A stretch of 64,000 bases of DNA from Christiangramia forsetii KT0803 (GTDB lineage: Bacteria > Bacteroidota > Bacteroidia > Flavobacteriales > Flavobacteriaceae): assembly GCF_000060345.1 (NCBI RefSeq), contig NC_008571.1, positions 2,852,001-2,916,000 of the forward strand, written 5' to 3'. The notes under the pieces are model-generated. The model did not search any database. It was not told the origin of the DNA and saw only the letters and a list, made by a program, of their open reading frames with translations. Every line of letters begins with the position of its first letter. Within the stretch, counting starts at the first letter, position 1. The position numbers were made by a program, and so were the translations under genes. Below are positions 1 through 64,000 of this stretch, in pieces.

Positions 1-846
1 CATACCATCCTTACAAATAGAAAGCTTATCCAATTCACCAATTAAAGGTGAGTCATAAAAAGTGACCGTGACTTCATCTTCTTCTGTCTTATTCTCAATC
101 TCATCTATAATAACTAATTTGTAGTCTCCAGATTCTGTTACCGTATAAGTGGGACCGGTTTCATTGGGAATAGCTTCATACTGGGCAGTATCTTCATTAT
201 AAACAAACCATTCATAAGTAACCGCTTCATCTGTCGAACCATCTAGTATATATTGATCATCATCACAAACTGAAATACTCCCTCCAAGATCAAGATCTAA
301 TATTGAACAATCGGTAGATCCCTGTCCGCTATTGGTTTGCTCAAGGCTAATAAAGCCCGGAACCTGTTCAAAATTTGTTATTACTACTACATAAATATCA
401 TTTGCCTGCGCATCGGGAATCGACATAAACTCTACAGCATCTGGAAGATAACTGCAATCCACAATTTTATTTGCACTAAGCGATGTACTAGAGCAATAAT
501 CATCCCCGCGCTCAAAAGGCCCCCAGACAACGAAGTCCACATCTAAGGCGGCACCAGATCCATTAATATTCTGATATTGAGAAATACGAAACCTAAGATC
601 TCCCTCATTCTCTATCTGTAAAAAAAACCAGGCTGGATAAGGCTGATCATCTAAACATCCATAGTTAGGTCCCAGCTCTCCGCTAATTTGAGTACTATTC
701 TGAAAATTAGCATTTGGAAATGTTAATCGCTCTTCACCAGCGCAAAAAGGCTCAATATCGGCACATCTTGTCCCCTGAGCGTTTATCGAATTCATCGAAA
801 ATAGCCCCAAAATAAAAATCAATAATATTCTTAATATTATTTTCAT
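1..846 (-). CDS. Secreted protein, N-terminal part (C-terminus beyond the left edge)
   Basis: The reading frame is open from an ATG at 846 to the left edge (282 codons, no stop). It starts with a signal peptide (MKIILRILLIFILGLFSMNS, then INAQG), as for Sec-exported proteins. The mature part begins with GTRCADIEPFCAGEERLTFPN, a cysteine-bearing start I associate with large flavobacterial surface proteins. Near the left edge a stretch ending YTVTESGDYKLVI looks like an Ig/PKD-like beta-sandwich module. Proteins of this shape are often long and end in a type B type IX secretion sorting domain, but that part would lie outside the window, so the secretion route is inference. It is divergent from folE. 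Function is unknown; adhesin or gliding-associated surface protein are possibilities. Confidence 0.75.
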   Translation of the reverse strand, partial: MKIILRILLIFILGLFSMNSINAQGTRCADIEPFCAGEERLTFPNANFQNSTQISGELGPNYGCLDDQPYPAWFFLQIENEGDLRFRISQYQNINGSGAALDVDFVVWGPFERGDDYCSSTSLSANKIVDCSYLPDAVEFMSIPDAQANDIYVVVITNFEQVPGFISLEQTNSGQGSTDCSILDLDLGGSISVCDDDQYILDGSTDEAVTYEWFVYNEDTAQYEAIPNETGPTYTVTESGDYKLVIIDEIENKTEEDEVTVTFYDSPLIGELDKLSICKDGM

Positions 847-945
847 TCCCAACAAAAAGTTAGCCAATGCAAAATATGAAATAATGCACAGACATGCAGT
901 TAAGGCTTATCTAATTTTGAATACGGCTAGAACCTTATAAATATG

Positions 946-953
946 TATCTTTG
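946..953 (+). promoter_or_regulatory. Bacteroidota -7 promoter element for folE
   Basis: TATCTTTG matches the TAnnTTTG -7 consensus of this phylum exactly, about 42 bases before the folE ATG. No convincing -33 TTG at the usual 17-23 base spacing is visible. Confidence 0.5.
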
Positions 954-994
954 CAAGCCAATACGGTTTTTACCGACTATTATTGCAAAAGAGC

Positions 995-1672
995 ATGAAA
1001 GTAGATAAAATATTGAATGAAATAGAAGAGATGGGTGACGCCCATGCAGGCAGTAGCGCAAATAATCCGCTAAGGGAAGATGCGTTCGATCTAAGTGATG
1101 AGGAAAAAATTGAACTGATTAAAAAAGATGTCAGGAATATTTTAGACACATTGGGTCTGGATCTTAATGACGATAGCCTGAAAGGTACTCCACAAAGAGT
1201 CGCCAAAATGTTTGTGAATGAAATTTTTTCCGGACTTCACCCCAAAAGAAAACCGAAAGCCTCAACTTTCGAAAATAAATATCAATACGGGGAAATGCTG
1301 GTTGAAAAGAATATCACTGTATATTCTACCTGTGAGCACCACCTTCTTCCAATTGTTGGAAAAGCTCATGTGGCCTATATTTCTAACGGAACTGTAGTTG
1401 GTTTATCCAAAATGAACCGAATTGTTGACTATTTCGCAAAAAGACCACAGGTACAGGAACGTATGACGATGCAAATCGTGCATGAACTTCAAAATGTACT
1501 GGGAACACCAGATGTGGCCTGCGTTATAGATGCTAAGCATCTTTGTGTAAATAGCAGAGGAATTCGTGATATAGAAAGCAGTACGGTTACCAGCGAATTT
1601 GGAGGAGCATTTAAAAAGAAAGAAGTTAGAAGAGAATTTCTGGATTATATTAAATTAGACACATCGTTCTAA
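995..1672 (+). CDS. folE: GTP cyclohydrolase I
   Basis: Converts GTP to 7,8-dihydroneopterin triphosphate, the first step of tetrahydrofolate and pterin synthesis, in the cytosol. The 225-residue protein has the typical length. Zinc ligands are visible in STCEHHLLP (Cys113 and the following His pair) and Cys184 in KHLCVNSRG; the C-terminal part ends with the family's SEFGGAFK-type segment. The frame can be extended to a TTG at 983, but the ATG at 995 is preferred because it is a normal start codon. cysS follows 22 bases downstream on the same strand, so the two are probably co-transcribed. Confidence 0.96.
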
Positions 1673-1694
1673 TAATTCAAAATACATTTATTAC

Positions 1695-3179
1695 ATGGCG
1701 CTTTACCAGGAACAAAGCCTGAAACTTTACAACTCAATGAGTGGTGAAAAAGAGACTTTCACCCCGATTAACGAAGGAAACGTAGGCATGTACGTTTGCG
1801 GACCCACGGTTTACAGTAATGTGCACCTGGGCAACTGCCGAACATTTATGTCTTTCGATCTTGTTTTTAGATACTTAAAGCACCTTGGTTATAAAGTTCG
1901 CTATGTAAGAAACATTACCGATGCCGGTCATCTTGAAAACGATGCTGACAGCGGTGAAGATAGAATTGCAAAAAAAGCCAGGCTGGAGCAGATTGAACCC
2001 ATGGAAGTGGTTCAAAAATATACGGTTGACTTTCATAATATCCTTAATAAATTCAACAATTATCCTCCAAGTATAGAGCCAACGGCTACTGGCCATATTG
2101 TTGAGCAAATTGAGATCATTAAGACGATTCTTGATAATGGCTTTGCTTATGAGGCCAATGGATCGGTTTATTTTGATGTAGTAAAATTCAACAAGGAGCA
2201 TTCATACGGCAAACTAAGTGGTAGAGCGATTGAAGATATGATCGCCAATACCAGGGAACTTTCTGCGCAGAGCGACAAAAGAAGCCCTCAGGATTTTGCT
2301 TTATGGAAAAAAGCAGAGCCTCAACATATTATGAGGTGGCCTTCTCCATGGAGTGACGGCTTCCCCGGCTGGCATCTTGAATGTACTGTGATGAGCACAA
2401 AATATCTTGGCGAAGAATTTGACATTCATGGCGGCGGAATGGATCTTAAATTCCCTCATCATGAATGCGAAATTGCCCAGGGTGAAGCTGCAACGGGAAA
2501 ATCTCCGGTTAATTACTGGCTTCACGCAAACATGCTTACTCTAAACGGTAAGAAAATGGCTAAAAGTACCGGGAACTTTATTCTTCCGGAACAAATTTTT
2601 ACCGGAAATAACGAGGTACTCACCAAGGCATTTTCTCCCAATGTGGTAAGATTCTTTGTACTTCAAGCCCATTACAGAAGCATTCTTGATTTCTCTAGTG
2701 ATGCACTTTTAGGTAGTGAAAAAGGTTTCAATAGATTGATGGACGCCTACCGCTCTATTGAAGAACTTCCTGCTTCTGATAAATCTGATTTTAATCTTAG
2801 CGAATGGAAACAATCTTGCTATGATGCCATGAATGATGATTTTAACAGCCCTATTCTTATCGCTAAGCTATTTGATGCTGTAAAGACTATTAACGGCATT
2901 AAGGATGGTTCAATTCAAATTACTGATACAGATAAAGAAGAGTTCAAAGCTACCATGAGTGCCTTTATGTTTGATATATTAGGTCTTATTGATGCTGCTT
3001 CAGAAAATAAGAACGAAGGAGACAAACTCGCCGGAACCATTGAGCTTTTGATAAAGTTGAGAGCCGATGCCAGAAATAATAAAGATTTTGCCTTAAGCGA
3101 TCAGATTAGGGATCGATTACAGGAAATAGGAATTCAACTTAAAGATGGTAAAGAGGGAACCTCTTTTTCCGTAAAATGA
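1695..3179 (+). CDS. cysS: Cysteinyl-tRNA synthetase
   Basis: Charges tRNA-Cys with cysteine. This is a class I synthetase of 494 residues, the normal size. The zinc site begins at Cys35 (VCGPTVY) and continues with Cys230 and the HHECE segment (255-259). The HIGH-type motif is HLGN (44-47) and the KMSKS-type loop is KMAKS (287-291). The C-terminal DALR-like helical region contains [18 protein letters not shown]. The stop codon overlaps the start of yidD (ATGA), so translation of the two is probably coupled. Confidence 0.97.
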
Positions 3180-3436
3180 TCTTTAGGATGCTGAATCGAT
3201 GGTTGAGTTATATATTGACCTCTTTAGTTCAGTTTTACAAGAAATTTATTTCTCCACTTACGCCTGCGACTTGCAGATACGAACCATCATGCTCCAGTTA
3301 TATGCTTAAAGCAATTGAAACTCATGGTGCTTTTAAAGGATTCTGGCTTGGTATTAAAAGAATTGCGAGATGTAATCCGTGGGGAGGCTGTGGTTACGAT
3401 CCTGTTCCGGGAAAATCCGAAGACAAATCGAGCTAA
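3176..3436 (+). CDS. yidD: Membrane protein insertion efficiency factor YidD
   Basis: Small membrane-associated protein thought to help YidC-dependent insertion of inner-membrane proteins. The 86-residue sequence carries the family hallmarks: [20 protein letters not shown], then [15 protein letters not shown]. An N-terminal amphipathic/hydrophobic helix precedes them. The start at 3176 overlaps the cysS stop by four bases; an alternative Met lies at 3188. Residues after YDPVP are a short polar tail. Confidence 0.95.
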
Positions 3437-3481
3437 AGAAATCGCAAATATGTATATTTACGGCTAATCAAATAAATCTGT

Positions 3482-4306
3482 ATGCTTTTTAATGCTATTC
3501 GATGGAATCCATCCGAAGGACTTGATTTAGGATTCTTAACCCTTCACTATTATAGCGTAATGTTTATCATCGCTTTTACGTTAGGCTGGTATATCATGAA
3601 AAGTATTTATACCCGCGAAGGTATTTCTATAGAAAAATTAGATTCTCTATTTATATATACGGTTCTCGCAACCCTGATCGGTGCAAGACTAGGTCACGTT
3701 ATATTCTATGATTGGGAATATTTTCAAAATCATTTATTAGAGATATTCCTCCCTGTTCGCTTTGAACCGGAATTTGAATTTACCGGATTCAGGGGATTAG
3801 CGAGTCACGGAGCAGCTATAGGTATTATAGTTGCAATGTACCTCTATGCAAAAAGAATTATTCAAAAACCGGTACTTTGGATCCTGGACAGAATTGTAAT
3901 ACCTGTTGCCAGTGGAGCTATTTTCGTAAGGATTGGAAATTTTATAAATTCTGAAATTATAGGAAAACCCACCAATTCAGATTACGGGATCATATTTGAA
4001 AAATTAGGAGAAGACTTTGCGAGACATCCGGCTCAGTTATATGAATCTGCATGTTATCTGGCCATTTTTCTAATTTTATGGTTCTTATACTGGAAAACGG
4101 AGAAACGCTTTAAAACGGGTTATATCTTTGGCTTATTCCTCGTGCTATTATGGACGGTAAGATTCTTTATTGAATTTATAAAAGAGCCCCAGGTAGGCGA
4201 ACGTGCGAACTGGTTATTGAATACCGGTCAATGGCTAAGCATTCCATTTGTGATTGCCGGTCTATACTTTATGTACAGGCCTACCAGGCAAAAAACAGTT
4301 GCATGA
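3482..4306 (+). CDS. lgt: Prolipoprotein diacylglyceryl transferase
   Basis: Transfers diacylglycerol from phosphatidylglycerol to the lipobox cysteine of prolipoproteins in the inner membrane. It has 274 residues with about seven hydrophobic segments. Signatures seen are RGLASHGAAIGI (104-115), FVRIGNFINSEIIG (148-161) and RHPAQLYE (181-188). A TATATTTA element at 3453-3460 may give it its own promoter. Its stop overlaps the start of the downstream lipoprotein gene by four bases. The many predicted lipoproteins in the window (lipobox Cys) are its substrates. Confidence 0.96.
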   Translation: MLFNAIRWNPSEGLDLGFLTLHYYSVMFIIAFTLGWYIMKSIYTREGISIEKLDSLFIYTVLATLIGARLGHVIFYDWEYFQNHLLEIFLPVRFEPEFEFTGFRGLASHGAAIGIIVAMYLYAKRIIQKPVLWILDRIVIPVASGAIFVRIGNFINSEIIGKPTNSDYGIIFEKLGEDFARHPAQLYESACYLAIFLILWFLYWKTEKRFKTGYIFGLFLVLLWTVRFFIEFIKEPQVGERANWLLNTGQWLSIPFVIAGLYFMYRPTRQKTVA

Positions 4307-4803
4307 AAAAACGAATATTAAGCCTGGCAACATTATCACTTTTCTTTAGCTTATCATTTACTTCTTGCGATAATGACGAAAAGAAGGAAGAAAGCATTGA
4401 AACCGACCCAATTACTTTCACCAAAGAAGGTGAATTATATCTCATTAAAGCTTCAGGAGATACTCTCAAAAAACTGGACATTGAACTTGCTGAAAGTGAT
4501 TATGAACACCAGACAGGTTTGATGTACCGTGAAAGCATGGAGGAGAACCAGGGGATGCTTTTCATTTATAATTCTGAAAGAGTAAGGAACTTCTATATGA
4601 AGAACACTTACATTTCTCTTGATATCATTTATTATGAAGCAGACAGTACTCTTGTAAGCATTCAAAAAAATACAACTCCAAGGGATGAAACTTCGTTACC
4701 TTCTGAAGGACCTGCACAGTATATTCTTGAAGTAAACGGTGGGTTATCTGATCAATGGGGATTGGAACAGGATGATAAGTTCAGTTTAAAAAAAATTGAA
4801 TAA
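4303..4803 (+). CDS. DUF192 family lipoprotein
   Basis: A 166-residue protein with a lipoprotein signal: MKKRILSLATLSLFFSLSFT followed by SCDND, with the lipidated Cys at 22. The mature part matches the DUF192 family (YEHQTGLMYRESM, NQGMLFIY, FYMKNTYISLDIIYY, YILEVNGG). Family members are small periplasmic or outer-membrane-anchored proteins of unknown biochemical role. The ATG at 4303 was chosen over a longer frame because it gives the signal peptide and the ATGA overlap with lgt. Confidence 0.9.
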   Translation: MKKRILSLATLSLFFSLSFTSCDNDEKKEESIETDPITFTKEGELYLIKASGDTLKKLDIELAESDYEHQTGLMYRESMEENQGMLFIYNSERVRNFYMKNTYISLDIIYYEADSTLVSIQKNTTPRDETSLPSEGPAQYILEVNGGLSDQWGLEQDDKFSLKKIE

Positions 4804-4805
4804 AA

Positions 4806-5711
4806 TTACTTTTCAAGTAGGTAAATAAGCTTCTGCTCGATTAGAAAATCAATTGTCTTTTCTCTTAATGAATCTACCTGAGAATTCTGGACTACAACAT
4901 TGAAATTATATCTCATGTAGTTTTCGGTTTGTAGTAACCTGAAGTTTTTATCGCAGAATCTTAGATCATGAGGATCTTTCAAAAATTTATAAAAGAATCT
5001 AGCTTCTACATTTTTTGCAATTAAAGTATCATCACTTATATTTTTAATTGAACTTATCTTATCGTTAAATTTGGGAACTCTTTTCCATTCTACCGTAATT
5101 TCTGAATTTTCAAACCTGTTTATTTCTTCATCGGGATACTGAACAGCTAAAACCGCAATGACCATCATGGTAGAATTCCAGATCACATGGGATAAAACAG
5201 CCCTAAAAATCCCAAAATTCAAAATTATCCAGATAAAAAGTGAACCCAGGGCAAACTGAAAAAATGCAAAATAGAACATAGCGGGATCTACTAATTCCTC
5301 CATTTTATAATGAACTGATGTAAACAACAGGATATTAAGAAACATGGAAAGATCTTTCATATATCTAATTTCAAATCTTATTGATAATATGTACGATATT
5401 CCAAAAAAGATCAATAAAATTATACTGAGGATTCCTGCTTCAGTAAGAAGAACAAATACTGGTAATAAAATGAAAGAAATTATCCTGAATACTTTTTTAG
5501 AGGTGTAAATGCCCCGAAAGACGAACTCCTCATAAATTGGAGCCAGGATTGCAACAGCAAGAACAGTTATTCCAAAAGCTAGATCAGAGAAATTTCTGGA
5601 ACCCTGTACTAATTTCTCTCCAATGTTCAGCAATAAGATTACAGCAATGATCATGCTGAAAATAGCTAAAAATAGCAACCAGTTTTTATGTGTGTTTTTT
5701 AGCAAGTTCAT
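4806..5711 (-). CDS. CPBP family intramembrane metalloprotease with C-terminal soluble part
   Basis: Predicted multi-pass membrane protein of 301 residues. The CPBP (CAAX protease/bacteriocin-processing, Abi) motifs are all visible: EEFVFRG with Glu61-Glu62 and Arg66, FTSVH with Phe130 and His134, and HVIWN with His175 and Asn179. Family members are glutamic/metal-type intramembrane endopeptidases; the substrate here is unknown. After the last membrane segment (about residue 195) there are roughly 100 polar residues with no family I recognise. The gene converges on the DUF192 lipoprotein gene with two bases between them. Confidence 0.85.
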   Translation of the reverse strand: MNLLKNTHKNWLLFLAIFSMIIAVILLLNIGEKLVQGSRNFSDLAFGITVLAVAILAPIYEEFVFRGIYTSKKVFRIISFILLPVFVLLTEAGILSIILLIFFGISYILSIRFEIRYMKDLSMFLNILLFTSVHYKMEELVDPAMFYFAFFQFALGSLFIWIILNFGIFRAVLSHVIWNSTMMVIAVLAVQYPDEEINRFENSEITVEWKRVPKFNDKISSIKNISDDTLIAKNVEARFFYKFLKDPHDLRFCDKNFRLLQTENYMRYNFNVVVQNSQVDSLREKTIDFLIEQKLIYLLEK

Positions 5712-5731
5712 CCTAAAGATTTAGGTCAAAA

Positions 5732-5763
5732 AAAAATGCTTTTCCAAGAAGAAAAGCATTTTT
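5732..5763 (-). terminator. Rho-independent terminator of secDF
   Basis: A perfect 13-base stem (5732-5744 with 5751-5763) with a six-base loop, followed on the minus strand by a run of T. It lies just after the secDF stop. Confidence 0.88.
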
Positions 5764-5785
5764 AATTCTATTATCTACATCATGT

Positions 5786-8700
5786 TTAAACAGTAGTTGC
5801 CTCTTCTGTCTTAGGCTTTTCTTTCTTCTGAATAGATGACTTCTTCTTCACACTATCAAACATCACCGGAGTTGCAATGAATAGCGAGGAATAAGTACCT
5901 ACAATAACACCCACAATAAGTGCGAACATAAACCCTCTAATACTTTCTCCTCCAAAAATGAAGATTGCAAGTAATACTACCAAAGTAGTAAGCGAGGTAT
6001 TCAAAGTTCTACTAATAGTACTATTTAAGGCTGCATTTACAGTCTTCCCTAACGGCCAGCTTGTATGCTCATTTACATATTCCCTAATTCTATCAAATAC
6101 AACCACGGTATCATTCAGAGAATAACCAATTACAGTTAAGATCGCAGCTATAAATGCCTGATCAATCTCCATGTTAAATGGCATCACCTTGTAAAGCAGT
6201 GAGAAAATACCTAATACTACCAGGACATCATGGAATACTGCAGTTACAGCACCCAAACTAAATTGCCATTTTCTAAAACGTAATAAGATATAAAGGAATA
6301 CCACGATCAATGACCCCAATACCGCCCAGAAGGAAGCATTTTTAATATCATCTGCAATAGTTGCACCTACTTTCATAGACTTCATTACACCAACCTGCTT
6401 ATCATCGTCTCCATCTATAAACTCTTCATAAGTTATATCTGCTGGTAGGTATGAATTTAAAGATTCATAAAGTGATTTTTGAATTTCTTCATCAACTTCA
6501 GCCCCTTCTTCATCTACTTTATACTTTGTTGTAATTTTTAACTGGTTGTCTGGTCCAAAAGTTTTTGCTTCGGCACTTCCAAAAGTAGCGACAAGGTCAT
6601 TCTGAACTTCGGTAGGATTAACATCATTGGCAAATCTTACCGTATAAGTTCTACCTCCAACAAAATCTACACCCTCGTTAAGACCCTGCGTAAGCAACGA
6701 TCCAACACTAATTACAATAAATAATCCTGAAACAACATAAGCAACTTTCCTTTTCTTAAGGAAGTCGATATTCATATTTGTAAACAGATTCTTAGTAAGA
6801 GAAGTCGTAAAATCTAAAGATTTACCTTTTATACCGTATCCATCAATAAATAATCTTGTGATAAAAATTGCAGTAAACAAAGAAGTAGCAATACCAATTA
6901 ATAAGGTAGTTGCAAATCCTTTAATAGGACCTGTTCCTAGCAGGAATAAAATAAGACCTGTTAATCCTGTAGTAATATTCGCATCAAGAATGGATGACAA
7001 TGCATTGTTGAAACCATCTTTAATAGCATCTTTTTGTACTTTACCTTTAGCCAGTTCTTCTTTAATTCTTTCAAAAATAAGAACATTCGCATCTACAGAC
7101 ATCCCTATTGTTAATACAATACCTGCAATCCCAGGCAAGGTAAGAACAGCTCCAAGACCTGCAAGAATTCCGAAAATGAATAGAATATTCACTACAAGTG
7201 CAACATCTGCAAACAGTCCCGCTTTACCATAGTAAAGGATCATCCAAATTAAAACCAGGATCAATGCTATTCCAAAGGAGTTAATACCACTATCAATAGC
7301 TTCCTGACCTAATGACGGGCCAACTACTTCACTCTGGATAATATCTGCGGAAGCAGGAAGTTTACCTGCACGCAATACGTTTGCTAAATCCTGACCTTCA
7401 GTAATTGAAAAATCTCCACTTATTTCACTTCTTCCTCCTGAAATAGCCCCAGTAGATACACCAGGTGCAGAATACACAATGTTATCTAGAACGATCGCGA
7501 TCTGGCTTTGTTCGTTAGAAGCTTTCCCTGTCATATCTTCCCAGATCTTAGCCCCGGTACCATCCATTTGCATACTTACTGCAATACGCCCTAACTGGTC
7601 ATAAGTTTGTTGAGCATCTGTAATCACACTACCACTTAATGGTGGTTCCATGTTGCGGTTACCTTTTAAAGCATATAATCCGGCAGTCTCTGTATCTTCA
7701 TCGGGAACCCCCCAAACAAATTTTGCATATCTCATTTCTGAAGGAAGCAAAGATCTAATTTGAGGATTCTGAATATAATCCATCACTTTAGCGGTATCCT
7801 GAACTTTAAAATTCGCAATTACCGGACCTCCCTGATACCCTGGAGAAACAATAAGGTCAAAAAGTGGATTATTTCCTGTTTCAACTTCCGTGCTGTCTTC
7901 AGCATCTGCCAAAAGCTCATCAATTTCACTATCACCAGAAGTTGCAGTAGAATCAGTTTCTTCTTCTGAAGCCGCTCCTTCTGAGCGTTTCATCTCAATT
8001 AATTTGTTATTGGCCTGAACAAGGAAATTTCCTATTTCATTGTTTTTGTACACATGCCAGAACTCTAATTGAGCTGTACTTTGCAGAAGGTTCTTCACCC
8101 TGCTTATATCTTTAGCTCCCGGTAATTCAACAAGAATTCTTCCTGAATTTCCAAGACGCTGAATATTTGGTTGTGTAACACCAAACTTATCTATACGCTT
8201 TCTTAATACTTCAAAAGCTGAAGTAATAGACTCATCAATCTTTTTTCTGATAACCGGTTCAACTTCTTCATTACTCATGTTGAAGTTAACCTCATCGCTT
8301 AGCGTCTTATTTGCGAAAACATCTGGCGATGCAAGTTTAGCATCCGGAATATTATTAAAAGACTCGAAGAAAAGATCTATATAATTCTCCTGGCTATCTG
8401 TTTGAGCCTCATCAGCCTCAGCGATTGCTTTTCTAAAAGCAGGATCTCTGGTATCGTTAGCCAATCCGCTTAAGATATCTCTAACCGAAATTTGAAGAAT
8501 CACGTTGATCCCTCCTTTTAAGTCAAGCCCCTTATTAAGTTCTTTGTCCTTGGCATCATTATAAGTGATTCCGGCAATAACTTCATTATTACCAATAGAA
8601 TCTAAATACCTGGCTTCTGCCTGATCACGCAGTTCTGAGTAATTCTCTTCATCTTCAGTAATACCCTGAACGGCAAACTCTTCAGCATCAGTTTCAACAT

Positions 8701-8788
8701 TATTTGTTATAAACGTAAAAGACAACTGGTATAGACATACCAGTCCAAACAAAATTGCAAAAACTTTAATCAGTCCTTTATTCTGCAT
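5786..8788 (-). CDS. secDF: Fused protein translocase subunit SecDF
   Basis: Single 1000-residue protein joining SecD (about residues 1-630) and SecF (about 640-970). These use the proton gradient to help SecYEG pull proteins across the inner membrane. Each half has one N-terminal transmembrane helix, a large periplasmic domain, then a five-helix block. Signatures seen are LDLKGGINVILQ near the start, GMSVDANVLIFERIKEE in the SecD membrane block, EGVDFVGGRTY at the SecF start, and IGYSLNDTVVVFDRIRE near the end. The fused form is common in Bacteroidota. An acidic low-complexity stretch (EEETDSTATSGDSEIDE) sits in the SecD periplasmic domain. Confidence 0.97.
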   Translation of the reverse strand: MQNKGLIKVFAILFGLVCLYQLSFTFITNNVETDAEEFAVQGITEDEENYSELRDQAEARYLDSIGNNEVIAGITYNDAKDKELNKGLDLKGGINVILQISVRDILSGLANDTRDPAFRKAIAEADEAQTDSQENYIDLFFESFNNIPDAKLASPDVFANKTLSDEVNFNMSNEEVEPVIRKKIDESITSAFEVLRKRIDKFGVTQPNIQRLGNSGRILVELPGAKDISRVKNLLQSTAQLEFWHVYKNNEIGNFLVQANNKLIEMKRSEGAASEEETDSTATSGDSEIDELLADAEDSTEVETGNNPLFDLIVSPGYQGGPVIANFKVQDTAKVMDYIQNPQIRSLLPSEMRYAKFVWGVPDEDTETAGLYALKGNRNMEPPLSGSVITDAQQTYDQLGRIAVSMQMDGTGAKIWEDMTGKASNEQSQIAIVLDNIVYSAPGVSTGAISGGRSEISGDFSITEGQDLANVLRAGKLPASADIIQSEVVGPSLGQEAIDSGINSFGIALILVLIWMILYYGKAGLFADVALVVNILFIFGILAGLGAVLTLPGIAGIVLTIGMSVDANVLIFERIKEELAKGKVQKDAIKDGFNNALSSILDANITTGLTGLILFLLGTGPIKGFATTLLIGIATSLFTAIFITRLFIDGYGIKGKSLDFTTSLTKNLFTNMNIDFLKKRKVAYVVSGLFIVISVGSLLTQGLNEGVDFVGGRTYTVRFANDVNPTEVQNDLVATFGSAEAKTFGPDNQLKITTKYKVDEEGAEVDEEIQKSLYESLNSYLPADITYEEFIDGDDDKQVGVMKSMKVGATIADDIKNASFWAVLGSLIVVFLYILLRFRKWQFSLGAVTAVFHDVLVVLGIFSLLYKVMPFNMEIDQAFIAAILTVIGYSLNDTVVVFDRIREYVNEHTSWPLGKTVNAALNSTISRTLNTSLTTLVVLLAIFIFGGESIRGFMFALIVGVIVGTYSSLFIATPVMFDSVKKKSSIQKKEKPKTEEATTV

Positions 8789-8830
8789 TATTCCTCAAAT
8801 TATTGATTATAGGTCGATTTTAAAAACGGA

Positions 8831-8838
8831 CAAATATA
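8831..8838 (-). promoter_or_regulatory. -7 promoter element for secDF
   Basis: Reads TATATTTG on the minus strand, an exact TAnnTTTG match, 42 bases before the secDF start. No clear -33 element at standard spacing. Confidence 0.5.
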
Positions 8839-8901
8839 GGACTTCATAATTCAAATCCCAATATTTTTTTTTGGATAATTTTAACTTTTAAATCCAACAA
8901 A

Positions 8902-8924
8902 AAAGCCACAAAAACTGTGGCTTT
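8902..8924 (-). terminator. Rho-independent terminator of mdh
   Basis: Nine-base perfect stem (8902-8910 with 8916-8924), five-base loop, followed by a T run on the minus strand; 32 bases after the mdh stop. Confidence 0.88.
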
Positions 8925-8956
8925 CAAGAGTATTTTGAATGAATTCTGCTAAAAAA

Positions 8957-9883
8957 TTACACGTCAAGCAATCCGTTGGTTTTCTTTACACCTTCAGCAC
9001 TCTCCTTCATTTTTGCTATTTCAGCATCATTCAACTGTAATTCCACAATTTTCTCCAAACCATCTTTTCCAAGAATAGCCGGCACTCCAATACAAAGATC
9101 ATTTAGTCCATACTCTCCTTCTAATAAAGCTGAACATGGAAACATTTTCTTCTGGTCACAAGCAATCGCCTGCACCAATCCAGAAACGGCAGCTCCCGGG
9201 GCGTACCATGCACTGGTTCCTAATAACTTCGTTAAAGTTGCTCCTCCTACTTTAGTATCTTCAGAAACCTGGTTTAACCTGTCTTCTGATAAAAATGCCT
9301 TTACAGGAACAGAGTTTCTGGTAGCCAGCCTTGTAAGAGGCACCATTCCGGTATCACTGTGACCACCAATTACCATTCCGTCAACATCTGATGGAGGACA
9401 CTCTAAAGCTTCACTTAATCTATACTTAAAACGAGCGCTATCTAATGCACCACCCATTCCTATAATTTTATTTTTTGGAAGCCCTGTAGTTTTATGCACC
9501 AAATAAGTCATAGTATCCATTGGATTACTAACCACGATAAGTGTCACATTTGGTGAATGCTTAATTAGACTAGCAGAAACTTCTTTCACGATCCCTGCAT
9601 TAATCCCAATCAATTCTTCTCTGGTCATTCCCGGCTTACGTGGTATACCACTTGTAATTACAGCGATATCACTATTTGCCGTTTTTGAATAATCGTTCGT
9701 ACTTCCTGTTATTTTTGTATCGAAGCCATTAAGAGTTGCTGTTTGCATAAGATCCATTGCTTTACCTTCAGCATAGCCTTCTTTAATATCAAGCAATACA
9801 ACTTCTGAAGCAAAATTTTTAATGGCGACATATTCAGCACAGCTGGCACCTACGGCACCTGCTCCTACGATGGTAACTTTCAT
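8957..9883 (-). CDS. mdh: Malate dehydrogenase
   Basis: Interconverts malate and oxaloacetate with NAD in the citric acid cycle. It has 308 residues, of the LDH-like type. Visible are the Rossmann loop GAGAVGAS (7-14), Asp32 at the end of the second strand (favours NAD over NADP), substrate-binding arginines in the segment PRKPGMTR (81-88), LDSARFKYRL with Asp148 and Arg151, and the catalytic His175 in GGHSDTGMVPL. It stands alone, with its own terminator. Confidence 0.96.
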   Translation of the reverse strand: MKVTIVGAGAVGASCAEYVAIKNFASEVVLLDIKEGYAEGKAMDLMQTATLNGFDTKITGSTNDYSKTANSDIAVITSGIPRKPGMTREELIGINAGIVKEVSASLIKHSPNVTLIVVSNPMDTMTYLVHKTTGLPKNKIIGMGGALDSARFKYRLSEALECPPSDVDGMVIGGHSDTGMVPLTRLATRNSVPVKAFLSEDRLNQVSEDTKVGGATLTKLLGTSAWYAPGAAVSGLVQAIACDQKKMFPCSALLEGEYGLNDLCIGVPAILGKDGLEKIVELQLNDAEIAKMKESAEGVKKTNGLLDV

Positions 9884-9977
9884 GTTAAAATATTATTTAA
9901 TTACTATTAATAATGATTGCGAAATTACGAATAATGAGGCAGTATTAATAATAAGGAATGGTTAAATCATTTTCCTA

Positions 9978-10955
9978 TTATAATAAGAAATGAAGTCCAA
10001 CATTAAGATTTACAAATTTTCCGGCAGTCGCCATTGTACTAACCTTAAACTTGTTGAAATAAAGATTAAAGCCAATATCCCCTTTAAACTGAGCTTCTTT
10101 ATCATTCAAAGTGGCTAGTTCTGAGTTCACTAATCCAAGCCCCAAACCATTTCCACCAAACTCATATTCAAAATCTGATTGGGCAACTCCCAAGGCACCA
10201 AAGATCTCGAAATTTTCATATCGTTTGGAAGCCATCATTTCGGCCATCCAGATTCCGGCACTTACGTCTATTTCATTAAGGTTTACCAGACCAGGAACAC
10301 TAACCTGTTCAAATTCATAACCTACGTCAAAAATATCATAAGCTAATATTGCGGCCACTTGTAAATCTTCTTCTTTGTTATATCTAAAAAACTGACTAAT
10401 ATTATATTTAAGACCTACACCATAGGTGCTAAATTTAGAGCCATCTACTTCTAATTCTGGCAACGCTCGCACGCCCAATTGGAAACCGTATGGCAGTCCA
10501 ACTGACACCTGTGCGAAAGGATAAAACAGTGCTCCTTTATCTATTCCTTCCAGAGCCTGAAAACTAAAATCCTCACCCATGAAAGTTCCATTGAACATAA
10601 CTTCAGAATCGCTTCCAAACGCAGTTGGAATTACAGCTCCACGGTCTCCATCATTAATAGTAAGGTTTGCAAAATCACCATTATTCACCGTAAATTCCTT
10701 TTTACTGGATGGTACAAATAGCGCATTGGCATGAAGCGAAACATCCACCTTCCAGGGCTCTAAAGCTCTTGCCGAGGTAAACCAGCTTGCAGTCCCCTGA
10801 TATGCCGCACTTTCAGCAGCCGGAGTCGCAAAACCATCTGCTAAGATCAAAAAGTCATTGATTATTTCCCTTCCTTCCTCGGGAATAGCTTGTGAAAATG
10901 ATTTGCCAGAAGCAAAAATAAATATGGAAAGAAAAAAGTATTTGAATTTTTTCAT
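9978..10955 (-). CDS. DUF6588-like outer-membrane barrel protein
   Basis: A 325-residue protein with a cleavable signal peptide (MKKFKYFFLSIFIFASGKSF, then SQA). The mature part alternates polar and hydrophobic residues, ends in an aromatic/leucine pattern (LNVGLHFLL) and looks like an outer-membrane beta-barrel. I believe it belongs to DUF6588, a flavobacterial family of unknown function, but this is from memory of its N-terminal pattern (NDFLILADGFATPAAES). A longer frame reaches 11030, but that extension overlaps the gyrB terminator; the ATG at 10955 gives the signal peptide. Confidence 0.75.
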   Translation of the reverse strand: MKKFKYFFLSIFIFASGKSFSQAIPEEGREIINDFLILADGFATPAAESAAYQGTASWFTSARALEPWKVDVSLHANALFVPSSKKEFTVNNGDFANLTINDGDRGAVIPTAFGSDSEVMFNGTFMGEDFSFQALEGIDKGALFYPFAQVSVGLPYGFQLGVRALPELEVDGSKFSTYGVGLKYNISQFFRYNKEEDLQVAAILAYDIFDVGYEFEQVSVPGLVNLNEIDVSAGIWMAEMMASKRYENFEIFGALGVAQSDFEYEFGGNGLGLGLVNSELATLNDKEAQFKGDIGFNLYFNKFKVSTMATAGKFVNLNVGLHFLL

Positions 10956-11021
10956 GGTAAAGTAGATTAAGTTGCTGCAAAAATAATAAAATATGGGTTT
11001 GCTCCCCATTATAACGCAAAA

Positions 11022-11050
11022 AACCCACACTTATTAGAAAAGTGTGGGTT
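11022..11050 (-). terminator. Rho-independent terminator of gyrB
   Basis: Perfect 11-base stem (11022-11032 with 11040-11050), seven-base loop, T run on the minus strand, 24 bases after the gyrB stop. Confidence 0.88.
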
Positions 11051-11074
11051 CTTAAAAATATATTCTAGGTTTGA

Positions 11075-13027
<1,953 letters not shown>

Positions 13028-13054
13028 TTAATTTCGTCTCTTTTGGATAACGAA

Positions 13055-13062
13055 CAAATATA
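13055..13062 (-). promoter_or_regulatory. -7 promoter element for gyrB
   Basis: TATATTTG on the minus strand, an exact -7 match, 39 bases before the gyrB ATG. Confidence 0.5.
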
Positions 13063-13133
13063 ACAATTCGCATATTTTTAACAGGTTGAAGCAGCCTTAT
13101 AAGCCTTTAAGTTATCAACAAATAATGTGGAAA

Positions 13134-13169
13134 AACCCGAAGCGCAAGGAAAATTATGTACTTCGGGTT
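13134..13169 (-). terminator. Likely terminator of asnB
   Basis: Nine-base perfect stem (13134-13142 with 13161-13169) around an 18-base loop, followed by five T on the minus strand, 23 bases after the asnB stop. The long loop makes it weaker than the others. Confidence 0.65.
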
Positions 13170-13192
13170 AAATATTTAAAATATGGCTAATT

Positions 13193-14803
13193 CTAAATTT
13201 TTGCCATCTCCTTTTTCATTCCTGGAGCGACATGTGTTTCGTTTGCTCTACCGCTTGGATCCAAATCTTTTTGCCATTTTGGAATCCACCTCTTTACGGT
13301 TTTAGCCGCAGCTTCCTGTGGAAAATGTTTACTGAACAATTCACGGTAGAAATAAGCTTCTTTTGTGGCAGGTGTATTTACAGGATATTTCTCTTCTGCT
13401 GTCTCCATTTGAGAATCACTTACCTGCTTTGAAGCATATTCTATAAGCTGATCTATCCAGTTGTAACCAACCCCATCGCTAAACTGTTCTTTTTGTCTCC
13501 ATAAGACCTCATCCGGTAAAAATGGTCTTTCAGGGGTATCAAAAGCTTTCCTGAGAATATATTTTTCAGCTCCATCGTACGTAGCAGGCATTTTTTCTTC
13601 AGGAACCATTTCCATCGCGGTTTTCAAAAACGCTTTATCCAAGAATGGTACCCTGGCTTCCAGTCCATGAGCCATGGTAGATTTATCTGCTCGTAAACAA
13701 TCTGCAGTTGCCAATCTCTGAACTCTTCTAATCGTTTCCTTCTGAAATTCTTTTGGTGAAGGAGCGTTTTTAAAGTAAAGATACCCTCCGAGAATCTCAT
13801 CTGAACCTTCTCCTGAAAGCACTACTTTGATCCCTTTTTCAGCAATTGCTTTTGAAAGAAAATACATAGGCGTACTTGCTCTAATGGAAGTGACATCATA
13901 AGTTTCTAAATGCCAAACTAGTTTTTCAAGAATTTCTATTCCTTCTTTTACCGTGAAGTGAATTTCATGATGCTCGGTTCCTAAAAATTCTGCAACCTTT
14001 CTTGCTGCAATTAAATCTGGAGCTTCAGCATCTAATCCAATGGAAAAGGAATGTAATTTTTGCCCAGACCCTTCCATTAATCGGGCTGCTATAGAAGAAG
14101 TCAGAGAAGAATCAAGACCACCGCTCAACAAAACACCCAGAGGCACATCTGCCATTAATCTTTTTCTGGTAGCCTCAATAAGGCTTTCTCTTAATTTTTT
14201 AAGATCTGCAGGTTGTACTGCTTTTTCAGAATCAAACCATTCAGGAGTATAATATCTAACGAAACCTGTTTCCGGAGTATAATAATGACCAGGAGGAAAT
14301 GCTGAAAATTCTGTACAATGATCTGTCAAAGCTTTCATTTCACTTGCAAACCATAAAGCTCCTTTTTCATCGGTTCCATAATAAAGAGGTTTAACCCCAA
14401 TTGGATCTCTGGCAACGATAAAATCATCTCCATCGATAATTACAAAGGAAAACACCCCATCAAGCATATCTACAAAATCATACCCATATTTCTCATACAT
14501 ATGTACGATCACTTCTGAATCTCCTGTAGTCCTGAAAGAATGATCTTTTAATTCATTATTTCTCAAGTCCATGTGGTTATAGATCTCTCCGTTATGGATC
14601 ATCCAGGCCGATCCGGTTCCCTGGATAGGCTGCATACCTGTAGTTAGATCTACAATTGAAAGGCGTTCGTGCGAAAGCACATGTCCTTTTTCAGTAATTT
14701 TTAATCCGCTTTCATCGGGACCTCTATGAGACATTCTTTTTGAAAGGCTAGCTATTTTTGCCGTTTCAATGTCTTTTCCGATAACTGCTAAAATTCCACA
14801 CAT
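13193..14803 (-). CDS. asnB: Asparagine synthase B, glutamine-hydrolysing
   Basis: Makes asparagine from aspartate, ATP and glutamine. The 536-residue protein begins MCGILAVIG, placing the nucleophilic Cys at position 2 after Met removal. The glutaminase domain covers about residues 2-190 (SHRGPDESG, NGEIYNH, TTGDSEVI), and the synthetase domain carries the ATP pyrophosphatase motif SGGLDSS (227-233) and SGEGSDEILGGY. Length and order match the E. coli-like AsnB family. Confidence 0.95.
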   Translation of the reverse strand: MCGILAVIGKDIETAKIASLSKRMSHRGPDESGLKITEKGHVLSHERLSIVDLTTGMQPIQGTGSAWMIHNGEIYNHMDLRNNELKDHSFRTTGDSEVIVHMYEKYGYDFVDMLDGVFSFVIIDGDDFIVARDPIGVKPLYYGTDEKGALWFASEMKALTDHCTEFSAFPPGHYYTPETGFVRYYTPEWFDSEKAVQPADLKKLRESLIEATRKRLMADVPLGVLLSGGLDSSLTSSIAARLMEGSGQKLHSFSIGLDAEAPDLIAARKVAEFLGTEHHEIHFTVKEGIEILEKLVWHLETYDVTSIRASTPMYFLSKAIAEKGIKVVLSGEGSDEILGGYLYFKNAPSPKEFQKETIRRVQRLATADCLRADKSTMAHGLEARVPFLDKAFLKTAMEMVPEEKMPATYDGAEKYILRKAFDTPERPFLPDEVLWRQKEQFSDGVGYNWIDQLIEYASKQVSDSQMETAEEKYPVNTPATKEAYFYRELFSKHFPQEAAAKTVKRWIPKWQKDLDPSGRANETHVAPGMKKEMAKI

Positions 14804-15058
14804 GACTTATATTATTTATAATTACAATACAAATATGAGTTTAAACTTACTTTTAGAAAACATAATATATCATTTGGATAACTATTGTAAAGTAAAAAAT
14901 TAGTATTTGATATTAATTTAAACACAAACTGAAAATAATTTGGCAGATCCTTTCATCTGTAAAGATTTCAAATTTTAACAGCAACTTTGTTCTTTTTTAA
15001 CAAATCAACGTACCGTCATGAATTATCTTTATTGAAAATTTAATTAACACAGAAAGAC

Positions 15059-15637
15059 ATGAAGAAATTTATAATAGGAGGACTCAGTGCAATTTGTTTA
15101 TTGATCACAAATCCCATAAACGCACAGGAAGATGATAAGGTTAACTTTACAAAAGAAGAACTGAAATTCTCTAAAATGGATGCGAGTCCAATGGATCTGG
15201 CATTGTATAGAGATAAAAACGATGCGACCGTAGCTAGAGTGATTTATAGCCGTCCGCAAAAAAGAAACCGTGAAATTTTTGGAAAACTAATCCCTTATGG
15301 TGAAGTATGGAGAACAGGAGCTAATGAGGCTACTGAACTTACTTTATACCAGGACATGAAGGTTGCCGATGCTGTTGTAAAGGCTGGCACTTATACCTTA
15401 TATAGTATTCCCGGTGAAAAAGAATGGACAGTAATTCTAAATAGTAAAACTAACACCTGGGGATCTTATGAATATACCGATAAAGAAGATAAAGTGAGAA
15501 TCAAAGTACCGGTAAGACAAGCTCCAAATACTATCGAATCTCTTTCTATGGCATTCCAGGAATCTAAAAAAGGCGCAGATCTTTTAATTGGATGGGATAG
15601 CAGTTATGTAAAAGTTCCTTTTGAGAACGTAAAATAA
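15059..15637 (+). CDS. DUF2911 domain-containing secreted protein
   Basis: A 192-residue protein with a Sec signal peptide (MKKFIIGGLSAICLLITNPI, then NAQ). The mature region matches DUF2911: ARVIYSRPQKRNREIFG, LIPYGEVWRTGANEATEL, VKAGTYTLYSIPGEKEW and a C-terminal LLIGWDSSYVKVPF. The family is common in Bacteroidota and probably forms a periplasmic beta-sandwich; no biochemical role is known to me. A possible TATCTTTA -7 element lies at 15024-15031. It ends at a strong terminator shared with queE. Confidence 0.88.
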   Translation: MKKFIIGGLSAICLLITNPINAQEDDKVNFTKEELKFSKMDASPMDLALYRDKNDATVARVIYSRPQKRNREIFGKLIPYGEVWRTGANEATELTLYQDMKVADAVVKAGTYTLYSIPGEKEWTVILNSKTNTWGSYEYTDKEDKVRIKVPVRQAPNTIESLSMAFQESKKGADLLIGWDSSYVKVPFENVK

Positions 15638-15660
15638 TAAGTTTCGATATTTGTAAACTA

Positions 15661-15686
15661 AAAAGACGCCCGAAAAGGCGTCTTTT
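15661..15686. terminator. Bidirectional terminator between the DUF2911 gene and queE
   Basis: Ten-base perfect stem (15661-15670 with 15677-15686), six-base loop, T runs on both strands, placed between two convergent genes. Confidence 0.9.
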
Positions 15687-15687
15687 T

Positions 15688-16320
15688 TTATGGAATATTC
15701 AAATATTTATGAGTTTGCAGAGATACTTTCCACTTGGGATTTGCCATTACATAATCTACAATTAATGGGATCATTTCTTCTCTCTTGCTCCATTCAGGCT
15801 GAAGATAAAGAACACATTTCTCCCCAACTTTAGCAGCTTGTTCCTCAGCGAATTTAAGATCGTGCTTATTAAAAACAATTACTTTTAATTCATTCGCGAC
15901 TGGATAGATTTTATCTTTCGGAAGTTTTATTTTCTTCGGAGAAAGACAAATCCAGTCCCAGGTTCCGGTAAGATCATAAGCTCCCGAAGTTTCAATATGA
16001 ATATCGCAACCTTTCTTTTTGAGACTCCCAGTTAATTCAGTCATATCCCAAGTAAGAGGTTCTCCTCCCGTAATCACTATTGTTTTACTATATTTCACGG
16101 CGTTTTCAACAATTTGACCAATACGGGTTGGAGGGTGCACCTCCGCATCCCAGCTCTCCTTCACATCGCACCAGTGACAACCAACATCACAACCACCTAT
16201 TCTTATAAAATAGGCCGCCGTTCCTTTATGGAATCCCTCTCCCTGAATGGTATAGAATTCTTCCATTAGCGGAAGCATAACTCCTTTATCTACCAGTTCT
16301 TTTGTCTCTTCTGAAATCAT
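15688..16320 (-). CDS. queE: 7-carboxy-7-deazaguanine synthase
   Basis: Radical SAM enzyme that converts 6-carboxytetrahydropterin to 7-carboxy-7-deazaguanine in queuosine synthesis. The 210-residue protein has the iron-sulfur motif C-x3-C-x2-C (CDVGCHWC, Cys44, Cys48, Cys51), preceded by EEFYTIQGEGFHKGTAAYF, a classic QueE segment. Downstream are VITGGEPL and ETSGAYDL. An in-frame TTG nine bases upstream could extend the frame, but the ATG at 16320 is preferred. The product of FolE (995-1672) feeds the same pterin route. Confidence 0.94.
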   Translation of the reverse strand: MISEETKELVDKGVMLPLMEEFYTIQGEGFHKGTAAYFIRIGGCDVGCHWCDVKESWDAEVHPPTRIGQIVENAVKYSKTIVITGGEPLTWDMTELTGSLKKKGCDIHIETSGAYDLTGTWDWICLSPKKIKLPKDKIYPVANELKVIVFNKHDLKFAEEQAAKVGEKCVLYLQPEWSKREEMIPLIVDYVMANPKWKVSLQTHKYLNIP

Positions 16321-16326
16321 AGCCTG

Positions 16327-16334
16327 CAAAGATA
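16327..16334 (-). promoter_or_regulatory. -7 promoter element very close to the queE start
   Basis: TATCTTTG on the minus strand ends six bases before the queE ATG, so transcription would begin at or within a few bases of the start codon. Confidence 0.5.
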
Positions 16335-16384
16335 AGTAAACTTGAACTTCTAAATTACTTAAGCAGGTTTGAATAGGTAAAAAC

Positions 16385-17851
16385 CTATTTGAAAATTAAG
16401 GTATTGATAATCTTATCCAGTGAAACCTTAGTATCTAACAGGAACCCATTTATAATAGCATATTCCATCTCACCATTTTTATAAAGAAAAAAGTTTGCAT
16501 TTTTTCCCGGAGCCAGATGAGTATTAATTTTATAATCTTCGGGAACAAGATTAATCGGAAAATTAGAATAGGGCACTTTAAGCATTGATGAATCAACTTT
16601 AATATAAGCATATCCCTTTTCAAGCAGCTCTTTTGCATTTAAAACCTCTAATTCTTTTGGAGAAGATATTTTTTCAGGATAAACCTTTCCAAATACCAGT
16701 TTTAGTCCTGATGCATCAAGTTCTTCATATCCATAACTCGTAGAAAGATCTCCCAGATCTACAACTCTCCCAGAATAATAAAAATCTGCAGCTCCTTCAA
16801 TATCATTTTCGTCCTTGTTAATTCCAATATCTAAAATATAATCCTTTTCATTCAGGTGATATTTAAGTCCTGTAATTTTAAGGTCAAATAACATCCGGTC
16901 GTTATTGGGAATCCTTTCGTATTCTGAAATATCTTCTGTTCTATAACTCTCTGTGGCAATAGAATTTAAGGCCGAAAGAATACTTACAAAATTCAATTTT
17001 CTAATCTCCTGCTTTTCCGGATCCTCTGGAAATCCACCAGATTCAATAAGAATAGTGCTGGTTCCCCACTTCTGGATATTGTCTCCAAATGCCCTTGGCT
17101 CAAAATCGTCATTATACCTTCCCACCTGCCCAGGGACAAATTTCTGTAATACTTTATTCATCTGCACAATAACTTTCATGGCATCTCCCCTCACCACATT
17201 TATTTCTTTCTCGTAATTATAAGCAGGAGCTAAAAATGAAATTGTAGCAGGTTTTTCGGTTTGCTCAGCATTATAATATTTACTTTGATCGTGAAGATTA
17301 AAACCAAAATCTGCATCGAGACTATCCCTTATCCTCTTTAATGTTTTCGCCTCGGGAGACTGAAGTCTTAGTGCATCGCGATTCACATCTACACCTAAAG
17401 CATTTCGACGCATAAATTTCTCTGCTCCATCAGGATTCAACATCGGCAGAAAGTGAATTCTTAACTTCTTCAATATTATCTTCCTTTCATCTTCAAACTC
17501 TTCGGAATTAAAAAAATTGAGCATATCGAAAATTGCCATCGTTGCAGTAGATTCATCTCCGTGCATTTGTGACCACAAGAACACATCTGTTTCTCCATCC
17601 CCTAAGCTAATAAGGTTCAGGCTTCGACCTTCAATAGATTCCCCAACTTTTTGAATATGAAGTTTGTTTTCAGACTTCAGAATATCCAAGAGAGAAACGA
17701 TATCCTCATGCTTCAGCCTTCTGTTTGTGATCTCTTTTTCCTTAAATTTTGAATAGTTATCAAATAATTTACTTGAGAACCCATTGTTTTGAGCTGTTGA
17801 AACATTTATGATTACCAGTAGTGCAGTAACAAAGCCAAAAACTCTTTTCAT
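16385..17851 (-). CDS. M14 family zinc carboxypeptidase, exported
   Basis: A 488-residue protein with a signal peptide (MKRVFGFVTALLVIINVSTA, then Q). The M14 catalytic domain fills about residues 45-295: zinc ligands His97 and Glu100 in MHGDE, third ligand His187 in FNLHDQ, substrate-binding Asn157-Arg158, and general base Glu270 in ILIESGG. Family members release C-terminal residues from peptides, or D-residues from muropeptides. The C-terminal about 190 residues have no family I recognise and look beta-rich. It starts two bases after the amidase stop, so the two form an operon. Confidence 0.9.
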   Translation of the reverse strand: MKRVFGFVTALLVIINVSTAQNNGFSSKLFDNYSKFKEKEITNRRLKHEDIVSLLDILKSENKLHIQKVGESIEGRSLNLISLGDGETDVFLWSQMHGDESTATMAIFDMLNFFNSEEFEDERKIILKKLRIHFLPMLNPDGAEKFMRRNALGVDVNRDALRLQSPEAKTLKRIRDSLDADFGFNLHDQSKYYNAEQTEKPATISFLAPAYNYEKEINVVRGDAMKVIVQMNKVLQKFVPGQVGRYNDDFEPRAFGDNIQKWGTSTILIESGGFPEDPEKQEIRKLNFVSILSALNSIATESYRTEDISEYERIPNNDRMLFDLKITGLKYHLNEKDYILDIGINKDENDIEGAADFYYSGRVVDLGDLSTSYGYEELDASGLKLVFGKVYPEKISSPKELEVLNAKELLEKGYAYIKVDSSMLKVPYSNFPINLVPEDYKINTHLAPGKNANFFLYKNGEMEYAIINGFLLDTKVSLDKIINTLIFK

Positions 17852-17853
17852 AT

Positions 17854-18525
17854 TTATTTTTTTAGAGGAACTTTTTTTAAATTCCTATTTTGTGTTGCAT
17901 TTCTAACTTCTTTCATAAATTCTTCTCCCGGGTCAACTTTCATAGTTCGGTAACCCGAATCTTTCTCTAACCATAAGTCATGACCTTCAAAATTTGTATA
18001 CTCATAATGCCCAATTACATATTGAATATTATATTTATCACTTAAATAATTTACCAGCCAGATATTAGACGCTACCTGAGCAGCGGTGAGAGGAGTGTCT
18101 TTAGTTCCACCTACATTTTCCACTCCAATGGCTGTATGATTCAATCCAATAACATGGCGAGCCATTACAGTCTCAGGCATTAACCTATAAATAGCTCCAT
18201 TTTTATCTACCAGGAAATGTGATGATACATTCAGTTGACTAGCTCCTGAAATAGCTTCTCTAGATTGGGGTAGTTTTGAATTTTTAAATGCCCGAAATGA
18301 ATCTTCCAATGTCGGAATTTCCGTCCAATGTAAAACGATCATCTTAGGATCAATTTCCGGGGAATTCTGCTCAAGTCCATAACGATTTTTTAGATATTCT
18401 AATGTAAGTTCAATGCGATCTTTTTCAAAATCGATAGGCTTTTCAATAATTCTCGAACTTTCGCATGCGAATAAGATTAACAATATAAAGGAACCAACTA
18501 ATCCAAAAAACTTTCTTTTTCTCAT
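17854..18525 (-). CDS. N-acetylmuramoyl-L-alanine amidase, lipoprotein
   Basis: A 223-residue protein with a lipobox ending LLILFACES (Cys21), so probably anchored to a membrane. The mature part is an Amidase_2/PGRP-like domain: MIVLHWTEI, SSHFLVDKNGAIYRLMP, ARHVIGLNHTAIGVENVG and VIGHYEYTNFEGHD. Such enzymes cut the bond between MurNAc and the stem peptide. It sits between susD and the M14 peptidase gene, all on the minus strand, which suggests joint handling of wall-derived peptides (inference). Confidence 0.9.
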   Translation of the reverse strand: MRKRKFFGLVGSFILLILFACESSRIIEKPIDFEKDRIELTLEYLKNRYGLEQNSPEIDPKMIVLHWTEIPTLEDSFRAFKNSKLPQSREAISGASQLNVSSHFLVDKNGAIYRLMPETVMARHVIGLNHTAIGVENVGGTKDTPLTAAQVASNIWLVNYLSDKYNIQYVIGHYEYTNFEGHDLWLEKDSGYRTMKVDPGEEFMKEVRNATQNRNLKKVPLKK

Positions 18526-18682
18526 ATTATTTTAAAAAAAAGGATATCTAAAAACTTTGAGAAATCGTTATTGCGTGAAACCGAGCAATCTGTAAGCATT
18601 TGAGTATCTAATAAAATACTTCACTCAATTCACAATAAGGTCCAAATTTATCTTTTAAACATCCTCTTAAATTTAGCACATG

Positions 18683-20095
18683 CTATTCATCCCAAAAAAT
18701 AGGATCCAATAATGTAACATTAGGTACATTATTGCCATTTCTACTTACTTCAGAATCAGGATAAGCAAGCCTTTTAATAAACATTCCGTTTAAATCTGGA
18801 TTCACATTTTCCGGAAGACTAAAATTCTCATAATCATAATCATAACGACGCGCATCTACCCATGCTTCAGGATGAAGAAACATAGCCACCCATTTTTCCT
18901 TAAAAATATCAGCAATTGTAAAACTTTCCACTCCCATACTTACTTCAGGCGTATTTATATAATCTTCAATTTCATCAGCAGGGACACCAATTTTTACCAT
19001 ATGCGCCCTAATTCCATCTAAATAAGCCTGATAAGACTGGTCTTTATCAATACTGAAAGCTGCTTCGGCTTCAATAAATTTTTGTTCAAAATAGGTTGCC
19101 ATAAGTACAGGCCCCTGTTCTGTTGTATAATAATCCCCAGGCTCCAACACAGATCGTTCTCCTTCTTCAGCAGCGTCTCCCCTACCAGCACCGTTTAAAG
19201 TCCCCACGTATTCCCCATCCTCTGTTGTACTTACCATATAAGGCAATCTAGGATCTAGGACTCCAAAAGTGGTTCCATCAGTAGCTTCAATAAATTGTTC
19301 GGAAATCCACCCCCCCAGAAATAGATTAGCATTGTCTATCGCTACATCTGCCCAAGGATTTATCTCCTCTGCAAAATACTCCACCTGAGCGTCATCATCT
19401 GAACTTTCGAAGGCGTTTTCAAGAGCTGTCAAGACCGAAGCTGGATCGTATTGTTCTGTTTCACTATAATGATTTAGATATCTTGCCTTGAGCATATTTC
19501 CAAATTTTATCCACTTAGATATATCACCCTGATAGATAAAATCATCCTCTTCTACTGAATTTTCTGTCTCGGTAGCCAAATTACTAATACCACTATTCAG
19601 TAAATTCAAAACTGTCGAATATAACTGATCGTCATTATCATAAGCCGGCGTTATAGTAACAAAATTGAATCCTTCATTATACGGTATAGCTCCCCAGGCA
19701 TCTACCGTAGTGGCTAAATTATAAGCCATTAAGATTTGACCGATGCCCAGATAATGGTTTGCTCCTTCTTCTTCAGCCTTCAACATCATATCATTTATAT
19801 CGGTCATTGCATTGTACATTGATGCCCATGTACCACTATAACTAACTGGATCCATTACATCTGAAGAACTTCCAGGGTTGGGCGACGCCAAGTGCTGTAC
19901 GTAGTTTGAAGTTATATCTCCCATCCTAAAGGTATTCTGTGAAGATTCAAAGGTAGAATTTACCATTAAACCCGCTAAGGGCGCCTCTGAGGGATTATTG
20001 GGATTTTCATTGATATCCAGGTAATCGTCGCAAGCTGTAAATGAAAAAGCAAAGGCGAAGATCACATACTTATATTTTTTTATTTTAAATTTCAT
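18683..20095 (-). CDS. SusD/RagB family nutrient-binding lipoprotein (SusD-like_2 type)
   Basis: A 470-residue outer-membrane lipoprotein with a lipobox FTACDDY (Cys22). The start of the mature protein, DDYLDINENPNNPSEAPL, is typical of the SusD-like_2 group. SusD proteins cap the SusC barrel and capture the substrate outside the cell. The ATG at 20095 is preferred over a TTG two codons upstream. It follows susC by 18 bases and is certainly co-transcribed. Substrate cannot be read from the sequence. The 157-base spacer before the amidase gene shows no terminator that I can see. Confidence 0.93.
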   Translation of the reverse strand: MKFKIKKYKYVIFAFAFSFTACDDYLDINENPNNPSEAPLAGLMVNSTFESSQNTFRMGDITSNYVQHLASPNPGSSSDVMDPVSYSGTWASMYNAMTDINDMMLKAEEEGANHYLGIGQILMAYNLATTVDAWGAIPYNEGFNFVTITPAYDNDDQLYSTVLNLLNSGISNLATETENSVEEDDFIYQGDISKWIKFGNMLKARYLNHYSETEQYDPASVLTALENAFESSDDDAQVEYFAEEINPWADVAIDNANLFLGGWISEQFIEATDGTTFGVLDPRLPYMVSTTEDGEYVGTLNGAGRGDAAEEGERSVLEPGDYYTTEQGPVLMATYFEQKFIEAEAAFSIDKDQSYQAYLDGIRAHMVKIGVPADEIEDYINTPEVSMGVESFTIADIFKEKWVAMFLHPEAWVDARRYDYDYENFSLPENVNPDLNGMFIKRLAYPDSEVSRNGNNVPNVTLLDPIFWDE

Positions 20096-20113
20096 ATCCA
20101 AGATTTTTTATTT

Positions 20114-23100
20114 TTATATGCCCAGATTAAGGGTAAAGAATAAACTTCTTACTCCGGGATATCCTAAGCCTGTTAAACCTGTGGCATTCCCTCCGGCTCC
20201 AACACTAAAGGATTCCGGATCAAAACCGTCCCATGGAGTGTACAAAATAATATTATTTGCAGCCACTGAAGCTCTTACAGAAGTAAACGGAAGACGTTCT
20301 AACATGTTTTCCTGTAAATTATACCCCAATGTGATATTCCTAAGTTTTATAAAAGCAGCGTCTTGCACAAAATTCTCACTTACTCCTCGATATCGATTCC
20401 TATAAAAACCTGCTCCGTAATCCCTGCCATCTGGCCCCTCCCCCTGACCAAGGAATACTGGCTGTGTATTTGGACTGCCATCTTCCAGTACACCATCAAA
20501 AACAATAGTCTCGTTTCTATTTAGAGTATATTCTGCAATACCAAATGCTGAGAAAAAGTTATCAAACTGATTGTACTGTTGAACTCCTGCTCTAAAGTCA
20601 ATGAGAAATGAAAAATCAAAACCTTTATATGCAAAGTTATTACTTAAGCCTCCAATCCATTTTGGAGTAGAATTTCCAAGGATTAACTGATCTGAATTCC
20701 TTGTGGGAAAACCATCTGCACCAATAATTATAGGTAAACTCTCATTTAGAAAAATATCCTCGGGATCTGAACCAAATCTACCATAGCTGGTTCCGAACAA
20801 ATTGCCATACGCCTCTCCTTCCAACAATTTAATTGTAACGCGACTCCCTGCATAGCCAAATTGGCTCCCCACTTCAATCTCTTCAATCCCTTCACGTATA
20901 CTCTTTACTTCATTTTTATTGTAAGCTGCATTCAATGTTATATCCCATCTAAACTCCTCATTCTTAATAGGAGTACCTCTTATTATAAACTCCCAACCTT
21001 GATTTTCAATTTCCCCTGCATTAGTTATAAAAGTGGAGAATCCAGCCGACTCACTCACAGGAACCGGTATAATTTGATCTTTACTATTAGATTTATACCA
21101 GGTTATATCTAGTCCTAACCGATTTTCAAAAAATCGAAGATCAGTACCAAATTCTATCGCAGTAGTTTTTTCAGGTTTCAGTTCAAGATCGCCAAACTGG
21201 CTAAATCTTGTAAATCCTACCTGTCCATTTAAAGGATAAACATCTGGAGAGTTATAAGTTTGACCAATCGCATAAGGATTTGTATCCTTACCTACTTGAG
21301 CCCAAGATCCTCTTAACTTTCCAAAAGTGAACCAACCTGGTTGCTCAAAACTTTCTGTAAATACATACCCCAGGTTTACTGATGGATAGAAAAATGAATT
21401 GTTCCCTATTGGTAATGTTGAAGTCCAGTCATTTCTGGCAGTTATATTAAGGAATAAAGTCTCGTCATAATTAAGCATTAAGTCCCCATACACCCCTACA
21501 AGCCGTCTTTTCCTTTTGTCTTGTGAAGTTGAAACCCTACTGGTATAACTAAGATCATAAAATCTTGGGATTACAAAGTCTTCTCCTTCAGCATCCACCC
21601 TCTCATAATCCCTTTCAAAGATATCATTACCCACCCTCAAAGTGGTTTTGAACTTCTCTGTCCAGTCGTTTTTAAAAGTTAGGAATATATTAGAATTTAT
21701 ATCCCGGCTATTAATTCTGGTTTCACGAATAAAACCTTCACTGTCTAAAGGATTTTCACCATCTATACCTAACGGACCAGGTGTAATTTCTGTACGCCGG
21801 TCACTATAATAATCTGTACCTATTAAATAAGTGACATCCAAAAACTTCCAGGGACTATAAGAAAACCGAAAATTACCCACTGTTCTATTCACTTCATCTT
21901 CAAATGTGCTAAAACGAGCATCATATATTGGATTGGTATTTCCATAAGTTTTCATGGTGCCATCTGGATTAATATAATCTTCAACATCGTGGTTCGGAGC
22001 CCAGTAAACTAATCGCTCCATAAAGCGATCATGGGGTACCCTATTACCTCCAGAAATTGTATAATTCACATTGCCTGAAAATCTAAATTTTTCACTAAAC
22101 TTTATTTCTCCACTTAGTTTGGCCGAAGTTCTCCCCCAATCACTAAAAGGAATGATTCCTTCTTGATCTAAGTTACCTAAAGATCCATAGAATGTCACAT
22201 TTTCGCTACCTCCAGAAATACTCAATGTATTATCAATCTGAATACCCGTTTGCATGGCATCTCTCCATATATCATTAAAAACTACATCAGGATCTATTTC
22301 ATTTATTTCAGCCATGGATGGTCCCCAGTTCGGCCAAAAAGAATCGGGGTCATAAACTCCAGAGAAACCCTGACCATAAGTTTCCTGAAATTCCGGAAAT
22401 CTATTGATTTCTTCAAATCCCACCGATGAGTTAAGATTTATTTTTATCCTACCGGCCTTTCCTTTTTTTGTAGTAATGATCACAGCACCATTTGCCGCCC
22501 TAACCCCATAGAGAGCAGTTGCAGCAGCACCTTTAAGGATACTCATAGATTCAATATCGTTAGGATTGATATCTGCAGCCCTGTTAGAAAGTCCTCTTGG
22601 CGTGCCCACAGATTCAACAGTAGAGTTGTCTATTGGCACCCCATCTATAACAAATAATGGCTGGTTATCTGCATTAGGATCCAGGGAGTTTACACCTCTA
22701 ATAATTATTCTGGCACTCATTCCTGGCGCGCCTCCAGAATTAGTGATTTGAACTCCTGCAGCCTGCCCCTGCAAAGCACTTACAAGATTCTGTTGTTTTG
22801 TCTTTGTAATCTCTTCAGAATCAATCTCCTGGATAGCATACCCAAGGGACTTTTTTTCCTGCTCTATCCCGAAAGAAGTCACTACGACCTCATCAAGACT
22901 TTCCAGGTCTGCCACCAGGGTAACATCCAGGGTGGATTGTCCTGTATAAGAAATTTCCTGAGTTTCGAATCCAACAGAAGAGAAAACCAGGACTTCCCCA
23001 GGTTCTATATCTATTCGATAGTTCCCATCAAAATCGGTGATCGTACCCCGATTCGTTCCTTTAATTAGCACATTTACCCCGTTTAGAGGCTCCCCGTCTT

Positions 23101-23200
23101 CAGATCCGGTAATCAAACCGCTTACAGAATTTTCCTGTGCCAACAAGGTTGCAAATTGAAAAATAGCTAAAAAGGCTATTATTGAAGTTTTTAATTTCAT
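20114..23200 (-). CDS. SusC/RagA family TonB-linked outer-membrane transporter
   Basis: A 1028-residue TonB-dependent importer. Domains in order: signal peptide (ends LLAQ), CarboxypepD_reg-like domain at about 25-95 (VSGLITGSEDGEPLNGVNVL), TonB box region with EVVVTSFG, plug domain at about 115-225 (ALQGQAAGVQITNSGGAPG, IIRGVNSL, LKGAAATALYG), then the beta-barrel to the C-terminal RSLFFTLNLGI with terminal aromatic pattern. It imports a substrate captured by SusD using energy from TonB. Upstream lies a TATATTTA element at 23234-23241. No sigma/anti-sigma or hybrid sensor regulator is next to it. Confidence 0.95.
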   Translation of the reverse strand: MKLKTSIIAFLAIFQFATLLAQENSVSGLITGSEDGEPLNGVNVLIKGTNRGTITDFDGNYRIDIEPGEVLVFSSVGFETQEISYTGQSTLDVTLVADLESLDEVVVTSFGIEQEKKSLGYAIQEIDSEEITKTKQQNLVSALQGQAAGVQITNSGGAPGMSARIIIRGVNSLDPNADNQPLFVIDGVPIDNSTVESVGTPRGLSNRAADINPNDIESMSILKGAAATALYGVRAANGAVIITTKKGKAGRIKINLNSSVGFEEINRFPEFQETYGQGFSGVYDPDSFWPNWGPSMAEINEIDPDVVFNDIWRDAMQTGIQIDNTLSISGGSENVTFYGSLGNLDQEGIIPFSDWGRTSAKLSGEIKFSEKFRFSGNVNYTISGGNRVPHDRFMERLVYWAPNHDVEDYINPDGTMKTYGNTNPIYDARFSTFEDEVNRTVGNFRFSYSPWKFLDVTYLIGTDYYSDRRTEITPGPLGIDGENPLDSEGFIRETRINSRDINSNIFLTFKNDWTEKFKTTLRVGNDIFERDYERVDAEGEDFVIPRFYDLSYTSRVSTSQDKRKRRLVGVYGDLMLNYDETLFLNITARNDWTSTLPIGNNSFFYPSVNLGYVFTESFEQPGWFTFGKLRGSWAQVGKDTNPYAIGQTYNSPDVYPLNGQVGFTRFSQFGDLELKPEKTTAIEFGTDLRFFENRLGLDITWYKSNSKDQIIPVPVSESAGFSTFITNAGEIENQGWEFIIRGTPIKNEEFRWDITLNAAYNKNEVKSIREGIEEIEVGSQFGYAGSRVTIKLLEGEAYGNLFGTSYGRFGSDPEDIFLNESLPIIIGADGFPTRNSDQLILGNSTPKWIGGLSNNFAYKGFDFSFLIDFRAGVQQYNQFDNFFSAFGIAEYTLNRNETIVFDGVLEDGSPNTQPVFLGQGEGPDGRDYGAGFYRNRYRGVSENFVQDAAFIKLRNITLGYNLQENMLERLPFTSVRASVAANNIILYTPWDGFDPESFSVGAGGNATGLTGLGYPGVRSLFFTLNLGI

Positions 23201-23341
23201 ACCTTATTTTGTTAATTAATTGTGAATGAAGTCTAAATATAATACATCTATATTTATTATGTTACTTCATTTTATCAATATATTTAACAACTGTTCATCT
23301 TTTTAGTTCTTATAACGATTATATTCTACTCTTTTAACACC

Positions 23342-24679
23342 ATGATCAAACATTCAGTAAAATTAAGTATAGCTGTTAAATCAATGCTATTCCTAAGCTC
23401 GCTTTTAATTATATCCTGTTCAGCAATTAAAAAAACAAATAAAGAAATAGAAACAGATTTTCATGAATCCCCAGTATTTAAAAAAGGCTACGCTGGTTTT
23501 GCATTATATGATCCGGCTATAGATAAAATGCTTTACACCCACAATGCTGAAAAATATTTTACCCCGGCTTCTAACACTAAACTCTTTTCCCTCTACACTG
23601 GATTAAAGATACTGGGAGGTTCCATTCCGGCTTTAAAATATACCACTGTAGGCGATAGTTTAATTTTTAAAGGCACTGGAGATCCATCATTTTTAAATCC
23701 TGAATTACCAAAATCCCATGTATGGAACTTTTTAAAGAACAGTGATAAAAAGCTGTTTTATGCCCCCCCGGTATTTAAAGAAAAACGATTAGGATCTGGC
23801 TGGGCGTGGGATGATTATGATTCTTATTATTCCGCGGAAAAAATTGATTTTCCTATCTACGGTAATCTGATAGAAATTAAATTTGAAAAAGGAGCATCTA
23901 AGCCCTCTATAAAACCAGGATTGCTATCAGATTCTATTCATGCAATAAAACCGGCAAAAGTTAAAAACAAATATGTTCAAAGGGAAATTGCTTCAAATAA
24001 AATGGAATATCAAAATTTCCCGAGAGAGGAAGATTTCACCCAAAATATTCCTTTTAACTTCTCTTCAGAACTTATTGTAAAGTTACTTTCAGATACACTA
24101 AACAGGAAAGTTGAAATATATAGAGGAGATACCAAAACCCTTAAGTTTAACAAAACTCTCTACAGTGTTCCTGGTGATAGCATTTATAAACGTATGATGC
24201 AGGTAAGTGATAATTTTATTGCTGAACAGATCCTTTTAATGGCCGCCGATAAAATCTCAGATAGTTTAAAAACAAGCATTGCTATAGATTATATGAAAGA
24301 GAATTATTTAGGGGATCTCCTTGATGAAGCTAAGTGGGTTGATGGGTCAGGACTTTCCAGGTACAATTTATTTACTCCAAGGTCAATGATTAAGCTGATT
24401 GAAAAAATAGAAAAGGAGATGCCGAAAGAAGAACTTTTCAAGATCCTCGCAGCCGGAGGTGAATCTGGAACACTTAAGAATTATTACAAAGCTGAAACTC
24501 CTTATATTTATGCCAAAACAGGAACTTTAAGAAATAATCATAGCCTTAGCGGTTTTCTTATTACCAAAAGTGGAAAAACGCTTATTTTTAGCTTTATGAA
24601 TAGTAATTATACCGTGCCTACTTCAGAATTAAAACAAGGCATGACTCGCATTCTGGAAATGATCAGAGATAATTATTAA
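23342..24679 (+). CDS. dacB: D-alanyl-D-alanine carboxypeptidase/endopeptidase, PBP4 type (S13)
   Basis: Peptidoglycan DD-peptidase of 445 residues. The three active-site motifs of the S13 family are present: SNTK (77-80), SDN (289-291) and KTGT (392-395). A signal region ending LLIISCSA makes it a likely lipoprotein (Cys26). It probably trims pentapeptides or opens crosslinks in the periplasm. It is divergent from susC and followed after 14 bases by the LD-carboxypeptidase gene, with which it forms an operon. Confidence 0.92.
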   Translation: MIKHSVKLSIAVKSMLFLSSLLIISCSAIKKTNKEIETDFHESPVFKKGYAGFALYDPAIDKMLYTHNAEKYFTPASNTKLFSLYTGLKILGGSIPALKYTTVGDSLIFKGTGDPSFLNPELPKSHVWNFLKNSDKKLFYAPPVFKEKRLGSGWAWDDYDSYYSAEKIDFPIYGNLIEIKFEKGASKPSIKPGLLSDSIHAIKPAKVKNKYVQREIASNKMEYQNFPREEDFTQNIPFNFSSELIVKLLSDTLNRKVEIYRGDTKTLKFNKTLYSVPGDSIYKRMMQVSDNFIAEQILLMAADKISDSLKTSIAIDYMKENYLGDLLDEAKWVDGSGLSRYNLFTPRSMIKLIEKIEKEMPKEELFKILAAGGESGTLKNYYKAETPYIYAKTGTLRNNHSLSGFLITKSGKTLIFSFMNSNYTVPTSELKQGMTRILEMIRDNY

Positions 24680-24693
24680 ACAGCAATACTCAA

Positions 24694-25749
24694 ATGCAAA
24701 GAAGAAAATTTATTCAGAATATTGGAATCGGCGGACTTATGTTACCCCTAAACCCACTTAGTTTCGATCAAAATAAAGCAGAAATTCTCGATGAGGATGT
24801 ATTAATACCTGAAGCACTTAAAGAAGGAGATACTATAGGAATTGTTAGCCCTGCCAGTGCAATTTTTGAATCTGAACCTTATACCATTGCCAAAGAATTT
24901 TTTGAAGCGATGGGACTAAAAGTGAAATTCGGCAAAAACACCAGAAACCGATATGGGCATTTAGCCGGAACAGATGAAGAGCGGGCAGAAGAATTAAATG
25001 AAATGTTTCGGGATAAGTCTGTAAAGGCGATTATTGCTTTGAGAGGTGGTTCTGGAGCGGCCAGGATACTTGATAAACTGGATTACGAGGCAATAATGAA
25101 TAATCCAAAGATATTTATCGGCTACAGTGATATTACGGCTCTGCACCTGGCAATATTTGAGAAAACCCGTCTGGTAAGCTTTCATGGGCCTGTCGCCGTG
25201 TCCACCTGGAATTCTTTTAGTGCTGACTATTTAAGACGTTTATTATTTAAAAACGAAGCCATCACATATAGTAATCCAGCGTCAAAAGGGGATGAATTGG
25301 TGCAAACCAAAAACAGGATACGAGTAATTAATGAGGGTAGTGTTAAGGGACAATTACTAGGGGGCAACCTTTCCGTCCTCACAGGAATTATGGGATCTGA
25401 ATATTTTCCTAAAGACTGGACAGGTAAAATACTATATCTCGAAGACGTTGGAGAAAAGATTTATGCCGTAGACCGAATGATGACACAAATTCAACTTGGT
25501 GGAGTACTGAACCAGATCAGCGGATTTGTTTTCGGCAAATGTACCGATTGTGATCCCGGCGGTAGCGGTTATGGATCCCTGACTCTGGAAGAAGTCATTG
25601 ATCACTATATTAAACCTCTGGGAATTCCAGCATTTTCTGGAGCAATGATTGGCCATATTGACGATAATGTTACGATCCCAAATGGAATCCAGGCCGAACT
25701 TGACGCAACAAATGGAACTATTAGACTATTATCCCCGGCAGTGAAATAG
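24694..25749 (+). CDS. Exported LD-carboxypeptidase (S66 family)
   Basis: A 351-residue S66 serine peptidase; relatives remove the terminal D-Ala from L-Lys/DAP tetrapeptides (LdcA) or cleave peptide antibiotics (MccF). Catalytic residues are visible as Ser145 in IGYSDITAL, Glu250 in LYLEDVGEK and His321 in MIGHIDDN. Unlike cytosolic LdcA it begins with a twin-arginine-like signal, MQRRKFIQNIGIGGLMLPL, so it is probably exported and folded before export. It follows the PBP4 gene, fitting stepwise shortening of stem peptides outside the cytosol. Confidence 0.88.
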   Translation: MQRRKFIQNIGIGGLMLPLNPLSFDQNKAEILDEDVLIPEALKEGDTIGIVSPASAIFESEPYTIAKEFFEAMGLKVKFGKNTRNRYGHLAGTDEERAEELNEMFRDKSVKAIIALRGGSGAARILDKLDYEAIMNNPKIFIGYSDITALHLAIFEKTRLVSFHGPVAVSTWNSFSADYLRRLLFKNEAITYSNPASKGDELVQTKNRIRVINEGSVKGQLLGGNLSVLTGIMGSEYFPKDWTGKILYLEDVGEKIYAVDRMMTQIQLGGVLNQISGFVFGKCTDCDPGGSGYGSLTLEEVIDHYIKPLGIPAFSGAMIGHIDDNVTIPNGIQAELDATNGTIRLLSPAVK

Positions 25750-25757
25750 AGGATATT

Positions 25758-26894
25758 TTATTTTTTTCGCTTTAGTTCTTTTTGATGAAGCTCTCTACCT
25801 AACTCAGCCAGGAAGGGAATCCCAAGATGTTTGTACTCGTAAACTCCATCATTGAATATTCCATTTTGGTTTACAAGAAGACTTGCTGAAAGAAGAAATT
25901 CTATATTATTCTTTTCATCGGTGATATAAGCCGTTTCCGTTAATGTTCCGTAAGCATAACCTACCTTATTATATATCTTGATGTGAGAAGGGATTCGCTC
26001 TTTTGAGTCCCCATATATAAAGAACTTGCCATAACTATCATAGAATTCTTGTTCGTCATAGCCGGCTTCTCCGGGTAATGTAGCCATCGCCTGTTTCAGA
26101 AATTCCATTTGTTCAGGTTCAATATGGAAGTTTTTTGATTTCGGAAAATTACCTGGGAAAAATAGCATTTTCATGAGTTTATGCTGAGTTTCCAGCGGAA
26201 AATAATTTTTAAAAGCAAAACTAAACGGCTCGTCTACCTTCTCTTCATTCTCTATATAACCGACTCCTTTTATCACATCATGGATCATAAGGGAATCTGC
26301 CTTAGCATTATTGGAAACTGGCAACTTGAACTCTCCATTTTCCGTTTTAAAGATCATTTGTTTTGTAAGAGTATCGCCCGATCCTTCTCCTGAAAATCTA
26401 TGGGAGATGCGAACCGGAGCAAGTCCTTTAGATTTCAGCTTGGCGTTGATATAATCCTGACCAAGGAACTCGAAAAGCCGGTTATATGCATCATTATCAC
26501 TTACAGCGAAAATCGCATCTATATCATTCGCAATGCTATGATTAATAGAATCATTCTCCAGATGATAAGGGGTAGATTTATAAATATCAATGCCCTCTTC
26601 ACTCAATTCGTTGACCTTCTCAAGACTTAAAACAGCTATTGGTAATTTCACTGTGCTGGCAGGGTAAAAATATGCTTCAGCATCAACTCTATATTTATAA
26701 TCTTCAAATTCCACTGCTCCATCAGTCCGTATTATTCTGGAATAAATGATCTGAACCTCATATTTCTCGGGATTGCTGAATACTTCGGAAAGTTTGCTGT
26801 TTTGAGATAAAGAAACCTGTTTAAGCACATTCTGGCTCATACTACAGCTTGCAATAAGCAGAAATATTGCAACGATTGAAAGATATTTAAACAT
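25758..26894 (-). CDS. Beta-lactamase-fold serine hydrolase, lipoprotein
   Basis: A 378-residue protein with lipobox LLIASCS (Cys17). Motifs of the class A beta-lactamase/penicillin-binding fold: STVK (80-83) and SDN (132-134); the third KTG-type box appears as KVGYAYG, which is atypical. It may be a DD-peptidase-like or other hydrolase; true beta-lactamase activity should not be assumed. The ATG at 26894 is chosen; an upstream TTG frame (26918) would cover the promoter. It converges on the S66 gene. Confidence 0.8.
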   Translation of the reverse strand: MFKYLSIVAIFLLIASCSMSQNVLKQVSLSQNSKLSEVFSNPEKYEVQIIYSRIIRTDGAVEFEDYKYRVDAEAYFYPASTVKLPIAVLSLEKVNELSEEGIDIYKSTPYHLENDSINHSIANDIDAIFAVSDNDAYNRLFEFLGQDYINAKLKSKGLAPVRISHRFSGEGSGDTLTKQMIFKTENGEFKLPVSNNAKADSLMIHDVIKGVGYIENEEKVDEPFSFAFKNYFPLETQHKLMKMLFFPGNFPKSKNFHIEPEQMEFLKQAMATLPGEAGYDEQEFYDSYGKFFIYGDSKERIPSHIKIYNKVGYAYGTLTETAYITDEKNNIEFLLSASLLVNQNGIFNDGVYEYKHLGIPFLAELGRELHQKELKRKK

Positions 26895-26915
26895 GGTAGA
26901 CGAAATTGATACTTT

Positions 26916-26923
26916 CAAATATA
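26916..26923 (-). promoter_or_regulatory. -7 promoter element for the serine hydrolase gene
   Basis: TATATTTG on the minus strand, 21 bases before the ATG at 26894. It supports that start over the upstream TTG. Confidence 0.5.
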
Positions 26924-27048
26924 TTAGATAATCTGTTATTTCTTAAACTGATTTAATATTTAAAAACTGAATCAACACGGAATACCTATTTTTTAAAAGC
27001 CGGAAATTTCCTCTTTTGAATTATCATTTTTATAATAACTTAGCATCA

Positions 27049-28569
27049 ATGGATAAAAAAGCACAATTTGTAGAAGAAATTCAGAAAGGCTATACCACCA
27101 AGGGAGATTATATTTATCTGGGCGCAGGGATGATTGATGGTGAGGTACATTCTGAAGCCGCGGTAAAAATTCCCCTAAAAACCATGAATAGACATGGTTT
27201 GATCGCTGGAGCTACCGGAACCGGAAAATCAAAAACACTTCAGATCATTGCTGAAAATCTTTCAGAAAAGGGAGTTCCTGTAATGCTCATGGACGTAAAA
27301 GGAGATCTTAGTGGTATTGCTGAAGCTGCAGAAGAAAAAGATTTTATTACCGAAAGACATCTAAAACTTGATTTTCCATTTTCAGCCACAAGCTCACCCG
27401 CTGAAATATTAACACTTTCGGACCAGGAAGGGATTAGGTTAAGAGCTACTGTTAGCGAGTTTGGCCCCGTGTTATTATCCCGAATACTAGATCTTACCTC
27501 CACTCAAACAGGCATCCTGGCAATTATTTTTAAATATTGCGATGATAACCAGCTTCCGTTACTTGACCTTAAAGATCTTAAAAAGATCATTCAATATTCA
27601 ACCGAAAACGGAAAAGAAGAATTTGAAAAAAACTACGGAAGAATCTCCAGAGCCTCTACCGGTGCTATTTTGAGAAAAATCGTGTCTTTAGAACAACAGG
27701 GAGCAGATCTTTTTTTTGGAGAAAGATCGTTTGAAGTAAATGATCTGCTTAGAAAGACTCGAGACGGTAAAGGTTATGTAAATATTCTAAGACTTACAGA
27801 TATTCAGGATAGGCCAAAACTTTTTTCAACATTCATGCTAAGCCTGCTTGCGGAAATTTATTCCACCTTTCCAGAAAAAGGTGATATGGACAAACCGGAA
27901 CTAGTGATGTTTATAGACGAGGCTCATCTTATTTTTGAAGAAGCTTCAGATGCATTGTTAGATCAAATTGAAAGTATCGTAAAATTAATTAGGTCTAAAG
28001 GTGTGGGAATTTATTTTGTGACCCAAAATCCCGCCGATGTTCCAGAGGAGGTACTTGGTCAGTTAGGTTTAAAGATTCAGCATGCTCTAAGGGCATTTAC
28101 GGCAAAAGACAGAAAAGCGATTAAACTTGCTGCTGAAAATTATCCGGTTTCAGAATTTTATGATACCAAAAATATGCTTACAGCGTTAGGTATAGGAGAG
28201 GCATTGGTTTCAGCTTTAGACGAGAAAGGGAGACCTTCTCCACTTGTTGCTACAATGCTTAGAGCTCCCATGAGTAGAATGGATATTCTTTCAGATAAAG
28301 AATTAAAAGATTTAATAAACAGTTCTGCTCTTGTTCCAAAATACAATGAAGAACTTGACAGAGAGAGTGCTTACGAAATTCTAAATAGAAAGATTGAAAC
28401 GGCTGAGAAAGAAGAAGCGAAAGAAAAAGCCGAAAAAGAAAGAAAAGAAGTAACGAAACCCAGTTCCCGCCGTCGAACAAAAAGTAGTGAAGGAGCTATT
28501 ATAAAAGTCCTAACCAGCGCAACCTTTATTCGAGGAGTGATGGGAATTCTGAATAAATTTTTAAAATAA
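27049..28569 (+). CDS. HerA-like ATPase, DUF853/YjgR type
   Basis: A 506-residue P-loop ATPase of the HerA/FtsK superfamily. Walker A is GATGTGKS (54-61) and Walker B is FIDEAHLIFEE (288-298); GIYFVTQNPADVPEEVLGQL follows, matching DUF853 proteins such as YjgR. HerA relatives pump DNA with NurA, but YjgR-type proteins lack a known partner and none is visible here. The C-terminus has a charged KEEAKEKAEKERKE coiled coil. The ATG at 27049 is preferred over an upstream TTG at 27016. Confidence 0.9.
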   Translation: MDKKAQFVEEIQKGYTTKGDYIYLGAGMIDGEVHSEAAVKIPLKTMNRHGLIAGATGTGKSKTLQIIAENLSEKGVPVMLMDVKGDLSGIAEAAEEKDFITERHLKLDFPFSATSSPAEILTLSDQEGIRLRATVSEFGPVLLSRILDLTSTQTGILAIIFKYCDDNQLPLLDLKDLKKIIQYSTENGKEEFEKNYGRISRASTGAILRKIVSLEQQGADLFFGERSFEVNDLLRKTRDGKGYVNILRLTDIQDRPKLFSTFMLSLLAEIYSTFPEKGDMDKPELVMFIDEAHLIFEEASDALLDQIESIVKLIRSKGVGIYFVTQNPADVPEEVLGQLGLKIQHALRAFTAKDRKAIKLAAENYPVSEFYDTKNMLTALGIGEALVSALDEKGRPSPLVATMLRAPMSRMDILSDKELKDLINSSALVPKYNEELDRESAYEILNRKIETAEKEEAKEKAEKERKEVTKPSSRRRTKSSEGAIIKVLTSATFIRGVMGILNKFLK

Positions 28570-28585
28570 AATTACCCAATTTAAA

Positions 28586-29143
28586 ATGTATAAAAGAGCT
28601 TTATTAATTATTGGTTTATGTGTAAGTGTATTATCCTGTACTAGTGATGAAGAAAATCCTTTTCTTATTTCTCCCACTCAGGTTGGCCCGCTAAAAAAAG
28701 AGAATAAGATACATCAGTTAGATTCTATATTTCAGGGAGATAGTATTGTTAGACAAACGAGTGGCCCTCAGGAATTTCGCTCAACAGATGAAATTAAGGT
28801 CTTTAGTGAAGAAGGCCAGGCATTAATGAGCCTTGAACCTTTACAGGAATTTGATTCTACAAGCACTATTGGCTATATTAGAATTCTTGACGCTCGCTAT
28901 GAAACCAAGCATGGAGTAAATATCAAAAGTTCATTTAAGGAAATCGTGGAGAATTACAATATTTCCAGAATAGAGAATACGATAAATTCTGCGGTAGTGT
29001 TTCTAGATGAGATCAACGCTTATATTACCATAGATAAGAATCAGTTACCTACGAATTTAAGGTATGATACCGATAGTAAGATCATGGCCTCTCAAATTCC
29101 TGATGATGCGAAAATTAAATACTTTATGATCTACTGGAATTAG
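28586..29143 (+). CDS. Uncharacterised lipoprotein
   Basis: A 185-residue protein with a lipobox VLSCTS (Cys18). No family is recognised. The mature part holds a segment with regular hydrophobic spacing and ends in KIKYFMIYWN. It begins 16 bases after the HerA-like gene and ends two bases before the pyrophosphatase gene, so it belongs to that operon. Confidence 0.75.
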   Translation: MYKRALLIIGLCVSVLSCTSDEENPFLISPTQVGPLKKENKIHQLDSIFQGDSIVRQTSGPQEFRSTDEIKVFSEEGQALMSLEPLQEFDSTSTIGYIRILDARYETKHGVNIKSSFKEIVENYNISRIENTINSAVVFLDEINAYITIDKNQLPTNLRYDTDSKIMASQIPDDAKIKYFMIYWN

Positions 29144-29145
29144 AG

Positions 29146-29742
29146 ATGCGTAATTTTCTGTTGGTCATAACCCTATGCTTAATGTACGGATGTAAGTCCC
29201 AGGTAGATTACCTAAATACAGATTTAAAATCTCAAAATGGATATTACCAGGCAGTAATTGAAATTCCCGCAGGAACCAATTCCAAAATTGAATATGATAA
29301 AGTTTCAAAGATCTTTAAGCCATCTTTGAAAGACGGAAAAGAAAGAACTATTGATTTTCTTGCGTATCCAGCCAATTACGGCTTTATTCCCTCAACTTTT
29401 TCAAACCCTGAGAAAGGAGGGGATGGCGACGCCCTGGACGTAATGGTGCTTAGCTCCACAATTCCTTCTGGGAAAATTATTGAAATAATCCCCATAGGAA
29501 TGTTGAAACTGATGGATGCCGGTGAAGAAGACTACAAGGTGATTGCAATTCCTGCAGACCTAAATTTAAGGACGATTAATACTGAAACTTTTAAAGATTT
29601 CGTTAAAAAGTATGAACCTGCTAAAGAAATTCTGGAAAGTTGGTTTACAAATTATGATCCCGCAGATAAGACTGAAATACAAGGCTGGGCGGACGAAGAG
29701 GAAACGAAAAAAGAGATATTACGACTTCATGTAGAATTGTAA
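29146..29742 (+). CDS. ppa: Inorganic pyrophosphatase, family I, lipoprotein form
   Basis: Hydrolyses pyrophosphate to phosphate. The family I signature is complete: YPANYGFIPSTF and the metal-binding DGDALD (93-98), plus EEDYKVIAIP. Unlike the cytosolic enzyme, the protein starts with MRNFLLVITLCLMYGCKS, a lipoprotein signal with Cys16. It is therefore predicted to sit in the envelope, facing the periplasm. The rest has the usual length (about 180 residues). It follows an uncharacterised lipoprotein gene by two bases. Confidence 0.9.
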   Translation: MRNFLLVITLCLMYGCKSQVDYLNTDLKSQNGYYQAVIEIPAGTNSKIEYDKVSKIFKPSLKDGKERTIDFLAYPANYGFIPSTFSNPEKGGDGDALDVMVLSSTIPSGKIIEIIPIGMLKLMDAGEEDYKVIAIPADLNLRTINTETFKDFVKKYEPAKEILESWFTNYDPADKTEIQGWADEEETKKEILRLHVEL

Positions 29743-29810
29743 AATTTGTTAATATTGTAGCTATTCTTAATTGTTTAAGTACATTTATTTCTTAACCAAT
29801 AAAACAAGAT

Positions 29811-30014
29811 ATGATTAAAGTCTTAGCAATGATTATGCTTATTGGAGGTGCAATTGCACTTGTAATGGGCGTATTAGGAATTTTTGGTAGTGTAGCGTTA
29901 ATGCTTAGCCCCTGGGCGCTCACCATCCTTGGCTTCGTATTCTTTGTCGCCGGAATTTCAATGTTAAAATACAGAAAAGATACCGATGAAGTTCAGGCAA
30001 AAAGCCAGAATTAA
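29811..30014 (+). CDS. Small membrane protein
   Basis: A 67-residue protein with two hydrophobic helices (about 3-27 and 31-51) and a charged tail (YRKDTDEVQAKSQN). Unknown function. It lies 68 bases after the pyrophosphatase gene and is followed by a strong terminator, which supports it being a real gene. Confidence 0.65.
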   Translation: MIKVLAMIMLIGGAIALVMGVLGIFGSVALMLSPWALTILGFVFFVAGISMLKYRKDTDEVQAKSQN

Positions 30015-30036
30015 TCTCATCTTAATTTTTTAAATA

Positions 30037-30068
30037 AAAAAAGGGGCGCAAAATTGCGTCCCTTTTTT
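30037..30068 (+). terminator. Rho-independent terminator after the small membrane protein gene
   Basis: GC-rich stem (30043-30050 with 30055-30062, one G-T pair) extended by A/T pairs, four-base loop, followed by six T. Placed 22 bases after the stop. Confidence 0.85.
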
Positions 30069-30158
30069 CGTTTCTAGATTGAATAATAAAATGTTCAAAA
30101 ACTCAAACACTTTTAGATAATTATGTAAGCATGAGGGCAGTTGAAGGCTTAATATAAG

Positions 30159-30183
30159 CATCTCGACTGCGCTCGATGTGACA
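30159..30183. repeat. Dispersed repeat, TCGACTGCGCTC type (degenerate copy)
   Basis: Contains the 12-base core TCGACTGCGCTC (30163-30174), identical to the core at 62051-62062, followed by GATGTGACA. It lies in the spacer after ftsZ. Confidence 0.6.
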
Positions 30184-30198
30184 AATGAGATTATAAAA

Positions 30199-32190
30199 CT
30201 AATCTACATTGTCATGTAGAAAAGAGTTGTTCTTCCTGAAGTGAAGATCATTATTATCGTCCTGATCTATGCTGGTTCGGGAAAGCTTTCCTTCACCGGG
30301 TTTGGAATTATCGAGCTCAATCCCGGCTCTCTTATAAGCAGGCTGCTTTTCAATCTCGTCTATTTGAGCTGATCCACCGGTTCTGAACTTATAATTGAAT
30401 TCCTTCATTTTCGCCTTTCTTTCTGCAGTTCTTTGTCTTACGACTTCAGAAGAAATAGGGTTATCGAAAGGATCATGACCATCCCCCGTATTTTCTCTTT
30501 CAGGAGAAGGTGCTACAGTTTTCTTTTCAAAGGCTATAGTCTCATCTTTAATTTCTTCCTTTTTTGGAGCTTTAGACTTTTCCAGTTTTTCTTCCATTTC
30601 CATATAATCATCAAGACTATATCTCTTTACACCCTGAGCAGAACTTTCAGTAACCGGAACAATTTCTACCGGCTCGTTTACTTGTATATTCTTAGTTCTT
30701 TCTTCTATCTCTTCATCTTCAAGGCTATGTCTGGTAACTTTTTTAGAAGTTTCACTCTGTGGTGCCTCCTCTTTCTTCATAGGCATATCAAAAGTAAACA
30801 TGAACTGCTCTTCGTTTTCAGACTTTTCGTCTTCCGGCTTGTTCGCTTCCATCGCTCTTGCCGCTTCACCAGCATCATTGATGATGAAATCTTCTGGATC
30901 TATTTCTTCATAGGTAACATCCAGTTTTCTGGCAAAATCCGGGGTTTTTAGAACATCATCCACTTTTTTATGAATATTCCCCACTTCGTCCACTTCTTCC
31001 TCAGATTCATCGAGCGTATGCACTATTTTCTCGTCCTTTGCAGGCTCTTCAAATTGCAACTCATTCTTGGGACTATCATCCACAGGCGCATTGGTTACCT
31101 GGGAAATAGGAGCAGATCTTTTAGCAGTTAAGTCCTGTTCCGCTCTTTGCTCATCTTCAAGCGTATGAATGATCTTTTTAGTTTCAGTATTAGTGATCTC
31201 ATTTTGCTGCTCTACATCGAAACCAGTAGCGATAATAGTTACAGCAATAGCATCTTCTAAAGCCTCATCTTCACCAACACCCATAATAATGTTCGCGCTA
31301 TGACCAGCTTCAGCCTGGATATGATCGTTAATTTCTCCAATTTCGTCTATAGTGATCTCTTCGTTACCAGATACAATTAGCAGTAAAACATTTTTGGCAC
31401 CGGTGATCTTATTGTCGTTTAATAACGGAGAATCAAGAGCTTTCATAATAGCATCTGTAGCCCTGCTGGCTCCTGAAGCCTGAGCGGACCCCATGATTGC
31501 AGTACCACTTTTGCTAAGTACGGTTTTGGCATCCCGCAAGTCAATATTCTGCGTATAGTGATGCGTAATTACTTCAGCGATCCCTCTGGAAGCTGTAGCA
31601 AGCACCTCATCAGCCTTAGAGAATCCGGCTTTAAAACCAAGATTTCCATAAACCTCACGAAGCTTATTATTATTAATCACAATCAGGGAATCTACATTCT
31701 GTCTAAGTCTCTCAACTCCTAATTGCGCCTGTTCATTTCTATTTTTTCCTTCAAACTGAAAAGGAATTGTGACAATACCAACCGTTAGAATACCAAGTTC
31801 TTTAGCTTGTTTAGCAATAATTGGTGCTGCACCGGTTCCGGTACCACCACCCATTCCTGCGGTGATAAATACCATCTTAGTATTGGTATCCAACATTTGC
31901 TTGATTTCCTCAAAACTCTCTACAGCTGCTTTTTCTCCAACTTCCGGGTTTGCTCCTGCTCCAAGTCCTTCAGTTAAGGTCACACCTAATTGAATCTTAT
32001 TAGGAACCGAACTGTTATCAAGTGCCTGGGAATCGGTATTACAAACAACGAAATCAACCCCTTTTATTCCCAACTGGAACATATGGTTGATGGCATTGCT
32101 TCCTCCACCGCCTACTCCTATCACTTTGATGACGTTCGATTGATTCTTAGGTAAATCGAATGAGATGTCTCCAAATTCTTTACTGCTCAT
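30199..32190 (-). CDS. ftsZ: Cell division protein FtsZ with long C-terminal linker
   Basis: Tubulin-like GTPase that forms the division ring. The 663-residue protein has a GTPase core of about 330 residues: GVGGGGSNA (25-33), tubulin signature GGGTGTG (114-120) and the catalytic T7 loop NIDLRD (215-220, N-x-D-x-x-D). The remaining about 330 residues form a long, acidic, presumably disordered linker. Near the end KEFNYKFRTGG and LHFRKNNSFLHDNVD may be short partner-binding segments, in place of the usual PAFLR-type tail. It is the last gene of the dcw cluster, 28 bases after ftsA. Confidence 0.97.
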   Translation of the reverse strand: MSSKEFGDISFDLPKNQSNVIKVIGVGGGGSNAINHMFQLGIKGVDFVVCNTDSQALDNSSVPNKIQLGVTLTEGLGAGANPEVGEKAAVESFEEIKQMLDTNTKMVFITAGMGGGTGTGAAPIIAKQAKELGILTVGIVTIPFQFEGKNRNEQAQLGVERLRQNVDSLIVINNNKLREVYGNLGFKAGFSKADEVLATASRGIAEVITHHYTQNIDLRDAKTVLSKSGTAIMGSAQASGASRATDAIMKALDSPLLNDNKITGAKNVLLLIVSGNEEITIDEIGEINDHIQAEAGHSANIIMGVGEDEALEDAIAVTIIATGFDVEQQNEITNTETKKIIHTLEDEQRAEQDLTAKRSAPISQVTNAPVDDSPKNELQFEEPAKDEKIVHTLDESEEEVDEVGNIHKKVDDVLKTPDFARKLDVTYEEIDPEDFIINDAGEAARAMEANKPEDEKSENEEQFMFTFDMPMKKEEAPQSETSKKVTRHSLEDEEIEERTKNIQVNEPVEIVPVTESSAQGVKRYSLDDYMEMEEKLEKSKAPKKEEIKDETIAFEKKTVAPSPERENTGDGHDPFDNPISSEVVRQRTAERKAKMKEFNYKFRTGGSAQIDEIEKQPAYKRAGIELDNSKPGEGKLSRTSIDQDDNNDLHFRKNNSFLHDNVD

Positions 32191-32218
32191 AAACTCTGTT
32201 TTACTGGTTGTATCTTTA

Positions 32219-33571
32219 TTACTCTGCGTTATCTAAAAAATCTTTAAATTTTTCAGCCCACTTGTCAAAAATAGTTTTGCGGGCAACTTTTTTCGAGGTC
32301 TGTTCCTCTGGATCAGCTTCTTCATAAAACTGATCTCCGTCTTCATTTCCTTCGGAACCTTCTACCGGACTATTCTCTGAAAGCACGGCTTCTTCCTGAA
32401 ATCTACTATTTCCTTTTTCAAGGCTATTCATCACTAATCCTACAGCGGTTGCATAAACCGGACTTGTAGTTTCAGAATCTGTTGTTCCGGCTAAATGCTC
32501 GTTAGGATAGCCTATCCTAGTATCCATCCCTGTGATATATTCAGCAAGTTGCTTGATGTGCTTTAATTGCGCACCACCACCGGTAAGTACTAATCCGGCA
32601 ATCAGTTTCTTCTTCTGTTCATCATGACCATAGTTCTTGATCTCCAGGTAAACCTGTTCGATAATTTCAACTACACGCGCATGAATGATCTTAGAAAGAT
32701 TTTTAAGGGTAATTTCTTTCGGTTCTCTTCCTCGTAAACCCGGAATAGAAACAATCTCATTATCTTTATTTTCACCCGGCCATGCTGAACCGAATTTAAT
32801 CTTCAGTAATTCAGCCTGCTTTTCAATGATCGAGCATCCTTCTTTAATATCTTCAGTAATTACATTACCTCCGAAAGGGATCACCGCCGTATGGCGAATA
32901 ATTCCGTCCTTGAAAATTGCCAGATCGGTAGTACCACCACCTATATCGATAAGCGCTACTCCGGCTTCTTTTTCTTCCTGACTCAACACGGCATTTGCTG
33001 AAGCCAATGGCTCCAGGGTTACTGCTGAAAGTTCAAGTCCGGAACTCTTTACACATCTTCCAATATTTCTAATCGAAGAAACCTGACCAACTACCACATG
33101 GAAATTAGCTTCCAGTCTCCCTCCATACATCCCGATAGGCTCTTTAATTTCAGCCTGCCCGTCTACTTTAAATTCCTGCGGAAGTACATGAATAATTTCT
33201 TCTCCCGGAAGCATTACCAGCTTGTGAACCTGGTTACAAAGTGTATGGATATCATCGGCATCTATCACTTCATCCGGATTCTGCCGAGTGATATAATCAC
33301 TATGCTGAAGGCTTCTAATATGTTGCCCGGCAATGCCTACCACCACTTCACTAATTTTTAAACCGCTATCGGCTTCTGCTTCCTGTATTGCCTGCTGAAT
33401 AGATTGGATGGTTTGTGTGATATTATTCACTACGCCCCTATGTACGCCAAGAGATTTAGATTTTCCTATCCCGATGATCTCCACCTTGCCGTACTCATTC
33501 TTGCGACCAATCATAGCCACAATCTTTGTTGTTCCAATATCTAAGCCTACTGCAATATCGTTCTGTTCCAT
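32219..33571 (-). CDS. ftsA: Cell division protein FtsA
   Basis: Actin-like ATPase that tethers FtsZ to the membrane. The 450-residue protein has the phosphate-binding loops GLDIGTTKIVAMIG (9-22) and LIDIGGGTTDLAIF, and the LTGGGAQLKHI segment. The C-terminus (IFDKWAEKFKDFLDNAE) is an amphipathic helix fitting the membrane-targeting role. It lies three bases after ftsQ and just before ftsZ. Confidence 0.96.
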   Translation of the reverse strand: MEQNDIAVGLDIGTTKIVAMIGRKNEYGKVEIIGIGKSKSLGVHRGVVNNITQTIQSIQQAIQEAEADSGLKISEVVVGIAGQHIRSLQHSDYITRQNPDEVIDADDIHTLCNQVHKLVMLPGEEIIHVLPQEFKVDGQAEIKEPIGMYGGRLEANFHVVVGQVSSIRNIGRCVKSSGLELSAVTLEPLASANAVLSQEEKEAGVALIDIGGGTTDLAIFKDGIIRHTAVIPFGGNVITEDIKEGCSIIEKQAELLKIKFGSAWPGENKDNEIVSIPGLRGREPKEITLKNLSKIIHARVVEIIEQVYLEIKNYGHDEQKKKLIAGLVLTGGGAQLKHIKQLAEYITGMDTRIGYPNEHLAGTTDSETTSPVYATAVGLVMNSLEKGNSRFQEEAVLSENSPVEGSEGNEDGDQFYEEADPEEQTSKKVARKTIFDKWAEKFKDFLDNAE

Positions 33572-33574
33572 AAA

Positions 33575-34291
33575 CTATTTTTTCGTGCACACAACCTGAT
33601 CTCCAAATTGTAAGTTCACTTTTTTGTAGGTATCTAATTTATTTTCTTTCTGTGCTTTCTTATAAAAGGCCTTAAAATTATTGAATTTCAACGCCACGTT
33701 GCTTGAATCTCCCATATACAGTTCAAAATCCTGCTCTCTTAGTTCAAGGCTATATTTATCTCCATTTAACCGGTTAATCCCGGTGATATGTCTGTTTAAA
33801 AATTCATCCTCTTTTATATGCTTAATAATTGAGTAAGCTTTTGAAACATTTGAACCATCAAAACCAAACATTAGCGGAACTCTCGCTGAATAAAACTGAG
33901 ACAGTGGCATGATCTCCCCATTCTTATCCAAATAAAATGATGAATTCCCTACAACCCTACCAATCGGCTTTCTCTGACTTACTTTTGCTTCCAGTTTTCC
34001 ATCGAGTGTAAGGTAAACTTCCGCATTTTCAATCATTTGATGTTGATTTAAAAGAGATTCCACCCTATTCAAATCTAAAGTTTCTTTATCTATGCTCGAG
34101 ATGGTCGCATTATTTTGTATTAACAATTTATTAACCACTTCCTCAGTCACATAGAGATTTTCATTATCAGTAAATTCTACCTTTACTTCTTTGATACCCC
34201 TTGATCTATGCCGTTTCTCAGCAAAACCATATAAAAGGCAGATTATTGCCACTAAAACGAGAGCCTTTATGTAACCTAAACTACGCTTCAT
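33575..34291 (-). CDS. ftsQ: Cell division protein FtsQ
   Basis: Single-pass division protein of 238 residues. A transmembrane helix (about 7-24) is followed by a POTRA-like region (KEVKVEFTDNENLYVTEEVV) and the FtsQ/DivIB beta domain. Sequence conservation is low, as is usual for FtsQ, so the call rests on shape and position between murC and ftsA. Its start overlaps the end of murC by 11 bases. Confidence 0.88.
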   Translation of the reverse strand: MKRSLGYIKALVLVAIICLLYGFAEKRHRSRGIKEVKVEFTDNENLYVTEEVVNKLLIQNNATISSIDKETLDLNRVESLLNQHQMIENAEVYLTLDGKLEAKVSQRKPIGRVVGNSSFYLDKNGEIMPLSQFYSARVPLMFGFDGSNVSKAYSIIKHIKEDEFLNRHITGINRLNGDKYSLELREQDFELYMGDSSNVALKFNNFKAFYKKAQKENKLDTYKKVNLQFGDQVVCTKK

Positions 34292-35639
34292 GTAACAATG
34301 CTTTTTTTACTTTTTCAACTTCTTCGCCAATATCTCCAGCACCCATCATCACCACAACCTCAGCCTCTTCAGTCTTAATCATTTCACTTAAATTTTTCTT
34401 CTGAATAAGTGCCTTATTAGTATTTGAAATTTTATCCAGTAACCATGCTGAAGAAATCCCTTCAATGGGTAATTCCCTTGCCGGATAAATATCCAGCAGG
34501 AATACCTTATCAAAATCTGAAAGGCTTGAGGCAAAATCTTCAGCGAAGTCACGGGTACGGCTAAACAGGTGGGGCTGAAAAACCGCTAAAACTTTTTTGT
34601 TGGGGTACATTTCACGAACTGCCTGGTGTACTGCTGAAATTTCTGTAGGGTGATGCGCATAATCATCGATTAAAACCAGGTGATCCTTCTTTATTTTATA
34701 ACTAAATCTGCGCTTTACACCTTTAAATGAATATAAAGCCCTGGTGAGATCGTGGATTGAGGTTCCGTACTCGATCGCCATTGCCAGGGCTGTTATAGCA
34801 TTTAGCAAATTATGATTGCCGGGCAGATTAAATTTTAAATTCTTTATAGTTTCTGAAGGTGTTTTTAGATCAAAAACATAACTTCCTTCTTCTATTCTAA
34901 TATTTTGAGCTGAAAAATCGCTGTTATCATTTATTCCAACGCTACTTCCATTTACAGGCAACCCATTCTTCACGAAAAGTTTTCCATCTTCCGGCACTTT
35001 GGCTGCAAACTCTCTGAATGATTTTTCCAGTTCAGATTTATCTCCATAGATATCCAGATGATCTGCATCCATAGAAGTGATCGCAGCTAGATTTGGCGAA
35101 AGTTTCAGAAATGAACGATCAAATTCATCAGCTTCCACCACTACCACTTTATCTCCCTGCATGATCAGGTTTGACTGAATATCTTCACTAATACCGCCCA
35201 GAAAAGCCGTAACCTTCGCTCCGGTTTCCTTCAATAAATGTCCGAGAATAGCAGTCGTAGTTGTTTTACCATGAGTTCCTGCAACTGCCAGACAATATTT
35301 TTGATCGGTCACCATTCCAAGAAGCTCAGCTCTTTTTACAACCTCAAAATTCTTCTTTTTTAAGAACTCAAATTGTTTATGATCTTTTGGAACCGCAGGG
35401 GTATAAACAATAAGGGTATTTTCCTGATTATTGAGAATAGTTTCAGGAATTATAGTAATATCATCTTCATAATTAACTTCAATATTTTCATCCTCCAGCA
35501 TCCTGGTCAATTCTGTTGAAGTTCGATCGTAACCAGCCACAAAATTCCCTTTCGCCTTGAAATATCTGGCAAGGGCGCTCATCCCTATTCCACCGACCCC
35601 GATGAAGTAAAAATGTTTTATGTGGTTTAAATCTTTCAA
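34281..35639 (-). CDS. murC: UDP-N-acetylmuramate--L-alanine ligase
   Basis: Adds L-alanine to UDP-MurNAc, the first amino acid of the stem peptide. The 452-residue protein has the UDP-binding loop GVGGIGMSALA (14-24), the ATP loop AGTHGKTTTT and the DDYAHHPTE motif typical of MurC. Part of the dcw operon, after murG. Confidence 0.97.
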   Translation of the reverse strand: MKDLNHIKHFYFIGVGGIGMSALARYFKAKGNFVAGYDRTSTELTRMLEDENIEVNYEDDITIIPETILNNQENTLIVYTPAVPKDHKQFEFLKKKNFEVVKRAELLGMVTDQKYCLAVAGTHGKTTTTAILGHLLKETGAKVTAFLGGISEDIQSNLIMQGDKVVVVEADEFDRSFLKLSPNLAAITSMDADHLDIYGDKSELEKSFREFAAKVPEDGKLFVKNGLPVNGSSVGINDNSDFSAQNIRIEEGSYVFDLKTPSETIKNLKFNLPGNHNLLNAITALAMAIEYGTSIHDLTRALYSFKGVKRRFSYKIKKDHLVLIDDYAHHPTEISAVHQAVREMYPNKKVLAVFQPHLFSRTRDFAEDFASSLSDFDKVFLLDIYPARELPIEGISSAWLLDKISNTNKALIQKKNLSEMIKTEEAEVVVMMGAGDIGEEVEKVKKALLHEA

Positions 35640-35675
35640 ATTATATCTTTAATCCTGTCAGGTTTTAAAAACCGA

Positions 35676-36776
35676 CTAGACCTTGTTATTTATTAATTTT
35701 TCAACTTCATCTACAATATCTGAAGTTGCATTTGGCAACGCCAGTTTTTTGATATTTGCAGCGAAACGATTCATTCTTCTTTCATCTTGTAAGAGGCTGA
35801 AAAAACACGGCTCGAACCTTTCGGTTAACTCATCTTCTGTAATCATTAACGCTGCGTCGTGTTCTGTTACCGCCATAGCATTTTTCGCCTGGTGATTTTC
35901 AGCCACATTTGGCGATGGGATGAACAGCACCGGTTTTCCAACGACACATAATTCTGAAACACTTCCAGCTCCAGCTCTGGAAATAATCACATCAGCCGCA
36001 GCATAAGCTAAATCCATTCTATTAATGAATTCTTTTGCTCTTACAGTTGCTGAGTCGTATTTCCTGTATTCATCAAAATAAAGTTTCCCAATCTGCCATA
36101 CGAGCTGTACTCCTTCATCCTTAAATTTCTTAAGATCATTTTCAATAAGCCGGTTAATCCTTCTGGCTCCAAGGCTTCCACCAAGTACCAGTACTGTTTT
36201 CTTATCTTTCGAGAGCTGAAAATATTCTAAAGCTTCCTCTCGAAGTTGATCTACCTTCAGAAGATCCTGTCTTACAGGATTTCCAGTAATGATCGTTTTT
36301 TCAGCAGGAAAAACATCCTTTACTTTCTCATAGGCCGCACAAATAATACTTGCATTTTTAGATAAAATCCTATTAGTTACACCCGGCAAGGAATTTTGCT
36401 CCTGGATCAAGGTTGGGATTCCTTTAGAAATCGCAATCCTTAACAATGGGCCACTTCCGAAACCACCGGTTCCTATCACAATATCCGGTTTAAACTTTTT
36501 GATGATCTTTCTCGATTTTGAAAGACTACTCATTAGTTTAAAAGGGAATATGAAATTCTTAAGGCTAAACGAGCGATCAATTCCACTAATCCAAAGACCT
36601 TTGATCTCATAACCCGCCTGTGGAACTTTTTCCATCTCCATTCGGTCTTGAGCACCCACAAAGAGAATTTCCGCATTGGGATACCTTCTCTTTATTTCAT
36701 CGGCGATGGCAATCGCAGGATAGATATGTCCACCTGTACCTCCACCTGATAATATGACTCGTAAACCTTCTTTCAT
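35676..36776 (-). CDS. murG: Undecaprenyldiphospho-muramoylpentapeptide beta-N-acetylglucosaminyltransferase
   Basis: Adds GlcNAc to lipid I to make lipid II at the inner face of the membrane. GT28 family, 366 residues. Motifs seen are [18 protein letters not shown] (10-27), [20 protein letters not shown] and the acceptor-site segment [17 protein letters not shown]. It lies in the dcw cluster between ftsW and murC. Confidence 0.97.
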
Positions 36777-36859
36777 CTATTTAAAAATTAACTAGTCTCC
36801 CTTATTCTTTATTTATTTCGTTTGTTATTGACCATTTTTTAAATGCCCATTATAGGCTT

Positions 36860-38068
36860 TTATATCGCTTCGCTTAAGATGTCGAGAGGATTCTCCCCCT
36901 CTTCTTCTATTCCACTATTTTCTGATTTTTTAATTTCTTCTCGTTTTGCACTTACACTTAAAATAATACCAAGTGCTATACAAGTCATCCAAACCGATGT
37001 TCCTCCACTACTAACAAGCGGAAGGGTTTGTCCCGTTACCGGAAAAAGTTCCACCGCGACTCCCATATTTATAAGCGCCTGAAAAACTACCGGCAGTCCA
37101 ACACCCATTACAACGAGTTTTCCGAAGACCGTATTGGCCTTGGTTGCTACAATCACGATCCTGAACAGCAATAAAAGGTATGCAAGCATCACTCCAAAGC
37201 CACCTATTAATCCCATTTCTTCAACAATAATCGCATATATAAAATCTGAAGATGACTGTGGTAAAAAATTTCTTTGAACACTCTTGCCAATTCCCGTTCC
37301 TGTAATTCCTCCCTGAGCTATAGCAATTTTGGCCTTTTCAACCTGATATTGCTCCGTTCCTTCATCATCGTCAAAAAATGTTTCGATCCTGCTTGTCCAG
37401 GTATCCACTCTATTTGGCAAAAGACCGGGAAATGCTTTGGCCGTAAGAACAAAAATGCTTAGCATAACGATCCCAACGCCTACTATTGCACCCAGGTATT
37501 TTATGGGGTATCCGCCTAAAAACATCAACACCAGGGTCATACAAAAAATGATCGCCGTTGTGGAGAAATTGGCCGGCAAAATTAATACTAATACCACGAA
37601 AACAGGCAGCCAAAGCGGAAGAATTGTCTCTTTAAAAGTCAGAGTTTTTTCAGTGATTTTGGATAAATATCTGGCCACATAGACCATAAGTACCACGGCT
37701 GCCAGAGTAGAGGATTGAAATGATACATTTAGTACCGGAATCTGTATCCACCTACTGGCATACGCCCCATCTATGGTAGTTCCCTGAGCCATTGTAAATA
37801 ACAACAGCAGAATCACCACTGGTAATAATAAAATGGAAATTCCGCGGAAATAATGATAAGGTATTTTATGCACTGCGAACAATACGCAAAATCCTAAAAG
37901 CAAATGGAAAAAGTGTACTACCAGATACCCGGAAGTACTCCCATCGCCATGGAGATACGCAAGGTTACTGCTGGCACTGTATACCGGCAAAAACGAAAAT
38001 ATAGCCAACAGTCCGGCTACTGCCCAGATCACCTTGTCTCCTTTAAGATTTGAAAAAACGTTACTCAT
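36860..38068 (-). CDS. ftsW: Peptidoglycan glycosyltransferase FtsW
   Basis: SEDS-family polymerase for septal glycan strands, working with FtsI. The 402-residue protein has about ten hydrophobic helices. Signatures are SRIETFFD, QVEKAKIAIAQGGITGTGIG, DFIYAIIVEEMG and LPLVSSGGTSVW near the C-terminus. A short acidic cytosolic tail ends the protein. The 110-base spacer upstream, towards murD, holds a dispersed palindromic repeat. Confidence 0.96.
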   Translation of the reverse strand: MSNVFSNLKGDKVIWAVAGLLAIFSFLPVYSASSNLAYLHGDGSTSGYLVVHFFHLLLGFCVLFAVHKIPYHYFRGISILLLPVVILLLLFTMAQGTTIDGAYASRWIQIPVLNVSFQSSTLAAVVLMVYVARYLSKITEKTLTFKETILPLWLPVFVVLVLILPANFSTTAIIFCMTLVLMFLGGYPIKYLGAIVGVGIVMLSIFVLTAKAFPGLLPNRVDTWTSRIETFFDDDEGTEQYQVEKAKIAIAQGGITGTGIGKSVQRNFLPQSSSDFIYAIIVEEMGLIGGFGVMLAYLLLLFRIVIVATKANTVFGKLVVMGVGLPVVFQALINMGVAVELFPVTGQTLPLVSSGGTSVWMTCIALGIILSVSAKREEIKKSENSGIEEEGENPLDILSEAI

Positions 38069-38096
38069 TTATACTCTTATCAATTTTTCCTTTTTT

Positions 38097-38167
38097 CGTC
38101 AAGCTGAACTTGTTTCAGCTTCTCATGAAATCTATTTTGTAGATCCTGAAACAAGTTCAGGATGACG
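38097..38167. repeat. Dispersed palindromic repeat, CTGAAACAAGTTCAG type (complete two-hairpin copy)
   Basis: Two hairpins facing each other: 38101-38108 pairs with 38114-38121, and 38143-38150 with 38156-38163, each an eight-base stem with a five-base loop. The outer ends are CGTC and GACG, so the whole 71-base unit is an inverted repeat. It lies between murD and ftsW. A single hairpin of the same type lies at 62111-62131. Confidence 0.75.
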
Positions 38168-38178
38168 TCTTATCAATT

Positions 38179-39516
38179 CTATAAATTCCTTACCGCCTCT
38201 TTAAATTGTCTTCCTCTATCTTCATAATTTTCAAACAGATCAAAACTCGCACATGCCGGAGATAATAGCACATTATCACCTTTATCAGAGAGTCTGTAAG
38301 CCATTTGTACTGCTTCGCTCATCGAGGTAGTTTCCACCATCGTATCAACGATATTTCCAAAAGCACTCACGATCTTTTCATTATCCACACCGAGACAGAT
38401 TATGGCTTTTACTTTTTCATTTACCAGGGGTAAAAGATCATCATAAACGTTTCCTTTATCCACGCCTCCAAGAATCCAAACCGTTTCAGACTCCATGCTC
38501 TCCAGCGCGTAAAAAGTAGCGTTTACATTGGTTGCTTTAGAATCATTTATGTAAAGTACATTATTGATCTTCAGTACTTTTTCAAGACGATGTTCAACCC
38601 CCTGAAAACTAGCCATACTCTCGCGTATAGTCTGTTTTCTAATACGAAGTAATTGGGATACCATGGAAGCGGCCATGGCATTTTTAGCATTATGTTTGCC
38701 TTGTAGGGCAAGTTCTGATGTTGGCATAGTAAATTTTGTATTATTAATTGTTACAACAATATTTTCGTTTTCTATATATGCGCCATTTTCAATTTTCTTC
38801 TCTATTGAAAAAGGCAATTTTTGAGATCTTACAGGGTTCTTTTCAAGCCAGTCTGTAATATTCTTGTCATCTGCATCGTAGATAAAATAATCTTCTTCGG
38901 TTTGATTCTCTGCTATCCTGAATTTTGAGGCTATATAATTTTCCAGTTTATAATCATACCTATCCAGGTGATCCGGAGTGATATTGGTTAGAATCGCAAT
39001 ATGCGGTTTGAACTTTTCAATTCCATCCAGCTGAAAACTGCTCAATTCCAGTACAAACCAATCATGCATTTCTTCGGCGACCATCTTGGCGTATGAATTT
39101 CCAATATTCCCTCCCATTCCTGAATTAATCCCTCCTTCTTTCAGTAAATGCTGAACGAGATTTGTCACGGTTGTCTTCCCGTTACTTCCGGTAATCCCTA
39201 TAACAGGAACTTCAGAAAACCAGGAGGCAAATTCAATTTCAGAAACTACAGAAATCCCTTTTTCTTTCAGCTTAACGATCATTGGAGCTTTATCAGGAAT
39301 TCCCGGGCTTTTCATAACCACATCTGCATCAAAAATCTTAGACTCTGTATGCTTTTCGTCTTCCCACTCGATCTCAATATGTTTAAGAACTTCTTTGTAT
39401 TTATCTTTGATCTTTCCTTTATCTGAAAGAAAGACATCATATCCGTTTTTCTTCGCCAGAATTGCAGTTCCAATTCCGCTTTCTCCTCCTCCCAGTATGA
39501 CTATCTTCTTACCCAC
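38179..39516 (-). CDS. murD: UDP-N-acetylmuramoyl-L-alanine--D-glutamate ligase
   Basis: Adds D-glutamate to UDP-MurNAc-L-Ala. The 445-residue ligase starts with a Rossmann-like loop ILGGGESGIGTAILA, has the ATP loop GITGSNGKTTVT, LTNITPDHLDRYD, and a C-terminal SPACASFDLFENYEDRGRQF segment typical of MurD. It begins ten bases after mraY. Confidence 0.97.
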   Translation of the reverse strand: MGKKIVILGGGESGIGTAILAKKNGYDVFLSDKGKIKDKYKEVLKHIEIEWEDEKHTESKIFDADVVMKSPGIPDKAPMIVKLKEKGISVVSEIEFASWFSEVPVIGITGSNGKTTVTNLVQHLLKEGGINSGMGGNIGNSYAKMVAEEMHDWFVLELSSFQLDGIEKFKPHIAILTNITPDHLDRYDYKLENYIASKFRIAENQTEEDYFIYDADDKNITDWLEKNPVRSQKLPFSIEKKIENGAYIENENIVVTINNTKFTMPTSELALQGKHNAKNAMAASMVSQLLRIRKQTIRESMASFQGVEHRLEKVLKINNVLYINDSKATNVNATFYALESMESETVWILGGVDKGNVYDDLLPLVNEKVKAIICLGVDNEKIVSAFGNIVDTMVETTSMSEAVQMAYRLSDKGDNVLLSPACASFDLFENYEDRGRQFKEAVRNL

Positions 39517-39526
39517 AGTTTCCAGC

Positions 39527-40759
39527 TTATCTAACCTTTAGAGTAATTATGCTTAGGATTGCCAGAAATATTCCGATAATCCAGAACCTCACTACAATCT
39601 TGCTTTCATGTTTCCCTTTCTTCTGATAATGATGGTGCAATGGAGACATCAGAAAAATTCGTCTTCCCTCACCATACTTCATCCTGGTAAACTTGAACCA
39701 TCCTACCTGCATTACTACTGAAAGATTTTCTATCAAGAATATTCCGCATAAAACTGGAATCAATAGTTCTTTTCTGGTTGCGATAGCCAAAACCGCAATG
39801 ATCCCCCCTATGGTTAAACTCCCGGTATCTCCCATAAAAACCTGCGCGGGATACGTGTTGTACCATAAGAAACCAACCAGGGCACCGGCGAACGCAGTGA
39901 TAAAAATTGTCATTTCTCCGGAACGCGGGATATACATAATATTCAGATAATCTGAGAAAATGATGTTACCCGAAACCCAGGCAAAAAGACCTAGTGTTAA
40001 AACTATTATGGCTGAAGAGCCTGCGGCAAGTCCATCGATTCCATCGGTAAGATTCGCTCCATTAGATACCGCTGTTACTATAAATATTACAATAGGGATA
40101 AAAATTAACCACGCATAATTTACCAGCGAAGGGTTGATCCAGCTGATCAAACTTGAATATTCAAATTCGTTATTCTTTACAAAAGGAATGGTAGTAGTGG
40201 TATCCTTAACTTCAGGTCCCATATCTACCACCTCGGCACGGGCGATCACATTTTCCGTAGGATTAGTTTCCGTAACCACTTCCTTGGTAGTGATCTGAGG
40301 GTGGAAATACATGGTACAACCCACGATCAATCCAAGCCCAATTTGCCCGATCACTTTAAAGATTCCTTTAAGACCTTCTTTATCTTTTTTAAAGGTTTTG
40401 ATATAATCATCCAGGAAGCCAATAGCGCCCATCCATAAAGTGGTGACGATCAAAAGGATCACATAAATATTTTCAAGTTTTGCAAAAAGCAATACCGGGA
40501 TTAGAGTTGCAATGATAATTATCACCCCTCCCATGGTTGGAGTCCCCGCTTTTTCTGTCTGACCTTTTAATCCAAGGTCGCGAACGCTTTCTCCAATTTG
40601 TTTCGCCCTTAGGTAATTAATGATTCGCTTACCATAAATTGTGGAGATCCCAAGCGACAAAATGATCGCCATTGCCGATCGGAATGACAGGAAATCAAAC
40701 AACTGCGCACCAGGCAACTGATACTGCTCTTCTAAGAATTTGAATAAGTAATACAGCAT
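39527..40759 (-). CDS. mraY: Phospho-N-acetylmuramoyl-pentapeptide transferase
   Basis: Integral membrane enzyme that makes lipid I from UDP-MurNAc-pentapeptide and undecaprenyl phosphate. The 410 residues exceed the usual about 360 because of a loop insertion at about 152-205 ([15 protein letters not shown] and onward). Catalytic-site motifs are the aspartate pair FLDDY (Asp117, Asp118), [12 protein letters not shown] (236-247) and the histidine-rich [12 protein letters not shown]. Start and murE stop share one base (TAATG), so translation is coupled. Confidence 0.97.
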
Positions 40760-42225
40760 TATTTGTCCAGTTGTTTTAAAAATTCATTCACGATCTTGAG
40801 ATCATCAAAATCAACCCTTTCTCCGTTAACTTCCTGGTAGGTCTCATGGCCTTTTCCGGCAATGAGAATAATATCATTTTGCCCCGCCATTTGACAGGCT
40901 GTTTTTATGGCCTGTTTCCTATTGGTGACACTCATTGTTTTTTTAAAATTCTGAGGTTCCACCCCGCCCTCTACTTCTTCAATTATCTTATCCGGATCCT
41001 CAGTCCTGGGATTATCGCTCGTAAAGACCACTTTTGTACTTAAAGCGGAAGCGATATGCCCCATTTTAGGTCTTTTGGTAGTATCTCTATCTCCCCCACA
41101 ACCAACAACCGTAATCAATTCCTCATTCCTGGTTCGGATGCTATTGATAGTTTCCAGTACGTTTTTTAAAGCATCAGGAGTATGCGCATAATCTACAATT
41201 GCTGTGATCTTCTCTTTTTCTGAAATCACATACTGAAATCTTCCGCTTACTGAATTCAGTTCACTGATTATTCGAAGTATTTCTAAAGTTTTCAATCCTA
41301 AAAGGTCTGCCATGGCGTAAATTGCCAGAACATTATAAGCATTGAAATTTCCTATAAGTTTCGTCCACAATTCCTGATCATCAACTTTTAATAATAAACC
41401 AGTAAAATTATTTTCCAGAATCTGAGCTTTATAGTCTGCAAAAGACTTTAAAGCGTAGGTATGTTTTTTAGCCTTCGTATTCTGAAGCATTATCTCCCCG
41501 TTCTTATCATCTACGTTCGTAAGCGCAAATGCCGAAGCCGGTAATTCATCAAAAAAGCGTTTTTTCACATCGCGGTATTCCGCAAAATCTTTATGATAAT
41601 CCAGATGGTCATGTGACAAATTCGTAAAAATCCCACCTTCAAATTTTAAAGCCGTGGTTCTATGCTGGTCTATTCCGTGAGAACTCACTTCCATAAAGCA
41701 AAATTCAACACCAACATCATTCATATCCTTCAAATAAGAATTGATGGTAATAGAATCTGGAGTGGTTCTTATGGCAGTATGCTCATCATTTCCCACCATT
41801 ACCTTTACTGTAGAAAGAAGCCCGCATTTAAAACCGGCTTTTGTAAAAAGATCGTACAATAAAGTAGCGATGGTAGTTTTCCCGTTGGTGCCGGTTACTC
41901 CAACCAGTTTTAATTTTTCAGAAGGATTATCGTAATAATTCGCAGAAATATAGGCCAGTGCTCTCTTCGTATCTTCTACCTCTATATAGGTAACCCCATT
42001 GATAACTTCATCAGGGATCTTTTCACATACAATTGCCAGTGCACCCTGGTTTTCTGCGTTCTTAATATAATCGTGACCATCTGAAATACTTCCTCTTATA
42101 GCGATAAAAACATCATTCAACTGTACCTTTCTAGAGTCAAAATGAATATTATTGATGGTTACGCCGGTATCCCCGGTCACTGCCTTCATATTCACCTTAT
42201 AGAGTATGTCTTTTAGAACGCTCAT
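40759..42225 (-). CDS. murE: UDP-N-acetylmuramoylalanyl-D-glutamate--2,6-diaminopimelate ligase
   Basis: Adds the third stem-peptide residue. The 488-residue ligase has the ATP loop TGTNGKTT (111-118) and the substrate motif DNPRTED near the C-terminus. In this family DNPR marks meso-diaminopimelate ligases rather than lysine ligases, so the wall is predicted to be of the DAP type. Its start shares one base with the ftsI stop. Confidence 0.96.
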
Positions 42226-44216
42226 TAACTCAATTCCAATTTTACCGTTTGCTTATTCTTTAGTTTTTGTCCTGCAGATACAGATTGTCTTTTTACCACT
42301 CCCTTACCATTAAATCTCACCTCTAATCCAAGATTCTCCAGAATTGAGATTGCATCCATTGCCGGCATTCCGGTAACATCTGGCATCAATAATTTTTCAT
42401 CCTGCATCTTGGTATAGTATTTTTCAAAATCGGTTTTCACCTTTTTATCATTTACTTCCAAAGATTCCAATTCGTCCATTACCGGAGTATCGGTATAAAT
42501 CTTTCTGGCGATATCTTTAAAAACCGGAGCAGCGACAATATTCCCGTAATAACCTTTTCTTCTGTTAGGCTTATGTATTACCACGATACAGGAATATTTA
42601 GGGTTTTCAGCAGGGAAATACCCCGCAAAAGATGCAATGTATCTTCCCGGCTCGATCCAGTATTCTGTCTGACAGGTACCTGTTTTACCGGCCATCGAAA
42701 AATTCTCCGTATAAATATTGGCCGCAGTACCACGCTCCACAGTTTTCCTCATCATCGCCCTTACCTTTTTTGCGGTTTCCACCGAGCAAATTGCAGGGTT
42801 CATTACCTGTTTATCCATCGTGATAATTGGCTTATCACGATCTTTTACTTCTTTAATAAATCTTGGCTTGATCATTTCACCATCATTGGCTATAGCATTA
42901 TAAAAAGTCAGGGTTTGCAAAGGTGTTATTGAAACTCCATAACCAAATGCCATCCAGGGTAAGCTCAAACCGTTCCAGCTTTTGTCTTGTGGGTGAGGAA
43001 TTCGGGGGGATCCCTCACCCTTGATTTCAAGACCAATCTTCTGGTTAAGTCCCATTGAATAAAGTCGATCAACAAATTTTGAAGGATCATTCTTATATCC
43101 TTCGGTGATCATTTTTGTAAATGCTGTATTAGAAGAAACTTCGAAAGCTTTGGCCGCTGAAATTTCTCCGTACCCGCCATGACGAGAATCCCTGACTGGT
43201 CTCCCATAAAATCTTACGACTCCTTTTTCGGTATCTATCACGTCACTGGTGTCTATCACCTTATCTTCAAGTGCAGCTACCATTGCCATTAATTTGAACG
43301 TAGAACCAGGCTCATGAGCCTCATAGACCGCATAATTTCGTTTTTCGAAATAGGTACCCTCTTTGGTTCTACCCAAATTAGACATAGCTTTGATCTCTCC
43401 GGTTGCAGTTTCCATTACCACCACCGTTCCATGTTCAGCTTCAAAATATTCCAGCTGACGTAATAATGAATGGTGTGCGATATCCTGAATATTCACATCT
43501 ATCGTTGAAACCACATCATAACCATCTTTTGGCTCCATTTCATTATTATCACTAATAGGTTTCCATTGTCCTTTAGCGATCTTTTGCTTAAGTCTTCTAC
43601 CATCGGTTCCTCTCAAATAATTACTAAAAGCACCTTCAAGACCTACTCTGGTAAAATATCCATTTTCATCCCTTCTCTCGTAACCAACAGTTCTTTCGCC
43701 CATTTTTCCAAGCGGGTGCTCACGAACGGTACTTTGTTCAGTAATCATCCCTCCTTTATAAGTTCCAAGATTAAACATTGGGAATTGTCTTATCTTCATA
43801 TAATCTGAATACCCAAGGTTTTTAGCGATCAAAACATAACGTTGTTTGTTCGCTCTTGCAGCTCTTAATTTTTGAGAATAATAAGACGTGGAGCGACCCA
43901 ACATTCCTGAAAGTTTTTCTGAAAGCGAGCCTACGTTCTCTTCAAAATTTTCATCAGATACTGTTACAGCATCAAAACGTATATCATACTTAGGAACCGA
44001 TGTTGCGAGGAGATTTCCATTTACATCATATAAATTACCGCGATTCGCAGGAATTTTGAAATTTTTCAAAGTGCGCTCTTCAGCCAGCTCTTTATAATGC
44101 TCTCCATGCGCAAACTGAATATCAAGCAATTTAAACCCTACCGCTATCGCAAAAACAAGCAGACAGCCGGCCACGAAATACATTCGATTCAGGATGCTTT
44201 TTTCGGTTGTAGCCAT
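42225..44216 (-). CDS. ftsI: Division-specific penicillin-binding protein (FtsI/PBP3) with PASTA domain
   Basis: Septal peptidoglycan transpeptidase, 663 residues. One N-terminal transmembrane helix (about 10-30), a dimerisation domain, then the transpeptidase with EPGSTFK, SSNTAF and AGKTGTCQ as the three active-site boxes. A single PASTA domain closes the protein (LMPDVTGMPAMDAISILENL). Works with FtsW and FtsL. PASTA on FtsI is common in Bacteroidota and Gram-positives and absent from the E. coli protein. Confidence 0.96.
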   Translation of the reverse strand: MATTEKSILNRMYFVAGCLLVFAIAVGFKLLDIQFAHGEHYKELAEERTLKNFKIPANRGNLYDVNGNLLATSVPKYDIRFDAVTVSDENFEENVGSLSEKLSGMLGRSTSYYSQKLRAARANKQRYVLIAKNLGYSDYMKIRQFPMFNLGTYKGGMITEQSTVREHPLGKMGERTVGYERRDENGYFTRVGLEGAFSNYLRGTDGRRLKQKIAKGQWKPISDNNEMEPKDGYDVVSTIDVNIQDIAHHSLLRQLEYFEAEHGTVVVMETATGEIKAMSNLGRTKEGTYFEKRNYAVYEAHEPGSTFKLMAMVAALEDKVIDTSDVIDTEKGVVRFYGRPVRDSRHGGYGEISAAKAFEVSSNTAFTKMITEGYKNDPSKFVDRLYSMGLNQKIGLEIKGEGSPRIPHPQDKSWNGLSLPWMAFGYGVSITPLQTLTFYNAIANDGEMIKPRFIKEVKDRDKPIITMDKQVMNPAICSVETAKKVRAMMRKTVERGTAANIYTENFSMAGKTGTCQTEYWIEPGRYIASFAGYFPAENPKYSCIVVIHKPNRRKGYYGNIVAAPVFKDIARKIYTDTPVMDELESLEVNDKKVKTDFEKYYTKMQDEKLLMPDVTGMPAMDAISILENLGLEVRFNGKGVVKRQSVSAGQKLKNKQTVKLELS

Positions 44217-44222
44217 TGCGGG

Positions 44223-44540
44223 TTAATCTTTTATTATCACTCTTATTTTATTGGGCGGGGTTTCTGAAGGCCCTATCCCTTTTTCTATCATTTTTCCAGT
44301 AATGGTAGACTCCATCTTAATCTTCATTAAATCTGAACGTCTCTCAACAAACTCACTCCTCAATTCTCTCACTTCATTATTCAATTTTGCTATTTGATGC
44401 ACTTTTTTTTCCGCGCTGTGCGAACTTGCGATCATAATAATGGCCAGCATGGTACAGAAAACGATAAAACGCCAGTTTTTTACAGCATCTTCACTGATTA
44501 AAAAATTCGCTTTCAATATGTTGTAAAAACCTTTTTTCAT
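44223..44540 (-). CDS. ftsL: FtsL-like cell division protein
   Basis: A 105-residue single-pass protein: cytosolic N-terminus, transmembrane helix about 25-42, then a coiled coil (KVHQIAKLNNEVRELRSEFV). Shape and position between rsmH and ftsI are those of FtsL, which bridges FtsI/FtsW and FtsQ. Sequence similarity to model FtsL proteins is weak. It lies six bases before ftsI. Confidence 0.85.
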   Translation of the reverse strand: MKKGFYNILKANFLISEDAVKNWRFIVFCTMLAIIMIASSHSAEKKVHQIAKLNNEVRELRSEFVERRSDLMKIKMESTITGKMIEKGIGPSETPPNKIRVIIKD

Positions 44541-44546
44541 CTTCTT

Positions 44547-45443
44547 CTAAAGCTTTCTCGCCACTCTTAACTTGGCACTTCTCGCCCTGTTATTTTGCTG
44601 AATCTCCTCTTTTGAAGGAATTATTAATCCATTTACTTTTTTAAAGGGAACCGAGATATTACCATACATATCTTTTTCAGGCTCTCCCTCAAACAAACCG
44701 CTTCTTATATACCTTTTTACCAATCTGTCTTCCAGAGAATGATAAGAGATCAAACTCAGTCTTCCACCCGGCTTAAGGATCTCTTCAGTTTGCAACAAAA
44801 ACTCTTTTAGAACTTCGATCTCCTGATTCACCTCTATCCTAATTGCCTGATATATCTGAGCCAGAATTTTATTTTCTTTTCCTTTAAATAATAAAGGCTT
44901 CAATAAATCATTCAACTGCTCACTTGTTTCTATAGGATTGTTTTTTCTTTCAGAAACAATCGTTCTTGCCAGTTTTGGTGCGTTCTTTAGATCTGCGTAA
45001 GCCCAAAACAACTTTTTTAGCTGCTCCTCTTCATATTCATTGATCACTTCATAAGCACTCAACTTATCACCCTGGTTCATTCTCATATCCAGTTTCGCAT
45101 CGAATCTGGTTGAAAATCCTCTTTCAGCTTCATTAAACTGATGCGAGGAAACGCCAAAATCACCAAGAACACCGTCCACCTTTTTAATACCGTAAAATCT
45201 CAAAAAACGCTTCAGATACCTGAAATTTTCATTGATAAGCGTAAAACGGCCATCTTCAATCTTATTTTCAAGAGCGTCCTTATCCTGATCAAAAGCATAA
45301 AGTTTTCCATCGGGACCAAGTCTTTTAAGAATCTCTTTAGAATGCCCTCCTCCACCAAAGGTTACATCCACATAGATTCCATCAGGCTTTACATCAAGGC
45401 CATCAACAGACTCTTTTAAAAGAACTGGATTATGATACTCCAT
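44547..45443 (-). CDS. rsmH: 16S rRNA (cytosine(1402)-N(4))-methyltransferase
   Basis: Methylates C1402 of 16S rRNA. The 298-residue SAM enzyme has YHNPVLLKESVDGL at the start, the SAM loop VDVTFGGGGHSKEIL, GDFGVSSHQFNEAERGFS and LISYHSLEDRLVKRY. Two further ATGs lie upstream at 45452 and 45455; the one at 45443 gives the family-typical MEYHNPVLL start. All overlap the end of mraZ. Confidence 0.95.
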   Translation of the reverse strand: MEYHNPVLLKESVDGLDVKPDGIYVDVTFGGGGHSKEILKRLGPDGKLYAFDQDKDALENKIEDGRFTLINENFRYLKRFLRFYGIKKVDGVLGDFGVSSHQFNEAERGFSTRFDAKLDMRMNQGDKLSAYEVINEYEEEQLKKLFWAYADLKNAPKLARTIVSERKNNPIETSEQLNDLLKPLLFKGKENKILAQIYQAIRIEVNQEIEVLKEFLLQTEEILKPGGRLSLISYHSLEDRLVKRYIRSGLFEGEPEKDMYGNISVPFKKVNGLIIPSKEEIQQNNRARSAKLRVARKL

Positions 45444-45897
45444 CAAAATCATCATTTCCCATCACTTCTTCAGCCAGATCTGCAAAATCATCTGAAGAAT
45501 CCTCAAGGGTTTGTTCATATTTATCTTTATCCCAGATCTCAACAATATTGATTGCTGAAGAAAGGACAATTTCTTTCTCAATTCCGGCAAACCCAACAAG
45601 ATCTTTCGGAATTAAAAGCCTGCCGTTGGTATCAACCTCAACGGTTTTAACCCCAGCGGTAAATCTTCTAATAAAATCGTTGTTCTTTTTTTTGAACCTG
45701 TTTAACCCGTTCATTCGCTTCATTAACACATTCCACTCCTCCATCGGGTAAAGCTCCAAACAGTTCTGAAAAACTGCTCGCTTAATCACAAAACCATCCT
45801 GCATCATGGGAGCCAATTGCTTCTTCAATGCTGAAGGCACCATTAAACGGCCTTTCGCATCGACTTTACATTCGTATGTCCCAATTAGATTTATCAC
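45430..45897 (-). CDS. mraZ: Transcriptional regulator MraZ
   Basis: First gene of the dcw cluster; 155 residues with two SpoVT/AbrB-like halves (GTYECKVDAKGRLMVPSALK and VEVDTNGRLLIPKDLVGFAG). MraZ forms a ring-shaped oligomer that binds spaced repeats at its own promoter and represses the cluster. Matching repeats lie just upstream (45933-45980). Confidence 0.95.
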   Translation of the reverse strand: MINLIGTYECKVDAKGRLMVPSALKKQLAPMMQDGFVIKRAVFQNCLELYPMEEWNVLMKRMNGLNRFKKKNNDFIRRFTAGVKTVEVDTNGRLLIPKDLVGFAGIEKEIVLSSAINIVEIWDKDKYEQTLEDSSDDFADLAEEVMGNDDFDGVS

Positions 45898-45915
45898 GGT
45901 TAAGCTTTATAGAGT

Positions 45916-45923
45916 CAAATATA
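45916..45923 (-). promoter_or_regulatory. -7 promoter element for mraZ and the dcw cluster
   Basis: TATATTTG on the minus strand, 18 bases before the mraZ ATG. The MraZ-like boxes begin ten bases further upstream. Confidence 0.55.
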
Positions 45924-45932
45924 TTGAAAATA

Positions 45933-45980
45933 TTACCACAATTTACCACTTTTTACCACAATGTTGATAAGTTTTACCAC
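45933..45980 (-). promoter_or_regulatory. Probable MraZ operator: four GTGGTAA boxes
   Basis: On the minus strand GTGGTAA occurs four times, at 45933-45939, 45943-45949, 45953-45959 and 45974-45980: spacing 10, 10 and 21 bases, i.e. one helical turn, one turn and two turns. MraZ proteins of other phyla bind GTGG- or TGGG-containing repeats about ten bases apart. The boxes cover the region upstream of the -7 element. Confidence 0.75.
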
Positions 45981-46154
45981 CCTATGTATTTGAAAACCTT
46001 TTAAATAGCGCTATTCGCTTATGATTCAGTATTTTGAAAAATGCTGAAGAAATGTGGATAATATCGCCTAAAAAACATCCTGTTTATATATTTCCCACTT
46101 CACAGAAAAGCCTTTGCAGTTGCTCAAAAATGATTATACTTGTATCGAAATCGC

Positions 46155-46162
46155 TATATTTG
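46155..46162 (+). promoter_or_regulatory. -7 promoter element for the alpha/beta hydrolase gene
   Basis: Exact TATATTTG match, 25 bases before the ATG at 46188. Confidence 0.5.
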
Positions 46163-46187
46163 CGATTGCTAACCGCAAAGGCTATCA

Positions 46188-46952
46188 ATGAAAGATCACT
46201 TAAGGCAAGAGGGGAAATTCACATATCTTGAAAAAGGCGAAGGAACACCAATTGTTATTCTTCACGGACTTATGGGAGGCCTCAGTAATTTTGATGGCGT
46301 AGTGGATTATTTTCCGGAAAAGGGCTACAAAGTTGTTATTCCGGAACTACCGCTTTACTCCATGTCACTTTTAAAAACCAGTGTAGGCACATTTGCTAAA
46401 TATTTAAAGGAATTTCTTGATTTCAAAGGTTTTAGTAATGTAATCTTACTTGGAAATTCTTTGGGTGGTCACATCGCACTTTTAGCTACAAAAATGTTTC
46501 CTGAAACTGTTCAGGCACTTGTAATTACAGGGAGTTCTGGTCTTTACGAAAATGCCATGGGAGAAAGCTATCCCAGACGTGGCGATTATGATTTTATAAA
46601 GAAAAAAGCGGAAGCAGTTTTTTACGATCCCGAAGTTGCAACTAAAGAGATCGTAGACGAAGTTTACAATACGGTAAGTGATCGTAATAAACTGGTGAAA
46701 ACCCTGGCAATTGCCAAGAGTGCTATTCGTCACAATATGGCTAAAGACCTCCCAAATATGCAGACTTCTACTTGCATTATCTGGGGTAAAAATGATACGG
46801 TTACTCCTCCTGAGGTTGCTGAAGATTTTCAGCGTCTTTTACCAGATTCAGATCTATATTGGATTGATAAGTGCGGGCATGCAGCAATGATGGAACATCC
46901 TGAAGAATTCAATCAGGTATTACATGGGTGGTTGAAACAACGAGAGATCTAA
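46188..46952 (+). CDS. Alpha/beta-fold hydrolase
   Basis: A 254-residue cytosolic hydrolase. Motifs: oxyanion region VILHGLMGGLSNF, nucleophile elbow LLGNSLGGHIALL (Ser in GNSLG), acidic residue in IIWGKNDTVTPPEV, and catalytic His in DKCGHAAMMEHPEEF. Substrate is unknown. It starts the + strand group with engB, ten bases upstream of it, and is divergent from mraZ. Confidence 0.9.
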   Translation: MKDHLRQEGKFTYLEKGEGTPIVILHGLMGGLSNFDGVVDYFPEKGYKVVIPELPLYSMSLLKTSVGTFAKYLKEFLDFKGFSNVILLGNSLGGHIALLATKMFPETVQALVITGSSGLYENAMGESYPRRGDYDFIKKKAEAVFYDPEVATKEIVDEVYNTVSDRNKLVKTLAIAKSAIRHNMAKDLPNMQTSTCIIWGKNDTVTPPEVAEDFQRLLPDSDLYWIDKCGHAAMMEHPEEFNQVLHGWLKQREI

Positions 46953-46962
46953 ATAGGCTTTT

Positions 46963-47559
46963 ATGAAAATTAAGACGGCTGAATTTGTGATAAGCAACTC
47001 GAAGGTTGATCATTGTCCCAACAGCACTTTGCCAGAATATGCATTTATTGGCCGCAGTAACGTGGGTAAATCTTCTTTAATAAACATGCTTACCGGCAGA
47101 AAATCTCTAGCGAAAACTTCTGCAAAACCAGGAAAAACGCAATTGATCAATCATTTCTTAATCAATAATAACTGGCATCTGGTTGACCTCCCGGGATATG
47201 GGTATGCTCAGGTTTCAAAATCTACCAAAAAAGTATTTCAGAAATTTATCACAGCTTATTTTAAAAAAAGGGAGCAGATGATCTGCGCTTTTGTATTGAT
47301 TGATTCAAGACATAAACCTCAGCCTATTGATATGGAATTTATGCAATGGCTGGGCGAACATAATATTCCTTTCTGTATCATCTTTACCAAAGCAGATAAG
47401 CTAAAACCTAAAATTCTGGATAAGAATATTGAAAATTATAAAAATGAAATGCTGGAAAGTTGGGTAGAAATGCCGGAGTATTTCATCACTTCAGCAACTT
47501 CAAAACTGGGACAGGATGATATTTTGGATTATATTGAAGGAATTAATAATTCGATTTGA
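46963..47559 (+). CDS. engB: Ribosome biogenesis GTPase EngB/YsxC
   Basis: Essential-type GTPase for large-subunit assembly. The 198-residue protein has G1 GRSNVGKSS (30-38), G2 region KTSAKPGKTQLINHF, G3 DLPGYGYA, G4 TKAD and G5 TSATSKLG. Length matches the family. Confidence 0.96.
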   Translation: MKIKTAEFVISNSKVDHCPNSTLPEYAFIGRSNVGKSSLINMLTGRKSLAKTSAKPGKTQLINHFLINNNWHLVDLPGYGYAQVSKSTKKVFQKFITAYFKKREQMICAFVLIDSRHKPQPIDMEFMQWLGEHNIPFCIIFTKADKLKPKILDKNIENYKNEMLESWVEMPEYFITSATSKLGQDDILDYIEGINNSI

Positions 47560-48266
47560 GAAGAGTATTATCTATATTATTAGTCTTAGTGTATTTTAAT
47601 ACTCCTGATATCCAAGGGCAGGAAACAAATCGAACTTTTTTATATATCACAGCGGAGAAAGACACCATTTCAAGATCCAAATTTCTTGAAGAATCGCATC
47701 GATATACGAACTGGTTTTTGCCACCTACAAGTCCTGATACTTCTTACACTTATATTACCGAGGATAGATTTGGCATCTACCTCGTGGATTATGTTAAGTT
47801 TAAATCTAAATTAAAGCAACTCACTTCAAACGAACTGTCTTCTGAAAATCCTACTTTTTTAATAACATACCAATTTTTAAATGATCGCTGCAATTTGAGT
47901 AGAGGTTCTAATTTCTTTGACTCCTCTGACGTTTACTTTTTATACAGGTGGCAAAAGAAAGAAATGAAGAAGATAAAGAAGAAATTCGATAATATTCAAA
48001 TCATCTATTTGTTTCAGGAAGGAATAGAATTTGATAAAATCAATAAAGATTTTATATTACTGAAAGATACTGGCAATTATTTCAGAAATAAATTCTTTAC
48101 CACGCCATCCAGTTGTGGCTCTTACCTTCTTGTAAAACCAAATGGACAGGCGTTACTTATGAACACTGGAGAATTTGGTTTATACAACTATGCAAAATTT
48201 CTTGAACCTAATAGATGGAATATTTATTTCAGTGATCCTGAACTAAAAAAAGCAACTAAAAATTAG
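47556..48266 (+). CDS. Uncharacterised exported protein with TTG start
   Basis: A 236-residue protein with a signal peptide (MRRVLSILLVLVYFNTPDIQ, then GQE). No family is recognised; two cysteines (about residues 109 and 188, the latter in PSSCGSYLLVKPNG) are present. The start is TTG, overlapping the engB stop by four bases (TTGA); no ATG or GTG alternative keeps the signal peptide. The context therefore supports TTG as the true start. Confidence 0.7.
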   Translation: MRRVLSILLVLVYFNTPDIQGQETNRTFLYITAEKDTISRSKFLEESHRYTNWFLPPTSPDTSYTYITEDRFGIYLVDYVKFKSKLKQLTSNELSSENPTFLITYQFLNDRCNLSRGSNFFDSSDVYFLYRWQKKEMKKIKKKFDNIQIIYLFQEGIEFDKINKDFILLKDTGNYFRNKFFTTPSSCGSYLLVKPNGQALLMNTGEFGLYNYAKFLEPNRWNIYFSDPELKKATKN

Positions 48267-48344
48267 CCTTTTTGGAAGCAAATATTGTACGAAGATCGTT
48301 TGTGATTTTCAGCTTTAAATATGATATAAAAATTTCGAAAGAAA

Positions 48345-48704
48345 TTAAACTAGTTTATAAAGCAAGCTTATAAATTCACTAATAGAATCAATTTCTGAAA
48401 ACTTCTTAGAAGACACCAATACTTCCAGCCCATTTTTTGTTTGAGTAAGCACAATGGGAAATTCAAATTTATGTCCGAATTTGGATGCGTAAATTTCCTG
48501 AAATTCATCCTTATGTAAAAATTCCGTTTCGAAATCCAGATCTTCTCTAAACTCCTTCCAGGCTTTCTTTTCCTGGAAAGAACCATAAGTAAGCTCACAT
48601 AATTTGCAGGAATATGTAGATGGATTCACCACTTTGTACACCGAATCCATCAGAGCATTCAACTTGCCAGAATCTGCATTATATACAAAAATAAGCTTCT
48701 CCAA
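48345..48704 (-). CDS. Uncharacterised protein with CxxC motif, next to gldC
   Basis: A 119-residue cytosolic protein, no signal peptide. It starts KLIFVYNADSGKLNALMDSV and has Cys33-x-x-Cys36 in YSCKLCELTYGSF; the CxxC might bind metal or be redox-active, but nothing more can be said. Its start directly abuts the gldC stop, so it is the third gene of the gldB-gldC unit. Confidence 0.78.
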   Translation of the reverse strand: MEKLIFVYNADSGKLNALMDSVYKVVNPSTYSCKLCELTYGSFQEKKAWKEFREDLDFETEFLHKDEFQEIYASKFGHKFEFPIVLTQTKNGLEVLVSSKKFSEIDSISEFISLLYKLV

Positions 48705-49043
48705 TTAGCTCTTTTTAATCTCGGTCTTTTCAGCGAAATAATCGCAAAAATCTTTCATCGTATCTCTCATTTTATCATCCTGAGTAGCCCTAAAATACGT
48801 GTCGCTCATAGAAACCAGCGTTTGGTGAAAGAATTTCTTCATCTCATCTACCGGCATCTCCTTAGTCCAAAGGTCTATTCTTAAAGTTTCCTGATCCTTA
48901 TTATCCCACACTGAAAGCATTAATGCTTTAGCTTCTTCTTTATAGATATTCCCATCCTGGGCACTCCAGGTAATATTTTCGGGAACATGATTTTCATCGG
49001 TTACAACTTCGATATTTATTTCAGACTTCTTAAAATCAGCCAT
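48705..49043 (-). CDS. gldC: Gliding motility protein GldC
   Basis: A 112-residue cytosolic protein matching GldC (KKSEINIEVVTDENHVPENI, WSAQDG, ARTLM-like region KALMLSVWDNK, KEMPVDEMKKFFHQTL). In Flavobacterium johnsoniae GldC supports, but is not essential for, gliding. It shares one base with the end of gldB. Confidence 0.9.
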   Translation of the reverse strand: MADFKKSEINIEVVTDENHVPENITWSAQDGNIYKEEAKALMLSVWDNKDQETLRIDLWTKEMPVDEMKKFFHQTLVSMSDTYFRATQDDKMRDTMKDFCDYFAEKTEIKKS

Positions 49044-50002
49044 TACTTCTTGGGTTTGTAGTTTGCTTTATTAAAAATTTCTTCTGCTGATGTATTCAGC
49101 ATTTTATTGATCGAGACGTCGTTCTTGTCCATATAGGCTCGAACAATGTTCCACCCTATATATTGTCCTATTCTCGCGGGGGACTCAGCATCCAGCTGAA
49201 GATAAAATTTTGAAAATGGCGCTGGGTACAAAAACCTGGTATACAATTGGGAATCGGTATCATAAATAAGTTCATTTTCAATAAAATAACGCCAAATCTG
49301 ATCTTCATTAGATTGTGCCCAATCCATTTCTTTCCGGGTATAGCCTATCTTTTCAGCATCATTCTTAAACGGAATAAATTTATCTTTTAGATACAAGATT
49401 TTCCCGTAGTACAGCATATGAGCTAAAAATGTCCTGGAATCAGCTTTTGGAACATAACTCTTAGCTATTTCATTCGCTGCATCTGGAATTATCTGGTTTT
49501 TTCTGAAATTCTTCCTGAGAAAATCCTGAATCCCAATATAAAATTTATGCTCCTCCCCAAGATAAGTATCCAGGGATAAAAACAAATAGTCGCTAGTATA
49601 TATCGCTTTGTTCTTATAATCAACTTCAGAAGTTATGGTAATAACATCGGGAATTTGAAAATCTGGAAAATAGTATTTCACATGCTGAAACAGGGCGTGT
49701 AGATCATCTGTCTCTTCAGAAAATTCAGGAAAGGTTTTAGTAACTTCAGCTTCAATTTCTAATTGAATACTGTCGTTTAGCTTTTGAATCCAAACACTGT
49801 CAGGAAATTGTTTCGGAAATAAAAATGGATATTGAGCTTTAAGTTCTGGCAAACTATCTTCGGTCACCTCAGCAAATTTCTGATCAAATCGAATAACTTC
49901 AAAGTTGGCATCTATTTTCTCTATCCTGGCTTCAGTTTCAGAGGTATTATCGCAAGAAAGAATACTTACAAATAGTATTAAAAACCAGAATCTCTTCAGC
50001 AT
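49043..50002 (-). CDS. gldB: Gliding motility lipoprotein GldB
   Basis: A 319-residue lipoprotein with lipobox SILSCDN (Cys17). The mature part matches GldB (IDANFEVIRFDQKFAEV, LYYGKILYLKDKFIP, ARIGQYIGWNIVRAYM) and resembles DUF2268-type metallopeptidase folds. GldB is needed for gliding and for stability of other Gld proteins. It is divergent from nadE, the same neighbour as in other flavobacteria. Confidence 0.92.
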   Translation of the reverse strand: MLKRFWFLILFVSILSCDNTSETEARIEKIDANFEVIRFDQKFAEVTEDSLPELKAQYPFLFPKQFPDSVWIQKLNDSIQLEIEAEVTKTFPEFSEETDDLHALFQHVKYYFPDFQIPDVITITSEVDYKNKAIYTSDYLFLSLDTYLGEEHKFYIGIQDFLRKNFRKNQIIPDAANEIAKSYVPKADSRTFLAHMLYYGKILYLKDKFIPFKNDAEKIGYTRKEMDWAQSNEDQIWRYFIENELIYDTDSQLYTRFLYPAPFSKFYLQLDAESPARIGQYIGWNIVRAYMDKNDVSINKMLNTSAEEIFNKANYKPKK

Positions 50003-50059
50003 ATCTCTCTATTATGAAGGCTTTAACGCCTGTCCCTTTTAAAAATTGGCTTTAAGTAT

Positions 50060-50067
50060 TAGATTTG
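50060..50067 (+). promoter_or_regulatory. -7 promoter element for nadE
   Basis: TAGATTTG, exact TAnnTTTG match, 41 bases before the nadE ATG at 50109. Confidence 0.45.
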
Positions 50068-50072
50068 TGAGG

Positions 50073-50080
50073 CAAAGGTA
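50073..50080 (-). promoter_or_regulatory. -7 promoter element for gldB
   Basis: TACCTTTG on the minus strand, 70 bases before the gldB ATG at 50002. A second match (TAAATTTG) is at 50088-50095. Confidence 0.4.
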
Positions 50081-50108
50081 TTACTTACAAATTTAATCAC
50101 CCAATATT

Positions 50109-50900
50109 ATGCAGATCGAAAAAGTGGCAGACCATATAATAAACTGGCTTAAAGAGTATGCCACAAAAGCGAATATGAATGGATTTGTCATTGGAGTTAG
50201 TGGTGGTATAGATTCTGCAGTAGCTTCTACTTTATGTGCTAAAACAGGGCTGCCTACACTATGTCTTGAAATGCCAATTCATCAGAGTGAAAACCAAGTA
50301 AGCAGAGCCAGAAAACATATCGATGAGCTTCAGCATAATTTTGCCAATGTAAGTGCGCTAGAGGTTAATCTTACCCCTGTTTTTGAGCAGTTCAAAAAAG
50401 GAGTTCCACAACACAGAGAAACATCTTCTGTAGACCTGGCACTTGCAAATTCCCGCGCAAGATTAAGAATGACCACGTTATATTATTTCGCCGGACTTCA
50501 TAAATATCTTGTTGCAGGAACCGGGAATAAGATCGAGGATTTTGGCGTAGGATTTTACACAAAATATGGTGATGGCGGAGTAGATCTTAGTCCAATTGCA
50601 GATCTATTGAAAAGTGAAGTTTATGAATTAGGTGAATATTTGAATATTATTGAAGAAATAATGATCGCCGCACCTACCGATGGATTATTTGGTGACAGCA
50701 GAAGTGACGAAGACCAGCTTGGCGCCTCTTATGATGAACTGGAACAGGCAATGAAAAGTATAGAAAATGGCAAAACTGAATTGGATTTTGAAGGAAGACA
50801 GCGAGAAGTTTTTAATATTTACAGCAAATTAAATATTGCCAACACACACAAAATGATTCCAATCCCGGTGTGCCAGATACCCGTTCATCTGAAGAAGTAA
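50109..50900 (+). CDS. nadE: NAD+ synthase, ammonia-dependent
   Basis: Last step of NAD synthesis: amidation of nicotinate adenine dinucleotide. The 263-residue protein has the ATP pyrophosphatase loop SGGIDS (31-36), LVAGTGNKIEDFGVGFYTKYGDGGVDLSPI and APTDGLFGDSRSDEDQLG. It lacks a glutaminase domain, so ammonia is the presumed nitrogen donor. Confidence 0.96.
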   Translation: MQIEKVADHIINWLKEYATKANMNGFVIGVSGGIDSAVASTLCAKTGLPTLCLEMPIHQSENQVSRARKHIDELQHNFANVSALEVNLTPVFEQFKKGVPQHRETSSVDLALANSRARLRMTTLYYFAGLHKYLVAGTGNKIEDFGVGFYTKYGDGGVDLSPIADLLKSEVYELGEYLNIIEEIMIAAPTDGLFGDSRSDEDQLGASYDELEQAMKSIENGKTELDFEGRQREVFNIYSKLNIANTHKMIPIPVCQIPVHLKK

Positions 50901-51014
50901 GCATCTTATCGAATAACTCAGTCTCTTTCACTTTTTAAAATGTCAAAGCATTATTTTAGGTTAACAAAACCAAACTCAACGAGTTACCCCCGGGCTTGTT
51001 TTTAATTTAAAATC

Positions 51015-51653
51015 ATGTATCGAGTATTAATTGCAGATCACCATCCTATCATTCTGGAAGGTGTAAAATGTGTTCTTCAAAACAATCCGGCGCTACAGGT
51101 AACTGGCAGAGTGGGAAGCGGAACTCAACTTTTTAATCAGTTAGAAAAAGATGCCCCCGATGTTTTGATCGTAGAACTGGATCTTCCTCAAATTAATGGA
51201 ATCAACGCTATAAGGCGTATTAAGCAGGAGTTCCCTGAGGTTAAAACTTTGATTTTTAGCTCACATCCTGAAGAGATGTATGCTTTAAGTGCTATTAAGG
51301 CAGGAGCTGCGGGCTATATTTCTAAACATACAGATAATGAAACTTTAGAAAAGGCAATTTACCAGGTTGCCCGCGGTGGAATTTACTTGAATAGAAGTAT
51401 CACTGAAAAATTAAATTCAGGAATTTCAAGAGGTAAGAGTTTGATTACAAAGTTTAAAAAACTTTCTACAAGGGAAACGGAAGTACTGAATTTACTTTCT
51501 TCTGGAAAACGAAATAAGGACATTGCCGAAGCATTAGATATTAACGAAAAAACGGTAAGCACTTATAAAACCCGACTGCTTAAAAAATTGAAAGTAGATA
51601 ATGTAGCCGACCTTATTACACAATCGAGATTACTTCAAATAAATACTACATAA
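51015..51653 (+). CDS. NarL/FixJ-type response regulator with atypical receiver
   Basis: A 212-residue protein: receiver domain (about 1-118) and LuxR-type helix-turn-helix (about 148-205; LSTRETEVLNLLSSGKRNKD, INEKTVSTYKTRLLKKL). In the receiver, the phospho-acceptor position is Glu54 (VELDLP), not Asp, and the acidic pair is Asp8-His9 rather than two acids. Ser82/Ser83 and Lys104 are kept. Such a change often mimics the phosphorylated state, so the protein may be active without a kinase; no sensor kinase gene is nearby. It converges on dnaG with an eight-base overlap. Confidence 0.9.
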   Translation: MYRVLIADHHPIILEGVKCVLQNNPALQVTGRVGSGTQLFNQLEKDAPDVLIVELDLPQINGINAIRRIKQEFPEVKTLIFSSHPEEMYALSAIKAGAAGYISKHTDNETLEKAIYQVARGGIYLNRSITEKLNSGISRGKSLITKFKKLSTRETEVLNLLSSGKRNKDIAEALDINEKTVSTYKTRLLKKLKVDNVADLITQSRLLQINTT

Positions 51654-53604
51654 CACGTCCAAGCCTATCAGACAAAAGAGTTCTGAGCTTATTAAAGCCC
51701 ATTACCTCATTTTTGATATCTGTACGTTCATCCTCGGTCTCTGCTATTCTTATATCTTCCAGCAGTTCATTGAGTTTTTTGTCTATAAGATGTCGTCTTA
51801 GATTTAAAATAGTTTGACTCACAAACTGATTAACCGTTTGCTCTTTATTCTTTACCGGAATATCATGACGGTCCCAGTTATGCAGCTCATACTGCTCTTC
51901 CTGCATCAAAATATCGGTCACCTCTTTAGACTGTGAAGTTTCCAGGTCATTTATAATATTCTCTATCGCTACCTCATCCTCACTATTCAACTTTGTAATT
52001 AGTAATTGATAAAGTTTTCTGAAATCTTCGTTCGAAAAAGCAATTTCATCTTCCTGTAGATCAAGATAAATCTTTTCAAAAACCTTTGAACTTTGTTTTT
52101 CAGGTTCTAACTCCAATTCGCCGGTATCTTCATTCTGTTTTAATAAAAGATCTTCAAACTCCTCTTCTTTGTTTCCATATAAAAGCAGAATCTTAATGAT
52201 ATTTCGCTCCAGAATATAAAGATGATCTATTTTTACTTTAGGAGTAGACTCTTCCTTAACCACCTCCATTTTTCGTTTCTTAGAACCTCCTGAAGATGGA
52301 TTATCTTTCTTTTCAATTTGAGCAAGCGTAGCATAAAGAACGTCTTCAGAAATATCCATGATCCTGGAACATTCCTGTAAATAAACTTCACGTTGAATAT
52401 TATCTGGAATCTTTGCGATACTATTCACCATATCCCGAATAAGCCCAGCCTTTTTTACAGGATCATTCTTAGATTCATCCATCAACAAAGAGGCTTTATA
52501 GGTGATAAAATCATAAGAATTTTCTTCTAAAAACTCCCTTAATTCATCCTCATTATTTGCCCGGGCAAAACTATCGGGATCTTCACCCTCTGGAAACGGA
52601 CAAACTTTTACGTTCATTCCCTGTTCCAGGATTAGATCTATCCCACGAAGAGAAGCTCTGGTTCCCGCTGCATCCCCATCGAAAAGAACGGTTATATTCT
52701 TAGTTAGCCTATTAATGAGCCTTATTTGCTCTGGTGTTAGTGCTGTTCCCGATGAAGAAACTGTATTCTCAATCCCGCTTTGATGAAACTGAATAACATC
52801 GGTATACCCCTCAACGAGATAGCAATTATCTTCTTTGGCAATTGCCTGTTTGGCGTAATAAATTCCGTAAAGAACTTTACTCTTGTGGTAAATGTCACTC
52901 TCCGGTGAATTCAGGTATTTTGCCGCTTTTTTAGTGTTTGAAAGAATTCTTCCCCCAAAACCCAGTACTCTTCCAGACATGGAATGAATAGGAAACATCA
53001 CCCTTCCTTTAAACCTGTCAAAACGCTTATTTTCTTTTACAATGCTTAGACCCGTTTTTTCGAGAAACTCTAATTTATAACCGTCGTCTAATGCTGTTTT
53101 TGTAAAAATTTCCCAGTCATCTGGAGAATAACCCAGATCAAACTTTTTAATGGTTTCAGCAGAAAAACCACGTTCCTTAAAATAACTTAGTCCTATTGCC
53201 TGACCTTCATCGGTCTCATGCATTTTTTTTTGAAAGAACTTATTAGCATATTCTGAAACCAGATACATGCTCTCTCTTTCATTGGCTAGCTCCTTTTGCT
53301 CATCACTCTGCTCAGTTTCCTCGATTTCAATCCCGTATTTTTTAGCGAGATACTTAATTGCCTCCGGATAGTTAAAATGCTCATGCTCCATTAAGAAAGC
53401 AACCACATTCCCACCTTTTCCACTACTAAAATCTTTCCAGATCTGCTTTACCGGAGAGACCATGAAACTCGGACTGCGTTCATCGGTAAACGGACTCAAG
53501 CCTTTTAGATTGCTTCCCGATCTTTTTAGCTGAACAAAATCACCTATAACCTCCTCTACACGGGCGGTTTCGAAAACATTATCTATGGTAGTTCTAGAGA
53601 TCAA
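51646..53604 (-). CDS. dnaG: DNA primase DnaG, without zinc ligands
   Basis: Makes RNA primers for replication. The 652-residue protein has the N-terminal CHC2-like region (about 1-95), the catalytic core with TOPRIM motifs LVEGYTDVIQF and LFDGDAAG, and a C-terminal helicase-binding region with many acidic residues. The N-terminal region keeps surrounding residues (LSPFTDERSPSF, KQIWKDF) but the four zinc-ligand positions read Ser37, Thr40, Asp58 and Ser61 instead of Cys/His/Cys/Cys. Confidence 0.95.
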   Translation of the reverse strand: MISRTTIDNVFETARVEEVIGDFVQLKRSGSNLKGLSPFTDERSPSFMVSPVKQIWKDFSSGKGGNVVAFLMEHEHFNYPEAIKYLAKKYGIEIEETEQSDEQKELANERESMYLVSEYANKFFQKKMHETDEGQAIGLSYFKERGFSAETIKKFDLGYSPDDWEIFTKTALDDGYKLEFLEKTGLSIVKENKRFDRFKGRVMFPIHSMSGRVLGFGGRILSNTKKAAKYLNSPESDIYHKSKVLYGIYYAKQAIAKEDNCYLVEGYTDVIQFHQSGIENTVSSSGTALTPEQIRLINRLTKNITVLFDGDAAGTRASLRGIDLILEQGMNVKVCPFPEGEDPDSFARANNEDELREFLEENSYDFITYKASLLMDESKNDPVKKAGLIRDMVNSIAKIPDNIQREVYLQECSRIMDISEDVLYATLAQIEKKDNPSSGGSKKRKMEVVKEESTPKVKIDHLYILERNIIKILLLYGNKEEEFEDLLLKQNEDTGELELEPEKQSSKVFEKIYLDLQEDEIAFSNEDFRKLYQLLITKLNSEDEVAIENIINDLETSQSKEVTDILMQEEQYELHNWDRHDIPVKNKEQTVNQFVSQTILNLRRHLIDKKLNELLEDIRIAETEDERTDIKNEVMGFNKLRTLLSDRLGRVM

Positions 53605-53643
53605 TTCAGTGAGAATATTTATTCGGAAATTACTAAAAAAGAA

Positions 53644-53679
53644 AGGGCTTTAAAAATGATTTCTCAAATTTAAAGCCCT
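53644..53679 (-). terminator. Terminator of the sigma factor operon
   Basis: Perfect 11-base stem (53644-53654 with 53669-53679), 14-base loop, followed by a T-rich stretch on the minus strand; 24 bases after the stop of the barrel protein gene. Confidence 0.8.
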
Positions 53680-53703
53680 GCAAAACTAAACTATATTGGC
53701 TAA

Positions 53704-54750
53704 TTAATCAACATCAAACCTTAGACCTACAGAAAAGTTATGTAGCTCTATGTTTGGATCTTTAAATATTGGATTTAGATCATACTTAGCGTATAAAGTT
53801 GCTCCACCCCACCCTAAATATCCACTAAGACCATAAACAAAGTCATTCGTATTGTAATTTCCCTTGAGTTTATCTTTTTTCTTGTCCCCATCAACTGAGT
53901 ATTTGAGTTTTTGACGCTCTCCTATATTCAATCCGGCATATCCTCCAAGTCCTAATTTCAATTTACCATCTGCATTATATCGGATCGTTTTGGTAGTTTC
54001 AGTTTTAGTAGATGGGCCGAACTCAAAATGTACTGGTACAACAAGATTATCCATTCTGAATTTTGACTTATCAAGATCATAATCGAATTCCTGAAGCTCC
54101 GTAATCCCTTCGTTTTCTACAAAATACCGGTTATCTGTAGGTTTTAGACCATTAAACTGGAAGGAAAAACCATACTTAAGCCTCAACCAATTAGAATTAT
54201 CAAAAACTCTCGTTTTCCATGCCCATCCTAATTCAAAAAACCGGCTCCCTCCTATTTTAAAGTCGGAATCATTTAAGGATTGTCCTTCAGAAAGCGCATT
54301 ATTAAATCCTACGGCTATAACCAGATCACTGGTTGTTCTATTATCGTATTTTCTATTCCTTTCTGTAGAATTTAGTTGTAGTACTTTGCCATCTGACCCA
54401 AATTCTATGGAAACCATATTACCACTTCCCTCATTGCGCTCCTGTAATTCAAACTCATTTTCCAGAATCACCAATCGGTTTTCTATATTCTTGGCATGTA
54501 ATCTGGCAGCATCTTTTTTTAATTTTTCCGCTTCTTCCAGGGTTATCACCTTATTTTCTAATTGAGCATTGTACATCTCTACTTTTCTTCTCAGTTTTTC
54601 TTTTTCCTCTGTTATAATCTCTTGCTTTTGCTTTTCAAAAAACTTCCTCTTATTGTTCTCCTGGGAGGTAGTGTCGCTTTCCTGACTATAGCTTGTAGCG
54701 GCTATTAGTGAGAATAAAAATAGTGTTAGGTAAATGAGAATTGTTTTCAT
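53704..54750 (-). CDS. Outer-membrane protein with coiled coil and beta-barrel
   Basis: A 348-residue protein with a signal peptide (ends AATSYSQ). Residues about 28-105 form a charged coiled coil (EEKEKLRRKVEMYNAQLENK), and residues about 130-348 alternate like a porin-type barrel ending in FSVGLRFDVD. No named family is recognised. It is the last gene of the sigma factor operon and may be its target or part of its sensing (inference). Confidence 0.72.
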   Translation of the reverse strand: MKTILIYLTLFLFSLIAATSYSQESDTTSQENNKRKFFEKQKQEIITEEKEKLRRKVEMYNAQLENKVITLEEAEKLKKDAARLHAKNIENRLVILENEFELQERNEGSGNMVSIEFGSDGKVLQLNSTERNRKYDNRTTSDLVIAVGFNNALSEGQSLNDSDFKIGGSRFFELGWAWKTRVFDNSNWLRLKYGFSFQFNGLKPTDNRYFVENEGITELQEFDYDLDKSKFRMDNLVVPVHFEFGPSTKTETTKTIRYNADGKLKLGLGGYAGLNIGERQKLKYSVDGDKKKDKLKGNYNTNDFVYGLSGYLGWGGATLYAKYDLNPIFKDPNIELHNFSVGLRFDVD

Positions 54751-54858
54751 GATAATGATGTTTTTAGTTTATCAAATTTGGGCAAAAACCCTCCTTATCA
54801 AAAGTGATTGATGAATGACCCTTTTGGGAATAATTAATATTTAAATTGATTGTTTTTG

Positions 54859-55620
54859 TTAGTCGTTTCTAGTGGCAACCGCTGTTTTCGCTTTTAGAAA
54901 TTCTTCTTTCAGAAAATCGAATACTTCTTTTCTAAAAGATTGATCTACCTCGTATTCAACATCGGCCAGTAAAGCTTCAGCACTTATAGTATTTTCAATA
55001 TATAAATTTTGCTCTTTACTAATTTCTGCAGCGGCTTCAGCTAGCAAAGCATCCACCTCGGCATCAGACACTTTACCATTTACTTTTTCCATTTCTGAAA
55101 CTTTAGCTAGAATTCCTTCCAATTCTTCTGAAACCTGAATATTATTTTGAGTTTTCAGAATTGATGGCTTCATGCCGATGGGCTCAATAGATTTTTTATC
55201 TTCTAAAGTATTTGATGCTAAATTTTCACCACCATTATTTTCCGAGACTTGATCTTTCGAAGTTCTTTCTTCTGCAGGGGTTTCAGCCGGCAACTGAATG
55301 GCTGACTCAACGTCTTCTTTACTTTCCTCGGAAGCCAATTCAACAGGTTGTTCAAACTGAACATTATCTGATTTATCATAATTTTCAGAAGGAGTTTCAA
55401 CGATTGGGGTTGAAATTTGATTCTGTTGATTAACAAATAAGACACTTGCAATTAGTAATACTGCCACAGCAGCGACAGCCGAAAGCCACCATTTTTTACC
55501 TGAACCTTTATTGGAATTATCCAACTGAGCATTCAATTTTTTCCAACTCCCTGCTGAAGGCTGAATTTCTCTTTGATCCAGCTTCTCCTTTATATGCTCT
55601 TCAAATTTAATTGGTGCCAT
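54859..55620 (-). CDS. Putative anti-sigma factor, single-pass membrane protein
   Basis: A 253-residue protein with a short cytosolic N-terminus (about 1-43; WKKLNAQLDN), a transmembrane helix (about 44-63; WWLSAVAAVAVLLIASVLF) and a long acidic periplasmic part ending in a helical FRKEVFDFLKEEFLKAK. No anti-sigma family motif is clear; the call rests on topology and on the 14-base overlap with the sigma factor gene upstream. Confidence 0.65.
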   Translation of the reverse strand: MAPIKFEEHIKEKLDQREIQPSAGSWKKLNAQLDNSNKGSGKKWWLSAVAAVAVLLIASVLFVNQQNQISTPIVETPSENYDKSDNVQFEQPVELASEESKEDVESAIQLPAETPAEERTSKDQVSENNGGENLASNTLEDKKSIEPIGMKPSILKTQNNIQVSEELEGILAKVSEMEKVNGKVSDAEVDALLAEAAAEISKEQNLYIENTISAEALLADVEYEVDQSFRKEVFDFLKEEFLKAKTAVATRND

Positions 55621-56173
55621 AGCTAGATGAATTAATCGTTTTTAATTTTTCCTGTAGCATTTTTCGTGCTTTAAATAATTGGGATTTTGAAGTCCCTTCG
55701 CTTATATCAAGCATTTTCGAAATTTCAGAATGCTTGTAACCTTCTACCGCATACATTACAAAGACCATTTTATAACCCTGGGGCAAACTGTCTATTAAAC
55801 TTTGTATGTCGGCTACCTCCATTTCAGAATTTATATTATTAAAGACCTCACTCGCTTCATAGGTCATATCTTCCTGAAACTCCAGTTTTTTGTGTTGTCT
55901 TAAAAAAGATATGGCTTCTCTAACCATGATCTTTCTTATCCAACCTTCAAAACTTCCCTCCTCCTTAAAATCTTTTAAGTGTGTAAAAACTTTAAAAAAG
56001 CCTTTAAGCATTGTATCTTCAGCATGCTGTATATCTTTAATATATTGTCTGCAAATACTCAACATTTTTGACGAATACATCTCATAGATTCTTTTCTGAG
56101 CATCCTGGTTTCCCACAGACGCTCTTTTTATCAAAGAGGATTCATTCTTAAAAAGCTGTATAACTTTTACCAT
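55607..56173 (-). CDS. ECF-type RNA polymerase sigma factor
   Basis: A 188-residue sigma-70 family protein of the extracytoplasmic-function group. Region 2 is at about 20-90 (YEMYSSKMLSICRQYIKDIQ, GWIRKIMVREAISFLR) and region 4 at about 125-180 (LPQGYKMVFVMYAVEGYKHS, LDISEGTSKSQLFKARKML). It leads an operon with the membrane protein and the barrel protein. The ATG at 56173 is chosen over a TTG two codons upstream. Confidence 0.92.
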   Translation of the reverse strand: MVKVIQLFKNESSLIKRASVGNQDAQKRIYEMYSSKMLSICRQYIKDIQHAEDTMLKGFFKVFTHLKDFKEEGSFEGWIRKIMVREAISFLRQHKKLEFQEDMTYEASEVFNNINSEMEVADIQSLIDSLPQGYKMVFVMYAVEGYKHSEISKMLDISEGTSKSQLFKARKMLQEKLKTINSSSYGTN

Positions 56174-56270
56174 TTTCAAAAGGCCTTCTATTTATATAGA
56201 CGTCTGAAAATTACAAAAGGTTGCCTGAGGTTTATTTTTTTTCTGAAAAAACTGAAATAGTTGTCAAGAA

Positions 56271-56300
56271 GGGTTGCGGGTTGCGGGTTGCGGGTTGCGG
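56271..56300. repeat. Perfect heptanucleotide tandem array GGGTTGC
   Basis: Four exact copies of GGGTTGC in a row (56271-56298) plus GG. It lies in the 246-base spacer between the divergent sigma factor and rluF genes. Confidence 0.9.
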
Positions 56301-56343
56301 AAAAATAATTATTGGTCTTACTTTAAAAGATTTATTCACAATT

Positions 56344-56385
56344 TTTCACTTTTCACTCTTCCCTCCTCACTCTTCATCATTCACT
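56344..56385. repeat. Degenerate heptanucleotide array, TTTCACT-like
   Basis: Six units in seven-base register: TTTCACT, TTTCACT, CTTCCCT, CCTCACT, CTTCATC, ATTCACT. It sits just before the rluF promoter element. Confidence 0.7.
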
Positions 56386-56395
56386 ATTTTCAAAG

Positions 56396-56403
56396 TATCT
56401 TTG
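56396..56403 (+). promoter_or_regulatory. -7 promoter element for rluF
   Basis: Exact TATCTTTG match, 16 bases before the ATG at 56420. Confidence 0.5.
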
Positions 56404-56419
56404 TAGCAGAATAGTTTTT

Positions 56420-57220
56420 ATGGCAGAAGAAGTAAGAATAAACAAATATTTGAGTCAATTAGGATACTGCTCCAGAAGAGCAGCCGACAAACTTATTGAC
56501 CAGGGTAGGATTACCATCAACGATAAAGTTCCTGAAATGGGAACTAAGGTGACTCCAGGAGATCTGGTAAAAGTAGATGGCAAACCTGTTTCCAAAGAGG
56601 AACTTAAAGAACCCAATGTTTATATCGCTTTCAATAAACCCGTTGGCATTGTTTGCACAACAGATACCCGTGTAGAAAAGGATAATATTATCGATTACAT
56701 TAATTATCCAAAGAGAATCTTTCCAATAGGAAGACTTGATAAACCAAGTGAAGGATTGATCTTTTTAACCAATGATGGTGATATTGTAAACAAAATACTT
56801 CGGGCTAGAAACAATCACGAAAAGGAATATGTAGTTTCCGTTAATAAACCTGTTTCTTCAGAATTTTTAAAGAAAATGTCTGCAGGAGTTCCTATTTTAG
56901 ACACTGTGACGCGTGAATGTGAGATCGAAAAACTTGGGCATCATACTTTCAGAATTGTATTGACTCAGGGATTAAACAGGCAAATTCGCCGAATGTGTGA
57001 ATTTTTAGACTATCAAGTTACGTCGCTTAAAAGAATTCGTATCATGAATGTTTCTCTAGATATTCCTGTAGGAGAATGGAGGGATCTAACTTCAGAAGAA
57101 TTAAAAACCATCAATAATCTAACTGATGAATCCACAAAGACCGAGGAAGGTTCTTTAACAAGCACTGCTAAAAAGGCAAATCTCAGAACAGGAAAACGAC
57201 CTCGCAAACCTAAATCTTAA
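56420..57220 (+). CDS. rluF: 23S rRNA pseudouridine synthase RluF
   Basis: A 266-residue RsuA/RluB-family pseudouridine synthase. An S4 RNA-binding domain (about 6-60; [20 protein letters not shown]) precedes the catalytic domain with [17 protein letters not shown], Asp107 being the nucleophile. [18 protein letters not shown] supports the RluF subgroup (U2604 in E. coli numbering). The tail is lysine/arginine-rich. Confidence 0.93.
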
Positions 57221-57326
57221 CAGAGAATTAGCTGCTACTATTAGATATATCTTCATAGTTCTTTTTAATTTTAGATTCCTGAATAAGATCTATTATCTTA
57301 TCTTTAATAGAATTAATATTTAAAGA

Positions 57327-57749
57327 ATGAAAGTACAGCCATTTCACCTCGCCATCCCTGTTTCTGATCTTCAAAAATGTAGAAAATTCTACAAGGAGAC
57401 TCTGGGCTGTGGGGAAGGACGAATCAGTGATCACTGGGTAGATTTTAACTTTTTTGGTCATCAATTAGTGATTCATTATCAGGATCCACAAGAGACCAAA
57501 GCTTCAACCTCAAATCCCGTAGATGGAAAAGATGTACCAGTACCACATTTTGGAGTTGTACTTCAATGGGAGGTATTTCAAGAATTTGCGAAGTTACTAA
57601 AGAGCAAAAATGTTGATTTTGTAATAGAACCCTATATTAGATTTGAAGGAAAACCAGGAGAACAAGCGACCATGTTCTTTAAGGATCCCTGCGGGAATGC
57701 CCTGGAATTTAAAGCCTTCAAAAATATGGATCAGCTTTTTGCTAAATAA
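57327..57749 (+). CDS. VOC family (glyoxalase-like) protein
   Basis: A 140-residue protein with the vicinal-oxygen-chelate fold: [20 protein letters not shown] at the start with a first metal-ligand His, [23 protein letters not shown] and [14 protein letters not shown] with a closing Glu. Substrate unknown; dioxygenase-, lyase- or resistance-type roles cannot be separated. Confidence 0.88.
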
Positions 57750-57779
57750 TAGCAAAAGAAAAAACAAACCAACCAAAAT

Positions 57780-58799
57780 ATGGATAGACTTAAACCGTCC
57801 TTAGTGCGACAGATATTTGTTCTGTTGCTCATACTTTTCTTAACGGTTTTAATTGTACGGGAAACACTACCTTATCTTTCGGGTGTTTTAGGAGCTGTCA
57901 CACTATATGTAATCCTAAAAAGCTGGATGAAAAAGCTTGTAAACAGAGGGTGGAGACCTCCGTTGGCTGCTTCACTTTTAATGGCTGGCTCCTTTGTTGG
58001 AATTTTGATTCCCGTTACGCTTATTGCTATTATGCTTACTTCCAAGATTGGCAAAGCTGTCGCAAATTCAGAACGGGTACTTAAAGCGCTTAAAGATCAA
58101 TTAAATAATATTGAAGCAGAAATAGGGTTCAGCATTAGCTCCAGTATAGACACTTCTTCTATTACCAATTGGGTTTCTTCAAACCTGCAAAACCTTGCCG
58201 GTGGTACATTTAATGCCTTTATAGCTATTGGTATCATGTATTTCATGCTTTACTATATGCTAACAAACCGGGAGTCTTTAAGGGACTCCATGATCACCTA
58301 TATCCCATTAGGGAAAGATAATCTTAGAATCATAGGAGAAGAAAGCAATCAACTGGTAAAGTCCAATGCACTGGGAATACCGCTGGTTGCCCTGGTGCAG
58401 GGAATTATTGCCCTGATTGGTTTTTTGATATTTGGCGTTCCAGATCCCTTCTTCTGGTTCGTTATAACCGCCATAGGATCTATGATCCCATTTATAGGGA
58501 CTGCTATAGGGATTCTACCCGCATGTATTCTGTTGTTTGCCCAGGGAAACGATTTTCAGGCAATATCGCTGCTTATTTATGGATTCGTGGTAGTAGGATC
58601 TACAGATAATATTATTAGATTATATGTATTAGAAAAACTTGCAAGCGTCCATCCATTAATTACGCTTTTTGGAGTGATCGTCGGAGTTCCACTATTCGGT
58701 TTTATTGGTCTCATTTTCGGGCCGTTATTAGTATCCCTTTTTCTTTTAATCCTAAAGATCTATAAAAAAGAATACGGAAACTCACACCATAGATTATAA
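57780..58799 (+). CDS. AI-2E family transporter
   Basis: A 339-residue inner-membrane protein with about eight transmembrane segments: a pair near the N-terminus, a central soluble stretch (about 95-140), then a conserved C-terminal block (GIPLVALVQGIIALIGFLIF, WFVITAIGSMIPFIGTAIG, LITLFGVIVGVPLFGFIGLI, GPLLVSLFLLIL). The family name comes from one autoinducer exporter; many members carry other solutes, so the substrate is unknown. Confidence 0.92.
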   Translation: MDRLKPSLVRQIFVLLLILFLTVLIVRETLPYLSGVLGAVTLYVILKSWMKKLVNRGWRPPLAASLLMAGSFVGILIPVTLIAIMLTSKIGKAVANSERVLKALKDQLNNIEAEIGFSISSSIDTSSITNWVSSNLQNLAGGTFNAFIAIGIMYFMLYYMLTNRESLRDSMITYIPLGKDNLRIIGEESNQLVKSNALGIPLVALVQGIIALIGFLIFGVPDPFFWFVITAIGSMIPFIGTAIGILPACILLFAQGNDFQAISLLIYGFVVVGSTDNIIRLYVLEKLASVHPLITLFGVIVGVPLFGFIGLIFGPLLVSLFLLILKIYKKEYGNSHHRL

Positions 58800-58816
58800 A
58801 TTAAAATTACTGAGAT

Positions 58817-59230
58817 ATGTTCGGAAAAAAGAAAAAAGAAATAAATGAAGACTACGTAAAAACAGAAGTTGCCAAGATTAATGATGATGATGTTAACATT
58901 GCTATGGACAACCAGGAAGAAGTTGATAGAAAGATCAATAACTCAGGGATGCTTCAAAAGTATAGCGAACTAGCTAAAGTAATGTATGGGATGCTAAAAG
59001 ATTATAGAAAAGGAGTTTATAACAAAGTGCCATGGTTTACGATTGCTACCATTGCTTTCTCTTTTCTGTATATTTTAAATCCATTAGATATTATTCCAGA
59101 TTTTGTACCTGGGCTGGGATACATTGATGACATGGCGGTAGTTACCTTTGGCTTAAGATTTATACAGTCTGACATTCATAATTATCTGGACTGGAAATTG
59201 GAACAAGGCGATACTACCGATCCTATTTAA
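58817..59230 (+). CDS. DUF1232 (YkvA-type) membrane protein
   Basis: A 137-residue protein. A charged N-terminus is followed by the DUF1232 core: GVYNKVPWFTIATIAFSFLY, NPLDIIPDFVPGLGYIDDMA, the last with the LDxIPDxxPxxGxxDD pattern. Role unknown. It lies 17 bases after the AI-2E gene and is followed by a bidirectional terminator. Confidence 0.9.
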   Translation: MFGKKKKEINEDYVKTEVAKINDDDVNIAMDNQEEVDRKINNSGMLQKYSELAKVMYGMLKDYRKGVYNKVPWFTIATIAFSFLYILNPLDIIPDFVPGLGYIDDMAVVTFGLRFIQSDIHNYLDWKLEQGDTTDPI

Positions 59231-59233
59231 AAT

Positions 59234-59263
59234 AAAAAGGGAGCTAAATACAACTCCCTTTTT
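59234..59263. terminator. Bidirectional terminator between the DUF1232 gene and folD
   Basis: Ten-base stem (59234-59243 with 59254-59263), ten-base loop, A/T runs on both sides, between two convergent genes. Confidence 0.85.
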
Positions 59264-59265
59264 TC

Positions 59266-60165
59266 CTATTTTTTAGCATCAACAGCTCTTTTATGATGTC
59301 GCTCTCTGGCTAGAAGCGTGTTTTTCAACAACATCGAAACGGTCATGGGCCCTACTCCACCGGGCACAGGTGTGATAAACGACGCACGTTTACTTACATT
59401 TTCAAAATCAACATCTCCTTTAATCACATAACCTCGTTCGGCATGATCGTCTGGAACCCTTGTAATTCCAACATCGATGATCACTGCATCATCCTTGATC
59501 ATTTCACCTTTAAGAAAATCTGGAATACCCACGGCAATAATTATAATATCTGCCTGTGAAGTTACCTGGGTAATATTCTTTGTGAATTCGTGAGTTAACG
59601 TCACTGTAGAATTCCCCGGGAATCCGCTTCTTCCCATTAAAATACTCATAGGTCTCCCAACAATATAACTTCTACCAATAACAACCGTATGCTTGCCTTT
59701 TGTCGGAATATCATAACGCTCTAAAAGTTCTAATATTCCAAAAGGGGTAGCCGGAATGAAACTCGTCATATCCAACGCCATTTTCCCGAAATTTGTAGGA
59801 TGGAATCCATCTACATCTTTATCAGGATCTACGGCATTCAATACTTTCTGGGTATTTATCTGGGGGGGTAAAGGAAGCTGAACAATAAATCCGTCTATAT
59901 CGTCATTTTCGTTGAGCTCTTCGATCTTATCCAGCAGTTCCAGCTCACTCACCGTATGTGGAAGTCTGAAAAGTGAGGATTCAAAACCTACTCTTTCGCA
60001 GGCTTTAACTTTGGAATTCACATAAGTCATACTCGCACCGTCCTTACCTACAATAATTGCGGCAAGATGCGGTACTTTCTCTCCCCGTTTCTTAATTTTG
60101 GTAACCTCCCCAGCAATTTCATCTTTTATATCATTACTGATCTTTTTACCATCGAGAATAGTCAT
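59266..60165 (-). CDS. folD: Bifunctional methylenetetrahydrofolate dehydrogenase/cyclohydrolase
   Basis: Interconverts methylene-, methenyl- and formyl-tetrahydrofolate. The 299-residue protein has the YxxxK motif (YVNSK, Lys52), GFIVQLPLPPQINTQ, DKDVDGFHPTNFG, the NADP loop GRSYIVGRPM and the C-terminal TPVPGGVGPMT signature. Confidence 0.96.
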   Translation of the reverse strand: MTILDGKKISNDIKDEIAGEVTKIKKRGEKVPHLAAIIVGKDGASMTYVNSKVKACERVGFESSLFRLPHTVSELELLDKIEELNENDDIDGFIVQLPLPPQINTQKVLNAVDPDKDVDGFHPTNFGKMALDMTSFIPATPFGILELLERYDIPTKGKHTVVIGRSYIVGRPMSILMGRSGFPGNSTVTLTHEFTKNITQVTSQADIIIIAVGIPDFLKGEMIKDDAVIIDVGITRVPDDHAERGYVIKGDVDFENVSKRASFITPVPGGVGPMTVSMLLKNTLLARERHHKRAVDAKK

Positions 60166-60173
60166 ATTTTTTT

Positions 60174-60207
60174 CAGTATTCAGTTGGCAGTTGCAGTTGG
60201 CAGTTAT
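60174..60207. repeat. Heptanucleotide array, left flank of the four-helix-bundle gene
   Basis: CAGT recurs at 60174, 60181, 60188, 60194 and 60201 (steps 7, 7, 6, 7); units are CAGTATT, CAGTTGG, CAGTTG, CAGTTGG, CAGTTAT. It runs up to the stop codon of the four-helix-bundle gene. Confidence 0.75.
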
Positions 60208-60575
60208 TGCACCTTAACTCCAAATTTGCCAGGATTATTTATCATATAATTTAAAATCTTTCCTACTTCTTCACTTTTCAGATTCGACTCCTCAAATTCA
60301 AGCTTCGTAAGATATCCACACTCTTTTGCAAAATGCAACCAGCTCTGGGTCTCTGCATTTTCTGAATCACTATCAGTTAATTTGCTTTTGAAATGATTGG
60401 GATAATTCCTTTTTCGATATGCTTCTGCTATATTAGAACAAACCGACCTGGAACTTCTACGAATCTGGTCCGTTAAACTATAAGTTTCTTCTTTTGGAAA
60501 CTTTTTTGAAATTTCGAAAATCTTCATGGCTAACTCAAATGCTATCACATAAGCCTTTAAAGATTTAAAATCCAT
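60204..60575 (-). CDS. Four helix bundle protein (S23/IVP-like)
   Basis: A 123-residue, almost wholly helical protein. The family pattern is clear: DFKSLKAYVIAFELAMKIFE, FPKEETYSLTDQIRRSSRSV, CSNIAEAYRKRN, LHFAKECGYLTKLEFEE. The family was first met as open frames inside 23S rRNA intervening sequences, and a relative (Avd) serves in diversity-generating retroelements; no rRNA or reverse transcriptase gene is present here. It lies alone between folD and ffh, with heptanucleotide arrays touching both ends. Confidence 0.9.
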   Translation of the reverse strand: MDFKSLKAYVIAFELAMKIFEISKKFPKEETYSLTDQIRRSSRSVCSNIAEAYRKRNYPNHFKSKLTDSDSENAETQSWLHFAKECGYLTKLEFEESNLKSEEVGKILNYMINNPGKFGVKVQ

Positions 60576-60587
60576 ATTTTTATTCTT

Positions 60588-60617
60588 ACTCCTTACTGCT
60601 ACTGTTCACTGGACACT
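60588..60617. repeat. Heptanucleotide array, right flank of the four-helix-bundle gene
   Basis: ACT recurs at 60588, 60595, 60601, 60608 and 60615 (steps 7, 6, 7, 7). On the minus strand the units read AGTGTCC, AGTGAAC, AGTAGC, AGTAAGG, AGT: the same 7-7-6-7 rhythm as the left flank, in opposite orientation. Confidence 0.7.
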
Positions 60618-60622
60618 AAAAA

Positions 60623-61951
60623 TTATTGCATCCCCTTCATCATTTGCATCATTTTTCGGCCACCGCCACCTTGCATCATCTTCATCATTTTACCCATCTG
60701 GTTGAATTGCTTCAAAAGCTGATTCACTTCCTGAACCGTAGTCCCGGAACCTTTGGCAATTCTTTTCTTTCTGCTCGCATTGATCACCTTTGGCTCGCTT
60801 CTTTCTTCCGGAGTCATAGAATGGATAATGGCTTCAATACCTTTAAAAGCATCGTCATCAATATCAACATCCTTTAGCATCTTTCCTGCTCCCGGGATCA
60901 TTCCCATAAGATCTTTCATAGATCCCATTTTCTTGATCTGCTGAAGCTGATTCAGAAAATCATCAAAACCAAATGCGTTCTTTGCAATTTTTTTCTGAAG
61001 CTTTCTCGCTTCCTCTTCATCATACTGCTCCTGGGCTCTCTCTACAAGGGAAACAACATCCCCCATCCCCAGAATCCTGTCGGCCATACGCGAAGGATAA
61101 AAAATATCAATCGCATCCATCTTTTCACCGGTACCGATGAACTTGATAGGTTTATTTACAACAGATTTAATTGAGATTGCCGCACCACCACGAGTATCAC
61201 CATCTAATTTTGTAAGGATCACCCCGTCAAAATTCAGCCTTTCGTTGAAGGTTTTGGCTGTATTCACCGCATCCTGACCAGTCATAGAATCCACTACAAA
61301 TAGTGTTTCCTGTGGTTGGATTGCCTCATGAATATTTGAGATCTCGGTCATCATCGCCTCATCTACTGCAAGTCGACCCGCGGTATCAATAATCACCACA
61401 TTGTGACCATTTTCTTTGGCATAGGCAATTGCATCTTTAGAGATCGCAACCGGATCCTGATTTCCTTCATCAGAATACACCTCAACACCCACCTGTTCCC
61501 CAACTACATGAAGCTGGTTGATCGCTGCAGGACGGTATACATCACAGGCTACCAATAAAGGTTTTTTTGTTTTCTTGTTTTTTAGAAAATTTGCGAGTTT
61601 ACCAGAAAACGTTGTTTTACCACTACCCTGTAAGCCAGACATTAAAATCACAGAAGGATCTCCAGAAAGATTAATTCCTTCAGCTTCTCCACCCATCAAT
61701 TCGGTAAGCTCATCTTTAACAAGCTTTACCATCAACTGTCCCGGCTTAAGGGTAGTCAATACGTCCTGACCAAGAGCCCTTTCTTTTACCGTATTGGTAA
61801 ATTCTTTGGCTATTTTGTAGTTAACATCGGCATCAACCAAAGCACGGCGAACCTCTTTGAGGCTTTCCGCAACGTTTATCTCTGTAATCTGCCCATGCCC
61901 TTTCAGGACGTGAAAGGCACTATCTAACTTATCGCTTAAATTATCAAACAT
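60623..61951 (-). CDS. ffh: Signal recognition particle protein Ffh
   Basis: SRP54 GTPase that delivers nascent membrane proteins to the translocon with 4.5S RNA and FtsY. The 442-residue protein has an N domain (about 1-90), G domain with GLQGSGKTTFSGKLA, DTAGRLAVDEAM and TKLDGDTRGG, and a methionine-rich M domain ending in GKMMKMMQGGGGRKMMQMM. Confidence 0.97.
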   Translation of the reverse strand: MFDNLSDKLDSAFHVLKGHGQITEINVAESLKEVRRALVDADVNYKIAKEFTNTVKERALGQDVLTTLKPGQLMVKLVKDELTELMGGEAEGINLSGDPSVILMSGLQGSGKTTFSGKLANFLKNKKTKKPLLVACDVYRPAAINQLHVVGEQVGVEVYSDEGNQDPVAISKDAIAYAKENGHNVVIIDTAGRLAVDEAMMTEISNIHEAIQPQETLFVVDSMTGQDAVNTAKTFNERLNFDGVILTKLDGDTRGGAAISIKSVVNKPIKFIGTGEKMDAIDIFYPSRMADRILGMGDVVSLVERAQEQYDEEEARKLQKKIAKNAFGFDDFLNQLQQIKKMGSMKDLMGMIPGAGKMLKDVDIDDDAFKGIEAIIHSMTPEERSEPKVINASRKKRIAKGSGTTVQEVNQLLKQFNQMGKMMKMMQGGGGRKMMQMMKGMQ

Positions 61952-61996
61952 AATCTTTCCTGTGATTTTATTCTATGGCTGCTATGCAGCGAATTG

Positions 61997-62004
61997 CAAA
62001 TTTA
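61997..62004 (-). promoter_or_regulatory. -7 promoter element for ffh
   Basis: TAAATTTG on the minus strand, 45 bases before the ffh ATG. A small GCTGC/GCAGC hairpin (61978-61990) would lie in the leader. Confidence 0.45.
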
Positions 62005-62044
62005 ATGATTTGAAGCTGAAACAGAAAGTTCAATATTAAAATTT

Positions 62045-62068
62045 CATCCTTCGACTGCGCTCAGGATG
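62045..62068. repeat. Dispersed palindromic repeat, TCGACTGCGCTC type
   Basis: CATCCT (62045-62050) and AGGATG (62063-62068) enclose the core TCGACTGCGCTC, followed by ACA. The core also occurs at 30163-30174. Confidence 0.7.
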
Positions 62069-62110
62069 ACAATCGTATTTCTTAACGCCTTAAAATGCTT
62101 TTCAGTTTAG

Positions 62111-62131
62111 ATGCTGAAACAAGTTCAGCAT
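62111..62131. repeat. Dispersed palindromic repeat, CTGAAACAAGTTCAG type (single hairpin)
   Basis: Eight-base perfect stem (62111-62118 with 62124-62131), loop ACAAG, followed by GACG. The same loop and inner stem as the second hairpin at 38143-38163. Confidence 0.75.
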
Positions 62132-62203
62132 GACGAAATGTTTCACTTCGTACTTCCTCTTTTATTTACTTTCTTCCGAAGACTTCCGCAGATTCTTTTC
62201 TCC

Positions 62204-62238
62204 CTTCACTCTTCACTTCTCACTCTTCACTTCTAACT
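62204..62238. repeat. Degenerate heptanucleotide array, TTCACTC-like
   Basis: ACT recurs exactly every seven bases at 62208, 62215, 62222, 62229 and 62236 (units such as TTCACTC, TTCACTT, CTCACTC, TTCACTT, CTAACTT). It ends six bases before the argS stop. Confidence 0.75.
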
Positions 62239-62243
62239 TCAGC

Positions 62244-64000
62244 TTACATTCTCTCCGGAACCTCGATCCCAAGTAGCTTAAACCCTGATTTTATAACGTT
62301 TGCTACTAATCCTGACAATTGTACTCTGAAAACTTTTTCAGCTTCATCATCAATACCCAAAATCTGAACATTTTGATAAAAGGAATTGAAAGATTTCACC
62401 AGTTCATAGGTGTAATTAGCGATTAGTGCAGGCGAATGATTTTCTGCCGCTAAAGCAATGGTCTCTGGAAATAATTGAACCTGCTTGATCAATTCTTTCT
62501 CTTTTTCATGAAAACTAAACTCTTTCGATAGCTCTGCTGAAGTATCAAATTCAGCTTTTCTTAGAATTGACTGGATCCTTGCATAAGTATATTGAATAAA
62601 CGGCCCCGTATTTCCCTGAAAATCGACCGATTCTTCAGGATTAAAAAGGATTCGTTTTTTAGGGTCTACCTTTAAAATGTAATATTTCAAAGCTCCAAGC
62701 CCAATAATTCTGTATAGTTCTTCTTTTTCGGTTTCAGAATAGCCATCAAGCTTCCCTAATTCCTCTGAAATATTTTTAGCAGTTTCAGCCATTTCCCTAA
62801 TAAGATCATCAGCATCAACTACCGTACCTTCACGACTTTTCATCTTCCCGCTAGGAAGATCCACCATTCCGTAACTTAGGTGATACAAGGCATCTGCCCA
62901 ATCGTAACCAAGTTTTTTCAGAATAAGGAAAAGCACTTTAAAATGATATTCCTGTTCGTTCCCAACGGTATATACCATCTGGTTGATATCAAAATCTGCA
63001 AATCTCTGAATGGCAGTTCCAATATCCTGGGTCATATAAACCGCTGTTCCGTCACTTCTTAGAACGATCTTTTCATCCAGCCCCTCGTCACTAAGATCAA
63101 TCCAGACACTTCCATCATCTTTTTTATAAAAAACTCCGTCTTCCAGGCCTTTCTGAATATTATCCTTACCTAATATATAAGTTTCGCTTTCGTAATAATT
63201 CTTGTCAAAATCGACCCCGAGAGCATCATAGGTTTTCTCGAATCCGTCATAAACCCATTGGTTCATGGTAGACCAAAGTTTCACTACTTCCAGATCGTTC
63301 GCTTCCCATTTTCTCAGCATTTCCTGAGCTTCTACAAAAATTGGAGCCTGAGCCTTTGCTTCCTCTTCGCTCTTTCCTTCTTCCTTTAGCTGAGCTATTT
63401 CCTTCTTATATTCCTGATCAAATTTTACGTAGTAATTCCCAACCAGTTTATCGCCTTTTAGACCGGTAGATTGCGGAGTTTCTTCATTTCCAAATTTCTG
63501 CCAGGCGACCATAGATTTACAAATATGTATTCCACGGTCATTGATCACCTGCACCTTATAAACTTCATTTCCGGCCGCTTTTAAAATTTCAGAAACTGAA
63601 TATCCTAAGAGGTTGTTTCTAATATGACCAAGATGCAACGGCTTATTGGTATTAGGTGAAGAATATTCCACCATAATTCCGCTGGCGTCGCTTTGTGGCA
63701 AAAGAATCCCGAAATCTTCTCTATCCTTAACATCATTAAAGAAATTGATGTAATATTGGTCACTGATCACGATATTCAGAAAACCCTGAATTACATTAAA
63801 ACTGGCAACTTCTTCAACCTCATCTTCCAGATACTTCCCAATTTTTTCAGCTAATTGCGCAGGACTGGTTCTGAGCTGTTTTAGCATCGGAAAAACCACC
63901 AAAGTGATATCGCCTTCAAAATCTTTACGGGTAGGCTGAAATTCGATGTTTTCAGGTTCAACCTCATAATGCTTCTTGACGGCCTCGTTTACTTTTGATG
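62244..64000 (-). CDS. argS: Arginyl-tRNA synthetase (N-terminus beyond the right edge)
   Basis: Charges tRNA-Arg. The frame stays open to the right edge, so the first residues are missing; 585 residues are present, of which the first read KVNEAVKKHYEVEPENIEF. The class I motifs are NKPLHLGHIRNNLLG (HIGH type) and GKMKSREGTVV (KMSKS type). The N-terminal Arg-tRNA domain (LAEKIGKYL) and C-terminal anticodon-binding DALR domain (TGPFIQYTYARIQSILRKAE onward) are both seen. Confidence 0.95.
   Translation of the reverse strand, partial: SKVNEAVKKHYEVEPENIEFQPTRKDFEGDITLVVFPMLKQLRTSPAQLAEKIGKYLEDEVEEVASFNVIQGFLNIVISDQYYINFFNDVKDREDFGILLPQSDASGIMVEYSSPNTNKPLHLGHIRNNLLGYSVSEILKAAGNEVYKVQVINDRGIHICKSMVAWQKFGNEETPQSTGLKGDKLVGNYYVKFDQEYKKEIAQLKEEGKSEEEAKAQAPIFVEAQEMLRKWEANDLEVVKLWSTMNQWVYDGFEKTYDALGVDFDKNYYESETYILGKDNIQKGLEDGVFYKKDDGSVWIDLSDEGLDEKIVLRSDGTAVYMTQDIGTAIQRFADFDINQMVYTVGNEQEYHFKVLFLILKKLGYDWADALYHLSYGMVDLPSGKMKSREGTVVDADDLIREMAETAKNISEELGKLDGYSETEKEELYRIIGLGALKYYILKVDPKKRILFNPEESVDFQGNTGPFIQYTYARIQSILRKAEFDTSAELSKEFSFHEKEKELIKQVQLFPETIALAAENHSPALIANYTYELVKSFNSFYQNVQILGIDDEAEKVFRVQLSGLVANVIKSGFKLLGIEVPERM

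Follow-up and report, generated by a model that had tools for sequence, protein, structure and literature searches.

The stretch of DNA analysed here, called the window, comprises 64,000 nucleotides of Christiangramia forsetii KT0803 (contig NC_008571.1, positions 2,852,001 to 2,916,000). In it a small gene lies between folD and ffh, as the sequence-only reading had placed it, and is bordered on each side by an array of a degenerate seven-base unit, hereafter heptad. Together, the gene and the two inverted arrays form a cassette of approximately 450 bases. The features of the region are as follows.

59266..60165, minus strand: folD, the downstream neighbour (PF00763 and PF02882)
60170..60204, plus strand: folD-side heptad array, the downstream arm of the cassette, with a CAGT core at steps 7, 7, 6, 7 (lag-7 segment 60172-60205)
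60204..60575, minus strand: four-helix-bundle gene of the 23S_rRNA_IVP / S23 type, an open reading frame of 123 aa (PF05635, 109.2 bits; TIGR02436, 101.6 bits)
60588..60622, minus strand: ffh-side heptad array, the upstream arm, inverted relative to the folD-side arm, its end adjoining the ffh stop codon
60623..61951, minus strand: ffh, the upstream neighbour (TIGR00959, 620.5 bits)
62198..62240, no strand assigned: gene-less heptad array between ffh and argS, of the unit type found beside another gene copy of the window genome, L004 (its best match)
56343..56388, no strand assigned: second gene-less heptad array, of the same unit type as 62198..62240 (best match at the genus site of L004)

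The genes ffh, PF05635 and folD are all three on the minus strand; argS was assigned by TIGR00456. Both curated cut-offs of the 23S_rRNA_IVP / S23 family were passed by the window protein (33.8 bits for PF05635 and 24 bits for TIGR02436), which places it in this family. At an E value of 0.001, its only Pfam matches were PF05635 and bAvd, with no transposase and in particular no Y1 tyrosine transposase among them, and between the arrays no further complete open reading frame of at least 60 aa was found. A search of the region 59900-62300 for known RNA families returned none at gathering scores, and a single query against 50,697 phage records gave 0 matches at 1e-5.

On the plus strand, CAGT starts at positions 60174, 60181, 60188 and 60194, with a fifth occurrence at 60201 read off the sequence. 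On the minus strand, AGT starts at 60617, 60610, 60603, 60597 and 60590. Counted inward from the outer ends, the step series is 7, 7, 6, 7 on both sides, including the odd 6-base step. Like orphan heptamer repeats such as the STRRs of Calothrix, the units are tandem and intergenic. The best ungapped match between the arms (60170-60204 on the plus strand against 60622-60588 on the minus strand) covers 25 of 35 positions with a score of 15; none of 2000 shuffles and one of 3000 random placements in the window scored as high. The left array has a lag-7 self-match of 11 (0 of 2000 shuffles reach it). The right array is weak on its own, since 39 of 2000 shuffles attain its self-match of 7, a value that is also obtained at lags 6 and 13. 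This weakness speaks for a chance pattern at the window locus, but both arrays together were matched by none of the 2000 shuffles and the arrangement recurs throughout the family, so that the probability of mere chance is close to nil. The inverted arrays described around the gene by the sequence-only reading are real.

The flanks of other family members were inspected by a lag scan, in which self-match is scored at each lag; for two of the sets, of 35 and 80 loci, 120-base flanks and a threshold of 10 were used. For 35 of 38 loci from the genus and order (three missed by a one-sequence phmmer search were left out), lag 7 passed in 19 upstream and 15 downstream flanks, and lags 3-6 and 8-13 gave 0-2. 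The 80 named loci, mainly Bacteroidota, are the best 80 of at least 582 confirmed matches and constitute an uneven sample, since the query was rich in fad-site members; one of them, L089, duplicates the genus locus L050. Lag 7 was found in 52 of 79 upstream flanks (one being too short) and 49 of 80 downstream flanks, against 0-1 for the other lags up to 13. Among 18 plasmid loci from 30 records (17 cyanobacterial and one from Riemerella, two near-identical pairs being kept), examined with 150-base flanks, the numbers were 15 upstream and 11 downstream, the other lags up to 13 giving 0-5 (5 at lag 8). Finally, tests within the genus were made on the 132 intact genes of 151 copies, the 19 under 95 aa being left out, and with 100-base flanks lag 7 was found in 72 upstream and 54 downstream. 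A first broad profile query had found no conserved stretch. In the same 132 loci lag 8 was found in 15 upstream and 13 downstream flanks, possibly octads or slipped heptads, and the remaining lags up to 13 in 0-7.

Two other small gene families of the same genomes served as controls. Lag 7 was detected around none of 24 GxxExxY genes, upstream or downstream (24 of 26 loci, without two weak partial matches), and around none of 23 small GIY-YIG genes on either side (23 of 30 loci, long proteins left out). An enrichment of arrays at other family members, which the sequence-only reading had proposed beforehand as a check, is thus well supported: the association of gene and array is general in the family and is found in two distant bacterial groups.

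Cyanobacterial plasmids also furnished cases next to cas genes (L438, L442 and L444): in two the PF05635 gene lies between cas6 and cas4 with heptads adjoining, and in a third it lies between cas10 and a cmr3-type gene. IVP genes have been reported in cas operons (PMC3936711; papers given by PMC number are cited here from excerpts), and such reports may reflect the same habit of occupying slots.

The two arrays of a locus belong together. When the upstream array was compared with the reverse complement of its own downstream array, a score of at least 12 was obtained in 95 of 132 genus loci, versus 68 of 1056 comparisons with other loci. With one locus per site the proportions were 17/25 versus 9/200, and for the named loci (79 of the 80 were used) 59/79 versus 192/632. 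Direct, non-inverted matches within a locus were found in 17/132 genus loci, 9/25 loci taken one per site and 19/79 named loci, some loci having arrays both ways. By eye, a unit that changes between species at one site tends to change at both ends. Polymerase slippage, which would let heptads pile up in spacers and place the gene merely in repeat-rich ones, has been proposed for such repeats, among which heptamers are over-represented or the most abundant in many genomes (PMC4692102, PMC4679880). Slippage does not yield inverted, locus-matched pairs around one gene family; nor would it spare other small genes, which scored 0 at lag 7, or follow gene copy number within one genus as described below. 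We consider it very improbable.

Array type also goes with protein lineage, most clearly in a broad set of 212 loci. For pairs at different sites, the proportion sharing an array was 0.01 below 30% protein identity, 0.41 at 60-70% and 0.63 at 70-80% (n=27), in a set without L089 and proteins under 95 aa, where pairs under 40% identity were subsampled and pairs are non-independent. Inside the genus, sharing accompanied protein closeness only among the closest relatives, with 0.31 of the 39 pairs that are at least 55% identical. There the site-level test of array type against lineage was not significant (96/300), and the locus-level rho of 0.055 was above all 300 within-genome permutations (maximum 0.040). 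The closest pair observed at two sites of one genome, L090 and L091 of Aequorivita, has 72% protein identity and matching arrays. Gene and arrays form a single unit, and to this extent the mobile unit proposed by the sequence-only reading stands.

In 23 genomes of the genus, the 151 PF05635 copies occupy 19 shared and 7 singleton sites, with an occupancy of 3 to 15 of the 23 genomes per site (sites 0-16). Copies under 95 aa number 19 of 151, a few of them cut by contig ends. Empty folD-ffh sites, the other check proposed beforehand, are present in relatives: among 24 genus genomes, 7 slots are filled (one with an internal stop), 13 are short spacers of 38-50 nt and 4 are of other kinds, namely one of 70 nt and three with a different palindromic element. 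In the latter (L011, L013 and L027, the spacers of G010, G017 and G009), CCCCC..GGGGG and CTCCCC..GGGGAG palindromes fill most of 102-108 nt, and in G009 the palindromic element is followed by a leftover heptad array. On a tree of ffh and folD, in which 10 of 21 branches are well supported, the 7 filled genomes require 7 changes. Seven of the 13 short spacers begin with TAATTCCCTTTTTT (by eye), and since they belong to separate branches, the empty form is probably older than the filled one, as this common start suggests.

A second slot, fadB-fadA, was inspected in 22 genomes, of which 13 are filled and 7 are empty; the other two, which are sisters, carry the downstream array by itself, without the gene. 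TAG is the fadB stop codon in 10/13 filled, 2/2 lone-array and 0/7 empty slots, as if the array extended into it. In both slots the empty spacer is replaced by the cassette rather than split, so that no target duplication can be read.

Pfam searches of the neighbours at 15 sites (30 proteins, 27 with a match) gave, in our reading as gene names, fadB/fadA, an iron-sulphur protein/sufB, hemF/hemB, two CoA-transferase subunits, hisH/hisA, ruvX/def and acrB with an outer-membrane efflux gene. A thiolase-like gene, located by its start, follows in 33 of the 80 named loci, and several families are represented, two cases being confirmed by TIGR01930. Both neighbours run in the same direction as the gene in 119/132 genus loci, 22/25 sites and 73/79 named loci; the slots would lie within operons.

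The copies at a site are old residents. The nearest protein relative was located at the same site in 121 of 125 cases, and proteins at different sites of one genus genome were at most 56% identical; six sites hold protein pairs that are just 15-34% identical. For same-site pairs at least 50% identical, site means were 64-81% at the protein level and 32-62%, mostly near 40%, at four-fold silent sites. Saturation of the silent sites alongside a conserved protein shows that the copies are old and that purifying selection acts on the protein. Arrays were more alike within than between sites at 17/17 sites upstream and 16/17 downstream, with identities within sites of 49-78% upstream and 39-89% downstream, against 45% and 43% between sites; the latter is the sole fair baseline, since array identity is gapped and silent-site identity is counted position by position. 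Because of the same-site relatives, the low identity within genomes and the saturated silent sites, the cassette looks like an old one, gained, lost and replaced at recurrent slots, and not like an active jumping element. These results speak against free mobility, and the interpretation of the sequence-only reading as a mobile cassette is, with both checks favourable, partly supported.

Near-identical copies at two sites were absent from all 23 genus genomes, and recent transposition in the genus was rejected on this ground. A transposon-like DNA unit with heptad ends might still be mobile if moved in trans by a transposase or recombinase encoded elsewhere, the window cassette having none of its own as a DNA transposon would. 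Such a unit would explain the inverted, locus-matched ends, the empty sites, the array type that tracks lineage across sites and the two copies with matching arrays in Aequorivita. We nevertheless consider it quite unlikely: near-identical copies at two sites were seen in none of the 23 genomes, nearest relatives share a site in 121/125 cases, silent sites are saturated, and the short spacer is replaced instead of split, with no readable target duplication.

Heptad arrays are not confined to the cassettes. In 464 kb sampled from the window genome, 10 array loci passed a stricter threshold of 12, all of them away from PF05635 genes; the window cassette's own arrays score just below this threshold. 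Two gene-rich genomes (G000 and G002) had 17 array loci in 664 kb, one adjoining a PF05635 gene, versus 4 in 1000 kb for five gene-poor genomes of the same genus. In these samples, from which segments with one base above 70% were left out, the control lags gave 6 loci in gene-rich versus 15 in gene-poor genomes at lag 6, and 11 versus 2 at lag 8.

Gene-less arrays resemble those flanking genes. For 19 arrays hand-picked from the window genome and G002 (two AT-rich weak ones and a weak one near L079 being left out), the mean score was 20.7, versus 15.5 for unit-permuted controls, and 17 of 19 were above their own control mean. Two of the 19 were not above their controls, and window position 56271 and L079:7011 are among those whose best score did not exceed them. 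The two gene-less arrays of the feature list scored 26 (62198..62240 against L004; controls 15-24) and 24 (56343..56388; controls 14-22).

In 39 genomes, the density per megabase of one heptad pattern correlated with the number of PF05635 genes with a rho of 0.80 (0.86 in the 22 more complete genus genomes), a correlation only, in which the count takes in the arrays beside the genes themselves and which stands without a genome-wide non-heptad control. The reversed pattern is no independent control, because it also has period 7 and correlates as well (0.84). Ten genomes without a PF05635 gene, some of them incomplete, had 0-4 heptad matches, and eight genomes with at least nine genes had 15-145. 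Among five sister pairs, four agreed in direction and one, with very low numbers, disagreed. Genome size correlated more weakly with the pattern (rho 0.55-0.64). The number of heptad arrays in a genome thus follows its number of PF05635 genes, and most sampled arrays lie away from the gene. One genome, G024, is an outlier: it has 5 PF05635 genes and 277 matches to the AGT-type heptad pattern, but just 7 to the reversed one. One rRNA operon (L072:5953-8090) carries several heptad arrays of different units, located ahead of 16S (by eye) and in the spacers on either side of tRNA-Ile, which separate it from 16S and from tRNA-Ala.

Such dispersed arrays would also be expected of a domesticated operon regulator, in which each protein would control a DNA or RNA regulon by binding arrays of its unit, both next to its own gene and at further operons, and the arrays would be kept for regulation. 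The shared units in other spacers agree with this, as do the conserved protein with its saturated silent sites, arrays conserved above the between-site background, the housekeeping genes adjoining the slots, the thiolase-like genes of several families downstream, and the proposal that heptamer repeats near start codons are regulator sites in Beggiatoaceae (PMC4679880). The patchy occupancy of the sites, the share of copies shorter than 95 aa, the unrelated protein lineages at one site and the cleanly empty state of the same slot in close relatives all speak against it, and we judge regulation an unlikely explanation.

We favour, with a probability of roughly 55%, the reading that the cassette is a spacer member of the 23S intervening-sequence (S23 protein) elements, whose protein would recognise its own arrays in a manner similar to REP-RAYT systems and without a known nuclease. 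In REP-RAYT systems a repeat flanks the gene in inverted copies and also occurs dispersed without it, the copy numbers of the two go together, and RAYT proteins are thought to promote the upkeep and spread of REPs in trans. The gene studied here is likewise bounded by inverted repeats that are also dispersed without it, the correspondence being one of unit types and not of one fixed sequence. The window cassette differs in that no transposase domain was found, and its repeats are tandem heptads with a locus-specific unit instead of palindromes.

The nearest element described so far, the intervening sequence (IVS) of the Coxiella burnetii 23S gene, resembles the window cassette in several respects: a protein of the same family by description, a gene between terminal inverted repeats, a size of about 430-460 nt and tandem heptamers upstream. 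There, the S23 gene lies within 28-bp terminal inverted repeats that RNase III cuts in vitro, and its start codon is immediately preceded by two or three tandem heptamers plus a degenerate one; the protein itself seems not to be produced, and the authors regard the RNA as the part more likely to matter, which speaks against a role of the protein (PMC4990558). The window insert, in contrast, sits between the protein genes folD and ffh and not in a 23S rRNA helix, both its arms are heptad arrays, 9 PF05635 genes are present in its genome, and arrays without the gene are scattered elsewhere. A third comparison is with Avd of diversity-generating retroelements, a related family, and kinship of IVP to Avd has been described (PMC10053308). 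The window protein passed the bAvd cut-off of Pfam (53.3 versus 40 bits), but PF05635 was a far better match at 109.2 bits, the Avd equivalog model NF033474 failed (31.1 versus a cut-off of 80), and the immediate neighbours of the gene are ffh and folD.

Terminal pairing, as in the 23S IVS, was found for the window arms: as a duplex they reach -35.6 kcal/mol, and the folded cassette has 26 arm-to-arm pairs. Since the arms can pair, excision from a transcript is possible. Selection on the stem at the RNA level was looked for and rejected, as there was neither a sense-strand G-U bias nor a sense-strand stability preference. Mismatches tolerated as G-U numbered 102 on the transcribed strand versus 96 on the other in the genus, and 42 versus 72 in the named loci (p 0.006, in the wrong direction), and the sense duplex was the more stable in only 61/132 genus and 29/80 named loci; any role of the stem is putative. 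The PF05635 protein has solved relatives, 2gsc (Xcc0516) and 2rld, of which Xcc0516 is a toroidal homopentamer (PMC4990558).

Under the favoured S23-element reading, the protein would bind its own arrays and, like a RAYT, promote their upkeep and spread in trans. In the transcript, the paired arrays might fold into a stem, which would allow the insert to be excised or tolerated in the way known from 23S rRNA. New slots would be filled rarely, and subsequent allele exchange, decay and loss would give rise to the patchy pattern.

Heptamers themselves are known from other settings. In Xanthomonas and Nostoc, GGGNATC heptamers occur preferably between aligned genes, and the Xanthomonas repeats are reported in regions of increased stability, which counts against our main reading (PMC4692102). 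TAACTGA heptamers occur in Beggiatoaceae, Cyanobacteria and Bacteroidetes, with two sets in Gramella forsetii, and a TAACTGA-binding protein that might itself be a mobile element has been proposed; the genes discussed are others, XisH/XisI and an RNA polymerase subunit (PMC4679880). These orphan heptamers share with the arrays described here the tandem seven-base units in spacers, whereas the heptads of the present analysis accompany PF05635 genes, both in Bacteroidota and on plasmids of cyanobacteria. The terms S23 and four helix do not occur in the texts of PMC4692102 and PMC4679880, nor does "intervening" in that of PMC4679880. IVP genes are reported in rRNA inserts of CPR bacteria (PMC11270868), and four helix bundle genes, but not heptamers, are named in the available part of PMC8700078. 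In the Coxiella paper, heptamers are connected with a single S23 gene, which lies within 23S rRNA (PMC4990558). In the excerpts of the open-access literature, to which the search extended (subscription papers and preprints lying outside it), no link of spacer PF05635 genes to heptad arrays was found.

Two problems are joined by the association of gene and array. The heptamers of Cyanobacteria, Xanthomonas, Beggiatoaceae and Bacteroidetes have been described, in the excerpts cited, without an established partner gene (PMC4692102, PMC4679880), and S23/IVP proteins as having no known function (PMC4990558). In view of the link to arrays, rRNA intervening sequences would be members of a far wider class of spacer elements, and an S23/IVP protein of the window type is a concrete candidate for the mobile TAACTGA-binding protein proposed in PMC4679880. 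More tentatively, and with some doubt, the S23/IVP protein could be the missing trans-acting factor that maintains and spreads tandem heptamers across bacteria, in Bacteroidota and Cyanobacteria and, by a putative extension, in Xanthomonas and Beggiatoaceae; it would be nuclease-free, with the 23S IVS as a special case.

Other pairings of a gene with a repeat were seen in the course of the analysis. GxxExxY genes (PF13366) in relatives of the window genome (L169-L194) often lie between inverted dispersed repeats of their own, without heptads and of the types CACGGATT, CATTCGTG and CACAGAG (by eye), a second gene-plus-repeat pairing. Within 8 kb of one genome (G002:C1:3917914-3925814; L190, L232, L241 and L235), three PF05635 genes are found together with one GxxExxY gene. 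Many small GIY-YIG genes (L195-L217) lie between inverted repeats such as CTGAGCGCAGTCGAAG (by eye), and a copy of this repeat type, without a GIY-YIG gene, is present in the window between ffh and argS, at about 62043-62065.
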